A stretch of 64,000 bases of DNA from assembly GCF_013410375.1 (NCBI RefSeq), contig NZ_JACCFL010000001.1, forward strand, positions 3,286,001 through 3,350,000. The letters are read 5' to 3'. The notes under the pieces are model-generated. The model did not search any database. It was not told the origin of the DNA and saw nothing but the letters and a program-made list of their open reading frames with translations. The stretch is from Leifsonia shinshuensis (lineage in GTDB: Bacteria; Actinomycetota; Actinomycetes; Actinomycetales; Microbacteriaceae). Made by a program: the position numbers and the translations under genes. This document shows positions 1 to 64,000 of the stretch, piece after piece. Positions within the stretch are counted from its first letter, which is position 1; every line of letters begins with the position of its first letter.

Positions 1-1
1 C

Positions 2-1384
2 TGGCGGGCGCTCTTCAGGGGCGCGAACGGACGCATCGTCATCGTCCTCAGCGGCAGCATCGCGCTCTACGCGATCACGACGTACATCACCGGTGCGGTG
101 CTGCCTGCGATGACCGAACAGCTGCACGGAGACCGCCTGTATGCGTGGGTGAACACCGCGTTCCTCGCCGCGTCCATCGTCGGCTCCGCCAGCGCGAGCG
201 CGTTGGCTTCGCGGTTCGGCATCCGTGCGTCGTACCTGCTCGGCTTCCTCGTCTTCGCCGCGGGGTCCGTCCTCATCGCCGTGTCGCCGACGATGGAGGT
301 CATCGTGGCCGGTCGGGCGGCCGAGGGATTCGGCGGCGGATTGCTCTCGGCTCTCGCTTATGTGGCGGTCAGCATCACGCTTCCCGCGGAGCTCTGGGGG
401 CGAGCCACCGCCCTTGTCTCCGCGATGTGGGGAGTCGGCGGCATCGCGGGCCCTGCGGTCGGCGGCCTCTTCGGTACGGCCGACGTGTGGCGCCTGCCGT
501 TCGTCCTTCTGGCGGGTATCGCCCTCGCGCTGGCTCTCCAAGCGCAGAGGTCCGTGAAGACCGCCGGCGGTGGCCGGAGCGGTGGAGGCAGCCACCGCGG
601 CTCGATCGCGGTCCCCTCGCTCCTGATCGTCCTGCTCGCGGTATCCGGGTTCAGTGCCGCAGCCCTCTTCGACGGTCCGGCGCGACTGGGCTGGTTCGCC
701 GCGAGCGTTGTCCTGCTCGGGATGTTCGTCATCGTCGATGCACGCTCGAAGACGAGCCTCCTGCCGCGCGCGACGTATCTGCGCGGGTCCGATCTGCGCT
801 GGATCTACCTCCTCGTCGCGGTACTGGCCGGGTCGGTGATGATCGAGGCGTTCATCCCCCTCTTCGGTCAGACCCTCGGCGGCCTGCCGCCGTTCGCGGC
901 AGGGTATCTCGGAGCCGTTCCCTCCGTCGGCTGGACGACCGCCCAGTTCCTGAGCGCTTCCGTCGCGAGCGAGCGCACCAAGCGCACTGTGCGCACCGTC
1001 GGCCCGGTCGTGACCCTCGCCGGTTTCGTCGCTCTGGCCGTGACGCCGCCGACGAGTGGATTCGGGATGCTGTGGTGGCTCCCAGCGCTGATGGCGATCG
1101 GCGCCGGCGTGGGAATGGCGTTCCCGCATTTGGCCGTGGCGGCGATGTCGACCGGCCGCGACGAGGGAGAGTCCGCACAAGCGTCTGCCGGCATCAGCGT
1201 CGTTCAACTGCTCAGCAACACCGTGTTCACGTCCGTGTGCGGGCTGCTGCTCTCCACACGGATCGCGGGAGCCGCAGCTCCTCAGGTGATGGCGACCGGG
1301 CTTGCGGTCATCGTCGCCGCGGGCGTGGCGGTGGCCTTCACCGGATTGCGACGGAACCGGCGGGCACGATCGTTCCGGCGGTGA
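2..1384 (+). CDS. MFS drug-exporter-like transporter, 5' end outside the window
   Basis: This is the downstream part of a major facilitator superfamily permease; the reading frame is open from base 2, so the true start lies upstream of the window. About 460 residues are visible, with repeated hydrophobic helices and the early-helix stretch ITTYITGAVLPAMTEQL, followed by a GIRASYLLGF loop typical of the conserved region between helices 2 and 3. The pattern resembles proton-driven multidrug exporters. The substrate cannot be told from the sequence. It ends convergently with the ABC operon, with a strong inverted repeat between them. Family call is firm, function only general. Confidence 0.85.
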   Translation, partial: WRALFRGANGRIVIVLSGSIALYAITTYITGAVLPAMTEQLHGDRLYAWVNTAFLAASIVGSASASALASRFGIRASYLLGFLVFAAGSVLIAVSPTMEVIVAGRAAEGFGGGLLSALAYVAVSITLPAELWGRATALVSAMWGVGGIAGPAVGGLFGTADVWRLPFVLLAGIALALALQAQRSVKTAGGGRSGGGSHRGSIAVPSLLIVLLAVSGFSAAALFDGPARLGWFAASVVLLGMFVIVDARSKTSLLPRATYLRGSDLRWIYLLVAVLAGSVMIEAFIPLFGQTLGGLPPFAAGYLGAVPSVGWTTAQFLSASVASERTKRTVRTVGPVVTLAGFVALAVTPPTSGFGMLWWLPALMAIGAGVGMAFPHLAVAAMSTGRDEGESAQASAGISVVQLLSNTVFTSVCGLLLSTRIAGAAAPQVMATGLAVIVAAGVAVAFTGLRRNRRARSFRR

Positions 1385-1411
1385 CGGTGCCGATCGCGCC
1401 GCCGCCATCCG

Positions 1412-1463
1412 TTCCTCACTTTCTCCCGCGACCGCAGGGTGTGTTGCGGGAGAAAGTGAGGAA
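1412..1463. terminator. Perfect 18-bp inverted repeat between convergent genes
   Basis: Arms at 1412-1429 and 1446-1463 are perfectly complementary around a 16-base loop. The left arm begins TTCCTCACTTTCTCCCGC. It sits between the convergent MFS and ABC-ATPase stops, so a bidirectional terminator is the simplest reading. A near-identical element with a 16-base loop occurs at 41039-41094 and is also between convergent genes. Confidence 0.7.
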
Positions 1464-1476
1464 GCGATGGCGGGGG

Positions 1477-2550
1477 TCAGGCGGCGTGCGTCTGGGTGAA
1501 GGCGTGGAGGCCTTCGGGGGCGATGGTGAAGTGGACGTGTTGGCCGGGGGTGAGGGCGTCGGCGGCTTGGGAGAGCATGGTGACGGGGATGCGGAGGTCG
1601 CCGGCGATGATCTCCGCGCGGGCGAACGGGCCGAAGAAGTCCAGCGCGCCCAGCACACCCGAAGCCGACCCCGCCGTGGTCGCGGCGTCCTCGGGCAGGA
1701 TGCGGACGCGTTCGGCCATGACCAGCACATCCACCCGGTCGCCGTGACGGAGGTCGTCTTGCGACGTGGTCAGCGACAGGCCGCCGATCTCCACGGTCGC
1801 GGTCGGGCCGGAACCGTGGACGATGCCGGTGCCCAGGGACTGCCCGCCGAGGAACTGGGCGACGAACCGGTTCCCCGGCGCCCGGTACATCGCTTCGGGG
1901 GTGTCGTTCTGCTGGACCACCCCGTGGTCCAGCATCATCACCTGATCGCCCAGGTCCATCGCCTCCTCCTGGTCGTGGGTGACCATGATCGTGGTCAACC
2001 CGGTCTCCCGGTGGATGCGTTTGAGCTCGCGCTGCATCTCCCCCCGGATCTTCTTATCCAAAGCCGACAACGGCTCATCCAGCAGCAGCAGATCCGGGCT
2101 GGTCACCAGCGCCCGGGCGAGGGCGACGCGTTGCTGCTGCCCGCCGGAGAGCTGGGCCGGGGAACGACCCCCGAAGTCGCCCAACCCCACCAACCCGAGC
2201 ATCTCCTCCGCCTTCCGCTTCGCCGCCGCGCGTGGGGTGCGCCGGGCCCGCAGCCCATACATCACGTTGGAGAGCACGCTCAGGTGCGGGAACAGGGCGT
2301 AGTTCTGGAACACGAACCCGATGTTGCGTTTCTCCACCGACACCCGGGTCACCTCCCGCGACCCCACCCGGATCGACCCGCCATCCGGGTCCTCCAACCC
2401 GGCGATGATCCGCAGCAGCGTCGACTTACCGGACCCGGAGGAGCCCAGCATGCAGCAGAACCGGCCATCACCGACCCGCAACTCCAACGGTTCCAGCACC
2501 CGGGTGCCGTTGAACGTCTTGGACACACCCATCACAGTGAGCTCGGCCAT
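1477..2550 (-). CDS. ABC transporter ATP-binding subunit (PotA/FbpC-like)
   Basis: This 357-residue cytoplasmic ATPase powers the importer encoded by the neighbouring permease and lipoprotein genes. The Walker A motif GSSGSGKST lies near residue 37, the signature LSGGQQQRVALARAL near 136 and the Walker B LLLLDEPLSALD near 156. A C-terminal segment of about 110 residues fits the TOBE regulatory domain of spermidine/putrescine, ferric-iron and 2-aminoethylphosphonate type importers. Its ATG overlaps the stop of the upstream permease gene by four bases (ATGA), so it is the last gene of a coupled operon. The linked sugar-type enzymes suggest an organic substrate rather than iron; this is inference. 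Confidence 0.92.
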   Translation of the reverse strand: MAELTVMGVSKTFNGTRVLEPLELRVGDGRFCCMLGSSGSGKSTLLRIIAGLEDPDGGSIRVGSREVTRVSVEKRNIGFVFQNYALFPHLSVLSNVMYGLRARRTPRAAAKRKAEEMLGLVGLGDFGGRSPAQLSGGQQQRVALARALVTSPDLLLLDEPLSALDKKIRGEMQRELKRIHRETGLTTIMVTHDQEEAMDLGDQVMMLDHGVVQQNDTPEAMYRAPGNRFVAQFLGGQSLGTGIVHGSGPTATVEIGGLSLTTSQDDLRHGDRVDVLVMAERVRILPEDAATTAGSASGVLGALDFFGPFARAEIIAGDLRIPVTMLSQAADALTPGQHVHFTIAPEGLHAFTQTHAA

Positions 2551-3362
2551 CAGTTTCCTTTGTTCGTAGAAGTCGTGAAGAGCTTGGCGGCGTTACCGGA
2601 CAACCAATTCAGGATGACCACCAGCAACACCGTGGAGAGGATGATGATCGTCGCCAACGCATCCACATCCGGCGTCACCCCCAACCGCACCATCGAATAG
2701 ATCTGCACCGGCAACGTCGACACCCCGATCGGCGCCAGAAACAACTGGATCGCGAAGTTGTTGAACGTGATCACGAACGCCAGCAGACCGCCCGCGATGA
2801 TCGACGGCCCGATGAGGGGGACGGTCACGGTGAGGAACGTCCGCACCGGCCCGGCGCCGAGCGAGTGCGCGGCTTCGGCGTAGTGCGGGTTCAGGTCGCG
2901 GAGGCGGCCCGAGACGATCAGCACCACGAACGGCAGCGAAGTCACGATCGACGCGAGGATCAGCCCGATCGTGCTGGACCCCAGGCCCAGCCAGCCGAAG
3001 ACGACGACGAACCCGGCGGCGAGGATCAGCGCCGGGACGGTCAGCAGCGCCAGCAGCAGGCTGTTGATCGGGGCCGTGATGAAGACCCGGGCGCGCGCCA
3101 TCCCCAGCGAGAGCAGGGTGCCGACGATCACCGCGGCGATGGTCGCCTGCGTGGCCAGGTTGAGGCTGGTGAGCAGCGCGTCCACCAGCGCCTGGTCGTT
3201 GGCCAGGTTGGCGTACCAGTCGAAGGTGAAGTGGAACGGGAACGTCCCGTACCGGGACTGGTTGAGGCTCAGCGCCGTCATGGCCAGGAGCGGCAGCGCC
3301 AGGATGACCAGGAGCACGTAGAGCCAGACCTTCATGATCCGGGGCAGCACGGCGGTCTTCAT
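2550..3362 (-). CDS. ABC transporter permease (second, PotC-like)
   Basis: This 270-residue inner-membrane permease has about six hydrophobic helices and the cytoplasmic coupling loop EAAHSLGAGPVRTFLTVTVP, which matches the EAA motif of binding-protein-dependent importers. The start at 3362 (MKTAVLPRIMKVW) is chosen because its ATG overlaps the preceding permease stop by four bases. A long out-of-frame extension upstream is ignored. It should pair with the other permease as a heterodimeric channel. Substrate is not evident. Confidence 0.9.
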   Translation of the reverse strand: MKTAVLPRIMKVWLYVLLVILALPLLAMTALSLNQSRYGTFPFHFTFDWYANLANDQALVDALLTSLNLATQATIAAVIVGTLLSLGMARARVFITAPINSLLLALLTVPALILAAGFVVVFGWLGLGSSTIGLILASIVTSLPFVVLIVSGRLRDLNPHYAEAAHSLGAGPVRTFLTVTVPLIGPSIIAGGLLAFVITFNNFAIQLFLAPIGVSTLPVQIYSMVRLGVTPDVDALATIIILSTVLLVVILNWLSGNAAKLFTTSTNKGN

Positions 3363-4405
3363 CGGAGCGCTCCTTCCGTAGGGGAGGCCGTGGAGGCCGC
3401 CGTGGGGGCGGCCGTCGAGACGACCTCGTGGTTCGCGAGGGCGTCCTGGGTGGTCAGCGCGTCCTCCGCGAGCCGCGCCTGCGCGAGCACACGCTCGGCC
3501 TTCGGACGACCCGCCTTCGACACACCGGACAGGGCGTTGCGCGACCAGGTGAGCAGCCCCGTAACCCCGCCGACGATGGCGAGCGACGTCACCAGCAGGA
3601 CCAGCGACATCGCCACTGCGAACTGCTGGTGCACGCCCGCCGACAGCTGGGCCGAGATGGTGTTGCCGAGCATCTGCCCGTTCGGCCCGCCGAGGATGGC
3701 GGGCTCGGCGAACGCGCCGACGGTCTGGACGAAGGTGAGGGCGAAGTTCACCCCGATCATCGCGGTCGACAGCGGCCAGATCACCCGGGTGAACACGAAG
3801 CCCTTCGACGCGCCCAGCGTGCGGGAGGCCTCCAGCACGGAGCCGCTGATCTGCTCCGACGCCGAATACATCACCAGGATCGCCGTCGGGATCGACTCCT
3901 GCACCAGCATCAGGATGTTCGCCGCCGGGGTGTACATGATCGACGCCTGCGGGTCCGCCAGCCCGATCGCCGACAGCAGCGACATCACCGGACCACCGGC
4001 CTGGATCAGGCTGACGAACCCGTAGATCAGCAGCAACTGCGAGGTGATGTAGGGGATGATGACGAATCCGAGGATCAACGGCTTCACCCGCGGGCTGGTG
4101 TACCGGGCCAGCGCCCACGCCGCCGGCCACGCCAGCGCGATGCTCACCACCGTCACGCCGAACGCGATCAGCAGCGTCCGGCCCAGCAACGACATGTACA
4201 CCGGGCTCGAGAACATCTCGGCGAAGTTCTCGACGGTCAGGCTGCCGGAGCCGTTCGTGAACCCGATGATCAGCAGCGCCACCAGCGGGAGCAGGGCGAA
4301 CAGGACGAGCAGGAGGCCGCCGGGGGTGAGCAGGAAGCCCGTGCCCAGGGCCCCTCTGGCCCGCCGCCGGGGACGGCGGGCCAGAGACAGCGGGGCGGTG
4401 GTCAT
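3359..4405 (-). CDS. ABC transporter permease (first, PotB-like) with long C-terminal tail
   Basis: This 348-residue permease starts MTTAPLSLARRPRRR, where a basic cytoplasmic N-terminus precedes the first helix. Six hydrophobic segments follow and the coupling loop reads EASRTLGASKGFVFTRVIWP. After the last helix there is an unusually long Ala/Thr/Glu-rich hydrophilic tail of about 60 residues. The start at 4405 shares an ATGA with the stop of the lipoprotein gene. It works with the downstream permease and ATPase. Confidence 0.9.
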   Translation of the reverse strand: MTTAPLSLARRPRRRARGALGTGFLLTPGGLLLVLFALLPLVALLIIGFTNGSGSLTVENFAEMFSSPVYMSLLGRTLLIAFGVTVVSIALAWPAAWALARYTSPRVKPLILGFVIIPYITSQLLLIYGFVSLIQAGGPVMSLLSAIGLADPQASIMYTPAANILMLVQESIPTAILVMYSASEQISGSVLEASRTLGASKGFVFTRVIWPLSTAMIGVNFALTFVQTVGAFAEPAILGGPNGQMLGNTISAQLSAGVHQQFAVAMSLVLLVTSLAIVGGVTGLLTWSRNALSGVSKAGRPKAERVLAQARLAEDALTTQDALANHEVVSTAAPTAASTASPTEGALR

Positions 4406-5535
4406 CAGGAGCCGGCTTTCACCTGCGTCCAGGCGTCGACCCACGACTGGAGCCGGTCCGCGGGCTGCGGGAGCTGCAGCGCGAGGCTCGAGATCTTGTC
4501 GGGGTTCGCCTGGAGGCGGTCCAGGGTGGCCGGTTCGAGCGACGCGACGACCGACTTGTTCGCCGGGGCGGGCGAGGAGTCGGCGGGAGTGTTCGCCCAC
4601 TTGGTCAGGAAGTCCTTGCCGGTCATGTAGTTGAGCCACTTGTACGCGAGGTCGAGGTTCTTGGTCTTGGCCGCAATCGCCCAGTTGTCGATCCAGCCGA
4701 CCGCGCCCTCCTTGGTGATCTCGTACCTGAAGTTCGCCGTGCCGGGCGCGTTGCCGGCGACCAGGCCGCCGATGCCGTCCGAGTTCGCGATCCCTGCGAC
4801 GATGGCGCCGCTGGCGATGCCCTTGGCGAGGTCGTCGGTCGACGAGTACAGCAGCTTCGCGTTGTCCTTCAGCTTCTGCAGGGCCGGGGTGACCTTCGCC
4901 ATGTCCGGGTTCTGCGGGTCCTCGCCGAGGTACATGGCCGTGATCGGGACGAGCACGGTGGCGTCGTCGATCAGGGCGATCTGTCCCTTGTACTTCGGGT
5001 CCCAGAGCACGCTGAGCGAGTCGGGCGTCGGCGTCACCTTGCTGCCGTCGAAGAACAGCCCGGTGCTGCCCCAGGTCCACGGGACGCCGTACAGTTTGCC
5101 GTCCTTGCGGATCTCCTTGCGTCCGGAGAAGTCGGAGTACAGGTCGTTGTAGTTGGTCAGCTTGGAGGTGTCCAGCTCGTGGAAGATGCCCTGGTCGATG
5201 CCCTGCCCGATGTACTGGATGTTCGGCAGCGCCACGTCGATCGCGCCGTTGGCCTTGCTCACCAGCTGCAGCTCGTTCGACTCGGAGTCGATGTACTGGA
5301 ACTTGAGGGTGGCCCCGGTCTCCTTCTTGAAGTCGGTCGCGACCCAGGGCAGGTCGGCGCCGTAGCCCTTCCAGATCGCGACGGTCAGGGTGTTGCTGTC
5401 GCTGCCCGAGGCGCTGGGCGACAGGGAGCACGAGGTCAGGGCGACAGCCGCCGCGACGGCTGCTCCGACCGCGATGGTGGTCCGACGCGCGATGGAGCGG
5501 CGCCGTTGCCCTTTGGTGCTGCGTGAGTCTTTCAC
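4405..5535 (-). CDS. ABC transporter substrate-binding lipoprotein
   Basis: This 376-residue extracytoplasmic binding protein captures the substrate of the importer. The N-terminus is basic (RRRSIARR), followed by a hydrophobic stretch and a lipobox LTSC with the modified cysteine at residue 36, so it is anchored in the outer leaflet. The start GTG at 5535 is chosen because AGGAGAG lies seven bases upstream; a longer frame from 5562 has no such site. The body resembles family 1 extracellular binding proteins of the PotD/FbpA kind (TVAIWKGYGADLPW near the mature end, DNWAIAAKTKN later). Ligand unknown. Confidence 0.9.
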   Translation of the reverse strand: MKDSRSTKGQRRRSIARRTTIAVGAAVAAAVALTSCSLSPSASGSDSNTLTVAIWKGYGADLPWVATDFKKETGATLKFQYIDSESNELQLVSKANGAIDVALPNIQYIGQGIDQGIFHELDTSKLTNYNDLYSDFSGRKEIRKDGKLYGVPWTWGSTGLFFDGSKVTPTPDSLSVLWDPKYKGQIALIDDATVLVPITAMYLGEDPQNPDMAKVTPALQKLKDNAKLLYSSTDDLAKGIASGAIVAGIANSDGIGGLVAGNAPGTANFRYEITKEGAVGWIDNWAIAAKTKNLDLAYKWLNYMTGKDFLTKWANTPADSSPAPANKSVVASLEPATLDRLQANPDKISSLALQLPQPADRLQSWVDAWTQVKAGS

Positions 5536-5589
5536 GTCATTCTCTCCTTGTTGTTGGTGCATGGATCCACTCGTGGCGGTGGAGGTCGG

Positions 5590-6552
5590 TCAGAGGATGC
5601 CGGCGGTGGCGTCCTCCAGGTAGTTGCGCGCCGCGATGAGCTGCCCGACCGGATCGGAGGCGGCGTCGAGTTCCAGCAGGATGCCGCCTTCGTAGCCGAT
5701 CTCCGCGAGAGTGGCCGCGAACGCGGGCCAGTCGACGATGCCCTGGCCGGCCGCGCGGAAGTACGGGCGGTGCCGCTCCCAGATGCCCTCGTCCACGAGC
5801 GCGTTCTCGCGGAAGGCGCCCGCGGCGTCCTTCCAGTGCGCGATGACGACGCGTTCGCGGTGGCGCGAGACGAGCTGCACCGGGTCTCCCCCGCCGAGCA
5901 CGATGTGGCCGGTGTCCGGGCAGAACGCGACGAGGAACGGATCGGTCAGCAGCAGGAACAGGTCGACATCCCGCGGCGTCCAGAACACCGAGTGGCTCTC
6001 GGTGTGCAGCGCGAGCGTCACGCCGTGCCGGGCGGTGATCGCGCCGACCTCGTTGGCGATGCCGGCGATCGGCAGCGCCGTGGCGAGGTCCACGGGGGCG
6101 AGCCCGTCGCCCTCCGCGTTGTTGCGGCGCATCGGGAGCCCTGCGACCAGGTAGGACGCGCCGATCCCGGCGAGGAAGGCGGCCTCGGTCTCCGCCGCGG
6201 CGAGGATGGCGGCGCGCGTGGCCGGATCGGTGACATCCTCCGCGTGTTCGATCTCGGCGAAGTAGGCGCTGACCACCGAGAGGCCGCGGCGCTCCAGCTC
6301 GGCGGCGAAGGCCTCGACGGAACCGTAGGCGGCGATCGCGGTGAGGCGGTCGGCGGGCGGGAAGGTCATCTCCAGTTCCGTCACGCCGGCTTCCTGCAGG
6401 GCGTCGAGGATGGTGTCCCAGACGCGGCGCGGCTCGGCGGCGGCGAGGGCCTCCAGCTCCGCGCTGCCGGTGAGGCCCCAGAAGCCCGGGTCGAAGAAGG
6501 TGATCAGGTCGACGCCGAAGGCGCGGGTGGTGGTTGCGGTGCTGGCGGTCAT
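5590..6552 (-). CDS. Sugar phosphate isomerase/epimerase-like TIM barrel protein
   Basis: This 320-residue protein looks like an AP-endonuclease-2 type TIM barrel, a family that includes xylose isomerase-like epimerases, dehydratases and inosose enzymes. Motifs that fit metal-binding strand ends are ALHTESHSVFW, FCPDTGHIVLGGGDPV, VIAHWKD and GILLELDA. The start at 6552 overlaps the oxidoreductase stop by ATGA. Its position between a Gfo/Idh oxidoreductase and an ABC importer suggests catabolism of the imported compound, probably a polyol or modified sugar. The exact reaction is not recoverable from sequence alone. Confidence 0.85.
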   Translation of the reverse strand: MTASTATTTRAFGVDLITFFDPGFWGLTGSAELEALAAAEPRRVWDTILDALQEAGVTELEMTFPPADRLTAIAAYGSVEAFAAELERRGLSVVSAYFAEIEHAEDVTDPATRAAILAAAETEAAFLAGIGASYLVAGLPMRRNNAEGDGLAPVDLATALPIAGIANEVGAITARHGVTLALHTESHSVFWTPRDVDLFLLLTDPFLVAFCPDTGHIVLGGGDPVQLVSRHRERVVIAHWKDAAGAFRENALVDEGIWERHRPYFRAAGQGIVDWPAFAATLAEIGYEGGILLELDAASDPVGQLIAARNYLEDATAGIL

Positions 6553-7691
6553 GCGATCGCGGTCTCCTCGAGGGATGCCGAGCGCCAGGTCCCCGTGGAT
6601 GGGGCGGGGCGCTCGCAGGTGGTGGTCAGGGTGTGGACGCCGTCGGTGCCGTTCGCGATCGCGTCGAGCACCTCCAGCACGTGCAGGGCGAAGTCGGCGC
6701 TGGTGCGGTGCGGCTCGCCCGTCAGCGCGGCGGCGAGGTCGGCGACGCCGGGGCCGCGCAGCGGAAGCAGTTCCTCCAGGAGACCGTCGGTGAAGCCGTC
6801 GATGACGGGAGGCAGCTCGCGCCACTCCCCTTCTCCATGCAGGCGCACGCGAACCGCGTCGTCGTAGTTGTTGGGGTCGGGGACGCTCAGCGTGCCCTTC
6901 GAGCCGTACAGCTCGATGAACGGGAGGTTGTGATCCCAGACGTCGAAGCTCGCGAGCACCGTGCCGATCGCGCCGGAGGCGAAGTCCAGCGTCGCCGAGG
7001 CGTGCGTCGGGATGGTCACGTCGATGGACTCCACCCGCCGCTCCGGGGTGGAGACCGGGCGGACGGTGCTGCCGATCCGGGCGCGGGCGGACACGCTGGC
7101 CACCGGGCCGAGCAGGTTGACCAGCGCGGCGATGTAGTAGGGGCCCATGTCGAGCGCCGGGCCGCCGCCGGGGATGAAGAGGAAGGTCGGGTCCGGGTGC
7201 CAGAGCTCGGCCTTGCTGTGCGTGACGAAGGCGCTCGCGCCGATCACCTCGCCGATCAGGCCCTCGTCCACGGCGGCGCGGGCGGTCTGACCCGCCGAGC
7301 CCAGGAACGTGTCCGGCGCGGAGCCGAAGAGCACGCCGCGCTCGCGGGCCTCGGCCACCAGCGGAGCCGCCGTGGCGAAGGAGGCCGTGAGCGGCTTCTC
7401 GGTGAACACGTGCTTGCCCGTCGCGAGCAGGGCGCGGGTGACGCTCTCGTGCGCCAGCGGCGGGGTGAGGTTGACCAGGATGTCGACGCCCTCCGCCGCG
7501 GCCAGCTCCTCGACGCTCGCGAAGACGGGGACGCCGTAGCGCTCCCCCGCCGCCTGTGCGAGCTCCTGGCTCAGGTCCGTGCAGCCGACGATCCGGAGGC
7601 CGTCGAACCGCTCCAGCCCGCGGAAGTACGCACCGGAGATGTTGCCGCAGCCGACGATGCCGACACCGATCCGGTCTTTCTGAACAGTCAA
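6549..7691 (-). CDS. Gfo/Idh/MocA family NAD(P)-dependent oxidoreductase
   Basis: This 380-residue enzyme has an N-terminal Rossmann fold (GVGIVGCGNISGAYF) and the family EKP motif (FTEKPLTASFA), in which the lysine is catalytic. The C-terminal half is the usual beta-sheet substrate domain. The frame opens with TTG at 7691; GAAGGG six bases upstream supports this start, and no in-frame ATG or GTG lies nearer. It is the first gene of the six-gene operon and probably oxidises or reduces a sugar or cyclitol handled by the downstream isomerase. Substrate is inferred only in kind. Confidence 0.88.
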   Translation of the reverse strand: MTVQKDRIGVGIVGCGNISGAYFRGLERFDGLRIVGCTDLSQELAQAAGERYGVPVFASVEELAAAEGVDILVNLTPPLAHESVTRALLATGKHVFTEKPLTASFATAAPLVAEARERGVLFGSAPDTFLGSAGQTARAAVDEGLIGEVIGASAFVTHSKAELWHPDPTFLFIPGGGPALDMGPYYIAALVNLLGPVASVSARARIGSTVRPVSTPERRVESIDVTIPTHASATLDFASGAIGTVLASFDVWDHNLPFIELYGSKGTLSVPDPNNYDDAVRVRLHGEGEWRELPPVIDGFTDGLLEELLPLRGPGVADLAAALTGEPHRTSADFALHVLEVLDAIANGTDGVHTLTTTCERPAPSTGTWRSASLEETAIA

Positions 7692-7839
7692 CGCTCACCC
7701 TTCTTCTTCGAAGCTCTCGGCGGAGGAAGCACAGTCGCTTTCCGCTGTTGAACGGGAACGTTAGCAATTATGCGCGGTAATAGCAAAACTATTTTTTCTC
7801 GCGTAAGATCAGGCACTGGCACGAAGGGGTAGACCAGAC
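7692..7839. promoter_or_regulatory. Divergent promoter region with possible operator
   Basis: This AT-rich gap separates the catabolic operon from its divergent regulator. An inverted repeat ATTA-N7-TAAT lies at about 7768-7782, with AGCAA repeated on both sides. TAAGAT, in the sequence CGTAAGATC before the regulator gene, is a candidate -10 element for that gene. The arrangement suggests binding by the adjacent ROK protein, which is inference. Confidence 0.4.
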
Positions 7840-9024
7840 ATGGATCATTCGGAGATGCGGCAGCGCAACGCCGCCAGCACGCTCGGCATCCTGTACCGCA
7901 CCGGTCCGGCGAAGATGACCGCGCTACAGCAGGAGTCCGGCCTGTCCCGCCGGACCATCGAGCTGATCCTCGACGACCTGATGGAATCCGGCTGGGTCGT
8001 CGAGCTGGCCGCGGCCTCCCCCGACACCCGGACGGTCGGGCGCCCCGCGCGCTCGTTCGCGTTCCGGTACGACGCCGCGTGCGTCGTCGCGCTGCAGCTG
8101 GAGGCCGGCCAGATCCACGCCACGGTCGCCGACCTGGCGACCACCATCCTCGGCGACCTGCGGGTGCCGCTGCCGATCAAGACCTCCCGGGCCCAGCGCC
8201 TCAGCCTGCTGGACGACTGCGTGACGCGCGTGCTGGCCGAGGCCGGCGTCGAGCGGTCGGCTGTCGTCGCCGTCACCGTCTCCACCCCCGGCATCGTCCG
8301 CGACGACGGGATGGTCGACCTCCCGATGACCATGCCCGAGTGGACCGGCTTCTCCCTGCGCGACGCCGTCGGCGAGCTGTTCGACTGCCCGGTGCGGGTC
8401 GAGAACGACGCGAAGATCGCCGCCCTCGGCGAGAAGTGGTCGCGCGACGGCGAGGTGCAGGACTTCGCCTACATCTTCTCGGACAGCGAGCGCATCGGTA
8501 TCGGTCTGGTGCTGCGCAACGAGCTGTACCGCGGCCGCGACGGCGCGGCCGGCGAGGTCAGCTGGGCGCGCGACCTGGGCTTGCACGACCTGGTCAGCCC
8601 GCTGCTCGTGGACCTCGACGACGAGCTGGCGCCCGGCCACGCGGCGACCTGGGCGCTGGTGACCGCGGCCCGCGCGGGCGAGCCGCACGCGCTGGAGGAG
8701 GTCGACCGCCTGGCGAGCGCGCTCAGCACCGGCGTCACCCTGATCGCGTGGCTGCTGGCGCCGGAGGAGATCATCCTGGGCGGCTCGCTCGGCACCCTGC
8801 AGGACCTCCTCATCCCCGCGCTCGAGCGGAAGCTCGCCACCAACGACCGGCCCATCGAGACCCGGCTGCGCGGCTCGCAGTACGGCGACGCGAGCGTCCT
8901 CACCGGCTGCCTGCGCATGTGCATCGAGTCGCTCGGCGAGCAGCTGTTCAGGCCGGCCGGGGTCGCCACGATCGGACGCGCCCGCATCCCGGCGCCGCCC
9001 ACCCCCGAGGAGGCCGCCAGCTAG
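7840..9024 (+). CDS. ROK-family transcriptional regulator, zinc motif absent
   Basis: This 394-residue protein has an N-terminal winged helix (residues about 10-65; recognition region MTALQQESGLSRRTIELILDD as read across residues 26-46) and a C-terminal ROK/actin-like fold. Sugar-kinase-like elements such as VENDAKIAALGEKW and LILGGSLG-like EIILGGSLG are visible. The CXCGXXGCXE zinc cluster of classical ROK repressors is missing; the corresponding region reads GEVSWARDLGLHDL. It is divergent from the transport/catabolic operon, so it probably controls that operon in response to a sugar-derived ligand. Confidence 0.85.
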   Translation: MDHSEMRQRNAASTLGILYRTGPAKMTALQQESGLSRRTIELILDDLMESGWVVELAAASPDTRTVGRPARSFAFRYDAACVVALQLEAGQIHATVADLATTILGDLRVPLPIKTSRAQRLSLLDDCVTRVLAEAGVERSAVVAVTVSTPGIVRDDGMVDLPMTMPEWTGFSLRDAVGELFDCPVRVENDAKIAALGEKWSRDGEVQDFAYIFSDSERIGIGLVLRNELYRGRDGAAGEVSWARDLGLHDLVSPLLVDLDDELAPGHAATWALVTAARAGEPHALEEVDRLASALSTGVTLIAWLLAPEEIILGGSLGTLQDLLIPALERKLATNDRPIETRLRGSQYGDASVLTGCLRMCIESLGEQLFRPAGVATIGRARIPAPPTPEEAAS

Positions 9025-9135
9025 CCACGCTCACGCGCCCGCTTCCGCGCTCGCGTCCCGCAGGAGGTCGGGGCCCGACACGCGCTCGATCTCCTTCCGG
9101 ACGCCGTTCGGGAGGAGATTTCGGCGCGTCTTCCT

Positions 9136-9630
9136 TCAGGAGACGACGTACCCCAGCCCCACCGCCGTCTCCAGCGTCGCGCTGGCCGCGGCGAGCGAGA
9201 CGCTCCAGGTCTGGTCGCCGACCACGCCGTCCACTGTGACGTGACCCCAGCCCTGGAAGGCCTCCACCGAGGCGCGGGTGTGCGGACCGAAGATCCCATC
9301 GATCCCGCCCGGGGTGACGCCGCCCCACTGGTCGGCGCCGTTGGTGAGGACGGTCTGGAGGCTGGACACGACCGCGCCCGTCGACCCTTCGCTCAGCACC
9401 GGCATCGGCCCGCCGTCCGGCAGGGCCGCCCAGGTGAGCGGCCCCACGATCCCGTCCGGCACGACGCCGGCGCCGCTCTGGAAGTCGACGATCGCGGCCT
9501 TCGTCGCCGGCCCGAAGATCCCGTCGACGACGATGCCGAGGTTCGGCGTGCGCCGCACCGCTCGTTGCGCGCGCTTGACGGCGTCGCCGGTGTCGCCCTC
9601 CTGCACGGTCGGCTGTCCTGGATTCGACAT
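9136..9630 (-). CDS. Protein with two peptidoglycan-binding (PG_binding_1-like) repeats
   Basis: This 164-residue protein contains two copies of a peptidoglycan-binding module: residues about 8-70 with VDGIFGPATKAAIVDFQ, and about 78-140 with IDGIFGPHTRASVEAFQ. There is no signal peptide, membrane segment or catalytic domain. GAGAGGAG lies just before the ATG. Such free-standing modules usually bind the cell wall, but the lack of an export signal leaves its location open. Confidence 0.85.
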   Translation of the reverse strand: MSNPGQPTVQEGDTGDAVKRAQRAVRRTPNLGIVVDGIFGPATKAAIVDFQSGAGVVPDGIVGPLTWAALPDGGPMPVLSEGSTGAVVSSLQTVLTNGADQWGGVTPGGIDGIFGPHTRASVEAFQGWGHVTVDGVVGDQTWSVSLAAASATLETAVGLGYVVS

Positions 9631-9815
9631 GATCGCTCCTCTCGTTCAGGCGCGCCCGGCTCCGCCCGACCGAGCGAACAGGTTCGCGCCGGGATGCTGC
9701 GAGCAGCATCCCAGACCGCCCTGTCTACGGCAAGGGCGCGCGGCCTCCGTCCCGGGTCCGGGACTCCTCCGCGTGGCCGCCGGTGTCCCGCGAACGGGGG
9801 GCATACCGTGGACGC

Positions 9816-10010
9816 ATGGCGATCAGAATCGAGCTGCGGACGGCGGACTGCCCCGTCTGCGGCAAGCGCATGAACGGCACGGTGAAGATGCTCGGCACGC
9901 CGGGCCAGGCCGGCTTCCGCACGGCCCCGCAGGATGTGCACTGCGTGTCCGGCTGCGAGCGGGCCCTCGGCGACAACCGGGAGCGGATGCTCGGGGTGTT
10001 CCAGGAGTAG
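9816..10010 (+). CDS. Small protein with paired cysteines, possible zinc ribbon
   Basis: This 64-residue protein starts MAIRIELRTADCPVCGKRM and has a CPVC pair followed later by C and C in DVHCVSGCER, a spacing that fits a zinc knuckle. The ATG at 9816 is preceded by TACCGT and six bases (GGACGC) with no ribosome-binding site, which fits a leaderless transcript and rules against the longer frame from 9783. Function is unknown. Confidence 0.6.
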   Translation: MAIRIELRTADCPVCGKRMNGTVKMLGTPGQAGFRTAPQDVHCVSGCERALGDNRERMLGVFQE

Positions 10011-10249
10011 CGGCCCCGATCGTCCTCCCCCGCCGGTGCGAGCGTCCGTTACCGTGGATGCCATCGCTCGGGATCCGCACGCTCGGGATCCGCGTGCTCG
10101 CCGCGTCGTTTCTTAGCCGCGTCGTTTCTTAGCCGAGTCTGGGAACCGGTACGTCACGATTCTTCAGCGGCGTCGGCAGTAGGAACCCTCCCCAAGGAAG
10201 TTGCTCCGGCGCCGCTTTCGCGCCCTCCGCCGCGCCGAGGGACGGGAGC
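10011..10249. repeat. Non-coding gap with two short tandem repeats
   Basis: A 15-bp unit GCTCGGGATCCGCAC is repeated about 2.3 times from 10066 to 10100. A 16-bp unit CCGCGTCGTTTCTTAG is repeated exactly twice at 10101-10132. No gene is convincing here; a 24-codon frame from about 10059 covers the repeats but has no downstream partner. Confidence 0.6.
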
Positions 10250-10609
10250 CTAGCCCTTCCGCCGCATCCAGTGCTCGCGCATGAACGTGCGCCCCCACCA
10301 GGCGCTCAGCCCGTTGCCGTCGTACTCCTCCGGATCGGCGTCGAGCACCTCGTTCCCCTGCGGTTTCGGCAGCGCGGCCGCGTCGTCGTCCGTCAGGCTG
10401 GTGTGCACGGCGCTCGGCGTGATCCGCCCCACGACGTCCGCATCCACGAAGCGCAGGCCCGCCGAGGTCTTCACGGCGAGGCCGTCGAACAGGTCGATCG
10501 TGCTGTCCTGCAGCACATGCTCCACCCTCCCGATCTCAGCGCCGTCGGCGGTGAAGACCGGAGTGCCCTTCTGGAGGGCGGTGTAGGCGATGGGGGTGTC
10601 GTCGGTCAC
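10250..10609 (-). CDS. PRC-barrel-like small protein
   Basis: This 119-residue protein has the pattern LQKGTPVFTADGAEIGRVEH followed by GLAVKTSAGLRFVDADVVGRI, which fits a PRC-barrel/DUF2171-like beta fold. The C-terminus is hydrophilic and ends in a basic segment. GTG at 10609 is preferred because TACAGT lies six bases upstream, matching the leaderless pattern. The longer frame from 10651 would overlap the neighbouring gene. Role unknown; relatives are often linked to envelope or RNA-processing factors. Confidence 0.65.
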   Translation of the reverse strand: MTDDTPIAYTALQKGTPVFTADGAEIGRVEHVLQDSTIDLFDGLAVKTSAGLRFVDADVVGRITPSAVHTSLTDDDAAALPKPQGNEVLDADPEEYDGNGLSAWWGRTFMREHWMRRKG

Positions 10610-10613
10610 GGGG

Positions 10614-10901
10614 TCACTGTACGCCGCGGGATCGGGCGAGAGGTGCGACACGCAGTGGGCGAGCCGCCGCGCGGCGGAGGGCGTTCCGGCGTGAGGTCAT
10701 CACGGACGCGATCGACAGCCACGACAGGATCCCCACAATGGACAGCGCGGAACCGATGGAGAGCACGGAGGCGAAGGATCCGATCGACCCGATCGACAGC
10801 GCCGAGCCGACACTGCCGATCGACAGCACCGAGTTCTTCGAGCCGATCGACAGGACGGACCCGCTCGAACGGATCGACAAGACCGACGGGTCCGAATCCA
10901 T
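10614..10901 (-). CDS. Low-complexity SVLSIGS-repeat protein
   Basis: This 95-residue protein is built largely of near-heptads: SVLSIRS, SVLSIGS, SVLSIGS, SALSIGS, SVLSIGS, SALSIVG. A more hydrophobic stretch (GILSWLSIASV) and a basic tail (RRNALRRAAARPLR) follow. ATG at 10901 is chosen because GAGGGG lies eight bases upstream. The regular Ser/small/hydrophobic alternation suggests a small beta-solenoid or membrane-associated stack, with a basic cytoplasmic end. The complementary strand encodes an acidic IDS/EPID-like frame that is only a mirror of these repeats. I do not know its function. Confidence 0.6.
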   Translation of the reverse strand: MDSDPSVLSIRSSGSVLSIGSKNSVLSIGSVGSALSIGSIGSFASVLSIGSALSIVGILSWLSIASVMTSRRNALRRAAARPLRVAPLARSRGVQ

Positions 10902-10968
10902 GGCAACCACCCCTCAGAGAACCGGCGAGCGCAAGGCTACGCCCCCACGGCGGCGAGGTGCACGGGAT

Positions 10969-11127
10969 TCAGGGGCGCAGCCCGCGCAGGGAGATAGCAA
11001 CGACCTGGTCGGGCTGCCCCAGTTGCGGGTAGTAGTCGGCGAGCCCGATGCCGCTGAGCATCCGAAGCACGTCGTTTGCGAAACTGTCGGTCAGAATCTC
11101 GCCGTAGGCTGCGCATCGGCGCTCAGC
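10969..11127 (-). pseudogene. C-terminal remnant of an unidentified gene
   Basis: Just downstream of the SIR2-like gene, a 52-codon open stretch reads as natural protein (for example YGEILTDSFANDVLRML and PDQVVAISLRGLRP) and ends at TGA at 10969. It has no start codon or ribosome-binding site and overlaps the SIR2 stop in another frame. It looks like the tail of a gene truncated when the accessory region was assembled. The parent family is not recognised. Confidence 0.4.
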
Positions 11128-12526
11128 TCAGAGGGATGTGAGCGAGAACTGTCAGATCCCACGGACCAATTCTCAGGGCCTCAGCGCCGACCGCAGACGA
11201 ACGACCATATGCAGATCGAATCATCGGCCTATGTCCAGCGGCTAGGTAGCTTCGCAACCGACCCACCGTCATGAACTGCTCGAGCGAATATCGCCCGCGG
11301 GGCTGGATCTGAAGCGACATCTCGATCGGTGGCATTTCTGACCGGTTGATGCCGTTGTTGTCCAAGTCGGCGACTTGAAGCTCGCCCTCGTGGGCATCGA
11401 CGAGAGTGAAGAGAGTCGGCGTCGCGTTCAATCCCTTTCCAACCGGGAAGGCGACCAAGACGTTCTCTAGGTCCCCGCCCTGAAGTTCCATTCTTAGTCC
11501 GGCTGCGGCGTCTCCAACGCGGTGGGCCACGTACGCCGGCAGACAACTGGGGCCTGACCAGGAGAGCGGGTTACTACCGTTGAGTCGCGACGCCCTGCTA
11601 ATCAGGGACATTCGGTCATCCGGCTCACCCGGCCCGACGTCTACTACTTCTACTGCTGCGCTTGGCGGTATTGGCACTAGCAACTGAGTGCCGACCTGGT
11701 CTGTCTTGGGCATCGAGTAACCCATCAGGGTGAGTCGCCCGGCGCTCTGGAGTGCTTGAAAAGCCGAGCGCCACAATGTGTGCGTGAGATATGGCGAGTA
11801 GTACTCGTTCTTGATGCTGACCGGAGGGATCAGAAACCGATCTAGTGTTCGTGTCCCTCCAAAGTCCGTGGCCTCTTCGATGAGGGACTGCGCCCCAAAC
11901 AATCCGCGTTCCCTCGTTCGGGTCAGGGTCGAGCCCGTAGGGTCACCGGCAGACCAATACCAGTTCAGAGAGCCGTGCAATTTCATCAGCGTAAATGACC
12001 CCGCCACCGGAACGGCTTCGTCTGCCCTCATCAACGCAGGCGGGCCCGGAGGCGCCGGTGTGACGACTTGGTCGGCGAAGACCATCGCGGACCTGCCCCG
12101 TTCGATCGCCACCATCTGGGCTTGATTCACCGCCCGCTCGACGAGCGTGTCGTAGTTGAATGTGATTACGACAGCCCGCTCAGCGTGCCACAGTCCAACC
12201 AACTGAATCAACCACTCAGGACACGCTTCGGAAGTCGCCTGGGCGACGCGCTCGTCCAGGACAGACGCAATCTCAGCGATCACGCGTTCGGCGTCAGCGC
12301 GGCGTCTGCTTACGTCCCACCCTTGAAGAAACGGAAGCTCGGCGACGCGCAAACTGAGCCAATCCTCGAACGTCATGTCGGGGCTGAGGTCTTCGAGGAT
12401 CAGCCCACGTAAGCGCGACTTGACCGTTGCGCCTAACTCGTCCGTCAAAGGCATCGCAGCGCTCACCGCGCGCGAAAAGCCTGCGCCGAGCACGTAAACG
12501 GGGCGTGGGCGCTGCGCAACCGTCAT
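11123..12526 (-). CDS. SIR2-like protein, candidate NAD-consuming defence effector
   Basis: This 467-residue protein has the SIR2-type NAD-binding signature YVLGAGFSRA (residues 11-20), an FNYD motif at 123-126, a KLHGSLNW motif at 182-189 with H184 in the catalytic-histidine position, and GYSMPKTD near 269. These are hallmarks of the bacterial SIR2_2-type proteins that degrade NAD in several anti-phage systems. Residues about 310-467 form an additional domain I do not recognise. The ATG at 12526 is preceded by TAGGTT and six bases, a leaderless arrangement. It lies in an accessory region near tRNA-Pro and is divergent from a disrupted membrane protein. Defence activity is inference from the family and context. 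Confidence 0.75.
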   Translation of the reverse strand: MTVAQRPRPVYVLGAGFSRAVSAAMPLTDELGATVKSRLRGLILEDLSPDMTFEDWLSLRVAELPFLQGWDVSRRRADAERVIAEIASVLDERVAQATSEACPEWLIQLVGLWHAERAVVITFNYDTLVERAVNQAQMVAIERGRSAMVFADQVVTPAPPGPPALMRADEAVPVAGSFTLMKLHGSLNWYWSAGDPTGSTLTRTRERGLFGAQSLIEEATDFGGTRTLDRFLIPPVSIKNEYYSPYLTHTLWRSAFQALQSAGRLTLMGYSMPKTDQVGTQLLVPIPPSAAVEVVDVGPGEPDDRMSLISRASRLNGSNPLSWSGPSCLPAYVAHRVGDAAAGLRMELQGGDLENVLVAFPVGKGLNATPTLFTLVDAHEGELQVADLDNNGINRSEMPPIEMSLQIQPRGRYSLEQFMTVGRLRSYLAAGHRPMIRSAYGRSSAVGAEALRIGPWDLTVLAHIPLS

Positions 12527-12795
12527 GAGCCCAACCTAGTGCGCCCCGCCCGCTCCCCAAGACGCCGCGCTCGCCGAGCGAGTCATAGCTCTCCAAGCGC
12601 TCTAATCAGAAAGGCCGATCATTACTCCCAGCCGGCGTGCGGCGCGGCAGAGCGTTGGGTTATCGCCATGAGCGACACCGCAGGGCGCCTCTTCCGGCTG
12701 CACACACATCTATAGCTCATCGTCTTAGGTTTCTATTTTACGGATCGCCCGCATCTATAGCCCAGTACCTGCGCACTAGATGAAATAACAGACGC
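12527..12795. promoter_or_regulatory. Divergent intergenic region with repeated CATCTATAGC
   Basis: This gap separates the SIR2-like gene from the divergent membrane-protein gene. CATCTATAGC occurs at 12707-12716 and again at 12752-12761, 45 bases apart. The right half is more AT-rich than the surroundings (TTTCTATTTTACGG). The SIR2 promoter element TAGGTT is at 12533-12538. Confidence 0.4.
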
Positions 12796-13862
12796 ATGGG
12801 TCCAAGAACTGTGAAAAGGGAGTCCACGCGGGATCAGCATCGCGATGTACAGACGCTGGAGCAGCTTCGTGAAGACCTGAAACGAACCCGGGCCAAGCTC
12901 TCCAAAAACAACGGGCTGTTGGACCAGCTTGTACTTCAGACCCGCCCTCGGCCAGCACGTAGACGGCTGCTAGTGCCTGCATTCGGATTCATCGTGAGCC
13001 TGGTGACACTCGTCGCGGGTGCGGTCTGTCTGGGAATTTACAACGAGCGCGACTTCCAGCCGCCTGCAGCAACGACCACCACGAACAAGGGCGCGAAGAT
13101 CGCGGGCATCCCCGCCTCTCAAATAACCGTTACATCCTCGAGCCACAAACGACTCAACGCTGACCTCGTCACCGAAGCGCACATAACTTCGACGCGAGAG
13201 CAGGCGTACGCGCTGGAACTCAGGAAGCAGATGGATCAACCACTGCTTGACTGCGAGCCTGAAAGCGCGGACTGTCCCGCCGAACTACTTCTTTGTTTCG
13301 ATTTCAACGCTCCGGTGAAGTCTGTGACCATCTCGCTGGATTTTGGATTGCAAGTTTCCCCAGCACACGTGTACTTTTACGGCCCATCTGGAGCGGCGGT
13401 TGAACTAGATGACTCCCATGGCAAACCGGCATCTGACCAGCTGACGCGACTCCCGAAGCCCGAGGGGTCCGACTTTCGGATCATGGTCCATGTCAAGCAG
13501 CTACTGTCAATGAGTTGGCCATCGGATACTGGCTTTACCCGCCCTCTCATTCGCGTGGGCGTCACGCCTAGCGCCCCGAATACCGCCTCATCTGGTCCCT
13601 ACTTCGCGCTTCGGCTACCCCTGGTTCGCACGCTTCAATCGAACACGTCGATGGTCGTCGAGCATCCCGAAGCTGGAGAGCCTCGGTTACTGCACCCTGT
13701 GACCGGATTCCGGCAGAAGCGAGAAATCATCGACGAGACGGGTCAGGCACAGCTCAGTTCGGGAGTTGCGCCGGATCTCGCCTCAACTGTGCCACCCTCC
13801 CGATTTGGCGATGACTTCTCGCCGGCGATCCTCTATACGGATCAGGTGAGTATTTGGAGTCG
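12796..13862 (+). pseudogene. Membrane protein gene, 5' part, disrupted by IS21-family insertion
   Basis: The first 355 or so residues of a membrane protein are intact. An N-terminal charged helix (TLEQLREDLKRTRAKLSKNN) suits a short coiled coil. One membrane segment follows (LLVPAFGFIVSLVTLVAGAV, residues about 58-77), then a large, probably external, beta-rich domain. The frame now ends in RERH at a TGA at 13873 that belongs to the left end of the insertion element. A fragment in the corresponding position beyond the element (16429-16575) carries a second membrane helix. The parent family is not recognised. Confidence 0.65.
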
Positions 13863-13971
13863 TGAGCGCCACTGATTATTGCGGTTGAGCGCCAGTCGAT
13901 ATTCACTCTCGGGGCCACTGGTATTGCCGGTGAGCGCCACCCCCGCGGGCGCGACGCTCACCGGCCCGGTT

Positions 13972-14721
13972 TCAGCCGGCCGCGGCGGCGGTCTGCTCGC
14001 GCATGTTGACGTCGCCGGTCTCGATCCAGAGGGTGTTGTGGACGATGCGGTCCATGATCGCGTCGGCATGGACCCCGCCGCCGAGGCGCTGGTGCCAGTC
14101 CTTCTTCGCGTATTGGGTGCAGAACACCGTCGAGGTCGCGTCGTAACGCCTCTCGAGGAGCTCGAGCAGCATGGACCGGACGTCGTCGGTGGGCGGGTCG
14201 AGCAACCACTCGTCGATCACCAGCAGCGTGAACGTGGAGTACTTCCGCAGCCACTTCTCCCTGCCCGCGGGGCGGTCTTTCGCGGCGGCCCAGGTCTCTT
14301 CGAGGTCGGGCATGCGGATGTAGTGCGCCCGGTAGCGGTGCTGACACGCCTGTTTCGCCAACGCGGACCCGAGGTAGGACTTCCCGGAGCCGGTGAAGCC
14401 TTGGAACACGACGTTCATGTGCCGGGTGATGAACTGACAGGTCCCGAGCTGCGCGATCACACCCCGGTCCAGGCCGCGCTGTTCGAGCAGATCGACGCGG
14501 CGCAGGTCCGCGTTCGGGTATCGCAGCCCCGCCCGCCGGATCAGCCCCTCGACCTTCGAGTGGGTGAACGCGGCGTGGGCGTCGTCGACGGCGAGCTTGA
14601 TGCGCTCTTCGAACACCAACCCCATGGTGAGGGTGTCGTCCTGGACGTCGAACGCGTCGATCAGGGCGGGGACGCCCATCTCCCGCAGCTTCCGCTTCGT
14701 CTCCGCATCGAGCCGGCTCAT
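13972..14721 (-). CDS. istB: IS21-family helper ATPase IstB
   Basis: This 249-residue AAA-type ATPase assists the IstA transposase in target selection. The P-loop reads FQGFTGSGKSYLGSALA near residue 88, and the Walker B-like segment is LLVIDEWLLD. The start at 14721 (MSRLDAETKRKL) is set by the ATGA overlap with istA. The frame is intact, so the element could still be functional. Confidence 0.9.
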   Translation of the reverse strand: MSRLDAETKRKLREMGVPALIDAFDVQDDTLTMGLVFEERIKLAVDDAHAAFTHSKVEGLIRRAGLRYPNADLRRVDLLEQRGLDRGVIAQLGTCQFITRHMNVVFQGFTGSGKSYLGSALAKQACQHRYRAHYIRMPDLEETWAAAKDRPAGREKWLRKYSTFTLLVIDEWLLDPPTDDVRSMLLELLERRYDATSTVFCTQYAKKDWHQRLGGGVHADAIMDRIVHNTLWIETGDVNMREQTAAAAG

Positions 14722-16283
14722 CGGGTGCCTCCCGCGTAGTAGTCGGCGCCGCGGACATACCCGGCCGGTTCCTCCCAAGCACTCGGTTCGAACCTTGGCT
14801 GTCGCCTGCCGGTCTGCTCCTGGTTCGACTCCAGGATCGGTCGCAGATGCGCATACCGCGGCGACCTCACCCGCGACTGCAGCGCGATGCCGGCCGCCGC
14901 CTCGACCCGTGCCGCGGAGTAGCGTCTCGTCATCCGCAGCACTGCCAGCGCAGCGTCCAGGCCCTGCTCATCGACGGGCACGGACTCGAAGATGCGGTTC
15001 ACGATCGTGGTGGTGTTCTCCCCGATCCTCGCCGCCCATTCCCGCGCCCGTTGAGGGTCCATCTGCTGGTAGCGGGGCCCGTCGGGCAGGTCGCTGTCAT
15101 GCGTCCGGTACTCGTTGATCACCCCCGCGGGGGCGAGGAGGTGACTGGTGAGCCGCTGGTCCCCGGCGAACACCTCCAGGGTGCTGTCCGTGATCCGCAG
15201 GTCGACGGACCGGCCGATGTGCTCGTAGGGGACGGAGTAGAAGTTCCGCTCGAACACCACGTGCCCGTTCTTCTGGACCTTGCGTCCATAGCGCCACTGG
15301 GAGATCTCGAACGGAACCGCCGGCAGCGGCCTCAGCAGCGGCTTCTCCTCCGCCTCGAACACGGAAAGCCTCGATCCGGCGCGCTTCTGGAACGGCTCGG
15401 CGTTGTAAGCGGTGACCCGCTCATGGATCGCGACGCGCAGTTCCGACAGCGTCGCGAAAGCCCTGTTGCGCAGCGTCGCGATCACCGAGGTGGCGACGTT
15501 CCCGACGGTGCCCTCGACGCTCGCCTTGTCTTTCGGCTTCGCGAGCCGGCCCGGCAGCACCGCCGCGGAGTAGTGCGCGGCGAGCTCCCGATACGCGTCG
15601 TTGAGCACGACCTCGCCCTCAGCGGGGTGCTTGATCACTCCCGTCTTCAGGTTGTCAGGGACGATCCGCGGGACGCTGCCCCCGAACCAGTCGAACATCG
15701 CCGCGTTCGCGCGCAACCAGGTGTCCTGCTTCATATCCAGGGCCGGCTCGACGAACGAATACCTCGAGAACGGCAGCGTCGCGACGAACAAGTACACCCT
15801 CGTCTGCTGCCCGGTGACCGGATCGGTCAGCTGCATCGTCTTCCCGGACCAGTCGACCTCGACCGTCTGCCCCGCCTTGTGTCCAACCCGCGACGACGCG
15901 CCGATCACCAGCACGTGACGCTGATACGACTTGCAGAATCGGTCGTACCCCATCGCCGTCTCCCCCTTGCTCCGGCAAGCGTCGACGTACTCACCATGCA
16001 GCAGCTTCAACGTCACCCCGACCCGGGCGAGCTCCCGATGCACCCGGTCCCAGTCCGGCTGCGCGTGAACACTCTCGTAATCACCACGCCCTGGGAACAG
16101 CCGCGCATACACGTCCGCTTCCTCGAGCTCGACGATGTCGTCCCAGCCGATGCCCTCCCGGTCAGCGGCGTCGAGCACCGCCGTCACCGAGTGCCTGGAC
16201 ATGCCCTGCGCCGCGATCTGCCGACCCGTGAGCCCCTCCGCGCGAAGCCTCAGCACCAGCTTCGCCTTGATCCTGCGTACCAT
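14718..16283 (-). CDS. istA: IS21-family transposase IstA
   Basis: This 521-residue transposase begins MVRRIKAKLVLRLRAEG with a helix-turn-helix (GLTGRQIAAQGMSRHSVTAVL, read over residues 17-37). It continues into an RNase H-like core with a D in VEVDWSGKTM, a D in RIVPDNLKTGV and an E in KPKDKASVEGTVG. The start at 16283 has AGAAGGAG upstream. The gene is complete and overlaps istB by four bases. Confidence 0.9.
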   Translation of the reverse strand: MVRRIKAKLVLRLRAEGLTGRQIAAQGMSRHSVTAVLDAADREGIGWDDIVELEEADVYARLFPGRGDYESVHAQPDWDRVHRELARVGVTLKLLHGEYVDACRSKGETAMGYDRFCKSYQRHVLVIGASSRVGHKAGQTVEVDWSGKTMQLTDPVTGQQTRVYLFVATLPFSRYSFVEPALDMKQDTWLRANAAMFDWFGGSVPRIVPDNLKTGVIKHPAEGEVVLNDAYRELAAHYSAAVLPGRLAKPKDKASVEGTVGNVATSVIATLRNRAFATLSELRVAIHERVTAYNAEPFQKRAGSRLSVFEAEEKPLLRPLPAVPFEISQWRYGRKVQKNGHVVFERNFYSVPYEHIGRSVDLRITDSTLEVFAGDQRLTSHLLAPAGVINEYRTHDSDLPDGPRYQQMDPQRAREWAARIGENTTTIVNRIFESVPVDEQGLDAALAVLRMTRRYSAARVEAAAGIALQSRVRSPRYAHLRPILESNQEQTGRRQPRFEPSAWEEPAGYVRGADYYAGGTR

Positions 16284-16428
16284 CCGAACTACTCCTTCTG
16301 CCGTGTGATCAGCCACGCGGCAGAAGGAGCCTAGAAAGACGGCGCCGAACCCCAATATCCGGTGGCGCTCAACAACGCGATCGCGTCCACGAGCAAGTCG
16401 CGCTCAACCCCAATACTCGTGGCGCTCA

Positions 16429-16575
16429 GAGAAGCGAATATTCAATCAGGCAGCCATAGTCGCAAATAACAAGGTGCGAAACGTCTTGCTCGCTCTCTCA
16501 TCTGCACTCGTCGCCCTCGGAGTCTCCTTGTTACTCAGCTCGATCGCCGGATTTCGAAAGGCAAGGCGCGGGTGA
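16429..16575 (+). pseudogene. Membrane protein gene, 3' fragment beyond the IS
   Basis: Immediately after the right IS end, 48 codons in one frame encode a polar lead-in, a membrane helix (VRNVLLALSSALVALGVSLL) and a basic end (FRKARRG) before TGA. This fits the missing C-terminus of the gene starting at 12796, giving an original protein with a helix at each end. Whether the two parts join exactly in frame cannot be settled, since no target duplication is visible. Confidence 0.5.
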
Positions 16576-16723
16576 TCCAGGACGACGGCACACACGACAA
16601 CGCTTCTCCACCCCCCTCACCAGGCTGCGCCCCACCCGCTCCCCCAGACGCCGGCCCTCGCTGCGCTCGGGTCGGCGCCCGGGGCCCCTCGCGGGCGGGG
16701 ACCCCAGTAGTCAGCAGCGAGTT

Positions 16724-16783
16724 CTGAAAAAGCCGGAGGGCACGTGGTCGCGTTGCGACCTTCGTGCCCTCCGGCTTTTTCAG
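16724..16783. terminator. Rho-independent terminator, repeat copy 1
   Basis: Arms CTGAAAAAGCCGGAGGGCAC... and their complement (16724-16744 and 16763-16783, 21 bases each) form a long GC-rich hairpin flanked by A and T runs in either direction. It is the duplicate of the terminator behind the intact tRNA-Pro. Confidence 0.8.
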
Positions 16784-16787
16784 AACG

Positions 16788-16846
<59 letters not shown>

Positions 16847-16996
16847 GGGGATCACGCCGTGGTCAGATTCAATGGCCAGGTTGTAGGAAGAAACGGCTTT
16901 CCGTTACCGTCTAACACCAGCATTAAGGATGCACCTGATCTCGCCCATATCCCATTGGATGAGTGGCTGAAGTGGCAGGAGTGGCACACCAAGTGA
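16847..16996 (+). pseudogene. Beheaded gene end, possibly a polymorphic-toxin C-terminus
   Basis: Starting exactly at the repeat boundary, 49 codons read as natural protein: GDHAVVRFNGQVVGRNG, then PDLAHIPLDEWLKWQEWHTK and TGA. There is no start codon; the upstream part was lost at the junction. The TGA overlaps the GTG of the next gene (GTGA at 16993-16996), so the two were translationally coupled. A toxin tail followed by an immunity gene would look like this, but the family assignment is a guess. Confidence 0.45.
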
Positions 16997-17364
16997 GCTC
17001 AAACGTTCAATACCCCCAAATGCGGGCAGAAGTCGTTCACGCCTTGGCTGCGCTTTCCGACACGGAATACCAGAATCAGGTTTGGGGCCATGTACAGAAT
17101 TCCGGGGCGTACGACGACTTTTCCGCAGCAGTGCACACCCTGTACGACGATGACCTTCACCTTCCAAACGCTGAGAACTCTATTGGATTCGTACTTGTAT
17201 CAGGTATCGAAGTTGATCGCCTGAAACTTCTGGACAGATACCTTGGGCCGATCATCGATCAGCTGAAGGACTCACCCGATTCGGCTTATCTGGCGCACCC
17301 GAACTGGCCGCAGGTTGTTGGTGCAGCGCAGCTAGCGCTTTCGGCCATGATCCTAAACAACTGA
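16993..17364 (+). CDS. SCO4402-like small protein, possible immunity protein
   Basis: This 123-residue protein begins VSSNVQYPQMRAEVVHALAAL. The GTG at 16993 is chosen because it overlaps the stop of the preceding coding remnant. Segments such as QNQVWGHVQ, YDDFSAAVHTLYDD and SAYLAHPNWPQVVGAAQ recall the SCO4402 family of small actinobacterial proteins; this recognition is from memory. Being directly coupled to a truncated coding end suggests it protected against the lost product. That role is inference. Confidence 0.55.
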   Translation: MSSNVQYPQMRAEVVHALAALSDTEYQNQVWGHVQNSGAYDDFSAAVHTLYDDDLHLPNAENSIGFVLVSGIEVDRLKLLDRYLGPIIDQLKDSPDSAYLAHPNWPQVVGAAQLALSAMILNN

Positions 17365-17388
17365 AGTGTCGATCAACTGGCGCAAAGC

Positions 17389-17910
17389 ATGGGGCCTACC
17401 GTGAGCACTGTGATCTTCGAGGAAGGGCCCTGGCGGGTAGCAACCGCGATGGCTGAGCCAACGGCAGCATTCAATACGTGCCGCTGGACTACTACATCAC
17501 TGCCAACTCGTCGCATGGTCGTCACATCCCCGTTCTCGGCCACTATCGAGGTCATGCGTACGGGAAGCGGCGTGCTGCCGCGAGCACTAATTGTGGGCGA
17601 ATTTCTGCCCGGAAGGTCAGGTCTCTCGCTAGAGGTAGGGTCGTCGGGCCCGCTCACCAACGGAGCCCCTCGAACCTGTGTGAGCCTTCTAGGGCAGCAG
17701 TTGGTGGCAGGACTACCGGAAGAGTTCGCGCGGGCTACTTTCGAGTCCCTTGCGAAGAACGCGGCCACTTTGGAGTGCCCTCCTGGGACGCTTCGAATCG
17801 GTGGAGGGGGATACGACGAAGTTGAGTCCTCTCCCATCGCATTTGAACGAGCTGCAGATGCTCTTGTTCGCGCTATCAAGTTCGAATATTCGTTACCGTT
17901 CAGAGCCTGA
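17389..17910 (+). CDS. Hypothetical protein in the tRNA-flanked segment
   Basis: This 173-residue protein starts MGPTVSTVIFEEGPW; a GTG at 17401 is an alternative start. The C-terminal half (RTCVSLLGQQLVAGLPEEFA, then ECPPGTLRIGGGGYDEVESS) has the even composition of a real protein. Residues about 25-45 look less natural, so a small frameshift there is possible. It lies 24 bases after the SCO4402-like gene and 3 bases before the next gene. No family is recognised. Confidence 0.5.
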   Translation: MGPTVSTVIFEEGPWRVATAMAEPTAAFNTCRWTTTSLPTRRMVVTSPFSATIEVMRTGSGVLPRALIVGEFLPGRSGLSLEVGSSGPLTNGAPRTCVSLLGQQLVAGLPEEFARATFESLAKNAATLECPPGTLRIGGGGYDEVESSPIAFERAADALVRAIKFEYSLPFRA

Positions 17911-17913
17911 GAG

Positions 17914-18519
<606 letters not shown>

Positions 18520-18575
18520 TTGCTGTCCCGCCCAGGCCGTGAGAGCGCCAAGCAAGACAACTCGACTATCTTAGC

Positions 18576-18628
18576 GTGTCGGCGGGGCCCGTCGTGACCA
18601 ACCCGAAAGCCACAAGCCCCGCCGACAC
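18576..18628. terminator. Inverted repeat between tRNA-Pro and the GH18 gene
   Basis: Arms GTGTCGGCGGGGC (18576-18588) and GCCCCGCCGACAC (18616-18628) are perfectly complementary around a 27-base loop. It lies downstream of the GH18 gene stop on the minus strand and may terminate the polysaccharide operon. Confidence 0.5.
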
Positions 18629-18753
18629 AGCGCCGCGCGGCCTGCCTCCCGACGAGGAGGCGCGACGCGACGCCCGGACCTCCCGCCCCGCAGCGGTGCG
18701 TCCAGGTGGGGTCGGCGACGGGATGCGCGAACCGGCAGCATCCCGCCGCCGAG

Positions 18754-20385
18754 TCACTTCTGGGCGGTGCCGCCGCCCAAGATCGTGTCGATCTCGTCCT
18801 GGGTGAGCGGGGCCCAGGGGGACGAGTCGGGGTTGGCGCTGGCGGCCTCCGGGCTGTCGCCCTTCGTCCACCACTTGGCCTCGAACGGGACGCCGTCGAA
18901 CAGGATGCGGGCGCCCTTGTCGTAGGCGGTCTCACCGCTCCAGTTCGGGTACGTCCCCGGCGGCAGCGTCGGCTGCGGGATCGGGGTCTCGCCGGGCAGC
19001 ACCGGGCCGACCAGCTCCCAAGGGGTCTCCCACGCGTTCAGCACGGGGTTGTCCGGCACGTCGCCCTTGGTCCACCACTTGGCCTGGTACACGTTGTGGT
19101 GCCAGGTGACCTTGGTGCCCTTGAGGTACGAGCTGCTCGTGCTCCAGATCGGGTACGGGGAGTGCGCGGGGTCGTCGGCCTCCGCCGCGGAGGTCGGCTC
19201 GGCCGTGGTGACGGCCCCCTCCCCCAGCGCGATGCGGCCGTCGAAGCCCTTCGACAGGAGGCCCGCGAAGGTCTCCTTGCCCTGGTTCACGCCGCTGCAC
19301 GCGTCCGACACCACACTCGTGTCCACGTAGTTGGAGCCGCAGGTCTTGTCGCGGTTGGCCGACCACATCGACATCCGGCCGATCCCCGTGGAGACCGCCC
19401 ACGCGTTCAGCGTCCGGGCGTCGGCGAGGCCGAACACCTGGCCCTCGTCGTCGTTCTGGCCGATCATCGGGGTGGCGCCGATCTTCGCCCACAGGCTCGG
19501 GTCGGACTGGTGCGTTCCCGCCCGGTCGTAGAGCACGCCGAGCTGCTTCTGGGCGGCGGTCAGCGCGGCCTCGGCGGTCGCGGCCATCGACTTGCCCTCG
19601 TCCTTGGCGTTGCCGAAGTCCATGGTCATCAGGTTGACGCCGGCGAGGTCGACCTTCGCCTTCAGCATGGCCGCGACGGCGTTGGTGCCATCCAAGGTCA
19701 GGCCGGTGGGCGACACCGGGAGCGTCAGCCAGACCGCGAGGTTCTTGCCGGAGGCGCGGCGCTCCTGCTGGAGGTCGTGGATGGCGGTCGCACGGCGGGC
19801 CGTCGCGTCCGCGTTCACGAGGCCGTCGCCCTCCAGGTCCAGGTCGACGGTGCCGACCTTGTACCGGTCGACGACCGCGGCGTAGGCGTTCTTCAGCTCG
19901 GTCGGGTCGGTGCAGCCGACCGCGAGCTCCTCGTTCCGCTGGCCGCCGAACGACACCGCGACAGTGCCGCCCTGCTGCTGCAGGCGGGCGATCCGGCGGT
20001 CCAGGTCGAGCGAGCCGCGCGCCTGGTCCATCGTGTAGGCGCCGCCCCACGACGGCGTGCACGGGTTGGTCTGGTCGGAGACGATGAACGAGAGCACGGC
20101 GTCCTTGGTGGAGGTCGCGCCCAGGTTCTCGAACCCGTACTTCGGGGTCGCGGTGACGTCCACGAAGGAGGCGAACCACGGCTTCACGTCCACCGACGCG
20201 CGAGCGCTCCACCACTGGAAGCCGACGACACCGGCCGAGACGACGACCACCGCGACGAGGGCGGCGCCGATCACCCGCCACGGCGACAGCCGGCGGCCGG
20301 AGTCCGACTCGGGGGCCTGCAGCCGGTCGGTCGCGGCGGCCTGCGCGGCCTGCGCGGAGGCGGCCTTCCTGTCCTTGCGCGACAT
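18754..20385 (-). CDS. Membrane-anchored GH18-type chitinase-like protein with two CBM5/12-like modules
   Basis: This 543-residue protein has a cytoplasmic N-terminus (MSRKDRKAASAQAAQAAATD), one membrane anchor (residues about 37-58), then a GH18 barrel. The catalytic strand reads VGTVDLDLEGDG, matching DxDxE, with LTLPVSP and LAGVNLMTMDFG later. Two C-terminal repeats (YPIWSTSSSYLKGTKVTW...YQAKWWTKGD and YPNWSGETAYDKGARILF...FEAKWWTKGD) are chitin-binding-like. Its ATG overlaps the glycosyltransferase stop by ATGA. It probably trims or releases the glucan or amino-sugar polymer made by that synthase. Confidence 0.85.
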   Translation of the reverse strand: MSRKDRKAASAQAAQAAATDRLQAPESDSGRRLSPWRVIGAALVAVVVVSAGVVGFQWWSARASVDVKPWFASFVDVTATPKYGFENLGATSTKDAVLSFIVSDQTNPCTPSWGGAYTMDQARGSLDLDRRIARLQQQGGTVAVSFGGQRNEELAVGCTDPTELKNAYAAVVDRYKVGTVDLDLEGDGLVNADATARRATAIHDLQQERRASGKNLAVWLTLPVSPTGLTLDGTNAVAAMLKAKVDLAGVNLMTMDFGNAKDEGKSMAATAEAALTAAQKQLGVLYDRAGTHQSDPSLWAKIGATPMIGQNDDEGQVFGLADARTLNAWAVSTGIGRMSMWSANRDKTCGSNYVDTSVVSDACSGVNQGKETFAGLLSKGFDGRIALGEGAVTTAEPTSAAEADDPAHSPYPIWSTSSSYLKGTKVTWHHNVYQAKWWTKGDVPDNPVLNAWETPWELVGPVLPGETPIPQPTLPPGTYPNWSGETAYDKGARILFDGVPFEAKWWTKGDSPEAASANPDSSPWAPLTQDEIDTILGGGTAQK

Positions 20386-22718
20386 CAGGCGGCCTGCCGC
20401 TCGCCGTCGACGGTGCCGTCGACCGTGGGCGTGTCCAGCGGGACGTCGTCCCGCACCGCGGTGCGCTCGAAGTGCGGCACCTCGCCGCCGGCGTGGCCGT
20501 GGTAGAGCACGGAGCGCCAGTCGATCGACTCGGTCGCCGGCGCGGTCGCCGGGGCGGCGCGCTTGTGCTTCTTCTCGACGTACAGCGGCTTGGTCAGGCC
20601 GAGCCAGATGTCCACGATCGTGTTCCAGACGCCGATGTAGGCGACCAGCGACCAGATCGCCAGGGTCGCGTTGAACGCGGCGAACGCGGCGTTGCCCCAG
20701 TTGTGCGCGTTCCAGTCGCGCCACAGCGTGAACAGCGAGAACGCGATGATCGCGAGCGGCGCGAGCACGTAGAGCAGCGGCGACGCGGTGCGGTTCTTCA
20801 CCTTCGGCGTGCGGGCGAACGGGATCTTCTTGCCGGTCAGCGACTGCTGGATCGACTTGAGCACACCGGCCAGGTTCACCGGCAGCAAGATCAGGTTGAA
20901 GCCGTAGATCCGGAAGATGTCGGTGCCCTTGTACCCGGCGTAGCGGAGGTCGCTCGCCTGGCTGATGAAGTACGGCAGCGCGGCCAGCAGCACCATCGGG
21001 CTGAGCAGCCGGCCGTCGTACGGGTACGCCAGCAGGAACACCAGGCCGAAGCTCGCCCAGCAGATCGAGGCCATGTAGTTGACCCGCAGCAGCAGCTCGA
21101 TGCGCGAGACGGTCTCGCCGCGGCGCTTGCGCTCACGGACCTGCTTCCACAGCTTCGGCAGGATGAGGAGGCCGCCGTTCGCCCACCGGCGGCGCTGCAC
21201 GATCAGCGAGCCGAAGTCCGGCGGGGTGGCGGAGTAGCTGAGCCGCTCCGGGTAGTTCACGAGCGTCCAGCCGTGGGTGCCGAGGTCGATGCTCGACTCG
21301 GTGTCCTCGATGACGGTGCGGTCCTGGATGTACCGGCGCACCTCGAAGCCGCCGACCCACTCCGTCTCGACGATGTCCTCCAGCGCGCGCTTGCGGATGA
21401 CCGCGTTCGCGCCCACCCAGAAGGTCGCGCCGTAGAAGCTCTTGCCCTGGTGCAGGATGTGCTGGATGTCGGTCGTCGCGCCGGCGAGGCGCTCGATGCG
21501 GGTGCCGGCGCCGCGGAACGACGAGTACGGGGTCTGCGTCACGGCGACGCGGGCGTTGCCCGGCTGCTGCAGGAAGTAGGTCAGCCGCAGGCAGTACTCG
21601 CGCAGCAGGATGGAGTCGGCGTCCAGGGTCAGCAGGAAGTCGCTGTCCGGGATCTCGATGTCGCCGGGCCGGCGCGAACCGGCCGGGACGGGGTTGAGGA
21701 TGGGGCCGTCCGGCGTCTCCTCGACGCGGTAGGTGCCGCCCATCAGGCCGATGTAGGCGTTGAGGTTCATCGCCTTGTTGGCCTCGTGGGAGAGGGACGC
21801 CCACTTCTTTCGCTCGAACACCATCAGCTCGGCGTCGAACGTCCAGGCGAGCCGGCGGTACAGCTGGGCCACGCGCTCGCTGGTGAGCGCGGCGCCCTCG
21901 CCGACGGCGGCCGTCACGGCCTCCGCGGTGAGCGCCAGCTCGTCGCCGAGGGCGCGGAGCACCTGGTCGGCGAAGAAGACGTCCACGTGGTCCTCGATGC
22001 CGTGCGCGTCCGCCTGGGCGTACAGCCACTCGGCCGCCCAGCGGTAGTGGTCCGCCAGTTCGAGCGCGGTCTCGTCGTCGGCGAAGGCGCGCTCGTCGCC
22101 CAGCTCGAAGCGCAGCAGCGCGTCGGTGAACCGGAACCGCGGCTCGGCGAGCTGGCCGGTGATGCTGTCGGCGAGGGCGCGGGTGGCGTTCAGCCGCTCG
22201 GCGGTGGCCGGGTCGGTCGGGTTCGGGTTGTCGTCGACCAGCAGCACGACGCGCATGGAGGGGAACTCCTGCAGCGCGGCCGACAGCAGGGTCATCCGGA
22301 CGACCTCCGGCTCCTCCGCGTAGGAGGGCACGAGCACCGTGATGGACGGCTGGTGCTGGGCGAAGTGCCGGTCGAGCTCGGCGCGCGGAACGCGCACGTG
22401 CTTCTGGAAGCGCTGCAGCGCGCCCTGACGGGCGACCAGGTACATCAGCGCGGAGAAGGTGAGGAAGGTGACGACGACGGTGTAGCCGATGGCCTCCATC
22501 GTGAACCGGAAGTCCTGCGTGCCGAGCACGAGGAACTGGCGGATGATCGTCGTCACGACGTAGATCGCCCAGAAGACGATGGTCGCGACGATGGCGACGC
22601 GGCTCCAGGTGATCTTCCGGTCTGAGGGCTTCGGGTGGACCGTGGGCAGTGGTTCGGTGCGGCGCTCGGCGCCCCACTGTCGTTTCCGGGCAGGCGTGTA
22701 TGAACTTGTAGAACTCAT
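20385..22718 (-). CDS. Processive family-2 glycosyltransferase (cellulose/chitin synthase-like)
   Basis: This 777-residue membrane enzyme has two N-terminal helices (residues about 38-100), a GT2 domain and four or more C-terminal helices. Synthase motifs are VLLVDDNPN, LLTLDADSILL (metal-binding DxD), TVIEDTES and QRRRWANGG, which is the Q(Q/R)xRW motif of processive synthases. MSSTSSYTPARKRQW at 22718 is taken as the start; an in-frame extension to 22820 would run through the apparent promoter. It is coupled to a GH18 protein, so an extracellular beta-linked polymer is likely. No PilZ domain is seen. Confidence 0.88.
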   Translation of the reverse strand: MSSTSSYTPARKRQWGAERRTEPLPTVHPKPSDRKITWSRVAIVATIVFWAIYVVTTIIRQFLVLGTQDFRFTMEAIGYTVVVTFLTFSALMYLVARQGALQRFQKHVRVPRAELDRHFAQHQPSITVLVPSYAEEPEVVRMTLLSAALQEFPSMRVVLLVDDNPNPTDPATAERLNATRALADSITGQLAEPRFRFTDALLRFELGDERAFADDETALELADHYRWAAEWLYAQADAHGIEDHVDVFFADQVLRALGDELALTAEAVTAAVGEGAALTSERVAQLYRRLAWTFDAELMVFERKKWASLSHEANKAMNLNAYIGLMGGTYRVEETPDGPILNPVPAGSRRPGDIEIPDSDFLLTLDADSILLREYCLRLTYFLQQPGNARVAVTQTPYSSFRGAGTRIERLAGATTDIQHILHQGKSFYGATFWVGANAVIRKRALEDIVETEWVGGFEVRRYIQDRTVIEDTESSIDLGTHGWTLVNYPERLSYSATPPDFGSLIVQRRRWANGGLLILPKLWKQVRERKRRGETVSRIELLLRVNYMASICWASFGLVFLLAYPYDGRLLSPMVLLAALPYFISQASDLRYAGYKGTDIFRIYGFNLILLPVNLAGVLKSIQQSLTGKKIPFARTPKVKNRTASPLLYVLAPLAIIAFSLFTLWRDWNAHNWGNAAFAAFNATLAIWSLVAYIGVWNTIVDIWLGLTKPLYVEKKHKRAAPATAPATESIDWRSVLYHGHAGGEVPHFERTAVRDDVPLDTPTVDGTVDGERQAA

Positions 22719-22775
22719 GGTCGGGTATGCGTCCTCGATGACGAGAGCCCGCGCCTTCGGGTAGCGCGGTCGGGT

Positions 22776-22827
22776 AGCTCTCTCAGTCGTCCACATTAGT
22801 GAGGACAGACCGGGGTACAAATACCCC
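22776..22827 (-). promoter_or_regulatory. Promoter and GGGGTA/TACCCC inverted repeat before the synthase operon
   Basis: On the minus strand TTGTAC and TAATGT lie 16 bases apart and fit -35 and -10 elements, leaving a leader of roughly 70 bases. An inverted repeat GGGGTA-CAAA-TACCCC at 22812-22827 overlaps the -35 hexamer and could be an operator. Both are read by eye. Confidence 0.4.
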
Positions 22828-22903
22828 CATCCGGGTCGCCCCCTGACTGGGGGTGACCTGGACCCGTCGGTCCACCCGAAAATCCGGCGCGCCCCCTTGA
22901 CGA

Positions 22904-22946
22904 GAAACCGCCGAGTACGCAGAGAATCTGCGTACTCGGCGGTTTC
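22904..22946 (-). terminator. Terminator of the der operon
   Basis: A 19-base perfect stem (22904-22922 with 22928-22946) around the loop AGAAT lies 28 bases beyond the der stop. The stem contains GCCGAGTACGCAG and its complement and ends in T-rich sequence on the distal side. Confidence 0.85.
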
Positions 22947-22973
22947 TAACCGATTATCGGCGTACTCGGGAGG

Positions 22974-24479
22974 TCAGCGCTTGCGCTTCTCGCGCACGCG
23001 CATGTTGAGCACGATCGGGCTGCCCTCGAAGCCGTAGACCTCGCGGAGGCGCCGGATGATGTAGCGCCGGTAGCCCGGGTCGAGGAAGCCCGTGGTGAAC
23101 ACCACGAATGTCGGCGGCCGGCTGCTCGCCTGCGTGCCGAACAGGATGCGCGGCTGCTTGCCGCCGCGCACCGGGTGCGGGTGCGCCGCGGTGAGCTCGG
23201 CGAGGAACGCGTTGAACTTGCCGGTCGGGATGCGGGTGTCCCACGACTCCAGCGCCAGCTCCAGCGCGGGCACCAGCTTCTCCAGGTGGCGGCCGGTGCG
23301 CGCCGAGATGTTGACGCGCGGAGCCCAGGAGACGTGCGCGAGGTCCTGCTCGATCTCGCGCTCCAGGTAGCGGCGGCGGTCGTCGTCCAGGAGGTCCCAC
23401 TTGTTGAAGGCGAGGACGAGCGCGCGGCCGGACTCCAGCACGAGGTCGATGATGCGCACGTCCTGCTCGCTGATCGGCTCGGACACGTCGAGGACGACGA
23501 CCGCGACCTCCGCCTTCTCCAGCGCCGTGGAGGTGCGCAGCGACGCGTAGAAGTCGGCGCCCTGCTGCAGGTGCACGCGGCGGCGGATGCCGGCGGTGTC
23601 GACGAAGCGCCACACCTTGCCGCCCAGCTCGACCTGCTCGTCCACCGGGTCGCGAGTGGTGCCGGCGAGCTCGTTGACGACCACGCGCTCCTCCCCCGCC
23701 GCCTTGTTCAGCAGCGAGGACTTGCCCACGTTCGGGCGGCCGACGATGGCCACGCGACGCGGACCGCCGACCTCCTGCTTGGCGACCTTGGAGACCTCCG
23801 GCAGCGCCTTCAGGATCTCGTCCAGCAGGTCGGCCACACCGCGGCCGTGAAGTGCGGAGACCGGCCACGGCTCGCCGAGGCCGAGCGACCAGAGCTCGGT
23901 CGCGTACGGCTCCTGGCGGGCGTCGTCCACCTTGTTGGCCGCGAGGAACACCGGCTTCTTCGTCTTGCGCAGCAACCGGACCACGTGCTCGTCGGTGGAA
24001 GTCGCACCGACGGTCGCGTCCACGACGAACAGCACCGCGTCGGCGAGGTCGATCGCGACCTCCGCCTGCGCGGCCACGGACGCGTCGATGCCACGGGCGT
24101 CGGGCTCCCAGCCGCCGGTGTCCACGACGGTGAAGCGGCGGCCGTTCCACTCCGCGTGGTACGACACGCGGTCCCGCGTGACACCGGGGGTGTCCTCCAC
24201 GACGGCCTCGCGGCGGCCCAGGATGCGGTTGACGAGTGCCGACTTGCCGACGTTCGGGCGGCCGACGATGGCCAGCACCGGCAGAGCGGGCAGGTAGGTG
24301 ATCGCGTCGGGGTCCTCGGTGACAGCGCCGAGGAGGTCGAGGTCGGTGTCGTCGAGCTCGTACTCCTCCAGACCGCTGCGGAGGGCGGCGGCGCGCTGCA
24401 CCGCGAGGTTCTCATCCAGGTCCGCGAGGCGCTCGACCAGGTCGTCGGCGCCGGTGGGCTCGTTCTCGATGTCAGACAT
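22974..24479 (-). CDS. der: Ribosome biogenesis GTPase Der (EngA)
   Basis: This 501-residue protein has two consecutive GTPase domains: G1 [11 protein letters not shown] near residue 73 and [11 protein letters not shown] near 246. Each has its own DTGG or DTAG switch and NKVDD/NKWDLL specificity motif. A C-terminal KH-like domain ends in a lysine/arginine tail. An acidic N-terminal extension of about 60 residues is common in actinobacteria. Der acts in maturation of the large ribosomal subunit. Its ATG overlaps the cmk stop by eight bases. Confidence 0.96.
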
Positions 24480-25185
24480 GGGTCTCTTTCTGTACGACCG
24501 CGATGACCGCGTCGACGGTCTGGTCGAAGTCGAGGTCGGTGGAGTCGACGGTGATCACGCCGTCCGCGGCGTTCATGAAGTCCACGACCCGGGAGTCGGC
24601 CGCGTCGCGTCTGCGGAGGGCCTCACCGACGTGGGCGGCGGAATGGCCGGTCAGCTCGGCAGAACGCCTGGCCATTCTAACCTGCTCGTCGGCGGTGAGC
24701 AGGATGCGCACCGGCGCATCGGGGCAGACCACGGTCGTGATGTCGCGGCCCTCCACGACGATGCCGCGCTTCTCGCCGTGCGCGATGATCGCGCGGAACA
24801 GCCCGGTCAGGAACGCGCGCACCTCCGGGACGCGCGCGATCGCGCTGACCACAGCGGTCACCTCCGGCTCGCGGATGACGTCGGTGACGTCGTGGTCGCC
24901 GACGAACACGTGGTAAGTGTCCGGGTGCGTCCCGATCCGGTAGTCGAAGTCGGGTAACGCGTCGATGACGGCGTCGGAGTCGGTGGGGTCGAGCCGGCGC
25001 TGCACGACGAACCAGCTCAGGGCGCGGTATGCGGCGCCGGTGTCGAGGTACGACCAGCCCAGCTTGCGGGCCGCGGCCTTCGAGACGGAGGACTTGCCGC
25101 TCCCGGCGGGGCCGTCGACGGCCACGACGATCGGAAGGCCTGCGGTGCGGTCGGCGGTGTTGGTGGGGTCGATCGGGTCGGTCAT
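24472..25185 (-). CDS. cmk: Cytidylate kinase
   Basis: This 237-residue kinase phosphorylates CMP and dCMP. The P-loop reads [19 protein letters not shown], followed by [13 protein letters not shown] and the lid/NMP region [16 protein letters not shown]. The start at 25185 (MTDPIDPTN) is set by ATGA overlap with the tyrA stop; the longer frame to 25236 would run into tyrA. It sits in the conserved scpAB-rluB-cmk-der neighbourhood. Confidence 0.95.
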
Positions 25186-26270
25186 CCGGCGATCCTCCAG
25201 CCGCGGTCGGTCAGGTCGTCGACGGTGCGCTGCCACACCTCGGGGAGAACGGCGATCTCGGCCAGGCCGAAGGCGGCGCCCGGCGAGTGCTCCAGGCGCA
25301 GGTCCTCCAGGTTCACGTCCAGCTCGCCGAGCTCGGCGAGGAGGCGCGCGAGCTCACCCGGCCGGTCGTCCACCATGACGACGAGGCTGGAGAACCGCTT
25401 GTCCTGGCCGTGCTTGCCCGGCAGGCGGGCGACGCCGACGTTGCCGCCAGCGATCTCCTCCGCGATGGTGCGCCGGGCGCCCACGGCGTCCACGTCGTCC
25501 AGCGCCGCGAGCATCCGGTCGAGGTCGTCGCGGTAGGCGCGCAGGATCGAGACGATGGCGGGCGCGTTCGCGCCGAGGATCTGCACCCACAGCTCCGGCT
25601 CGCTGCCGGCGATGCGCGTCACGTCGCGCACGCCCTGGCCGGCGAGGCCGAGCGCGGCGTCGGTGGAGGCCGCGAGCCGTTTCGCCATCAGCGACGAGAC
25701 GATCTGGGGTGTGTGCGAGACGAGCGCGACCGCGGCGTCGTGGTCGTCGGCCGCCATCTCGACCGGAGTGGCGCCGAGGTCGAGGATGAGCGCCTCCACC
25801 AGGTTGACCGACGCGCGGGCGTTCTCCGGCCGGGCGGCGACCACCCAGGGGCGGCCGATGAACAGGTCAGCACGGGCGGCGCTGGGGCCGCCGCGCTCCC
25901 GGCCGGCGAGCGGATGCGACCCGACGTAGCGGGACAGGTCGACGCCAGCCTCCTGCAGCTCGGCGAGCGGCTGACCCTTCACGCTGGCGACGTCGGTGAC
26001 GACGGCGGCGGGATGCGCGGCCAGCTCCTCGGCGACGACGCGCGACACCAGGTCCGGCGGCACCGCCACGACGATCAGCGCCGGCTCCACTCCCCCGTCG
26101 TCCGGCCTCCCCGCGCCGTAGTCGGCGGCGAGGCGCAGGTGGGCGGGAGAGGCGTCGGCGAGCAGCACGTCCACGCCGCGGGCGCGCAGCCCCAGCCCGA
26201 CGGACGCCCCGAGCAGCCCCGCACCGACCACTCGGACGGGACCGGCGAGGCGGGAGGCGGAATCAGTCAC
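25182..26270 (-). CDS. tyrA: Prephenate dehydrogenase
   Basis: This 362-residue enzyme oxidatively decarboxylates prephenate for tyrosine synthesis. The N-terminal Rossmann motif reads [19 protein letters not shown], with SHPLAGRE in the substrate domain and a C-terminal ACT-like region ([17 protein letters not shown]) likely used for feedback control. Start GTG at 26270 is preceded by TAAGGT and six bases, a leaderless pattern. It is first in the tyrA-cmk-der run. Confidence 0.92.
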
Positions 26271-26385
26271 GGATCCACCTTAGTCGGGCGCGAATCCCCC
26301 CTCCTGCCGCAGGAGTTCGGCGCCGACGCGCCGCGGGGCCTCCTTCGGAAGGCGCTCCGGCAGGATGATCAGGCCGAGTCTCCTG

Positions 26386-27150
26386 TTATTGCCGCGAGAT
26401 CGTCAGCAGCGCGCCCAGCTCCTCCTTGGTGAGGTCCCGCATCGCGCCGACCTTCAGGGTCCCAAGGTGCAGCGGGCCGAACTGGCGGCGCACCAGCTCG
26501 ATCACCGGGTGGCCGACCTCCGCCATCATGCGGCGGACGATCCGGTTGCGCCCGGAGTGCAGCGTGATCTCCACGAGGCTGTCGCCGCCGCCCGAGCGCG
26601 ACTGCAGCAGCCGGGCCTTGTCGGCCGAGATCGGGCCATCCTCCAGCTCGACGCCCCTGGTGAGGCGGGCGATCGTCTGCGGGGTCACCGTGCCGCGGAC
26701 CCGTGCGATGTAGGTCTTGGTCACGCCGAAGCTGGGGTGCGCGAGCACGTGCGCGAGCTCGCCGTCGTTCGTCAGGATCAGGAGGCCGGAGGTCTCGGCG
26801 TCCAGGCGGCCCACGTTGAACAGGCGCTCGGGGTAGTCCGCCGTGAAGCGCGACAGGTCGGGCCGGCCCTGCTCGTCGCGCATCGAGCTGACCACGCCGA
26901 CCGGCTTGTTGAGCATCACGTAGCGCCGCGAGGTGTCGAGCTGCACCGCGGTGCCGTCGACGGCCACCCGGTCGGTCGCCGGGTCGACGCGGCGGCCGAG
27001 CTCGGTGACGACCTGGCCGTTCACCGTCACGCGGCCGGCGACGATCAGGTCCTCCGAGACGCGACGGGAGGCCACCCCGGCGGCGGCCATGACCTTCTGG
27101 AGGCGTTCGCCCTGCGCGGCCGCGCCGCCGTTCCCGCCGTCACCGGACAT
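26386..27150 (-). CDS. rluB: 23S rRNA pseudouridine synthase, RluB family
   Basis: This 254-residue protein has an S4 RNA-binding domain (ERLQKVMAAAGVASRR onward) and a catalytic domain with GRLDAETSGLLILTNDG, where the aspartate is the nucleophile. IVRRMMAEVGHPV follows near the end. A Gly-rich N-terminal stretch of 14 residues precedes the S4 domain. It overlaps the end of scpB by 11 bases, as in many actinobacteria. Confidence 0.93.
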   Translation of the reverse strand: MSGDGGNGGAAAQGERLQKVMAAAGVASRRVSEDLIVAGRVTVNGQVVTELGRRVDPATDRVAVDGTAVQLDTSRRYVMLNKPVGVVSSMRDEQGRPDLSRFTADYPERLFNVGRLDAETSGLLILTNDGELAHVLAHPSFGVTKTYIARVRGTVTPQTIARLTRGVELEDGPISADKARLLQSRSGGGDSLVEITLHSGRNRIVRRMMAEVGHPVIELVRRQFGPLHLGTLKVGAMRDLTKEELGALLTISRQ

Positions 27151-27754
27151 CGTCGAACCCGTCCGCGCCGTCCGCCAGCAGCGGGGAGATCTTCGGCAGC
27201 TCCTCGATGGAGTTGATGCCGAGCTGGGTGAGCAGCAGGTCGGTGGTGCCGTAGTTGATGGCGCCGGTCTCGCTGTCGGTGAACAGCTCTGTGATGAGCC
27301 CGCGGCCGAGCAGGGTGCGGACCACCGAGTCCACGTTCACGGCCCGGATGGACGCGATCGCCCCGCGGCTGATCGGCTGCTTGTACGCGATCACCGCCAG
27401 CGTCTCCAGCGCCGCCTGCGACAGCCGGGTCGGGTTCTGCTGGAGGACGTAGCCCGACACGACCGCGTCGAACTCCGGCCGCACGTACACGCGCCAGCCG
27501 CCGCCGACCTCCCGCAGCTCGAAGCCGCGGCGCACACCGGGCGTGCCGTCCGGTCCGGCCTCGCCGTCGAAGTCCGCCACCAGCGCGTCGACCGCCGCGC
27601 GGACGCGCTTCACCGGCGCCCCCACCGCGGTGGCGAGCGTCACCAGGCTCATCGGCTCGTCGGCGACCATGAGGATGGCCTCCAGCGCGCGCTCGATCTG
27701 CGCGTCCTCGACGCCGGCCGGCTCGGTCTCCAGCTCGGTTCCGTCAACCGTCAT
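27140..27754 (-). CDS. scpB: SMC-Scp complex subunit ScpB
   Basis: This 204-residue protein contains two winged-helix domains typical of ScpB: QIERALEAILMVADEPMSL near the start and SQAALETLAVIAYKQPISR near residue 115. It bridges ScpA and SMC during chromosome condensation. The gene overlaps scpA by 11 bases and rluB by 11 bases, so the three are coupled. Confidence 0.95.
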   Translation of the reverse strand: MTVDGTELETEPAGVEDAQIERALEAILMVADEPMSLVTLATAVGAPVKRVRAAVDALVADFDGEAGPDGTPGVRRGFELREVGGGWRVYVRPEFDAVVSGYVLQQNPTRLSQAALETLAVIAYKQPISRGAIASIRAVNVDSVVRTLLGRGLITELFTDSETGAINYGTTDLLLTQLGINSIEELPKISPLLADGADGFDDVR

Positions 27755-28571
27755 AATCCGCTCCCAGGTTCGACAGGTTCTCCTCCGACCAGTGCTCGGC
27801 CGTCCAGCGCAGCGTCAGCTCGCCGAGCGGCTCCAGCTGCTCGAACGCGATCGCCGCGTGCCGGTACAGCTCCAGGACGGCGAGGAAGCGCGCGATCACG
27901 ACGCCCTTCTGCTCCGCCCCGGCCACCAGCTGCCGGAACGACAGCGGCTCGCCCGCGCGCAGCATGCCGACCACGACGGCGGCCTGCTCGCGGATGCTCA
28001 CCAGCGGCGCGTGCAGATGGTCGAGTCCCACGACGGGGATCTCCCGCGGCGTCATCGCCAGCGTCGCGAGCGCCGCGAAATCCTCGGCGGTCAGCGTCCA
28101 GACCAGCTCGGGCGTGCGCTGGCGGTACTTGTCCTCCAGCCGCACCGACCGCGCATGCCGCGCACTCTCCGCGTCGAGATGCGCAGCGAACCACGTCGAC
28201 GCCTCCTGGAACGCGCGGTACTGCAGCAGCCGCGCGAACAACAGGTCGCGGGCCTCCAGCAGCGCCACATCCTCGGCGTCGACCAGCTCGCCCTGCGGCA
28301 GCAGTCCGGCGATCTTGAGGTCGAGGAGCGTCGCCGCGACGAGCAGGAACTCGCTCGCCTCGTCCAGGCTCTCGTCCGCGTCCAGCCGGCGCAGGTAGGC
28401 GATGAACTCGTCGGTGACGCGGCTCAGCGAGATCTCGGTGATGTCCAGCTCGTGCTTGGAGATCAGTGAGAGCAGCAGGTCGAACGGGCCCTCGAACGAG
28501 CCGACGGCGACGCGGAAGCCGCCGTCGTCCGCGGTGTCCTGATCCAGCGGCGGCTCAGGCGACGGCGCCAC
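27744..28571 (-). CDS. scpA: SMC-Scp complex kleisin subunit ScpA
   Basis: This 275-residue kleisin closes the SMC ring. The conserved N-terminal motif FEGPFDLLLSLISKHELDI is at residues about 28-46, and the C-terminal winged helix contains FLAVLELYRH. It overlaps the ParA-like gene upstream by 17 bases. The expected length and neighbours support the call. Confidence 0.95.
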   Translation of the reverse strand: MAPSPEPPLDQDTADDGGFRVAVGSFEGPFDLLLSLISKHELDITEISLSRVTDEFIAYLRRLDADESLDEASEFLLVAATLLDLKIAGLLPQGELVDAEDVALLEARDLLFARLLQYRAFQEASTWFAAHLDAESARHARSVRLEDKYRQRTPELVWTLTAEDFAALATLAMTPREIPVVGLDHLHAPLVSIREQAAVVVGMLRAGEPLSFRQLVAGAEQKGVVIARFLAVLELYRHAAIAFEQLEPLGELTLRWTAEHWSEENLSNLGADYDG

Positions 28572-29451
28572 GGAAGATCAGTTCCCTCGCCAGCTGGCGG
28601 TAGGCCTCCGCCGCCTGGTGCTCCGGCGCGAACTGCGTGATCGGCGTCGCCGCGACGGAGGCGTCAGGGAACTTCACCGTGCGCGAGATCACCGTCTCCA
28701 GCACGCGGTCGCCGAACGCGTCGACGACGCGCTCCAGCACCTCGCGCGAGTGCAGCGTGCGGGAGTCGTACATCGTGGCGAGGATGCCGTCGAGCTCGAT
28801 GGCCGGGTTCAGCCGCTCGCGGACCTTGTCGATGGTCTCGATCAGCAGGGCGACGCCGCGGAGCGCGAAGTACTCGCACTCGAGCGGGATGAGCACCCCG
28901 TGGCTGGCGGTGAGCGCATTGACGGTGAGGATGCCGAGCGACGGCTGGCAGTCGATGAGGATGACGTCGTAGTCGGCCGACACCTTGCGCAGCACGCCGG
29001 CGAGGATCTGCTCGCGCGCCACCTCGTTGACCAGGTGCACCTCGGCGGCGGAGAGGTCGATGTTCGCCGGGATGATGTCGAGCCCGGGGACGCCGGTGGT
29101 CTGGATGGCCTCCTGCACGTCCGCGTGGCGGTTCAGCAGCAGGTCGTAGATCGTCGTGACGTCGTGGGTCTGCGCGCCGAGGCCGGCCGAGAGGGCGCCC
29201 TGCGGGTCGAAGTCGATCGCGAGCACCCGGCGGCCGTACTCGGCCAGGGCGGCGCCCAGGTTGATGGACGTCGTGGTCTTGCCCACGCCGCCCTTCTGGT
29301 TGCACAGCGCCACGATCTTGGCGGGCCCGTGCTGCTTCAGCGCGGCGGGGACGGGGAACGCGCGCAGCGGGCGCCCGGTGGGTCCGAGCGGCGCGGCGAG
29401 GGATGCGGTGTCCATGCCGGGAAGCTCCGTCCTGACCTCGTCGTTGCGCGT
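28555..29451 (-). CDS. ParA-family ATPase linked to scpAB
   Basis: This protein of about 298 residues carries the deviant Walker A KGGVGKTTTSINLGAALAEY, DFDPQGALSAGLG and a Walker B DVILIDCQPSLGILT. These mark the ParA/Soj family that positions or segregates DNA. No ParB is adjacent; it belongs to the conserved xerD-parA-scpA-scpB-rluB cluster and is probably distinct from the origin-proximal ParA. GTG at 29451 is chosen for an AAAGGGACGAGG stretch upstream; GTG at 29493 is an alternative. Confidence 0.9.
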   Translation of the reverse strand, partial: TRNDEVRTELPGMDTASLAAPLGPTGRPLRAFPVPAALKQHGPAKIVALCNQKGGVGKTTTSINLGAALAEYGRRVLAIDFDPQGALSAGLGAQTHDVTTIYDLLLNRHADVQEAIQTTGVPGLDIIPANIDLSAAEVHLVNEVAREQILAGVLRKVSADYDVILIDCQPSLGILTVNALTASHGVLIPLECEYFALRGVALLIETIDKVRERLNPAIELDGILATMYDSRTLHSREVLERVVDAFGDRVLETVISRTVKFPDASVAATPITQFAPEHQAAEAYRQLARELIFRGAVA

Positions 29452-29586
29452 CACCTGGCTGATCCTCGTCCCTTTCGATCGACGGCCGTTCACGGCCTGT
29501 TCACGGGGTCCATCCTATCCGCGTGCTCCCCCGTCCGCGGGCCGCGACGGCGGCGGGTCACCAGGGCGCCAGCCGGCCCGGACGCG

Positions 29587-30492
29587 CTACCGCGCCCGCG
29601 GGTGCGCCGTCACGTAGACGTCGCGCAGCGCGTCGGCCGTGACCAGCGTGTAGATCTGCGTCGTCGCCACCGAGGAGTGGCCGAGCAGCTCCTGCACCAC
29701 GCGCACGTCGGCGCCGCCGGCGAGGAGGTGCGTCGCGAACGAGTGGCGCAGCGTGTGCGGCGAGATCTCCACCCCGAGCTGCGCGCGCTCGGCGGCCGCG
29801 CGGATGATCAGCCAGACGTTCTGCCGGGACAGGCGGGCGCCGCGCATCCCGAGGAACAGGGCGGGCGTCGCCCTCCCCCGCGCCGACAGCACGGGGCGCG
29901 CCCGGACCAGGTAGGCGGCGACGGCGGTCTGCGCGTAGCTGCCGAGCGGGACGATCCGCTGCTTGGCGCCCTTGCCGGTCAGGCGCACGACGTCGGTGTC
30001 GATCACGTCGTCCACGTTCAGGCCGACCGCCTCACTGACCCGGGCGCCGGTCGCGTACATCAGCTCCAGCAGCGCCTTGTCGCGGAGGTGGTCCAGCTCG
30101 TCGCCGTCGGTCGCCGCCAGCAGCGCGGCGACCTGGTCGACGCTGATCGCCTTCGGCAGCGTGCTCGGCAGCTTCGGCGGACGGACGTCGCGGGCGGCGT
30201 CGACCTCCACGCGTCCCTCCTCCAGGAGGAAGCGGTGGAAGCCGCGGACGGTCGAGAGCATCCGGGCCAGGGAGGTCGCGGTCAGCGGCGACTCCTCGCG
30301 GGAGCCGAGGTGCGCGAGGTAGCGCGAGACGGTCGCCGGGGCGACCTGACGGACGTCGAGCACGCCCTCGCCGTCCAGCCAGGCAGCGTAGACGGCGAGG
30401 TCACGGCGGTAGGCGGCGACCGTGTTCGCCGAGAGGCCGCGCTCGATGGCGACGTGCCTGAGGAAGGCGTCCGCGTCGGCCGCGACGGTCAT
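29587..30492 (-). CDS. xerD: Tyrosine recombinase XerD
   Basis: This 301-residue site-specific recombinase resolves chromosome dimers with XerC. The N-terminal SAM-like domain includes [19 protein letters not shown]. The catalytic residues are visible as [12 protein letters not shown] (R), [12 protein letters not shown] (H..R), [10 protein letters not shown] (H) and IYTLV (Y). ATG at 30492 overlaps the NUDIX stop by four bases. Gene order with scpAB supports XerD rather than a phage integrase. Confidence 0.94.
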
Positions 30493-31195
30493 CCCGCGGC
30501 GCTCTGCTCGCTCAGCTCGGCGGCGCCCTCCGCATCGGCCAGCTTCGGGTGGCTCGGCCACGGCGCGTCGGCCGCGCCCAGGCTCGTCCAGCCCCTCTCC
30601 CTGGCGACGTGCGCGGCGAGCACCGCGACGCTCAGCGGGGCGTTGTGCACGCGTCGCTCCAGCACCGCGTCGACGGCCTCCTCCAGCGGCACCCAGGCGA
30701 CCTGGATGTCGGCCTCCTCGGCCTCGCGCTCGAACGCCGAACCCGTCGGGCGGACGTCGCGCGCCAGGTAGATCCGGATCGCCTCGTCATTGCCGCCGGG
30801 GCTGGTGAAGATGTCGGTCAGCACGTTCCAGCTGCCGGCCTCGACGTCGGCCTCCTCGGCCAGCTCGCGCTGCGCCGCGGTCAGCGGGTCCTCTCCGCGG
30901 ATGTCGAGCAGGCCGGCCGGGATCTCCCAGTCGCGGTGCCGCACGGGATGCCGGTACTGCTTGATCAGCAGCACGCGGTCCTGGTCGTCCAGCGCGAGCA
31001 CCGCGACGGCGCCGGTGTGGTCCACGTACTCGCGGGTGATCTCCTCGCCGTTGTAGCGGAAGGTGTCACGCCGCACATCCCAGATCCGGCCGTCGAAGGC
31101 GACCTCGGACGAGACGATCTCGGGACGGAACGGCTCGTCGCGAAGCACGGCACCTTCCGCCGGCGCACCCTTCGCCGCGGCGCCCTCCGCCGCCA

Positions 31196-31196
<1 letters not shown>
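30489..31196 (-). CDS. NUDIX hydrolase, ADP-ribose pyrophosphatase-like
   Basis: This 235-residue enzyme has the Nudix box [20 protein letters not shown] preceded by IPAGLLDIR, and ends in an ADP-ribose pyrophosphatase-type C-terminus. It probably hydrolyses ADP-ribose or a related nucleoside diphosphate derivative. An Ala/Lys/Glu-rich N-terminal stretch of about 20 residues is low-complexity. It is coupled to pyrG by ATGA and to xerD by ATGA. Confidence 0.9.
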
Positions 31197-32968
<1,772 letters not shown>

Positions 32969-33011
32969 TCAGCTTATCACCTGCGGCGGGGAGTCCCGCG
33001 CGTGTCGCGGC

Positions 33012-34826
33012 TCAGCGCGCGGTCGCCGCCATGTCCACGAGCTCGCGCGCGTGGGCGAGGCCGCTCTCGGAGTCGGGGAGGCCGGAGAGCAGCCGCGCCA
33101 TCTCGGCGATGCGCTCGTCGCCGTCGAGCCGGCGCACGCTGGAGGCCGTGACAGCGCCGTCGCTGCCCTTGACGACGGTGAGGTGGTTGTTCGCGAACGC
33201 CGCCACCTGCGCGAGGTGGGTGACCACGATCACCTGGGCGCTCTCGGCGAGGCGCGCGAGCCGGCGGCCGATCTCGATGGCGGAGGCGCCGCCGACGCCG
33301 GCGTCCACCTCGTCGAAGATGAACGTGGGCACCGGGTCGGTCGCGGCGATGACAACCTCGATCGCGAGCATGACGCGGGAGAGCTCGCCGCCGGACGCGC
33401 CCTTGCCGAGCGGGCGCGGCTCGGCCCCGGGGTGCGGGCGGAGCAGGATCGCGACCTGGTCGCGGCCGCTGGCGGTGTAGCTCTGCGGGTCGGCCTCGTC
33501 GCGCTGGGTGACCTCCACGACCACGCGGGCGTCCGGCATGGCGAGGGCGGACAGCTCCTCGGAGACGGCGGCGGCGAGGCGTTCGGCGGCAGCGCGGCGG
33601 CGCTCGCTCAGGTCGGCGGCGAGCTCGACGACGAGCGCCCTGTCAGCTTCCACTTCCGCGGTGAGCTCCTGGATGCGGTCGGCGTCGCCGTCGAGCTCCA
33701 GGAGCCGGAGGCTGCCGGTCTCCAGCGTGCTGATGACGTCGTCGAGCGTGGGCCCGTACTTGCGGACGAGCGTGGACAACTCCGCACGGCGCTCCTGGAC
33801 GGCCTCCAGCTCGCGCGAGCCGTCGGTGTCGAGCGCCGCGAGGTAGGTGGAGAGCTGCGCGGCGATGTCGGACGCCAGGTAGCTGAGGTTGGCCACGGCC
33901 TCCACGGTCGGCGCGAGCTCGGCGTCGTGGGGCGCGACGCGCTCGACCTGGCGGCGGGCGGCCTCCAGGAGGCCGACAACGTCGGGCTCCTCGGACTCCT
34001 CGGCCGAGAGCAGTTCGCGGGCGCCGGAGGCGGCGAGGCGCAGCTCCTCCAGGTTGGTCAGCCGCTCGGCGCGCTCGGCCAGCTCCTCGTCCTCCCCCGG
34101 CTGCGGCGCGACGGTCTCGATCTCGGCCATGGCGACCCGGAGGTCGTCGGCCTCGCGGGCGCGCCGGTCGCGGTCGGCCAACAGCTCGTCCAGCTCGGTC
34201 GCGTTGTCGCGCCAGCGGTGGAACACCTGCGCGTAGGCGTCGATCGCGGCCGCCAGCTCGGGGCCGGCGAACCGGTCCAGCGCCTCGCGCTGCGCGACGG
34301 CGGACCGCAGCCGCAGCTGGTCGGACTGGCCGTGGACGACGACGAGCTGCTCGCCCAGCTCGGTGAGCACGCTCACCGGGGCGCTGCGGCCGCCGACGAC
34401 CGCGCGCGACCGGCCCTCGGCCGACACCGACCGGCTGAGCACGAGCTCGGCCGCGCCGTCGCCGAGCGGGTCGACGTCGCCGCCGGCATCGCGCACGCGC
34501 TCCACGACCTCCCCCGGCTCCTCGACGCGCCAGCGTCCCTCGACCCAGGCCTGCGGGCTGCCGAGCCGGACGGCCCCGGTGTCGGCGCGCTCGCCGAGCA
34601 GGAGGCCGAGTGCGGAGACGACCATCGTCTTGCCCGCGCCGGTCTCGCCGGTGATCGCGGTGAAGCCCGGCCCGAGCGGCAGGGCGGCGTCGGCGATGAC
34701 GCCCAGGTCGCGGATGGAGATCTCGTCGATGCCGCCGCGGTTGCGGTCCGCGCGGTTGGGGCCTGCGCTGCTGCGGTCTGCGCTGCTGCGGTCTGCGCTG
34801 CTGCGGTTCGGGTGGTGCTCAGTCAC
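33012..34826 (-). CDS. recN: DNA repair protein RecN
   Basis: This 604-residue SMC-like ATPase acts in double-strand break repair. Walker A ITGETGAGKTMVVSALG is near residue 58, long coiled-coil arms follow, and the C-terminal signature and Walker B are LGKGASGGELSRVMLAIE and TFIFDEVDAGVGG. The first 33 residues are a low-complexity SSADR repeat absent from typical RecN. The GTG start overlaps the nadK stop by eight bases. Confidence 0.96.
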   Translation of the reverse strand: MTEHHPNRSSADRSSADRSSAGPNRADRNRGGIDEISIRDLGVIADAALPLGPGFTAITGETGAGKTMVVSALGLLLGERADTGAVRLGSPQAWVEGRWRVEEPGEVVERVRDAGGDVDPLGDGAAELVLSRSVSAEGRSRAVVGGRSAPVSVLTELGEQLVVVHGQSDQLRLRSAVAQREALDRFAGPELAAAIDAYAQVFHRWRDNATELDELLADRDRRAREADDLRVAMAEIETVAPQPGEDEELAERAERLTNLEELRLAASGARELLSAEESEEPDVVGLLEAARRQVERVAPHDAELAPTVEAVANLSYLASDIAAQLSTYLAALDTDGSRELEAVQERRAELSTLVRKYGPTLDDVISTLETGSLRLLELDGDADRIQELTAEVEADRALVVELAADLSERRRAAAERLAAAVSEELSALAMPDARVVVEVTQRDEADPQSYTASGRDQVAILLRPHPGAEPRPLGKGASGGELSRVMLAIEVVIAATDPVPTFIFDEVDAGVGGASAIEIGRRLARLAESAQVIVVTHLAQVAAFANNHLTVVKGSDGAVTASSVRRLDGDERIAEMARLLSGLPDSESGLAHARELVDMAATAR

Positions 34827-35745
34827 GTCCGGCCGGCCCCCGCCATCCCGAGACCGGGAGGTCGAACTTGTGCACGAGCCGGTCGGTGAACGGCCCGGGG
34901 TGCAGCCGCGCGAGCCGCACCGGGATCGGCGACCGGCGCACGACGACGCGCGCGCCGCGCGGCAGGTCGAACTGCCGGCGCCCGTCGCACCAGAGGATGC
35001 CCTCCCCGCCCGCGCGGTCCAGCAGCTCCACGGCGAGGGAGGAGTTGCCGTCGACCACGAGCGGCCGCGAGAACAGGGCGTGCGCGCTCAGCGGCACGAG
35101 CAGGAGAGCGGCGACGCCCGGCCAGACCACCGGTCCGCCGGCCGAGAACGAGTAGGCGGTGGACCCGGTGGGCGTGGACATCACGACGCCGTCGCAGCCG
35201 AAGCTCGACATCGGCCGCCCGTCGACCTCGATGACGACCTCGAGCATCCGCTCGCGGCTCGCCTTCTCGACGGTCGCCTCGTTGAGCGCCCAACTCTCGT
35301 AGACGACCTCCTTGCCGACCTTGACCCGGGCGGAGAGCGTCATGCGCTCCTCCACCTCGTAATCCTTCGCGAGCCCGCGGGCGACGGCGATCTCGAGGTC
35401 GTCGCGCTCGCTCTCGGCGAGGAAGCCGACGTGCCCGAGGTTGACGCCGAGCAGCGGGGCGGTGCAACCGCGGACGAGCTCGGCCGCGCGCAGGATGGTG
35501 CCGTCGCCGCCCAGCACGATCACCAGTTCGAGATCGCTCGCCTGCACCTCGTCGCCGAGGACGGCGACCGCGTCGAGATCGGGTGCGGCGACGAGCAGGT
35601 CGCGCCGCTCGTCCTCGCTGAGCACGGGCACGACCCCGGCGGAGATGAGCTGCCGGCACACCTGCACGCCCGCGTCGAGGGAGTCCTGGCGACCGGTGTG
35701 CGCGACGACGAGGATGTATCGCTGCGCGTCACCCGATGCCGCCAC
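34819..35745 (-). CDS. nadK: NAD kinase
   Basis: This 308-residue enzyme phosphorylates NAD to NADP. The GGDGT motif is present as VIVLGGDGTILRAAELV, with LGHVGFLAE and the NE/D region SWALNEATVEKASR. The glycine-rich C-terminal part reads MSTPTGSTAYSFSAGGPVV. GTG at 35745 has GGGAGG six bases upstream. The tlyA-nadK-recN order is standard in actinobacteria, except for the flippase gene inserted upstream. Confidence 0.96.
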   Translation of the reverse strand: MAASGDAQRYILVVAHTGRQDSLDAGVQVCRQLISAGVVPVLSEDERRDLLVAAPDLDAVAVLGDEVQASDLELVIVLGGDGTILRAAELVRGCTAPLLGVNLGHVGFLAESERDDLEIAVARGLAKDYEVEERMTLSARVKVGKEVVYESWALNEATVEKASRERMLEVVIEVDGRPMSSFGCDGVVMSTPTGSTAYSFSAGGPVVWPGVAALLLVPLSAHALFSRPLVVDGNSSLAVELLDRAGGEGILWCDGRRQFDLPRGARVVVRRSPIPVRLARLHPGPFTDRLVHKFDLPVSGWRGPAGRD

Positions 35746-35846
35746 GTCGCCTCCCTGTTGTGTTCGCGCCCCGTTTCAGGCCGTCCCACCATTCTGTCGG
35801 TTTTCGGGGCGGGATGTGCCGGAGGCGCGGAGATTGTGGAGAACGT

Positions 35847-37214
35847 TCATTCAGCGGCGGATGTGGAGACCGCACCGCCGCCCCCGCGATCGTGACGGCG
35901 CAGGTCCCGGAAGCGCGCGCGGATGGCGAGCAGTTGCACGAGCAGGACCGCTGTCTCCGCGATGAGCTGGCCGCCGAGCGCTCCGGTTCCGTGGAAGAAC
36001 ACGGCACCGACGAATATCGAGGGCAGACCGACCACAGCGCCGATCGCCGCAGACCGGGAGATGGCCGACATGCGCCCGAGCGCGACCAGGAGCACAGGCC
36101 CGGACGCCATGCTCGCACAGACGATCGCGACGTTCGCGCCACCGAGCGCCGCCGCAAGCGGCGGAATGTCTACCGTGCCCGAGAAGACCATGTGGGCGGC
36201 CGTCGATGCCCCGAAAGCGAATGCGATACCGCAGAGCACCCCGATACCCGAGCTGATGAGGGTGGCGCGCACCGCGCGCGCGATCCGTTGGGCGGGATCG
36301 ACCTCGCGCCCGACCCACCCCTTGAGCACATACTGCTGGGTCGAAATGACCTGTTGGACCATCCGCTTGATTCGGTCGACCGAGGCGTAGAGCAGGGTGG
36401 CATTCACCGACCCGAGAGTCGCGACGGTCGTGCCGAGGGACAGATACATCGACGAGAAGATGTTCGTGCTCAGCGCGTGCCCCTGCATGCTGATGACACG
36501 CGCGATACGTCGAGGCCCGAGGGCGACGAAGTCAGCGCCGCGGACACCGAGCACGAGAGCGGCTGCCGCAGGCGAGATCAGGGCCCCGAGGAGAAGAGCG
36601 ATCGGGTAGGCGTACAACGAAAGACCTGCGGCGATGGCCCACGCGGACAACGCGATCAGGAGGGTTCTCGGGAGCACCTCCGTGAAGAGGAACAGTCGCG
36701 GCCGCATCATCCCGATGAAGATCCATCCGCCGCCCATGACGGCCAACCCGGTCGCCAGAGCGATGAGGGCGGCGACGCCGTCTGATTCCGGTGCGAGCAG
36801 TGCCGCGACGGGGATGGCGATTCCGAGAACGGGAATCGCGACCGCAGCCTTCGTGATCAATGAGGTGGCGAATACGCGAGCGCGGTTCCGCTCCGACATG
36901 CGCGCGACACGCTGCGTTCCGCTGAGGCCCCACCCGAGCTCCACGACGACACCGGCCGTTCCGCCGAGCGACTGCCCGAGCGCGACCGCCGTCCACGCAC
37001 CGCTGCCGTGCGTCGCTGTGATCGCGGGCAGGGCGAGGAGGGGTGACACTGCGTTGAGCACCGGGACTGCGAGATACCCGACGAAGACCGAGAACAGGAT
37101 CCGCCCTCGGCCGAGTCTGGTCCGCCACGACACCGGAGGGAGCGGAGTCACAGCGGGCGGCCTCGTTTCGGCTTCGAGCGGCACGGAAGCACGGGGAGGC
37201 GACCGAAGTTTCAC
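35847..37214 (-). CDS. Polysaccharide flippase-like multispan membrane protein
   Basis: This protein of up to 455 residues has about 12 hydrophobic helices and few charged residues outside loops. Its helix pattern and LNAVSPLLALPAI start resemble Wzx/MATE-type lipid-linked oligosaccharide exporters. The start is uncertain: GTG at 37214 lacks a ribosome-binding site. It separates tlyA from nadK, genes normally adjacent in actinobacteria, so it is probably a later insertion. No glycosyltransferase genes flank it. Confidence 0.65.
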   Translation of the reverse strand: MKLRSPPRASVPLEAETRPPAVTPLPPVSWRTRLGRGRILFSVFVGYLAVPVLNAVSPLLALPAITATHGSGAWTAVALGQSLGGTAGVVVELGWGLSGTQRVARMSERNRARVFATSLITKAAVAIPVLGIAIPVAALLAPESDGVAALIALATGLAVMGGGWIFIGMMRPRLFLFTEVLPRTLLIALSAWAIAAGLSLYAYPIALLLGALISPAAAALVLGVRGADFVALGPRRIARVISMQGHALSTNIFSSMYLSLGTTVATLGSVNATLLYASVDRIKRMVQQVISTQQYVLKGWVGREVDPAQRIARAVRATLISSGIGVLCGIAFAFGASTAAHMVFSGTVDIPPLAAALGGANVAIVCASMASGPVLLVALGRMSAISRSAAIGAVVGLPSIFVGAVFFHGTGALGGQLIAETAVLLVQLLAIRARFRDLRRHDRGGGGAVSTSAAE

Positions 37215-37342
37215 ATTTCATTTTGCTCGACAGAGAATATCGACCCGCACGCCTCTCTCGCGCGACCTGAGCGGCCGATCCGCACAACAGGGGCCTCAGC
37301 TTCGCCTCCGCTTTCACACGCGGCGACAGAAGGCGTCGACGC

Positions 37343-38134
37343 TCACGCCGTGACCGCGCGCACCTTCTCCAGCCAGTCCGTCGGATTGCTCCCGCGCTCC
37401 GTCAGGTGCACCAGGGCCTCCTGGTTGCCGTGGGATCCGGCGATGGGCGAGGCGATCACTCCGGCGGTGCCGAGGCCCGCATCCCAGGCGCTCCACAGCA
37501 CGCCGTCGACGGCGTCCGCGCGCAGTCCGGCGTCGCGCACGATCCCTTCGCGGACACCGGTGCGGCCGACCTCGAACTGCGGCTTGACCAGCAGGACGAA
37601 GTCCGCGTCCGGGGCGGCGACCTCGCGCAGCGCGGGGAGCACGTGCGCGAGCGAGATGAAGGACAGGTCGGCGACGACCAGGTCCGGACGGAGCTCGGAG
37701 CCGACGAGCGCGCCGAACGACTCGCGGGTCAGCTCCCGGACGTTCACGCCCTCGTAGGAGAACAGCCGGTCCTCCCGCCCCAGCTCGGGTGCGAGCTGCC
37801 CGTGCCCGACATCGACCGCGATCACGAGCCGCGCGCCGCGCTCCAGCAGCACCTGGCTGAATCCTCCCGTCGAGGCGCCGGCGTCGAGCGCCACCCGGCC
37901 CTCGACCGGGACCTCGAACGCGTCCAGGGCCGCGATGAGCTTGTGCGCGCCGCGGCTCACGTAGTGGTCGGCGCCGGCGACGACGAGCACCTGCTCCTCC
38001 CCCACCTTGGCGGAGGCCCGCACGACGGGCTTGCCGTCGACGGTCACCAGGCCGTCCGCGATCAGCGTCGCGGCGTGCGTCCGCGACCGAGCCAGCCCGC
38101 GCGCGGCGAGCGCGACGTCCAGACGTTCAGCCAT
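37343..38134 (-). CDS. tlyA: TlyA family rRNA 2'-O-methyltransferase
   Basis: This 263-residue protein combines an N-terminal S4 RNA-binding domain (RLDVALAARGLARSRTHAA) with an FtsJ-like SAM-binding domain (ALDAGASTGGFSQVLLERGA). Family members methylate 16S and 23S rRNA cytidines and are called hemolysins for historical reasons. It overlaps the small upstream gene by eight bases. Confidence 0.93.
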   Translation of the reverse strand: MAERLDVALAARGLARSRTHAATLIADGLVTVDGKPVVRASAKVGEEQVLVVAGADHYVSRGAHKLIAALDAFEVPVEGRVALDAGASTGGFSQVLLERGARLVIAVDVGHGQLAPELGREDRLFSYEGVNVRELTRESFGALVGSELRPDLVVADLSFISLAHVLPALREVAAPDADFVLLVKPQFEVGRTGVREGIVRDAGLRADAVDGVLWSAWDAGLGTAGVIASPIAGSHGNQEALVHLTERGSNPTDWLEKVRAVTA

Positions 38135-38312
38135 GCCGTGGGGCGTCGGCGCCTTCGAGCCGGGCGGACAGCTCCTCGTGGAGCTGCGCGTACGCCTCGG
38201 CGCGCGCGGCGAGCGGCTGCTCCTCGATCACCTCGAGCTGCGACAGGAGACCGTCCGGGGTCGCCGGACCGTCGTCCGGCCGGTCGCCGTCCCCTGCCGC
38301 CTGGCTCTGCAT
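38127..38312 (-). CDS. Small acidic conserved-context protein upstream of tlyA
   Basis: This 61-residue acidic protein (MQSQAAGDGDRPDDGPATPD at the start; LSQLEVIEEQPLAARAEAYA in a probable helix) overlaps tlyA by eight bases. ATG at 38312 is preceded by TAAGGT and seven bases, a leaderless pattern, which argues against the frame start at 38321. Small proteins in this position are common in actinobacteria. Function is unknown. Confidence 0.7.
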   Translation of the reverse strand: MQSQAAGDGDRPDDGPATPDGLLSQLEVIEEQPLAARAEAYAQLHEELSARLEGADAPRHG

Positions 38313-38339
38313 GTCCGTCACCTTACCCGCGCGCGTCCG

Positions 38340-39671
38340 CTATTCGACGAACACCCCGCTGAGCGTCTTCTTCCCGCGCCGCAGCACGACCATCCCGCCC
38401 GGCAGCAGGTGGTCGCCCACCGCGGACTCGGCGTCCTCCACCTTGACGTTGTTGACGTAGACGCCGCCCTGCGCGACCGCGCGGCGGGCCTCGCCGAGGC
38501 TCTTGGTGAGCTCCGTGTCGACCAGGGCCTGGGCGATCGTGGTGGACGCCGCGGTCGTCGTGTTGGGGAGCTCGCGGAGCGCAGACTCCAGCGTGCCGCG
38601 GTCCTGGTCGGCCAGGTCGCCCTGGCCGAAGAGGGCCTCGGACGCCGCGATGACGGCCTCCGTCGCCTCCACGCCGTGGATGAGCGCCGTCACCTCGTAG
38701 GCCAGCCGGCGCTGGGCCTCGCGGCGGAACGGCTCCTCGGCGACCGCGCGCTCCAGGCGCTCGATCTCGTCGCGGTGCAGGAAGGTGAACACCTTGAGGC
38801 GGTCGATCACGTCGGCGTCGTCGGCGTTGAGCCAGAACTGGTAGATCCGGTAGGGGCTCGTGAAGCTCGCGTCCAGCCAGATCGCGTTGCCCTCGCTCTT
38901 TCCGAACTTGGTGCCGTCGCTGTTCGTGATCAGCGGGGTGCCGATCGCGTGGGCGTGCACGCCCTCCACCTTGCGGATCAGGTCGGTGCCGCTGGTCAGG
39001 TTGCCCCACTGGTCGCTGCCGCCGGTCTGCAGCACGCAGCCGTACTGGCGGTAGAGCTCCAGGAAGTCCATGCCCTGGAGGATCTGGTAGCTGAACTCGG
39101 TGTACGAGATTCCCTCGTCGGAGTTGAGGCGCGCGGCGACGGCGTCCTTCTTCAGCATCGTGCCGACGCGGAAGTGCTTGCCGATCTCGCGCAGGAAGTC
39201 GATCGCCGAGAGCGGCGCCGTCCAGTCCAGGTTGTTGACCAGCCGGACGGCGTTGTCGCCCTCGGACGACAGGAAGCGGGTGACCTGCTGCTGGAGGTAG
39301 CCGACCCACTCGGCGACGGTCTCCTTGGTATTCAGCGTGCGCTCGGCGGTGGGCCGCGGGTCGCCGATCAGGCCGGTGGAACCGCCGACCAGGCCGAGCG
39401 GCTTGTGCCCGGCCAGCTGGAGGCGGCGCATGGTCAGGAGCTGCACGAGGTTGCCGAGGTGCAGGCTCGGCGCGGTCGGGTCGAAGCCGCAGTAGTACGT
39501 GATCGGATCACCGGCCAGGAGCTCCTTGAGCGCGGCCTCGTCCGTGGAGACGTGGACGAGTCCGCGCCACTTCAGCTCGTCCCAGACGTCGTCGAACGAC
39601 GGGTCGTTGGTCTGCGCGCTGAGCCTCTGCTCTGCGCTGCTCTGCTCTGCTGCGGTGGCGGTTTCTGGCAC
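38340..39671 (-). CDS. tyrS: Tyrosyl-tRNA synthetase
   Basis: This 443-residue class I synthetase charges tRNA-Tyr. The HIGH motif appears as TAPSLHLGNLVQ and the KMSKS motif as KFGKSEGNAIW; the C-terminal S4 domain ends VLRRGKKTLSGVFVE. GTG at 39671 is preferred because TACTCT lies six bases upstream; the open frame continues to 39695. The N-terminal 20 residues are encoded by CTGCT-type repeats and are probably dispensable. Confidence 0.96.
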   Translation of the reverse strand: MPETATAAEQSSAEQRLSAQTNDPSFDDVWDELKWRGLVHVSTDEAALKELLAGDPITYYCGFDPTAPSLHLGNLVQLLTMRRLQLAGHKPLGLVGGSTGLIGDPRPTAERTLNTKETVAEWVGYLQQQVTRFLSSEGDNAVRLVNNLDWTAPLSAIDFLREIGKHFRVGTMLKKDAVAARLNSDEGISYTEFSYQILQGMDFLELYRQYGCVLQTGGSDQWGNLTSGTDLIRKVEGVHAHAIGTPLITNSDGTKFGKSEGNAIWLDASFTSPYRIYQFWLNADDADVIDRLKVFTFLHRDEIERLERAVAEEPFRREAQRRLAYEVTALIHGVEATEAVIAASEALFGQGDLADQDRGTLESALRELPNTTTAASTTIAQALVDTELTKSLGEARRAVAQGGVYVNNVKVEDAESAVGDHLLPGGMVVLRRGKKTLSGVFVE

Positions 39672-39713
39672 CTCCACAGAGTAGCAGCGGAGCACCGGGC
39701 ACCCATCCGATGG

Positions 39714-39791
39714 ATCAGGCCAGCTGGCCTGATGATGGTTGTATCAGGACTAGAGTCCTGATAGCCTGCGGATCAGGTGTTCAACCCTGAT
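39714..39791 (+). promoter_or_regulatory. Three 20-bp palindromic operators at 29-bp spacing
   Basis: ATCAGG-N8-CCTGAT occurs at 39714-39733, 39743-39762 and 39772-39791, each start exactly 29 bases after the last. The first is a perfect palindrome (ATCAGGCCAGCTGGCCTGAT). The second site lies between candidate -35 TTGTAT (39739) and -10 TAGCCT (39762) hexamers. The array ends 13 bases before the SatD-like start codon and lies close to the tyrS promoter on the other strand, so a repressor bound here could affect both. Confidence 0.75.
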
Positions 39792-39804
39792 GAGGAGGGT
39801 TCCC

Positions 39805-40431
39805 ATGTTCGTCGTCACTGCGGACCAGGTCGACAGCCGCAGCCGGCCCGACATCGTCGCGCCCGTGCTCGCCGAGCTCACCGAGAGGTACGGCGACCGG
39901 CTCGCCCTCCCCGCCGACCGGAACGCCGGCGACGAGCTCCAGGCGCTCACCGGAGACGCGGCGACCGCCCTCGACCTCATCACCCTGCTCTCGCGCGGCG
40001 GCGTCTGGAGCGTCGGCCTCGGCATCGGCGGCGTGCGGTCGCCCCTTCCCGACGCCACCCGGGAGGCCAGCGGGGACGCGTTCGTGGCGGCGCGCGCCGC
40101 CGTCACCCGCGCCAAGCGCACGCCGACGCGGTTCGCAGCCGAGGCGGTCGCCGCCCCGGAGCCGGCGGCCGACGTCGAGTCCCTGATCGGCCTGCTCCTC
40201 ACCCTGCGCGCCCAGCGCACCGAGGCGGGCTGGGAGCTCTACGACCTCGTCGCATCCGGCCTGACCCAGGCGGAGGCCGCCGCCCGGCTGGGCATCACCC
40301 CGCAGTCCGCCAGCGACCGCGCCCGCGCCGCCGGCCTGCGCGCCGACCTCGCCGCGCAGCCGGCCCTGGTTAGGCTGTTGCAGACCGCCGACGCAGCCCA
40401 GCAGTCGGCCGAGCGACCGGAGGATGGATGA
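39805..40431 (+). CDS. SatD-like DNA-binding protein
   Basis: This 208-residue protein starts MFVVTADQVDSRSRPDIV, resembling the SatD family found in phage-resistance and stress loci of some bacteria. The C-terminus has a clear helix-turn-helix: LTQAEAAARLGITPQSASDR. AGGAGGG lies before the ATG at 39805. It overlaps the membrane-protein gene by ATGA and directly follows a three-site operator array, which it probably binds as an autoregulator. The family name is from memory of its N-terminal pattern. Confidence 0.7.
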   Translation: MFVVTADQVDSRSRPDIVAPVLAELTERYGDRLALPADRNAGDELQALTGDAATALDLITLLSRGGVWSVGLGIGGVRSPLPDATREASGDAFVAARAAVTRAKRTPTRFAAEAVAAPEPAADVESLIGLLLTLRAQRTEAGWELYDLVASGLTQAEAAARLGITPQSASDRARAAGLRADLAAQPALVRLLQTADAAQQSAERPEDG

Positions 40432-41027
40432 CGTCACTGCCCGTCCCGCAGTTCCTGACGGCCGTGCTGCCGTTCGTGCTGTGGGCCCTCGCGCTGGTCC
40501 TCGCCATCGCCTCCGTGTGCTGCATGATCGCCACCCTGCGCTCGCCCCGCCGGCCCCTGGTCTACACCGCCGCCGGTCTCCTCGGGCTGGCATTCCTCCT
40601 GGTCGCCCTCCCCCAGCAGGGCGCGCCGCTGGTGTTCCGTGTGCTCATCGGCGTCGTCGCGCTCGTGCTGAGCGTGGTCGGCGGCGGACCCGCGGCCCAG
40701 CTCGCGCTCGCCCTCGCCACCCGGAGCACGTCGGTGCCGGGGGTCCACGGCGGCATCGTCGTGCACGACAAAGTCAGTGGACTGGAGGAGACCCGCGAGG
40801 TGCTGCGCGGCGGCACCACCATCGGCTACCTCGAACGCTTCGCGACCACCGGCTCGATCATGGCGGGCTTCCCGGAGGCGCTGGGCGTGATCATCGCGAT
40901 CAAGGGCGTCGGCCGGTTCACAGAGCTGGAGGCGCCGGAGGCGCGCGAGCGCTTCATCATCGGCACGCTCGTGAGCCTGATCTGGGCGTGCGTCTGCGCC
41001 GGCCTGTTCCGCTTCGCGATCGCCTGA
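40428..41027 (+). CDS. Membrane protein coupled to the SatD-like gene
   Basis: This 199-residue protein has four or five membrane helices: residues about 10-36, 46-62, 68-88, a possible segment near 145-160, and 180-197. A soluble loop containing HDKVSGLEETREVLRGG lies between them. Its ATG overlaps the SatD-like stop by four bases. No transporter or enzyme signature is seen. The pair probably forms one functional unit at the membrane, sensing or responding to an unknown signal. Confidence 0.7.
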   Translation: MTSLPVPQFLTAVLPFVLWALALVLAIASVCCMIATLRSPRRPLVYTAAGLLGLAFLLVALPQQGAPLVFRVLIGVVALVLSVVGGGPAAQLALALATRSTSVPGVHGGIVVHDKVSGLEETREVLRGGTTIGYLERFATTGSIMAGFPEALGVIIAIKGVGRFTELEAPEARERFIIGTLVSLIWACVCAGLFRFAIA

Positions 41028-41038
41028 CCGCAGTCAAC

Positions 41039-41094
41039 GCTTCCTCACTTCCTCCCGCTCCCGCCCGGCGTGTCGCGGGAGGAAGTGAGGAAGC
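41039..41094. terminator. Perfect 20-bp inverted repeat between convergent genes
   Basis: Arms 41039-41058 (GCTTCCTCACTTCCTCCCGC) and 41075-41094 pair perfectly around a 16-base loop. Compared with 1412-1463 the stem carries a T-A to C-G pair change, so the stem is preserved. The following GCGATGG is shared too. It lies between two convergent stops and is probably a bidirectional terminator. Confidence 0.75.
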
Positions 41095-41117
41095 GATGGC
41101 TGCTCAGCGGGACTCGC

Positions 41118-41744
41118 TCAGTGGGACTTCGGGTGCCGCTTGTACGGGCTGACGGTGGGGTCGCCGGGGATCCAGAACCGCCAGGGGAAGGTCAGGCTGC
41201 CGCCGGCGCCGGAGACGCCGGTGCGCGGGCCGGTCTCGTAGGGCGGCTGCACGGCCGGAAGGTGCAAGTCGAACGGCGGAGCGAACAGGTCGGAGCCGTT
41301 CTCCGAGAGCAGGATGCCCGTCGCGACCACCAGCCGGGCCGGCCCGCGCGCCAGGTCCCGCTCCGGGATCGCGCGTCCTGACGGGCCGGACCGCCGCCGC
41401 GTCGCCAGGTCCACGCCCTCCACGACCTCGCCGGCCCGCAGCAGCAGGGCCGACGACACGCCCTCCGGCGAGCAGACCACGTTCGCGCACACGTGCATCC
41501 CGTAGGTGAAGTACGTGTACAGGTGGCCGGGGCCGCCGTACATCACGGCGTTGCGCTTGGTGCGGCCGCGGAAGGAGTGCGAGCCGGGGTCGACGCCGTC
41601 GCCGATGTAGGCCTCCACCTCGGTGATGCGCACGGCGACCGCGCCCTCCGCCGTCTCGTGCCGGAGCACCGCGCCGAGCAGCTTCGGCGCGACCTCCAGC
41701 GCCGACGTCAGGAACACGTCGCGCCCGGGCCGGTAGAGGGTCAC
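41118..41744 (-). CDS. mpg: 3-methyladenine DNA glycosylase (AAG/MPG family)
   Basis: This 208-residue base-excision enzyme removes alkylated purines. Family motifs are ITEVEAYIGDGVDPGSHSFR, RNAVMYGGPGHLYTYFTYG and the arginine-rich DLARGPARLVVATGI. It covers the full usual length. It lies 13 bases after a tiny membrane-protein gene that follows argH, so it may be the last gene of that transcript. Confidence 0.92.
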   Translation of the reverse strand: MTLYRPGRDVFLTSALEVAPKLLGAVLRHETAEGAVAVRITEVEAYIGDGVDPGSHSFRGRTKRNAVMYGGPGHLYTYFTYGMHVCANVVCSPEGVSSALLLRAGEVVEGVDLATRRRSGPSGRAIPERDLARGPARLVVATGILLSENGSDLFAPPFDLHLPAVQPPYETGPRTGVSGAGGSLTFPWRFWIPGDPTVSPYKRHPKSH

Positions 41745-41757
41745 GTCGCCCGCCGGC

Positions 41758-41867
41758 TCAGAAGATCCGGCCGCCGGCGACGACGGTCACGATGAGGCCG
41801 ACCACGATCACCGCGGCCGCCACCACGACGATCAGCGGGATCAGCCAGCCCGGGCGCCTGCCCGCCA

Positions 41868-41868
<1 letters not shown>
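41758..41868 (-). CDS. 36-residue single-span membrane protein coupled to argH
   Basis: The peptide reads [20 protein letters not shown] at its start and continues as one hydrophobic helix to a short GGRIF end. Its ATG overlaps the argH stop by four bases, the same coupling seen between other genes here, which supports translation. The basic N-terminus predicts an inside-facing end. Function is unknown. Confidence 0.6.
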
Positions 41869-45559
<3,691 letters not shown>

Positions 45560-45563
<4 letters not shown>

Positions 45564-46510
45564 GCGGGCACCACCTCCGTTCCGATTCCGGACTGCGTGA
45601 AGACCTCGAGCAGGATCGAGTGCGCCACGCGTCCGTCGATGATCGCGGCCTTGGGGACGCCGCCGTCGACGGCGTCCAGGCAGGCCGCCATCTTGGGGAT
45701 CATGCCCGACTCGAGCGACGGCAGCAGCTCGCGCAGCTCGGGCGCCGTGATCTTGGACAGCAGCGAGTCCCGGTTCGGCCAGTCGCTGTAGAGCCCGGCG
45801 ACGTCGGTCAGGATGACCAGCTTGGCCGCGCCGAGCGCGACCGCCAGGGCGGCCGCGGCGGCGTCCGCGTTGACGTTGAGCGCCTGGCCCGGGTCGTCGA
45901 TGTCCGGTGCGATCGAGGAGACCACCGGGATGCGGCCGGCGTCGAGCTGGGCGAGCACGCCCTCCGGGTTCACGCCGATGACGTCGCCGACCAGGCCGAG
46001 GTCGACCTCGGCGCCGTCGACCACGGCGCCGCGCTTGCGGCCCTGGAACAGCCCGGCGTCCTCCCCGGACAGGCCGGCGGCGAGCGGGCCGTGCTTGTTG
46101 ATGTTGCTCACGATGTCGCGGTTGATCTGCCCGGTCAGCACCATGCGGACCACGTCCATCGCCTCGGGTGTGGTCACCCGGAAGCCGCCGCGGAACTCGC
46201 TCTCGATGCCGAGCCGGTCGAGCATCGCGGAGATCTGCGGGCCGCCGCCGTGCACGACGACCGGACGGAGGCCGGCGTAGCGCAGGTAGACGATGTCCTC
46301 GGCGAAGGTGCGCTGGAGGTCCTCGCTCACCATGGCGTTGCCGCCGAACTTCACGACGATGATGCGGTCGTGGAAGGTCTTCAGCCAGGGCAGCGACTCG
46401 ATCAGGGTCGCGGCCTTGTCCGCGGCGGCGGCGCGCTCGGCGGCCTCCCCGGTGTCGGTGTCGTCGGTGTCGGTGCCGTCGGTGGCGGTGTCGTCGGTCA
46501 CTGTGGTCAT
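45560..46510 (-). CDS. argB: Acetylglutamate kinase
   Basis: This 316-residue amino-acid kinase phosphorylates N-acetylglutamate. Motifs include [34 protein letters not shown] and the C-terminal [17 protein letters not shown]. The ATG at 46510 is one base after the argJ stop. The first 25 residues are a Thr/Asp-rich stretch ([18 protein letters not shown]) from repeated DNA, before the kinase fold begins. Confidence 0.95.
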
Positions 46511-46511
46511 G

Positions 46512-47666
46512 TCAGCTGGAGTAGGCACTGTTCTCGTGGACGTAGTCGTGGGTCAGGTCGTTGGTGAGGATGGCCGCCGTCTCGTCGCCCGCGTGCAGGT
46601 CGATGAGCACGTGGACGGCGCGCGGCGTCAGGTCGACGAGGTCGCGCGGCTGATCCGGCTCCCCCGCCGTGCACACCTGCACGCCATTGATCGCGACGTC
46701 GATCCCGTACGGGTCGAACTCCGCGTCGGTGGTGCCGACCGCGGCGAGCACGCGGCCCCAGTTGGGGTCGTTGCCGAAGATGGCCGCCTTGAACAGGTTG
46801 GACCGGGACACGGCGCGGCCGACGGTCACGGCGTCGTCCTCGGTGCGGGCGTTGACCACCTCGATCGTGACGTCGTGGGAGGCGCCCTCGGCGTCCTCCT
46901 GGAGCTGCTTGGCCAGGCTGCGGCAGACCTCGGTGAGCGCGAGCGTGAACTCGGCGAGGTCCGGCGTGACGCCGCTGGCACCGGAGCCGAGCAGCGCGAC
47001 GGTGTCGTTGGTGGACATGCAGCCGTCCGAGTCGAGCCGGTCGAAGGTGACCCGGGTGGCGGCGCGGAGGGCGGTGTCGAGCTGCGTCGAGTCGAGCACC
47101 GCGTCGGTGGTGATGACGACGAGCATGGTCGCGAGGCCCGGCGCGAGCATCCCCGCGCCCTTGGCCATGCCGCCGACCGCCCAGCCGGCCGGCGAGACCT
47201 GCTCGGCCTGCTTGGGCTTGGTGTCGGTGGTCATGATCGCCTCGGCGGCGCCGAGCCCGGAGTCGCCGGCGAGCGCGGTGGCCGCCTGGGCGACGCCCGC
47301 GGTCAGCTTGTCGACGTCGAGCTGGTCGCCGATCAGGCCGGTGGAGCAGACCAGCACGTCGCCGGCCGAGACGCCGAGCGCCTCGCCGACGGCCTCCGCC
47401 GTCGCATGCGTGGTCTGGAACCCCTGCGCGCCGGTGTAGCAATTGGCGCCGCCGGAGTTGAGGACGATGGCGGACACGACGCCGTCCGCGATGACCTGCT
47501 CGCTCCAGAGGACCGGGTTCGCCTTGCAGCGGTTCGTCGTGAAGACCGCCGCCGCCGCGGTGAGCGGCCCGCGGTTCTGGACGAGCGCGAGGTCGCGCTT
47601 GCCGCTGGACTTGAGGCCGGCGACGACGCCGGCGGCCGAGAATCCCTTGGCGGTGGTGACGCTCAT
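46512..47666 (-). CDS. argJ: Bifunctional ornithine acetyltransferase / N-acetylglutamate synthase
   Basis: This 384-residue enzyme recycles acetyl groups in the cyclic arginine pathway. The autoproteolytic site is in [20 protein letters not shown], where the threonine becomes the nucleophile of the beta chain. The C-terminus ends [11 protein letters not shown], which matches the usual ENSAYS end. Its ATG overlaps argC by ATGA. Confidence 0.96.
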
Positions 47667-48712
47667 GGCGCGACTCCGTTCACACTGAGGCCGGCGGTCT
47701 CGGCGAGCCCGAGGGCGAGGTTCGCGGACTGGATCGCCGCACCGGCCGTTCCCTTGTACAGATTGTCGATCGCGAGCACGGTGACGACCCGGCCCGCCGC
47801 CTGGTCGAGGGCGACCCCGACCAGCACGCTGTTCGAGCCCAGCACGTCCGCGGTGCGCGGCACGCTGCCGGCGGGCAGCACGTGCACGAACGGCTCGTCG
47901 GCGTAGGCGGCCTCCCAGACCTCCTGCACCTGTGCTGCGGTCACCCCCGGCTTCACCCGGGCCGTGGAGGTCGCCAGGATGCCGCGCGACATCGGCACGA
48001 GCACCGGGGTGAACGAGAGGGTCGGTTCCGTCGCGCCGGCCTTACGGAGATTCTGCTGGATCTCCGGGATGTGCCGGTGGGTGCCGCCGACCGCGTACGG
48101 GTTGGCGGACCCGAGGATCTCGCTGGCGAGGTACATCGTCTTGAGCGACTTGCCCGCCCCGGACGGCCCGACGGCGAGGACGCTGACGATGTCCTCCTCC
48201 TCGATCACGCCGGCGTGGATCCCGGGCGCGAGAGAGAGCGAGACGGCGCTGGCGTTGCAGCCGGGCGCGGCGATCCGCTTCGCCCCGGCGAGGTTCGCGC
48301 GCTGCTTGGCGCCGTCCGGCCCGACGATGAGCTCGGGGACGCCGTACGCCCACGAGCCGTAGTACTCGCCGCCGTAGAAGGCCGCCCAGTCGGCGGGATC
48401 CTCCAGCCGGTGATCGGCGCCCGCGTCCACCACGAGGGTGTCGGCGGCGAGCTGCGCGGCGACCTCCCCCGACCGGCCGTGCGGCAGCGCCAGGAAGACC
48501 ACGTCGTGACCGGCGAGGGTCTCCGGCGTGCTCTCGGAGAGGGTGAGGTGGGCGAGCGAGCGCAGGTGCGGCTGGTGCGCGGCGAGCGGGTGACCGGCGT
48601 TGTTGTGCGCGGTCACGGTGCGGATCTCGAAGTCGGGGTGGTCGGCGAGAATGCGCAGCAGCTCGCCACCCGCGTACCCGGAGGCACCGGCGACGGCAAC
48701 CGAGAGAGTCAT
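47663..48712 (-). CDS. argC: N-acetyl-gamma-glutamyl-phosphate reductase
   Basis: This 349-residue NADPH enzyme makes N-acetylglutamate semialdehyde. The Rossmann motif is [16 protein letters not shown] and the active-site cysteine lies in [16 protein letters not shown] at 48712 is preceded by AAGGAAC. It is the first structural gene of the arginine operon; an arginine-rich leader frame and a 140-base leader precede it. No argR is seen in this window. Confidence 0.95.
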
Positions 48713-48900
48713 GCTTGTTCCTTGATGAGGTGGACGACAGGGGGCCGAGGATCCGGCGACGCCCATGTCCGACCCCACGGGTCGCCCGAGCGCCGCCTAG
48801 CTTCGGCGGTCGCGCAGGCGTCGGCGCATCGAGGGGGCACCGACGGTAAGCATGTAGACCACCCTAGCGCCCTGGCCGGGTCGGTCGCCAAATCGCCGTC
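48713..48900 (-). promoter_or_regulatory. arg operon promoter and putative attenuator leader
   Basis: On the minus strand TAGGGT (48861-48866) lies seven bases before the leader ATG, with TTGGCG about 19 bases further upstream as a weak -35. After the leader stop, CGCCGAAGCTAGGCG and CGACCC-GTG-GGGTCG can form hairpins, and GGCGAC can pair with a later GTCGCC. The first hairpin overlaps the final arginine codons. No clear T-run is seen, so termination could be non-canonical. Confidence 0.5.
48797..48853 (-). CDS. Arginine-rich leader peptide of the arg operon
   Basis: The frame encodes MLTVGAPSMRRRLRDRRS and stops at TAG. Six of the ten codons from residue 9 to residue 18 are arginine (CGC or CGA). 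The ATG is seven bases after a TAGGGT -10 element, so transcription probably starts at the ATG itself and the peptide is read from a leaderless RNA. It ends 84 bases before argC. Ribosome stalling at the arginine codons would sense charged tRNA-Arg; this mechanism is inferred from layout. Confidence 0.6.
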   Translation of the reverse strand: MLTVGAPSMRRRLRDRRS

Positions 48901-48923
48901 GTCACACAACGCCCGCCACCACG

Positions 48924-49043
48924 CGATTCGTGCCGAATGTCGCGTTCGGCGCAGCCGAGTCCACATACGTGACGAATGTGCCCACCGCGATTCGTGCCGA
49001 ATGTCGACTCTGGCGGCGCCAGAGTCGACATTCGGCACGAATC
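48924..49043. repeat. Intergenic palindromic repeats, ATTCGTGCCGAAT family (two copies)
   Basis: A perfect palindrome spans 48989-49043 with 27-base arms and a one-base centre; it begins GATTCGTGCCGAATGTCGAC. An imperfect relative lies at about 48924-48977. The perfect copy is eight bases beyond the pheT stop and probably terminates pheST. Relatives occur at 57421-57562. Confidence 0.75.
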
Positions 49044-49051
49044 GGCGGCTT

Positions 49052-51595
49052 CTACTCGCGGATGTGCGCCCCGAACAGCTCCTCCGCCCGCGCCGCGCCC
49101 GCGAGCTTCGCCTCGCTGGCCTCGGCCGCGGTGAGGGTGCGGTCGTCCGCACGGAACCGCAGCGCGAAAGTGAGGCTCTTGTGGCCGGACGGGAGGCCCG
49201 CGCCGCGGTAGTCGTCGACCAGACGGATGTCCTCCAGGAGCTCGCCCGCGCCGTCCCGCACTGCGGCGAGCACGTCGCCCGCGGGGACCTCGTCGCGCAC
49301 GACCAGGGACAGGTCCTGCGTCGCCGCCGGGAAGCCGGCGATCACACCCGCGACGATGTCGGCGGGCGCCACGTCGATGAGCGCGTCCAGGTCGAGCTCG
49401 TAGACGGCCACGACGCGCGGGAGGTCGAGGTCCTCCGCGATCGCGGGCAGCAGCTCCCCGGCGTAACCGACGACGACGCGCGAGCCGTCTGCGGCGTGCG
49501 CGACCAGCTGCGCCGTGCGTCCGGGGTGGAAGGCGTGGTGGCGGCTCTGCACCGGTTCGATCCGCACGCCCACGGCCGTCGCGGTCTGTTGGACGGCGGT
49601 CAGCGCGTCGGCGAGGCCGGCCGCGAGGGGCGCCTGGCCCGGCTGCTTCTCCACGACGTTGCCGACGATCAGGCCGGCGAGGTGGCGGGGCTGCGCGGGG
49701 ATGCCCGCGTTCAGGGCGGCGAGGACGTCGTCGCCCGGGAGGGCGGCGCCCAGCGGCAGCTCCTCGCTGCCGAGGGCGGCGCCGCTCGGCAGGAAGACGG
49801 TGCCGAGTTCGTAGAGGCGCAGGTCGACGAGACCGCGGGCCAGGTTGCGCTTGGCCACGTCGATCAGGCCGGGGAGCAGCGAGGTCCGCAGGTACGGGGC
49901 GGTCGCGTCGAGCGCGTTCGCCAGGCGGACCGCGGGCACGCCGCCGGCCTCGGGCGAGCCGAACAGGTCGTTCTGCGCCTCCGAGACGAACGGGAAGGCG
50001 AGCACCTCGGTCGCGCCGTTGTCGGCGAGCATCTGCGCGACGGCGCGGCGCAGCTTCTGCGCGCGGGTCAGCCCGCGGCCGGGGGGCGCGACGGGCAGCA
50101 CCGACGGGATGCGGTCGAATCCGACGATGCGGGCGACCTCTTCGGCCAGGTCGGACTTGTCGCGCAGGTCGGGACGCCAGCTCGGCGGCACGACCAGCAG
50201 CGCGTCGCCGTCGCTCGTCACCGTCCCGCCGATCTCCGCGAGCGCGCCGCGGACCTCGTCGTCGGTGAAGTCCACGCCGATCAAGTTCGGGATGTACGCG
50301 TTCGGCAGGCGGATGGGCTCGGCCTCCCCCGCGGTGTCGAGCAGCGAGCCGAGCTCGTCGGCGTGGCCGCCGGCGAGCTGCTCCAGGAGCTGCACGACGC
50401 GCGCGGCCGCCGCGACGGCGACCCGCGGGTCCACGCCGCGCTCGAACCGCTTGGACGCCTCGCTCGGCAGCTTGTGCCGGCGGGCGGTGCGGGCGATGGA
50501 CACCGGGTCGAAGTTGGCGGCCTCCACCAGCACGTTGCTGGTGCCCGCGCCGATCTCGGTGGACGCGCCGCCCATCACGCCGGCCAGGCCGATCGCGCCG
50601 GACTCGTCGGTGATGAGGAGGTCCTCCGGATCCAGCGCCCGGGTCTGGTCGTCCAGCGTCACCAGGGTCTCGCCCGGGTGCGCGCGGCGCACGACGATGC
50701 CGCCGGAGAGCTTGTCGAGGTCGTAGCCGTGGATCGGCTGGCCGAGCTCGAGCATCACGTAGTTGGTGATGTCCACGACGAGCGAGATGGAGCGGATGCC
50801 GGCGAGCTTCAGCCGCGCGACCATCCACGGCGGGGTCGGCCGGGAGCCGTCGACGTCGCGGACCACGCGGGTCACGAACACGGTCGCGCCGACGCGGCCG
50901 CGGATCGGTGCGCGGTCGTCGATCGTCACGCTGAAGCCGTGCGCGTGCGCACCGGCGGAGTGCACGCGGACCGCCTCGGCCGGGTCGCGGAAGGCCGCGC
51001 CGGTCGCGTGCGAGTACTCGCGGGCGATGCCGCGGATCGAGAACGCGTAGCCGCGGTCGGGGGTGACGTTGACCTCCACAGCGGTGTCGTCCAGGCCGAG
51101 CAGCGAGATGGCGTCGGTGCCGACCTCCGGGTCGAGCCCGAGCGTCGACAGCCGCAGGATGCCCTCGTGGTCGTCGCCGAGGCCGAGCTCGCGCGCGGAG
51201 GCGATCATGCCGTCCGAGACGTGGCCGTAGGTCTTGCGCGCGGCGATCGGGAACGGTCCGGGCAGGATCGAGCCGGGCAGCGTCACGACGACCTTGTCAC
51301 CCAGCAGGAAGTTGCGGGCGCCGCAGACGATGCCGCGCACGTCCTCGCCGCCGTCGGCGGCCTTCTGCCCCTCCGGTGCGACGCGCACGCGGCACCAGCG
51401 GATGGTCTTGCCGTTGCTCTGCGGCTCCTCCTCGAACTCCAGCACCTGGCCGACGACCACAGGGCCGGTGATCTCGAAGGTGTGGACGTCCTCCTCCTCG
51501 AGCCCGACGGACACGAGGGCGGCGTGGACCTCCTCGGCCGTCGTACCGGGCTCCAGGTCGACGTACTCGCCGAGCCAACTCAGGGGGACGCGCAT
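49052..51595 (-). CDS. pheT: Phenylalanyl-tRNA synthetase beta subunit
   Basis: This 847-residue subunit has an N-terminal tRNA-binding domain (VVGQVLEFEEEPQSNGKTIR, with RNFLLGDKVVVTLPG), B3/B4 editing and B5 domains in the middle and an anticodon-binding FDX-ACB domain at the C-terminus (SLTFALRFRADDRTLTAAEA). MRVPLSWLGEYVDLEPGTT is the standard start. Its ATG overlaps the pheS stop by four bases. Confidence 0.97.
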   Translation of the reverse strand: MRVPLSWLGEYVDLEPGTTAEEVHAALVSVGLEEEDVHTFEITGPVVVGQVLEFEEEPQSNGKTIRWCRVRVAPEGQKAADGGEDVRGIVCGARNFLLGDKVVVTLPGSILPGPFPIAARKTYGHVSDGMIASARELGLGDDHEGILRLSTLGLDPEVGTDAISLLGLDDTAVEVNVTPDRGYAFSIRGIAREYSHATGAAFRDPAEAVRVHSAGAHAHGFSVTIDDRAPIRGRVGATVFVTRVVRDVDGSRPTPPWMVARLKLAGIRSISLVVDITNYVMLELGQPIHGYDLDKLSGGIVVRRAHPGETLVTLDDQTRALDPEDLLITDESGAIGLAGVMGGASTEIGAGTSNVLVEAANFDPVSIARTARRHKLPSEASKRFERGVDPRVAVAAAARVVQLLEQLAGGHADELGSLLDTAGEAEPIRLPNAYIPNLIGVDFTDDEVRGALAEIGGTVTSDGDALLVVPPSWRPDLRDKSDLAEEVARIVGFDRIPSVLPVAPPGRGLTRAQKLRRAVAQMLADNGATEVLAFPFVSEAQNDLFGSPEAGGVPAVRLANALDATAPYLRTSLLPGLIDVAKRNLARGLVDLRLYELGTVFLPSGAALGSEELPLGAALPGDDVLAALNAGIPAQPRHLAGLIVGNVVEKQPGQAPLAAGLADALTAVQQTATAVGVRIEPVQSRHHAFHPGRTAQLVAHAADGSRVVVGYAGELLPAIAEDLDLPRVVAVYELDLDALIDVAPADIVAGVIAGFPAATQDLSLVVRDEVPAGDVLAAVRDGAGELLEDIRLVDDYRGAGLPSGHKSLTFALRFRADDRTLTAAEASEAKLAGAARAEELFGAHIRE

Positions 51596-52635
51596 CAGAC
51601 CACCATTCCGAACTGCTGGGAGAACCGGACATCGCCCTCGGCCATGTCGCGCATGTCTTTGACGTCGTTGCGGAACATCAGCGCCCGCTCGACGCCCATC
51701 CCGAACGCGAACCCGGAGTAGACCTCCGGGTCGATGCCCGCGGAGCGCAGCACGTTCGGGTTCACCATGCCGCAGCCGCCCCACTCGATCCAGCGCGCGC
51801 CGCCCTTGAAGGTCGGGTGCCACAGGTCGAGCTCGGCGCTCGGCTCGGTGAACGGGAAGTAGTTGGGTCGCAGCCGCACGCGCGCGCCCTCGCCGAACAG
51901 CGTCTTGGCGAAGTGGTCGAGCGTGCCGCGCAGGTGCGCCATCGTCAGACCCTTGTCGACGGCGATGCCCTCGGTCTGGGTGAAGACCGGGAGGTGCGTG
52001 GCGTCGAACTCGTCGGTGCGGAACACCCGGCCCGGTGCGATGCGGTAGACCGGCAGCTCGTTGCCGAGGAGGGCGCGGAGCTGCACCGGCGAGGTGTGGG
52101 TGCGCATCACGAGGTGCGCGTTCGTGGGCTCCACGAAGAAGGTGTCCTGCATGGCGCGCGCCGGGTGGTCGGCGTCGAAGTTGAGCGCGTCGAAGTTGTA
52201 CCACTCGCTCTCCAGCTCCGGGCCCTCCGCGACCTCCCAGCCCATGCCGACGAAGATGTCGGCGATGCGCTCCTGCAGGAGGCTGAGCGGGTGCCGGGCG
52301 CCGGGCGTCCAGCGGATCGGGACGGCGGTGACGTCCACGGCCTCGGCGGCGAGCCGGGCGGCGTCCTCCTCGGCCGCGATCACGGCCTCCTTGGCGGCGA
52401 ACGCCTGGTTCACGCGGGCACGGGCACCGCCGACGAGCTTGCCGGCCGCGGCCTTCTGGTCGCCTGGGAGCGCTCGGATGGCGGCGTTCAGCCGGGCGAG
52501 CGGCGAGGCCTCGGCGGTGTGGTCGTGGCGGACGGCCTTCAGCGCGTCCGAGGTGCCGGCGGCGTCGATCGCGGCGAGCGCCGCGGAGACGGCCGCCTCG
52601 ACGGACTCCTCGGTGATTTCTGTGGTTTCAGACAC
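51595..52635 (-). CDS. pheS: Phenylalanyl-tRNA synthetase alpha subunit
   Basis: This 346-residue class II catalytic subunit has an N-terminal coiled coil, then HPLSLLQERIADIFVGMGW, RTHTSPVQLRAL, RVFRTDEFDATHLPVFTQTE and GFAFGMGVERALMFRNDV as motifs 1-3. GTG at 52635 follows TAAACT by eight bases, so it is probably leaderless. No phenylalanine-rich leader is seen upstream. Confidence 0.97.
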   Translation of the reverse strand: MSETTEITEESVEAAVSAALAAIDAAGTSDALKAVRHDHTAEASPLARLNAAIRALPGDQKAAAGKLVGGARARVNQAFAAKEAVIAAEEDAARLAAEAVDVTAVPIRWTPGARHPLSLLQERIADIFVGMGWEVAEGPELESEWYNFDALNFDADHPARAMQDTFFVEPTNAHLVMRTHTSPVQLRALLGNELPVYRIAPGRVFRTDEFDATHLPVFTQTEGIAVDKGLTMAHLRGTLDHFAKTLFGEGARVRLRPNYFPFTEPSAELDLWHPTFKGGARWIEWGGCGMVNPNVLRSAGIDPEVYSGFAFGMGVERALMFRNDVKDMRDMAEGDVRFSQQFGMVV

Positions 52636-52708
52636 GGTTCCCCAGTTTAGTCGGTGGAAGTGGAGGGCTCTGCGGCCGGGTCGGGCGGCTCGGCGGCCTT
52701 GAGGCGCG

Positions 52709-53749
52709 CTACTCCGCCGAGTACACCAGGTACGCGGCCTCCCACAGCCGGTCGGGCGCCGGGACGGTCAGCCCCGCGAGCAGAAGGGTCAGCTGGTCGA
52801 TCAGCTGGTGCCAGCCCGCCGCGAAGTCGGGCGCCGAGCGCAGCCGCCCGGCGCCGAAGGTGTCCTCTACTCCGTCTTGGTCGAGCGACAGCAGCGTGCC
52901 GTCGCCGGTCTCGGTCAGCCGGATGCTCACCGCGGCGGCGCCCCAGCTGAAGCGGAGGTGCGCGCGGTCTTCGAGCTCCAGCACCTCCAGGACCTGCACG
53001 GCGCCCTCGACGTTCTCGTCGCCGAGGCGCATGACGTCGCCGAGCCGCAGCCGGCGCTCGCGTGCGGGATCGTCCGGCCACTCCACGACCGGCCACAGCC
53101 AGCGGCCCACGCGGTCGGGGAGGGTGAGGGCGTCCCAGACCTCGTCCACCGAGGCGTCGAGGAGGCGATTCAGCGAGACCGCGGACCGGCCGCGGGTGCG
53201 CTCCATCGTCGCGGCGACCAGCGCGGCCTCCTCGCGGCGGTACTCGTCCAGCGCAGCGTCGAACGCCGCGGGATCGGCGGCCTCGCCGAGGTAGCCGTCG
53301 TGCTCCTGCGGCGACGCCTCCGCGCCGAGCTCGCGAGCAAGGTGGGTGAGGACGTCCTGCCAGCCGGCGCCGTACACGGAGGCCGTGACCGCCTGCACGC
53401 GGCGGTGCGTCAGCGTGAGGAGGACGCGGCCCTCCCCTGCGGGCTCGATGACGGCCTCCAGCTCGGTCGGCGCCTCCACCTGGCCGGCGCCGCTGAAGCG
53501 CCAGGTCACCAGGAGGCGGTGTTCGGGCTCGCAGGCCAGAACGCGGCCGTCGACAACGGCGTCGGCGTCGGGTCCGCCCATTTCGAGGCGGAAGCCGTCG
53601 GCGGTCGCCTCATAGCGGCCGATCCAGCGGGCCAGCCGGTCGGGCTCAGTGAGTGCGGCCCAGAGATCCGCCGGGGTGGCGGGGTACTCCCGGGAGACCG
53701 TGACCGAGCGGCGCGGGCCGTCGAGGGCGAGCTCTCCCCAGAGGGTCAC
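52709..53749 (-). CDS. Two-domain SRPBCC (Aha1-like) protein
   Basis: This 346-residue protein has two START-like halves: SVTVSREYPATPADLWAALT...LARWIG near residues 15-45 and SLNRLLDASVDEVWDALT...VGRWLWP near 190-215. Such proteins bind hydrophobic ligands or assist proteins. GTG at 53749 overlaps the ArsR stop (GTGA), so it is co-translated with the regulator, a common ArsR/SRPBCC pairing. Ligand unknown. Confidence 0.85.
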   Translation of the reverse strand: MTLWGELALDGPRRSVTVSREYPATPADLWAALTEPDRLARWIGRYEATADGFRLEMGGPDADAVVDGRVLACEPEHRLLVTWRFSGAGQVEAPTELEAVIEPAGEGRVLLTLTHRRVQAVTASVYGAGWQDVLTHLARELGAEASPQEHDGYLGEAADPAAFDAALDEYRREEAALVAATMERTRGRSAVSLNRLLDASVDEVWDALTLPDRVGRWLWPVVEWPDDPARERRLRLGDVMRLGDENVEGAVQVLEVLELEDRAHLRFSWGAAAVSIRLTETGDGTLLSLDQDGVEDTFGAGRLRSAPDFAAGWHQLIDQLTLLLAGLTVPAPDRLWEAAYLVYSAE

Positions 53750-54138
53750 GATGCGGCCTTCCCGGTGTCGTGGGGCTGGGACGAGGTTCCGCGGCCTCGG
53801 CGCGCGGCGGCTCCCCGCTGCAGCCGCCGTCCGCGCGCCAGCTCGGTTCCGAGCGCGTCCAGCCGCTGCTCCCACGCTGTCCCCAAGGCATCGAACCAGG
53901 CCGCCGCGTCCTCCAGCCCGGTCGGCTCCAGCGCGTAGACGCGGCGCTGGCCGTCTACCCGGGAGGCGACGACGCCGGCCTCGCGCAGCACCCTCAGGTG
54001 CCGGGACGCTGCGGGCTGGGTGATCCCGAACTCGTCAGCGGCGAGCATCGCGAGGTCACCGGCCGTGCGCTCACCGCGCGCGAGCAGCTCGACGAAGCGA
54101 CGCCGCACGGGGTCGCCCACCGCCTCCAGACCGTCCAT
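53746..54138 (-). CDS. ArsR-family transcriptional regulator
   Basis: This 130-residue winged-helix protein reads VGDPVRRRFVELLARGERTA, then FGITQPAASRHLRVLREAGV as the recognition region and VDGQRRVYALEPTGL as the wing. No metal-binding cysteines are present, so a non-metal signal is likely. The ATG at 54138 follows TAGATT by six bases (leaderless). A palindrome lies between its -35 and -10 elements, suggesting autoregulation. Confidence 0.9.
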   Translation of the reverse strand: MDGLEAVGDPVRRRFVELLARGERTAGDLAMLAADEFGITQPAASRHLRVLREAGVVASRVDGQRRVYALEPTGLEDAAAWFDALGTAWEQRLDALGTELARGRRLQRGAAARRGRGTSSQPHDTGKAAS

Positions 54139-54180
54139 GCGGTCAATCTATCAAGCCTGCGTTATATAACGCAAGGCTTA
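54139..54180 (-). promoter_or_regulatory. arsR promoter with TGCGTTATATAACGCA operator
   Basis: On the minus strand TTGCGT and TAGATT lie 18 bases apart, and the ATG follows TAGATT by six bases. A perfect 16-bp palindrome TGCGTTATATAACGCA (54158-54173) overlaps the -35 element and occupies the spacer; AAGCC and GGCTT flank it. This is the expected place for an ArsR operator. Confidence 0.65.
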
Positions 54181-54184
54181 TCGA

Positions 54185-54988
54185 TCACTCCGAGCGCTGC
54201 GCGAACGCCGACTCGTACAGGCACACCGACGCCGCCGTGGCGAGGTTCATCGACTCGGCGCGGCCGTAGATCGGCACCGTCACCACCCGGTCCACCAGCC
54301 CGAGAAGGTCGTCGGCGAGCCCGTGGGCCTCGTTGCCGAACACCCACGCGGTCGGCCGGGCGAGCTGGCCCTCCTGACGGGCGGCGAGGAGGTCCTCCCC
54401 CTTGATGTCGGCGGCCAGGACCTGCAGGCCCGCGGTGTGCGCGCGGCCGACGACGTCGGCGAGGTCGGCGCCGACGGCGACCGGGACGTGGAACAGCGAG
54501 CCCGTCGTGGAGCGCACCACCTTGGGGTTGTACAGGTCGACGGTACGGCCGGTGAGCACCACCGCGTCGGCGCCCGCGGAGTCGGCGGCGCGGATGATCG
54601 TGCCGGCGTTGCCGGGGTCGCGCACCTCCTCCAGGATCGCCACGAGCCGGGGCTCGTCGGCGAAGATGTCGCGGACGGAGGTCGGGAACTGCCGGCACAC
54701 CGCCACGAAACCCTGCGGGGTGACGGTGTCGGCCATCGTGCCGAGCACATGCTCGGTGACGAACTCGACGTCGACGCCGGCCTCCACTGCGGTTTGCGCG
54801 ATGTCCTGGTAGCGCTCCAGCGCGGTAGGCGTCGCGTACAGCTCGACCACCAGCTCCGGACGATAGGTGAGCGCCTCGGAGACGGCCTGCGGACCCTCGA
54901 GCAGGAACAGCCCGGTCTCGGCACGGGCGGGGCGCTTGGCGAGCTTCGCCACGGCGCGGACGCGCGGGGAGCGCGGGTTATCGAGCAT
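54185..54988 (-). CDS. TrmH/SpoU-family RNA 2'-O-methyltransferase
   Basis: This 267-residue protein has the three SPOUT motifs: EEVRDPGNAGTIIRAADSAG, WVFGNEAHGL and VPIYGRAESMNLATAASVCL. An N-terminal substrate-binding domain precedes them. ATG at 54988 follows TAAGCT by six bases, so the frame extension to 54994 is not needed. It probably methylates 23S rRNA ribose. The ATG-proximal order beside rplT-infC is common in actinobacteria. Confidence 0.9.
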   Translation of the reverse strand: MLDNPRSPRVRAVAKLAKRPARAETGLFLLEGPQAVSEALTYRPELVVELYATPTALERYQDIAQTAVEAGVDVEFVTEHVLGTMADTVTPQGFVAVCRQFPTSVRDIFADEPRLVAILEEVRDPGNAGTIIRAADSAGADAVVLTGRTVDLYNPKVVRSTTGSLFHVPVAVGADLADVVGRAHTAGLQVLAADIKGEDLLAARQEGQLARPTAWVFGNEAHGLADDLLGLVDRVVTVPIYGRAESMNLATAASVCLYESAFAQRSE

Positions 54989-55107
54989 GCGCACAGCTTA
55001 TCGGCGCGGCCTCCCGCATCCGTAGCTCCGCCGCACACCGTGGCGTGCGGAGATTCCGCGCCCCGCGAGCGCGATCTCCGCGAATACCGACGGGGTCCGG
55101 GAACGCA

Positions 55108-55139
55108 GAACGGCCCGGTCGGGATCGACCGGGCCGTTC
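55108..55139 (-). terminator. Terminator of the infC-rpmI-rplT operon
   Basis: A perfect 13-base stem GAACGGCCCGGTC/GACCGGGCCGTTC with a six-base loop lies 17 bases beyond the rplT stop. Confidence 0.75.
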
Positions 55140-55155
55140 GTGGTGGTGCTGCTGC

Positions 55156-55542
55156 TTACGCGGCGGCCTTCGGAGCCGAGGTGTCGGCCGGGAGGGCCTT
55201 CTTCGCGGTCTCGACGAGGGCCGCGAAGGTCGCGGGCTCGTTCACGGCCAGCTCGGCGAGGATGCGACGGTCGACCTCGACGCCCGCCAGGCCCAGGCCC
55301 TGGATGAAGCGGTTGTAGGTGAGGCCGTTCGCGCGGCTCGCGGCGTTGATCCGCTGGATCCAGAGACGGCGGAAGTCGCCCTTCTTCTGGCGGCGGTCAC
55401 GGTACGCGTAGACGAGCGAGTGGGTGACCTGCTCCTTCGCCTTGCGGTAGAGGCGCGACCGCTGACCGCGGTAGCCCTCGGCGCGCTCGAGGATGACCCG
55501 ACGCTTCTTGTGGGCGTTGACGGCCCTCTTCACTCTTGCCAT
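55156..55542 (-). CDS. rplT: Ribosomal protein bL20
   Basis: This 128-residue protein has the typical basic N-terminus [15 protein letters not shown], with [20 protein letters not shown] and [20 protein letters not shown] after it. It helps early assembly of the large ribosomal subunit. The Ala-rich tail is slightly longer than in many homologues. It is the last gene of infC-rpmI-rplT. Confidence 0.98.
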
Positions 55543-55575
55543 TAGTCGATATTCCTTACGTGCGTGTCGGGGGGA

Positions 55576-55769
55576 TTACTTGCCGAGCATCCGGCGGATG
55601 ACCTTGGCATCCACCTCGGGAACGACCTGCTCCTGGTTGAGGCGGCGCTTCCGGTCGCTGGACTTGACCTCCAGGTTGTGGCGCATACCGGCCTGCTGCT
55701 TCATGACCTTGCCGCTGCCGGTGATCTTGAAGCGCTTCTTGGCGCCGGAGTGGGACTTCTGCTTGGGCA

Positions 55770-55770
<1 letters not shown>
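55576..55770 (-). CDS. rpmI: Ribosomal protein bL35
   Basis: This 64-residue basic protein starts [20 protein letters not shown], the classic bL35 start. Its ATG shares one base with the infC TAA stop (TAATG). It is part of the large subunit. Confidence 0.98.
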
Positions 55771-56426
<656 letters not shown>

Positions 56427-56711
56427 GTCAGTCTCCTCTGATGAGCGATGCTTCGAGTGCTCGGGCCGTCTTTCGACGGTTCGGAGAAAGCGGGGATTCC
56501 ACGCACCAGCGCAGCCCCGCGACCCGATTTTCCCGAAGGATTCGTCTCGCAGGGCTGGTGCAGCACCCTGGCTACCGCCGTGCTGACGCACGTCGGCGGA
56601 GTGCAACGACCCGGTAACCTGTAAAAGCGGTCAAGCGCGGGTGGGAGGAATCTCCACTTTCGTCCCGAGGCAGATGCCCCGGAGCCCGAACGATTCTAAC
56701 AGAGGAAAGCA
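56427..56711 (-). promoter_or_regulatory. infC leader region
   Basis: About 270 bases separate infC from an extended -10 (TGTTAGAAT on the minus strand near 56694-56702). The region has GC-rich stretches able to pair, for example CGCCGACGTGCGTCAGCACGG. A structured 5' leader is likely, but no known riboswitch is recognised. RBS AGAGGAAAG for the divergent DUF1844 gene is at its right edge. Confidence 0.4.
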
Positions 56712-57086
56712 GTGAGCGACACATCCCCCATTTCCGACGGTCACAACCACGAGGAGGAGGCGATCGCGGGAGCCACGCGCGACATCGCCGAGGTGCCCGC
56801 GGTGGAGGTCATCACGACCACCGCCGTGCACCTGATGAGCGCCGCCGCGGTGAAGACCGGGCTGGCGGACGACCCGGAGCAGCAGACCGACCTGGACGAG
56901 GCCCGCAAGCTGATCGACGCCCTCGCCGGCCTGGTGACGGCGAGCGCCGCGCACCTGGGCGACCAGCACGCGCGCAGCCTGCGCGACGGCCTCCGCTCGC
57001 TGCAGCTCGCGTTCCGCGAGGCGTCGCCGTTCCCGGACGAGATCGGCAAGGGGCCGGGCGAGAAGTACACGGGTCCCGTCAACTGA
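56712..57086 (+). CDS. DUF1844-family protein
   Basis: This 124-residue protein has the pattern VITTTAVHLMSAAAVKTGL and LIDALAGLVTASAAHLGD, matching the helical DUF1844 family found next to infC in actinobacteria. GTG at 56712 has AGAGGAAAG upstream. It is divergent from infC. Function is unknown. Confidence 0.85.
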   Translation: MSDTSPISDGHNHEEEAIAGATRDIAEVPAVEVITTTAVHLMSAAAVKTGLADDPEQQTDLDEARKLIDALAGLVTASAAHLGDQHARSLRDGLRSLQLAFREASPFPDEIGKGPGEKYTGPVN

Positions 57087-57418
57087 TGGACGCCGCCGCC
57101 GTGCATCGCCTCGCCCTGGGCCTCCCGGAGGCCGAGGAGTACGAGCACGGCGGCCTGCCGGCGTTCCGCGTCCGCGGCAAGCGGTTCGCGACGATGCTGG
57201 ACCCGGAGACCTCGACGGTCAACCTGATGCTCGGCGAGGCCGGCATCCGGGAGGCCGCGGCGGCGTGGCCGGAGCACTGCTCGGAGCAGTGGTACGCCGG
57301 GCGGCTGTCGTCGGCGCACGTCGACTTCTCCGACATCGAGCCGGGGCTGCTGCGGGAGCTGATCACCGACGCGTGGCGCAACCGGGCGCCGGCGCCGCTG
57401 CGGCACCTCCTCGACTGA
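57086..57418 (+). CDS. MmcQ/YjbR-family protein
   Basis: This 110-residue protein reads RLALGLPEAEEYEHGGLPAF, then RGKRFATMLDPE and LITDAWRNRAPAPLR, matching the MmcQ/YjbR fold (double-wing DNA-binding-like). Its ATG shares one base with the DUF1844 stop. Biological role unknown. Confidence 0.85.
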   Translation: MDAAAVHRLALGLPEAEEYEHGGLPAFRVRGKRFATMLDPETSTVNLMLGEAGIREAAAAWPEHCSEQWYAGRLSSAHVDFSDIEPGLLRELITDAWRNRAPAPLRHLLD

Positions 57419-57420
57419 GC

Positions 57421-57562
57421 GGACATTCGGCACGAATGTCGCGTTTGGCGCCGCCAATGTCGACATTCCGCACGAATCTGCACGCATCGGCTGACCGCAC
57501 ATTCGTGACGTATGTTGCGTTTGGCGCCCCCAAAGGCGACATTCGTCACGAATGCGTTGCGC
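57421..57562. repeat. Intergenic palindromic repeats, ATTCGTGCCGAAT family (two copies)
   Basis: Two imperfect palindromes, about 57421-57478 and 57502-57560, share ATTCG...GAATGTCG arms and TGGCGCC centres with the elements at 48924-49043. They sit between convergent stops. The second can form CATTCGTGACG/CGTCACGAATG stems with a TTTGG/CCAAA extension. Confidence 0.7.
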
Positions 57563-57567
57563 GTCGA

Positions 57568-58269
57568 CTAGGCGCCGCTCGACGCGCGGGCGCGGTGGCC
57601 GGTGTGGCCGAGGGAGGCGACCACGATCGTGATCGCGGCCGACACCAGCACGCCGAGGGACACGTGCACGAGCAGCGCGAGCGCGCCCGCCGCCGCGCCG
57701 GCGGTGATGAGCAGCACGGCGAGCGCGCGCCGCACCCAGAGCGAGCCGTTCCCGCCGGCGAGGCGGCTGTCGGCGGCGAGGCCGGTCAGGGTGGAGGTCA
57801 CCACCACGGTCGTCACATCGGCGACCTTTACCCGGCGGGCAAGTGCCGCCTGCATCCCCATCGCGAAGCCGAGCGCCGAGGTGGCGATGGTGCCCACCAG
57901 CTGCGGGTCGAGGTGCAGCGCGAACGCCAGCAGCACGGCGATCGCGGTCAAGAGGCCGGCGATCACCCACAGGGTCGCGGTCACCCGGCCAGACCAGCCG
58001 TCGTCGCGGCGGACGAGCCTGCTGCCGACGACGGCGCCCGCGAGGAACGCGGCGAGCGCCAGCAGCGGCCGCAGGATCGGAAGGTTCGTCGTGCCGGTCA
58101 GCGCCATCCCGAGCAGCACGACGTTGCCGGTCATGTTGCCGGTGAACACCCGGTCGAGGCCGAGGTAGCCGGTGGCGTCCACGACACCGGTCGAGAACGT
58201 GAGGGCGAGCATGAGGGCGAGGTGCAGCCGATCGGCGTCGGCGCGGCCCAGGCGGTGAGTGACGGACAC
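57568..58269 (-). CDS. YoaK-like (DUF1275) membrane protein
   Basis: This 233-residue protein has six hydrophobic helices and the family start LMLALTFSTGVVDATGYLGL followed by VFTGNMTGNVVLLGMAL. The role of the family is not established. GTG at 58269 follows TAGGGT by eight bases, so it is probably leaderless. Confidence 0.88.
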   Translation of the reverse strand: MSVTHRLGRADADRLHLALMLALTFSTGVVDATGYLGLDRVFTGNMTGNVVLLGMALTGTTNLPILRPLLALAAFLAGAVVGSRLVRRDDGWSGRVTATLWVIAGLLTAIAVLLAFALHLDPQLVGTIATSALGFAMGMQAALARRVKVADVTTVVVTSTLTGLAADSRLAGGNGSLWVRRALAVLLITAGAAAGALALLVHVSLGVLVSAAITIVVASLGHTGHRARASSGA

Positions 58270-58325
58270 GGAGCACCACCCTATTCGAGGAGGGGCGCCC
58301 GCGGACCCGGTGCAGACTGGGGACC

Positions 58326-60140
58326 ATGACGTTCACCCCGCCGCCCGCCGTCACCACCCGCCCCACCCTGACCGGGACGTTCGGGATGTCCGCCTCCACG
58401 CACTGGCTGGCGGCGGCGACCGCGCAGGCCGTGCTGGAGCGCGGCGGCAACGCGTTCGACGCCGCGGTCGCCGCCGCCTTCGTGCTGCATGTCGTGGAGC
58501 CGCACCTGAACGGCCCGGGCGGCGACCTGGTGGCACTGTTCGCGACGGCGGACGACCCGACGCCCGTCGTGCTCGCCGGGCAGGGTCCCGCGCCGGCCGC
58601 CGCGACGCGGGAGCACTACCTCGCCGAGGGGCTCGAGCTCGTCCCCGGCGCGGGCGCGCTGGCGGCGGCCGTTCCCGGCGCGGTCGACGCGTGGCTGCTC
58701 CTGCTGAAGGATCACGGCACCTGGGAGCTCGCCGACGTGCTCGCGTTCGCCATCGGGTACGCCGAGGACGGGCATCCCGTGCTGGAGCGCGTCTGCGCCA
58801 CCATCCGCACCGTCGCCGGCCTGTTCGCCGAGCACTGGCCGTCGTCCGCCGAGCGGTGGATGCCGGGCGGGCGCATCCCCGAGCCCGGCGAGCTGATCCG
58901 CAATCCCGCCTACGCCGCCGTGCTGCGCGGGCTGATCGCGGCGGGTGACGAGGCGACCTCCCGCGGCGGCGCGACCACCCGCGAGGAGCGCGTCGAGGCC
59001 GCACGCACCGAGTGGGCGACCGGCCTCGTCGCGCGAGAGGCGGCCGCGTTCGCGCGGATCCCGCACCGGCACTCCCCCGGCACCGACCACGCCGGCGTGA
59101 TCGCGGAGTCCGACTTCGCCGCCTTCCGGGCGACGTACGATCCCGCCACGACGCTGGAGTTCCGCGGCTGGACCATCGCCAAGACCGGCGCCTGGGGCCA
59201 GGGGCCGGCGCTGCTGGAGACGCTGGCGATCCTCGACGGCTTCGACGACGACCGCCTCGACCCGTCGACAGAGCTCGGCGCGCACACCATTCTGGAGGCG
59301 CAGAAGCTCGCGTACGCCGACCGCGACGCGTACTTCGGCGACGCGCGCGTCCCGGTGGACGAGCTGCTCGCGCCCGGCTACATCGCCGCGCGCCGGTCGC
59401 TGATCGGCGAGCGGGCCTCCGCGGAGTTCCGTCCGGGCCGCATCGCGGGCGCCGAGCCGTTCCTCCCGCCGCTGCGCACGGCCTACGAACCCCCGGCGGC
59501 GGAGGCCATCGCGGGCACGGGCGAGCCGACCGTCGCCCGCGACGGGACCACCCGGGGCGACACCTGCCACCTCGACGTGGTCGACCGCTGGGGCAACATC
59601 GTCTCGGCGACACCGTCGGGCGGCTGGCTGCAGTCGTCTCCGACGATCCCCGCGCTCGGCTTCTGCCTGGGCACCCGCCTGCAGATGACCTGGCTGGAGG
59701 AGGGGTCCGCCTCGACCCTGGCGCCGGGGAAGCGCCCGCGCACCACCCTCACCCCGACGCTCGTGCTGCGCGACGGCGTGCCGGTGACCGCGCTCGGCTC
59801 GCCGGGCGGCGACCAGCAGGACCAGTGGCAGCTGCTCTACCTACTGCGCACGCTCGTCGGCGGCTACACGCCGCAGCAGGCGATCGACGCTCCGGCGCTG
59901 CACACCACGTCGCTGGCGGAGTCGTTCTGGCCGCGCACCTGGGTGCCGGCGGGCGCCGTCGTGGAGTCGCGGCTGGGCGAGGAGGTCATCGCCGGGCTGG
60001 AGGCGCGCGGGCACGTCGTCACCCGGGCGGGTGGCTGGACGCTCGGCCGGCTGTCGTCGGTCGGACGCGACCCGGAGACCGGCGTGCTGTCGGCGGCCGC
60101 GAACCCGCGCGGGATGCAGGGGTACGCGGCGGGACGCTGA
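58326..60140 (+). CDS. Gamma-glutamyltransferase family protein
   Basis: This 604-residue Ntn-hydrolase homologue starts near GMSASTHWLAAATAQAVLER, with AFVLHVVEPHLNGPGGDLVA. The autoprocessing threonine is in TRGDTCHLDVVDRWGN. LGSPGGDQQDQWQLLYLL fits the conserved glycine-rich oxyanion region. No signal peptide is seen, unlike classical periplasmic GGT, so a cytoplasmic acylase role is possible. GGGGA lies before the ATG. Confidence 0.85.
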   Translation: MTFTPPPAVTTRPTLTGTFGMSASTHWLAAATAQAVLERGGNAFDAAVAAAFVLHVVEPHLNGPGGDLVALFATADDPTPVVLAGQGPAPAAATREHYLAEGLELVPGAGALAAAVPGAVDAWLLLLKDHGTWELADVLAFAIGYAEDGHPVLERVCATIRTVAGLFAEHWPSSAERWMPGGRIPEPGELIRNPAYAAVLRGLIAAGDEATSRGGATTREERVEAARTEWATGLVAREAAAFARIPHRHSPGTDHAGVIAESDFAAFRATYDPATTLEFRGWTIAKTGAWGQGPALLETLAILDGFDDDRLDPSTELGAHTILEAQKLAYADRDAYFGDARVPVDELLAPGYIAARRSLIGERASAEFRPGRIAGAEPFLPPLRTAYEPPAAEAIAGTGEPTVARDGTTRGDTCHLDVVDRWGNIVSATPSGGWLQSSPTIPALGFCLGTRLQMTWLEEGSASTLAPGKRPRTTLTPTLVLRDGVPVTALGSPGGDQQDQWQLLYLLRTLVGGYTPQQAIDAPALHTTSLAESFWPRTWVPAGAVVESRLGEEVIAGLEARGHVVTRAGGWTLGRLSSVGRDPETGVLSAAANPRGMQGYAAGR

Positions 60141-60150
60141 CCGCGACCGC

Positions 60151-61524
60151 CTAGGCCGTGACCGCCACGGCCTCCCGGACCGCCTGGACTGTCCGGGCGG
60201 CCTCGGCCGCGTCGGTGAGCCAGTTGCTGACCGAGAATCGCAGCACCGCCCGGCCGTGCCAGGCGGAGGGCGAGGCCAGGGCGACGCCGCCCGCCCGCAG
60301 CGCCTCCCCCACCCGACGGGTGCGCTCGTCGTCGCCGAAGGTCGCGCAGACCTGCGTGTAGACCACGTCGTTGAGCACGTGCGCTCCGGGGATACCCGCG
60401 AGGCCGTCCGCGATCGCCGTCGCAGCGTCGGCGAGGCCCTGGACGAGGCCGGCCACGCCCGCCCGTCCCAGCTGGGCCAGCGCCGCGTAGACCGGGACGC
60501 CGCGGGCGCGGCGGCTGAGCTCCGGCACCCGGTCCTCGGGGTCGGAGGCTCCCGCGTAGGCGGCGAGGTAGGCGGCGTGCTGCGCCAGCGACGCGTGCAG
60601 GACGCCAGGATCGGCGACGACGGCGACGCCGCTGTCGTACGGGACGTTGAGGGTCTTGTGCGCGTCGGTGGCCCAGGAGTCGGCGGCCGCCATCCCCTCG
60701 GTCAGGTGCCGGAGGCCCGGGGCCGCGGCGGCCCACAGCCCGAACGCGCCGTCGATGTGCACCCAGGCGCCCGCCGCGTGCGCCACCTCGATCGCGTCGG
60801 CGAGCGGGTCGAACGCCCCCGAGTGGACGTTGCCGGCCTGCAGCGCCACCACCGCGGGACCGTCCCCGTCGGCGAGCGCCTCCCGCAGCGCGTCCACGCG
60901 CATCCGGCCCTGGTCGTCGGCGGCGACCGGGCGGCCGGCGCCGAGCCCGGCCAGCACGGCGGCGCTGTCGACGGAGCCGTGGCGTTCGGCTCCGACGAGG
61001 AACCGCACCCGCGGCCCTCCCGCGAGGCCGTCGGTCCGGGCGTCCCAGCCCGCGCGGCGCAGGCTCTCGTCTCGGCCGCAGATCAGGCCGACCAGGTTCG
61101 CGACGGTCGCGCCGGTCACGAAACCGACCTCCGCGCCGCCGGGGAGGCCGAGCAGGTCGAGCAGCCACTCGGCGGCGAGCTCCTCCGCGGCGACCACTCC
61201 CGGCGTCACCGACCGGAGGGCGGAGTTCTGGTCCCATGCGGCGACCAGCCAGTCGGCGCCGAGCGCGACGGGCTGCGCCCCGCCGATCACCCAGCCGTGG
61301 AACCGCGGCGAGTGCATCCGGATCAGGCCGGGCTCGACGGCGGACGCCAGGTGGGTGAGGACGTCGGTGGCCGCAGGGCCGTGCCCGGGGAGCCGCCGGC
61401 CCAGCGCGTCCTTGACGGACTCGACGTCGGCCGTCGGCGGGATGGCCCCGTCGCGGACGCCGTCCAGCCATCGCCCGGCGAGCGCGGCGGCCTCGCCGAG
61501 CACCGGACGGAACTCATCGTCCAC
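60151..61524 (-). CDS. PLP-dependent decarboxylase (aromatic amino acid/glutamate type)
   Basis: This 457-residue group II decarboxylase has the PLP lysine in SWATDAHKTLNVPYDSG and a cofactor-stacking region WVHIDGAFGLWAA. MHSPRFHGWVIGGAQP resembles the N-terminal active-site loop. GTG at 61524 is preferred since TACCCT lies six bases upstream; the frame continues to 61560. Substrate is not determined. It ends 10 bases from the convergent GGT gene. Confidence 0.88.
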   Translation of the reverse strand: MDDEFRPVLGEAAALAGRWLDGVRDGAIPPTADVESVKDALGRRLPGHGPAATDVLTHLASAVEPGLIRMHSPRFHGWVIGGAQPVALGADWLVAAWDQNSALRSVTPGVVAAEELAAEWLLDLLGLPGGAEVGFVTGATVANLVGLICGRDESLRRAGWDARTDGLAGGPRVRFLVGAERHGSVDSAAVLAGLGAGRPVAADDQGRMRVDALREALADGDGPAVVALQAGNVHSGAFDPLADAIEVAHAAGAWVHIDGAFGLWAAAAPGLRHLTEGMAAADSWATDAHKTLNVPYDSGVAVVADPGVLHASLAQHAAYLAAYAGASDPEDRVPELSRRARGVPVYAALAQLGRAGVAGLVQGLADAATAIADGLAGIPGAHVLNDVVYTQVCATFGDDERTRRVGEALRAGGVALASPSAWHGRAVLRFSVSNWLTDAAEAARTVQAVREAVAVTA

Positions 61525-61668
61525 ACCGGCAGGGTAGCCCTCCGGAGCCGGCGTCGACAACGGAGGAGAACCGGGCCGACACGCCGCGGTGGACCAGTCA
61601 GCGGAGGGAATCGGGGGCTGGGGAGGGGCGATCTCCTCCGGCAGCGACGGCCTCCGGGAGTGGCGGGG

Positions 61669-63093
61669 TCACCACAGCGGCGGCCGGCGGGTCTCCCAGT
61701 GGATGCGGCGCTCCAGCTGCGCGGCCAGCGAGAGCAGGGTGCGCTCGCCGCCCGGCCGCCCGATCAGCTGCACTCCCATCGGGAGGCCGTCCTGGGTCTC
61801 CGCCACCGGCAGCACGATCGCGGGCAGCCCGGTGACGTTGAGCATCGACGTGAACGGCGTGTAGAGCACCTGCTGCTCGAAGTTCCGCTCGCCGTCCTCC
61901 TGGTCGTACCAGCCGAGCGGCCGCGGCGTGAGCGCGAGCGCCGGCGTCAGCACCGCGTCGTACGACGCCAGCTGCCGGATGAAGGAGCGCTCGTACGCGG
62001 TGAGCGCGCTCAGCGCCTCGCTCAGCTCTCGGGCGAGGATGGTCCGCCCGCGCTGCACCAGCCACGCCGTGAGCGGCTCCAGCAAGGCGAGCGCCTCCCC
62101 CTCGGCGGGAATGCGCGCGGCGCCGGCCTGCCAGATGGTCCGGAACGCCGGCGCGTAGGTCGGGTCGGGCTCCAGCGCCGTCTCCTCGACGCCGTGGCCC
62201 ATCGCCGCGAACGCCTCGACCGCCGCATCGAGCGCCGACCGGGCCTCGGGCGAGATCACGATGTCGTAGGCGTCGTCCCAGGCAGAGGTCGTCATGACGC
62301 CCAGCTGGAACCGGCCCTCCCCGCGGATCGCCGTGCCGAGGAACGGCCCGTCGTCCTCGTAGGGCGCGCGCAGTGTGTAGTGGTGGTCGATGCGGCCGCC
62401 GACCTTCGCGATCATCCCGTCCAGCAGCAGGGCGGCGTCGGTGGTGGTCCGGGCGAGCGGGCCGTCCACGACGAGTCCCGCGAGCGAGTCGATCCCGCTG
62501 CCGGCGGGGACGAGGCCGCGCGACGGCTTCAGCCCGACCAGGCCGCAGGCGGCGGCCGGGATGCGGATCGAGCCGCCGCCGTCGGAGCCGGGCGCGAACG
62601 GCAGCATCCCGCTCGCCACCGCGACGGCCGCTCCCCCGCTCGACCCGCCGGCGCCGAGTCCGGAGTCCCAGGGGTTGCGGGCGGGCGGGGCCGCGAGCGA
62701 CTCGGTGTAGGCGGGGAGGCCGAACTCCGGGGCGTTGGTCTTGCCCAGGCTCACCGCGCCCGCGGCGTCCAGGGTCTCCACGATCTCGTCGGAGCGGTCG
62801 GGGACGAAGCCCGCCATCACCCGGGAGCCGAAGCCGGCGGGGACGCCCGCGCGCAGCCAGAGGTCCTTGTCGCCTGAGGGCAGACCCCACAGCGGAGCGG
62901 TCTTCGGCACCCGCTCGGCGACCTCGTCCGCCCGTTCCAGCGCGCGCTCGCGCGTGACGGTGACGAACGCGCCAAGCTGCGGGTTCAGCCGCTCGATGCG
63001 GTCCAGGTAGTGGGTGGCCAGCTCCCGGGGCGACACCCGCCCTGCCTGCAGTTCCTGCCACAACGCCAGCGCCGTCATCTCATGGAGTTCCAC
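61669..63093 (-). CDS. Amidase signature family hydrolase
   Basis: This 474-residue enzyme has the Ser-cisSer-Lys triad region: GLPSGDKDLWLRAG (Lys), then GAGGSSGGAAVAVASG and FAPGSDGGGSIRIPAAACGL (serines). The N-terminal helix MTALALWQELQAGRVSPREL is typical of the family. GTG at 63093 follows TAGCGT by six bases. Substrate unknown; it could be an aryl- or acylamidase. Confidence 0.9.
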   Translation of the reverse strand: MELHEMTALALWQELQAGRVSPRELATHYLDRIERLNPQLGAFVTVTRERALERADEVAERVPKTAPLWGLPSGDKDLWLRAGVPAGFGSRVMAGFVPDRSDEIVETLDAAGAVSLGKTNAPEFGLPAYTESLAAPPARNPWDSGLGAGGSSGGAAVAVASGMLPFAPGSDGGGSIRIPAAACGLVGLKPSRGLVPAGSGIDSLAGLVVDGPLARTTTDAALLLDGMIAKVGGRIDHHYTLRAPYEDDGPFLGTAIRGEGRFQLGVMTTSAWDDAYDIVISPEARSALDAAVEAFAAMGHGVEETALEPDPTYAPAFRTIWQAGAARIPAEGEALALLEPLTAWLVQRGRTILARELSEALSALTAYERSFIRQLASYDAVLTPALALTPRPLGWYDQEDGERNFEQQVLYTPFTSMLNVTGLPAIVLPVAETQDGLPMGVQLIGRPGGERTLLSLAAQLERRIHWETRRPPLW

Positions 63094-63123
63094 GGGTCCA
63101 CGCTATGCCCTCGAGACAGAGCC

Positions 63124-63167
63124 TTGACAAAATAGAAGCATTGTTGCTTACTTAGTTACATGACTAA
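63124..63167 (+). promoter_or_regulatory. gntR-ABC operon promoter and TTAGT-N6-ACTAA operator
   Basis: TTGACA at 63124-63129 and TTACTT at 63148-63153 form an 18-base-spaced promoter. The inverted repeat TTAGT-TACATG-ACTAA at 63152-63167 overlaps the -10 and start site, where a GntR-family autoregulator would bind. The stretch is clearly AT-rich compared with its surroundings. Confidence 0.6.
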
Positions 63168-63185
63168 TGAACCCATGAGGTTCGG

Positions 63186-63548
63186 ATGATCGAAGAAGGC
63201 AAGCCGATCTTCGTCCAGATCGCCGAGCAGATCGAGAACGACATCATCGACGGCGTCTACCCGCCCGAGACCCAGGTGCCGTCCACGAACGAGTTCGCGG
63301 CCTTCTACCGGATCAACCCGGCCACGGCCGGCAAAGGCGTCAACCTCCTCGTCGACGAGGGGATCCTCTACAAGAAACGAGGCATCGGCATGTTCGTCTC
63401 CGACGGCGCGCGCGAACGGCTCGTCGCCAAACGGCGCGACGCCTTCCGCGACGAATACCTCCGGCCCCTGCTCGCCGAGGCGGCGAAGCTCGGGATCGGC
63501 CCCGACCAGCTCAGCCAGATGATCCAGAAGGAAGGTGTCAGCGCATGA
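63186..63548 (+). CDS. GntR-family (YtrA-type) transcriptional regulator
   Basis: This 120-residue regulator has the winged helix PIFVQIAEQIENDIIDGVYP, then TQVPSTNEFAAFYRINPATA and GILYKKRGIGMFVSDGARE. The short C-terminal part is typical of YtrA-type regulators of ABC operons. ATGAGG lies before the ATG. It overlaps the downstream ATPase by ATGA and probably represses the operon. Confidence 0.92.
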   Translation: MIEEGKPIFVQIAEQIENDIIDGVYPPETQVPSTNEFAAFYRINPATAGKGVNLLVDEGILYKKRGIGMFVSDGARERLVAKRRDAFRDEYLRPLLAEAAKLGIGPDQLSQMIQKEGVSA

Positions 63549-64000
63549 GCCAGGCCCCCGCCCCGACCTCCATCGCTCCAGCGGTGCAGGTGTCGGGGGT
63601 GACCAAGCGGTTCGGATCGTTCACCGCGATCGACGACGTCTCCGTCACCATCAAGCCCGGCCGCATCCACGGCCTCCTCGGCCGCAACGGCGCAGGCAAG
63701 ACCACGCTGATGCAGCTCATCACCGGACAGGACTTCGTCACGGCCGGCGACATCCGGGTCTTCGGCGAGAAGCCCACCGAGAACGCGCACGTCCTGAAGA
63801 GCATCTGCTTCATCAAGGAGAGCCAGCGCTACCCGGAGGACTTCCAGCCCCGGCACGTCTTCCGCAGTGCGCCGTGGTTCTTCGAGAACTGGGACGCGGA
63901 CTTCGCCGACCGTCTGATCGAGGAGTTCCGGCTCCCGCTGAACCGGCGGATCAAGAAGCTCTCCCGCGGGCAGCTCTCCGCCGTCGGCGTCATCGTCGGC
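63545..64000 (+). CDS. ABC transporter ATP-binding protein, 3' end outside the window
   Basis: About 152 residues are visible, starting MSQAPAPTSIAPAVQVSGVT. The Walker A is GLLGRNGAGKTTLMQLI and the window ends just after the signature-like KKLSRGQLSAVG. It is an exporter-type ATPase regulated with the upstream YtrA-like gene; a permease is expected next. Confidence 0.88.
   Translation, partial: MSQAPAPTSIAPAVQVSGVTKRFGSFTAIDDVSVTIKPGRIHGLLGRNGAGKTTLMQLITGQDFVTAGDIRVFGEKPTENAHVLKSICFIKESQRYPEDFQPRHVFRSAPWFFENWDADFADRLIEEFRLPLNRRIKKLSRGQLSAVGVIVG

Follow-up and report, generated by a model that had tools for sequence, protein, structure and literature searches.

A candidate leaderless, ribosome-mediated arginine attenuator upstream of argC in Leifsonia shinshuensis and related Microbacteriaceae

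The trp, his and leu attenuators of enterobacteria combine a leader peptide carrying regulatory codons with alternative helices; their leaders are preceded by a Shine-Dalgarno (SD) sequence and the attenuators use intrinsic terminators. ArgR is a trans-acting repressor of arg operons that works via the ARG box, and T-boxes bind tRNA directly, without a leader peptide. The fungal arginine attenuator peptide (the uORF of arg-2 and CPA1) is a eukaryotic arrest peptide which senses free arginine. Leaderless poly-cysteine short ORFs were reportedly described in mycobacteria by Canestrari et al. in 2020. No bacterial arginine operon controlled by a leader-peptide attenuator is known to us, and the matches listed for the open-licence literature included no paper on such a case. 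A 2005 survey of Actinobacteria, with Leifsonia xyli in its genome list, places arginine in the excerpts used here among the pathways without a conserved RNA structure, and names arginine T-boxes (PMC1262725). Excerpts of a second paper describe ilvB1 attenuation, cite the leaderless poly-Cys attenuators of mycobacteria and call the cysteine genes regulated by translation attenuation (PMC13236596).

The arginine operon of Leifsonia shinshuensis studied here is preceded by a short putative leader that shares features with several of these systems. Like the trp, his and leu attenuators, it has a putative leader peptide with candidate regulatory codons, and perhaps alternative helices; unlike them, it has neither an SD-led leader nor an intrinsic terminator that we could find. 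It would act on the same operon as ArgR and its ARG box, presumably in response to the same signal, but ArgR acts in trans and was found neither in the studied genome nor in other members of the family. With the fungal arginine attenuator peptide it would have in common an arginine-dependent uORF on an arginine gene, with no known homology, and with arginine T-boxes the control of arginine genes by RNA. An Rfam search at gathering score of the window (the whole stretch of 64,000 nt that was analysed) returned a tRNA at 18446-18519 as its sole match, with no T-box and nothing at the leader. Like the mycobacterial poly-Cys ORFs, as these are outlined in excerpts, it is an apparently leaderless short ORF rich in one amino acid and located before the operon for the biosynthesis of that amino acid. 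It differs from them in having Arg codons before arg genes where they have Cys codons before cysteine genes, in belonging to the Microbacteriaceae, in its conserved RNA helices and in its occurrence in a family that yielded no ArgR. In the ilvB1 attenuator of Mycobacterium tuberculosis, as excerpted, the position of the ribosome on regulatory codons picks exclusive folds, as we propose here, and a ribosome at the stop codon masks the antiterminator, but ilvB1 has a U-tract Rho-independent terminator and none was found at the argC leader (PMC13236596). Our reading, to which we give a probability of roughly 0.77, is that the locus is a leaderless, cis-acting, ribosome-mediated arginine attenuator in place of ArgR. 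Comparison of relatives points to the frame, its leaderless promoter geometry, the enrichment of Arg and CGA codons, helix 2:3 and, less strongly, helix 1:4 as the parts of this element.

As listed in Table 1, all features of the locus lie on the minus strand. TAGGGT is followed by the 7-nt spacer GGTCTAC and by the start codon ATG (48853-48851) of an 18-codon frame, MLTVGAPSMRRRLRDRRS, whose stop codon TAG (48799-48797) is located 84 nt before the argC ATG (48712). Arg accounts for six of its final ten codons. An earlier note on this DNA had described the frame at these distances from TAGGGT and argC, with these six Arg codons, and the window sequence confirmed the description. The upstream neighbours of the leader and argC are pheS and pheT (NCBIfam), and pheT ends 198 nt before the leader. 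Downstream of argD, we take one ORF from its sequence to be argF (ornithine carbamoyltransferase), and the next presumably holds argH (argininosuccinate lyase) in its 3' part. The nearest named relative found was Leifsonia sp. Leaf336, with an argC identity of 93%.

Table 1. Features of the putative argC leader and of the arginine operon in the window.
Feature	Position	Strand	Basis or remark
-35-like element TTGGCG	48886..48891	minus	19 nt 5' of -10; sequence
-10 element TAGGGT	48861..48866	minus	7 nt 5' of leader ATG; sequence
Putative leaderless leader-peptide ORF MLTVGAPSMRRRLRDRRS with stop TAG	48797..48853	minus	sequence, kept in relatives
Arg codon cluster R10-R17, CGC CGA CGC CTG CGC GAC CGC CGA	48803..48826	minus	sequence
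CGA codon, last Arg 5' of segment 2	48803..48805	minus	CGA in 67/71 leaders
Segment 1 GCGCGAC, within leader codons, putative partner of segment 4	48809..48815	minus	pairing tests
Segment 2 GGCGGCGC, begins at G of stop codon	48790..48797	minus	covariation with segment 3
Hairpin CGACCC-GTG-GGGTCG, between segments 2 and 3	48770..48784	minus	sequence
Segment 3 GCGTCGCC, putative partner of segment 2	48755..48762	minus	covariation, permutation test
Segment 4 GTCGTCC, immediately 5' of argC ribosome site	48732..48738	minus	pairing tests
argC Shine-Dalgarno-like AAGGA	48719..48723	minus	sequence
argC, N-acetyl-gamma-glutamyl-phosphate reductase	47663..48712	minus	NCBIfam TIGR01850, E 3.8e-103
argJ	46512..47666	minus	NCBIfam NF003802
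argB	45560..46528	minus	NCBIfam TIGR00761
argD	44334..45563	minus	NCBIfam NF002874
ORF taken to be argF	43319..44302	minus	open reading frame; name from sequence
ORF presumed to hold argH in its 3' part	41868..43916	minus	open reading frame; exact argH start not fixed

The argC gene was present in 170 of 179 Microbacteriaceae genomes, and its upstream DNA was taken for 130 of the 170, the other 40 being left out. A leader was called when TANNNT stood 5-9 nt before an ATG or GTG, the frame had 15-45 codons and started 100-260 nt before argC, and at least 4 Arg fell within a 10-codon stretch. By these fixed criteria a leaderless Arg-rich frame was found upstream of argC in 76 of the 130 genomes, compared with a mean of 0.5 and a maximum of 2 of 130 in 20 rounds of dinucleotide shuffling and with 1/130 on the antisense strand. 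When the threshold was raised to 5 Arg, 65 of the 130 genomes retained a leader (shuffle mean 0.1; antisense 0). At each locus the candidate richest in Arg was taken, so that Arg content and the -10 element are partly selected and the shuffles serve as control. The Arg-rich leader frame upstream of argC is not due to chance, and its frame and Arg codons are conserved in relatives; a lack of conservation, which the earlier note had named as refuting its interpretation, did not occur, and that interpretation is supported. Two leaders with fewer than 4 Arg in 10 codons (G082 and G145) were added by hand, which makes 78 of 130 genomes with a leader and 52 without. Counting one genome per genus, 41 of 69 genera had a leader, one of the 41 being a hand-added case. 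We also used 69 of 80 upstream regions of named argC loci, leaving out 11 Clostridia/Eubacteria loci; some of the 69 duplicate genomes of the family sample. A leader was present in 21 of the 45 loci counted as Microbacteriaceae (0 of the 20 Curtobacterium-like loci among them) and in 0 of 24 loci from other families. The 99 leaders (78 genome loci and 21 named loci) were thinned at 90% identity to a set of 71. These encode 18 to 39 residues (median 28), stop 61 to 128 nt before argC (median 84) and often end in a variant of LRRRLxxRRI or RRARRLSATPRR.

An RNA model built from the leader alignment, R1, gave one strong match in the whole genome, at argC (1.7e-6), and 12 weaker ones with E up to 1. 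Of these 12, the best one (0.0046) was inspected; it sits inside long open frames, and on this inspection no second operon was found. A script search of the region upstream of argG in the same genome gave no leaderless short frame and no Arg leader. Given this and the single strong R1 site, the element appears to be tied to the argC operon. Applied with stricter filters to 119 genomes of the order, R1 matched 8 of them. Six belong to the eight listed members of the family (G164 and G285 gave no match) and two lie outside it; in these two the matches fall within long open frames and were rejected. The match in G271 is located at a contig end. The likely start codon of argG is a GTG 7 nt after TAAGCT, and this gene may itself be leaderless.

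In 68 of the 71 leaders TANNNT is located 6 nt (55 leaders) or 7 nt (13 leaders) before the start codon, a spacing of 5-9 nt being the selection criterion. In the leader logo, positions -12, -11 and -7 are T, A and T at about 80% each, positions -37 and -36 are T (68% and 73%) and position -1 is C (76%); TTGNNN occurs between -45 and -25 in 32 of the 71. A strict sigma-70 consensus scan of 48600-49060 detected no promoter, and our promoter claim is made because of the comparison of relatives: the geometry of the 71 aligned leaders fits a transcription start at the leader start codon. The argC gene has AGG in its SD window in 69 of the 71 leader-bearing loci. In the 52 leader-less genomes, argC itself is preceded by TANNNT at 5-8 nt in 40 cases; the leader thus goes with an SD-led argC. 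Two main arrangements are suggested by these alignments, a leaderless leader followed by an SD-led argC, or an apparently leaderless argC. Among the 71 leader loci, 48 also carry TANNNT at 5-8 nt from the argC start codon, often as TAAGGT, and this element could be a second, leaderless promoter bypassing the leader. If so, some other, unknown repressor might govern the arginine genes, with argC expressed from its own leaderless promoter and the leader playing a minor role or none. The boxes before argC in both classes of loci speak for this, but the leader class has AGG there in 69 of 71 and no -35 signal accompanies its argC-proximal TANNNT, and the studied window has CAAGGA, not TANNNT, before argC; we consider such an arrangement quite unlikely. 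In leader loci such as L091, L110 and L133, TAAGGT 6 nt before the argC ATG is both SD-like and -10-like.

A search of the studied genome for argR, which the earlier note had called for, found none: the whole-genome profile search gave no match to the ArgR domains PF01316 and PF02863, for which control searches were positive in 9 and 8 of 14 genomes, respectively. Likewise, ArgR was found in 0 of the 150 Microbacteriaceae genomes sampled. In the sample of the order it was present in 181 of 198 genomes, that is, in 181 of the 184 outside the Microbacteriaceae; the 17 genomes in which it was not found are 14 Microbacteriaceae, two reduced genomes (about 0.8-0.9 Mb) and one draft. The two reduced genomes, G229 and G353, belong to genus g117 of family f4. 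From this distribution within the order, occurrence of the leader and lack of ArgR seem to coincide in one clade. Since the leader is common to much of the Microbacteriaceae, where ArgR was not found, it probably does the job of the repressor there. Much of the family appears to have swapped a DNA-binding repressor for an RNA switch read by the ribosome, and provides many natural variants with which to test how a regulator is replaced without loss of pathway control.

The leader alignment contains, from 5' to 3', the conserved block CGNCGACGCC with the Arg codons, CGCCGAnnCTAGGCGACGC, a variable hairpin, GGCGTCGCCG and a C-rich stretch ending in AAGGT. CGCCGAnnCTAGGCGACGC corresponds to segment 2, at the stop or within the last codons, and GGCGTCGCCG to segment 3; the hairpins between them differ in sequence among relatives, as judged by eye. 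In helix 2:3 standard pairs filled 89.8% of cells (86.9% in shuffled alignments), double-sided changes were seen in 28 cells (14.8 +- 2.9 in shuffles; 0/500) and the covariation score was 0.173 (0.120 in shuffles; 0/500). All six slid controls gave a lower double-change count and a lower covariation score. The number of pairs with a change on both sides was not above that of shuffles (155/500), and two of the nine pairs fail, in 22 and 23 of the 71 sequences. For the whole alignment RNAalifold returned helix 2:3 and nothing else, and for the part after the stop it returned no stable consensus.

A shuffle z-test of helix 3:4 did not discriminate (mean -0.56, against -0.65 for a window before segment 2), and permutation tests were therefore used in its place. 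Cognate partners were compared with permuted ones in 66 of the 71 sequences, five being left out by length rules, with 5000 permutations; an earlier run on all 71 sequences agreed. Cognate pairing was better than in all permutations for 2:3, 1:4 and 3:4 (0/5000 each), and the control pairings were matched or exceeded by permuted partners in 1001 (hairpin:4), 4102 (2:4), 2959 (codons:2) and 4597 (hairpin:3) of 5000. Helices 2:3 and 1:4 hold in both stop-codon classes (at most 1/5000; for 1:4, 1/5000 in each class). Helix 3:4 gave 0/5000 in the TGA class and 813/5000 (243/2000 in the earlier run) in the TAG class, to which the studied window belongs and in which 3:4 is not significant. In a nearest-relative test p was 0.007-0.013 for 2:3 and 0.010-0.025 for 1:4, and 3:4 failed (p 0.10-0.20). 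Helix 1:4 joins leader codons to the RNA just 5' of the argC ribosome site, and the sequence of the studied genome also allows it. In several genomes segment 1 varies in sequence and in the residues it encodes with its pairing to segment 4 kept, for example GGGCGAC/GTCGTCC in G028, GGTCGAG/CTCGACC in G025 and CGAGCG/CGCTCG in G142. Segment 4 pairs equally well (0/5000) with a 16-nt window shifted 8 nt deeper into the leader, and segment 1 is therefore not sharply delimited. These comparisons suggest that helices 2:3 and 1:4 are supported and mutually compatible, 1:4 less strongly than 2:3, and that their exclusive partner 3:4 is partly supported; the 5' flank of segment 3 may pair instead with segment 4. 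The competing hairpins proposed in the earlier note can be specified as 2:3, 1:4 and, less surely, 3:4. The hairpin that the note placed across the last Arg codons, here 1:2, is present in the studied genome as CCGCC-GAAGCTA-GGCGG and spans the final Arg codons together with the stop. It was rejected: it shows no covariation, its 79.6% of paired cells equals its shuffles, and three of its four pairs are unpaired in 22, 17 and 19 of the 71 sequences.

The overlap of leader codons with the conserved helix strands 1 and 2 raises the alternative that a GC-rich RNA element gives rise to the Arg frame incidentally and that the structure of this element regulates argC without translation of the leader. 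We hold this to be highly improbable, as the Arg enrichment is confined to the leader frame: averaged over the 71 leaders, the 12 codons 5' of segment 2 include 5.61 Arg codons in frame, against 0.75 and 1.80 when read in the two alternative frames, and the leader frame had the most Arg in 69 of 71 leaders. Moreover, the start codon and the -10 element are positioned jointly, synonymous Arg codons vary, and many leaders, though not the studied one, have Arg codons in the N-terminal part outside the helices. A sequence-specific arrest peptide sensing free arginine, not tRNA charging, would suit the basic, Arg-rich part near the stop codon of the leaders. Such a peptide would be expected to retain its side chains, but the residues between the Arg codons vary, their codons covary with the RNA partner and the lengths run from 18 to 39 residues; this too is very unlikely.

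In 67 of the 71 leaders, CGA is the Arg codon closest to segment 2 on its 5' side; in the argC genes of 30 genomes, 24 out of 436 Arg codons are CGA. We found 45 tRNA genes in the genome and typed 36 of them, with the Arg anticodons ACG, CCG, TCT and CCT. The nine untyped genes are all longer (82-91 bases by coordinates), which suggests tRNAs for Leu, Ser or Tyr, not Arg. Given this set of Arg anticodons, CGA is presumably read by the ACG tRNA via inosine in the studied genome. Inosine-mediated reading of CGA is a slow pairing, and a codon-specific pause at CGA, likely through I:A wobble, is a possible sensor. For the ribosome we assumed a footprint reaching 12 nt upstream and 15 nt downstream of its P site. 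With the stop codon in the A site, such a ribosome would cover segment 2 in 69 of the 71 leaders, and at least one Arg codon at which it would cover segment 1 and leave segment 2 free is also found in 69 of 71. At 285 of the 552 Arg codons, those upstream of the cluster, a stall would leave segments 1 and 2 both free and would favour the OFF fold under deep starvation. In predicted ensembles, from which segment 1 was left out and in which the competition is partly built in, masking of segment 2 raised the expected number of 3:4 pairs from 0.99 to 7.45; 52 of 66 sequences switched toward 3:4 and none in the opposite direction. Predicted pairing of the SD, again with segment 1 left out, was nearly equal in the two states (0.53 and 0.47).

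For the attenuator we propose the following sequence of events. Transcription would begin at the A of the leader ATG, as the promoter geometry suggests, so that a ribosome would load on the bare 5' end and trail the RNA polymerase through the Arg codon cluster. Segment 4 could pair with segment 1, in a fold that encloses helix 2:3; the 5' flank of segment 3 is another possible partner. With charged tRNA-Arg abundant, the ribosome would reach the stop codon, cover segment 2 and depart; segment 4 would then be paired, with segment 3 while segment 2 is covered and with segment 1 after release, and argC would be poorly translated. When charged tRNA-Arg is scarce, the ribosome would linger on the cluster and mask segment 1 while helix 2:3 ties up segment 3, leaving segment 4 free and argC open to translation. 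The rare, conserved CGA codon may sharpen the pause, and the remaining genes of the operon would follow argC by coupling or reduced polarity. We infer that the leader is translated, that it responds to arginine and that the output is translational; the sign of the switch (stall = on) is derived from physiology and geometry. Both sign and output of such a leaderless attenuator can be measured directly.

Neither a terminator-like site nor a U-tract terminator was found in 48600-49060, which makes control of argC translation likelier than classical termination, and the output is probably argC translation initiation, not intrinsic termination. The last 16 nt before argC contain 18% T (66 loci). 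The main rival to a translational output keeps the same sensor but lets leader translation control termination by Rho. Rho would load on the C-rich, G-poor RNA that separates segment 3 from the argC ribosome site, and the leader folds would expose or hide this loading site. We regard this rival as rather unlikely. The 28 nt before the SD hold 44% C and 17% G in 66 leader loci, compared with 33% C and 39% G for the same window in 20 leaderless-argC loci, but this C-richness is equally demanded by pairing with the G-rich segments 1 and 3. Rho would fit the missing intrinsic terminator, and excerpts of PMC1262725 propose it for the cysteine leader peptides of Actinobacteria; the stalled state, however, frees segment 4, which by our inference would mean off through Rho at arginine scarcity, the wrong sign unless the states are reversed.

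In Curtobacterium-like genomes and some others, argC closely follows pheT without a separate leader. In nine of the 12 loci shown, the last pheT codons are CGA-TTC-GGGGCG, followed by segment 3- and 4-like sequence (L016, L017, L021, L040, L118 from G004, L136 from G150, L149 from G087, L166 from G105 and L175 from G031); the pheT end of G110 reads CGA-TCA-GGGGCG, and G133 and L057 do not fit. This Arg codon of pheT is CGA in 28 of the 34 loci that a script rule assigned to the leader-less class, many of them close relatives, compared with 6 of 35 loci with a leader. The pheT 3' end may act as the leader of argC in loci of this leader-less class. In sequence and phase, R-L-S-A-T-P-R-R at the end of the leader is similar to R-F-G-A-T-L-R-D at the end of PheT; that the leader arose from such a pheT end is a guess, but one that would fit. 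The fuller scenario, in which an ancestor of the Microbacteriaceae lost ArgR and gained in its stead a leaderless, CGA-sensing arginine attenuator from the pheT 3' end, and in which this end, with the same CGA and similar helices downstream, may lead argC in Curtobacterium, Frigoribacterium and allies, is tentative, and we think it unlikely; if true, a tRNA synthetase gene, pheT, would double as an attenuator peptide. Between pheT and the leader of the studied genome (48925-49043) there is a repeated palindromic element, CGACATTCGGCACGAATC with its complement, which occurs again at 57421-57554; CGACATTCGGCACGAATC has six matches at two or fewer mismatches, against none in 100 shuffles.
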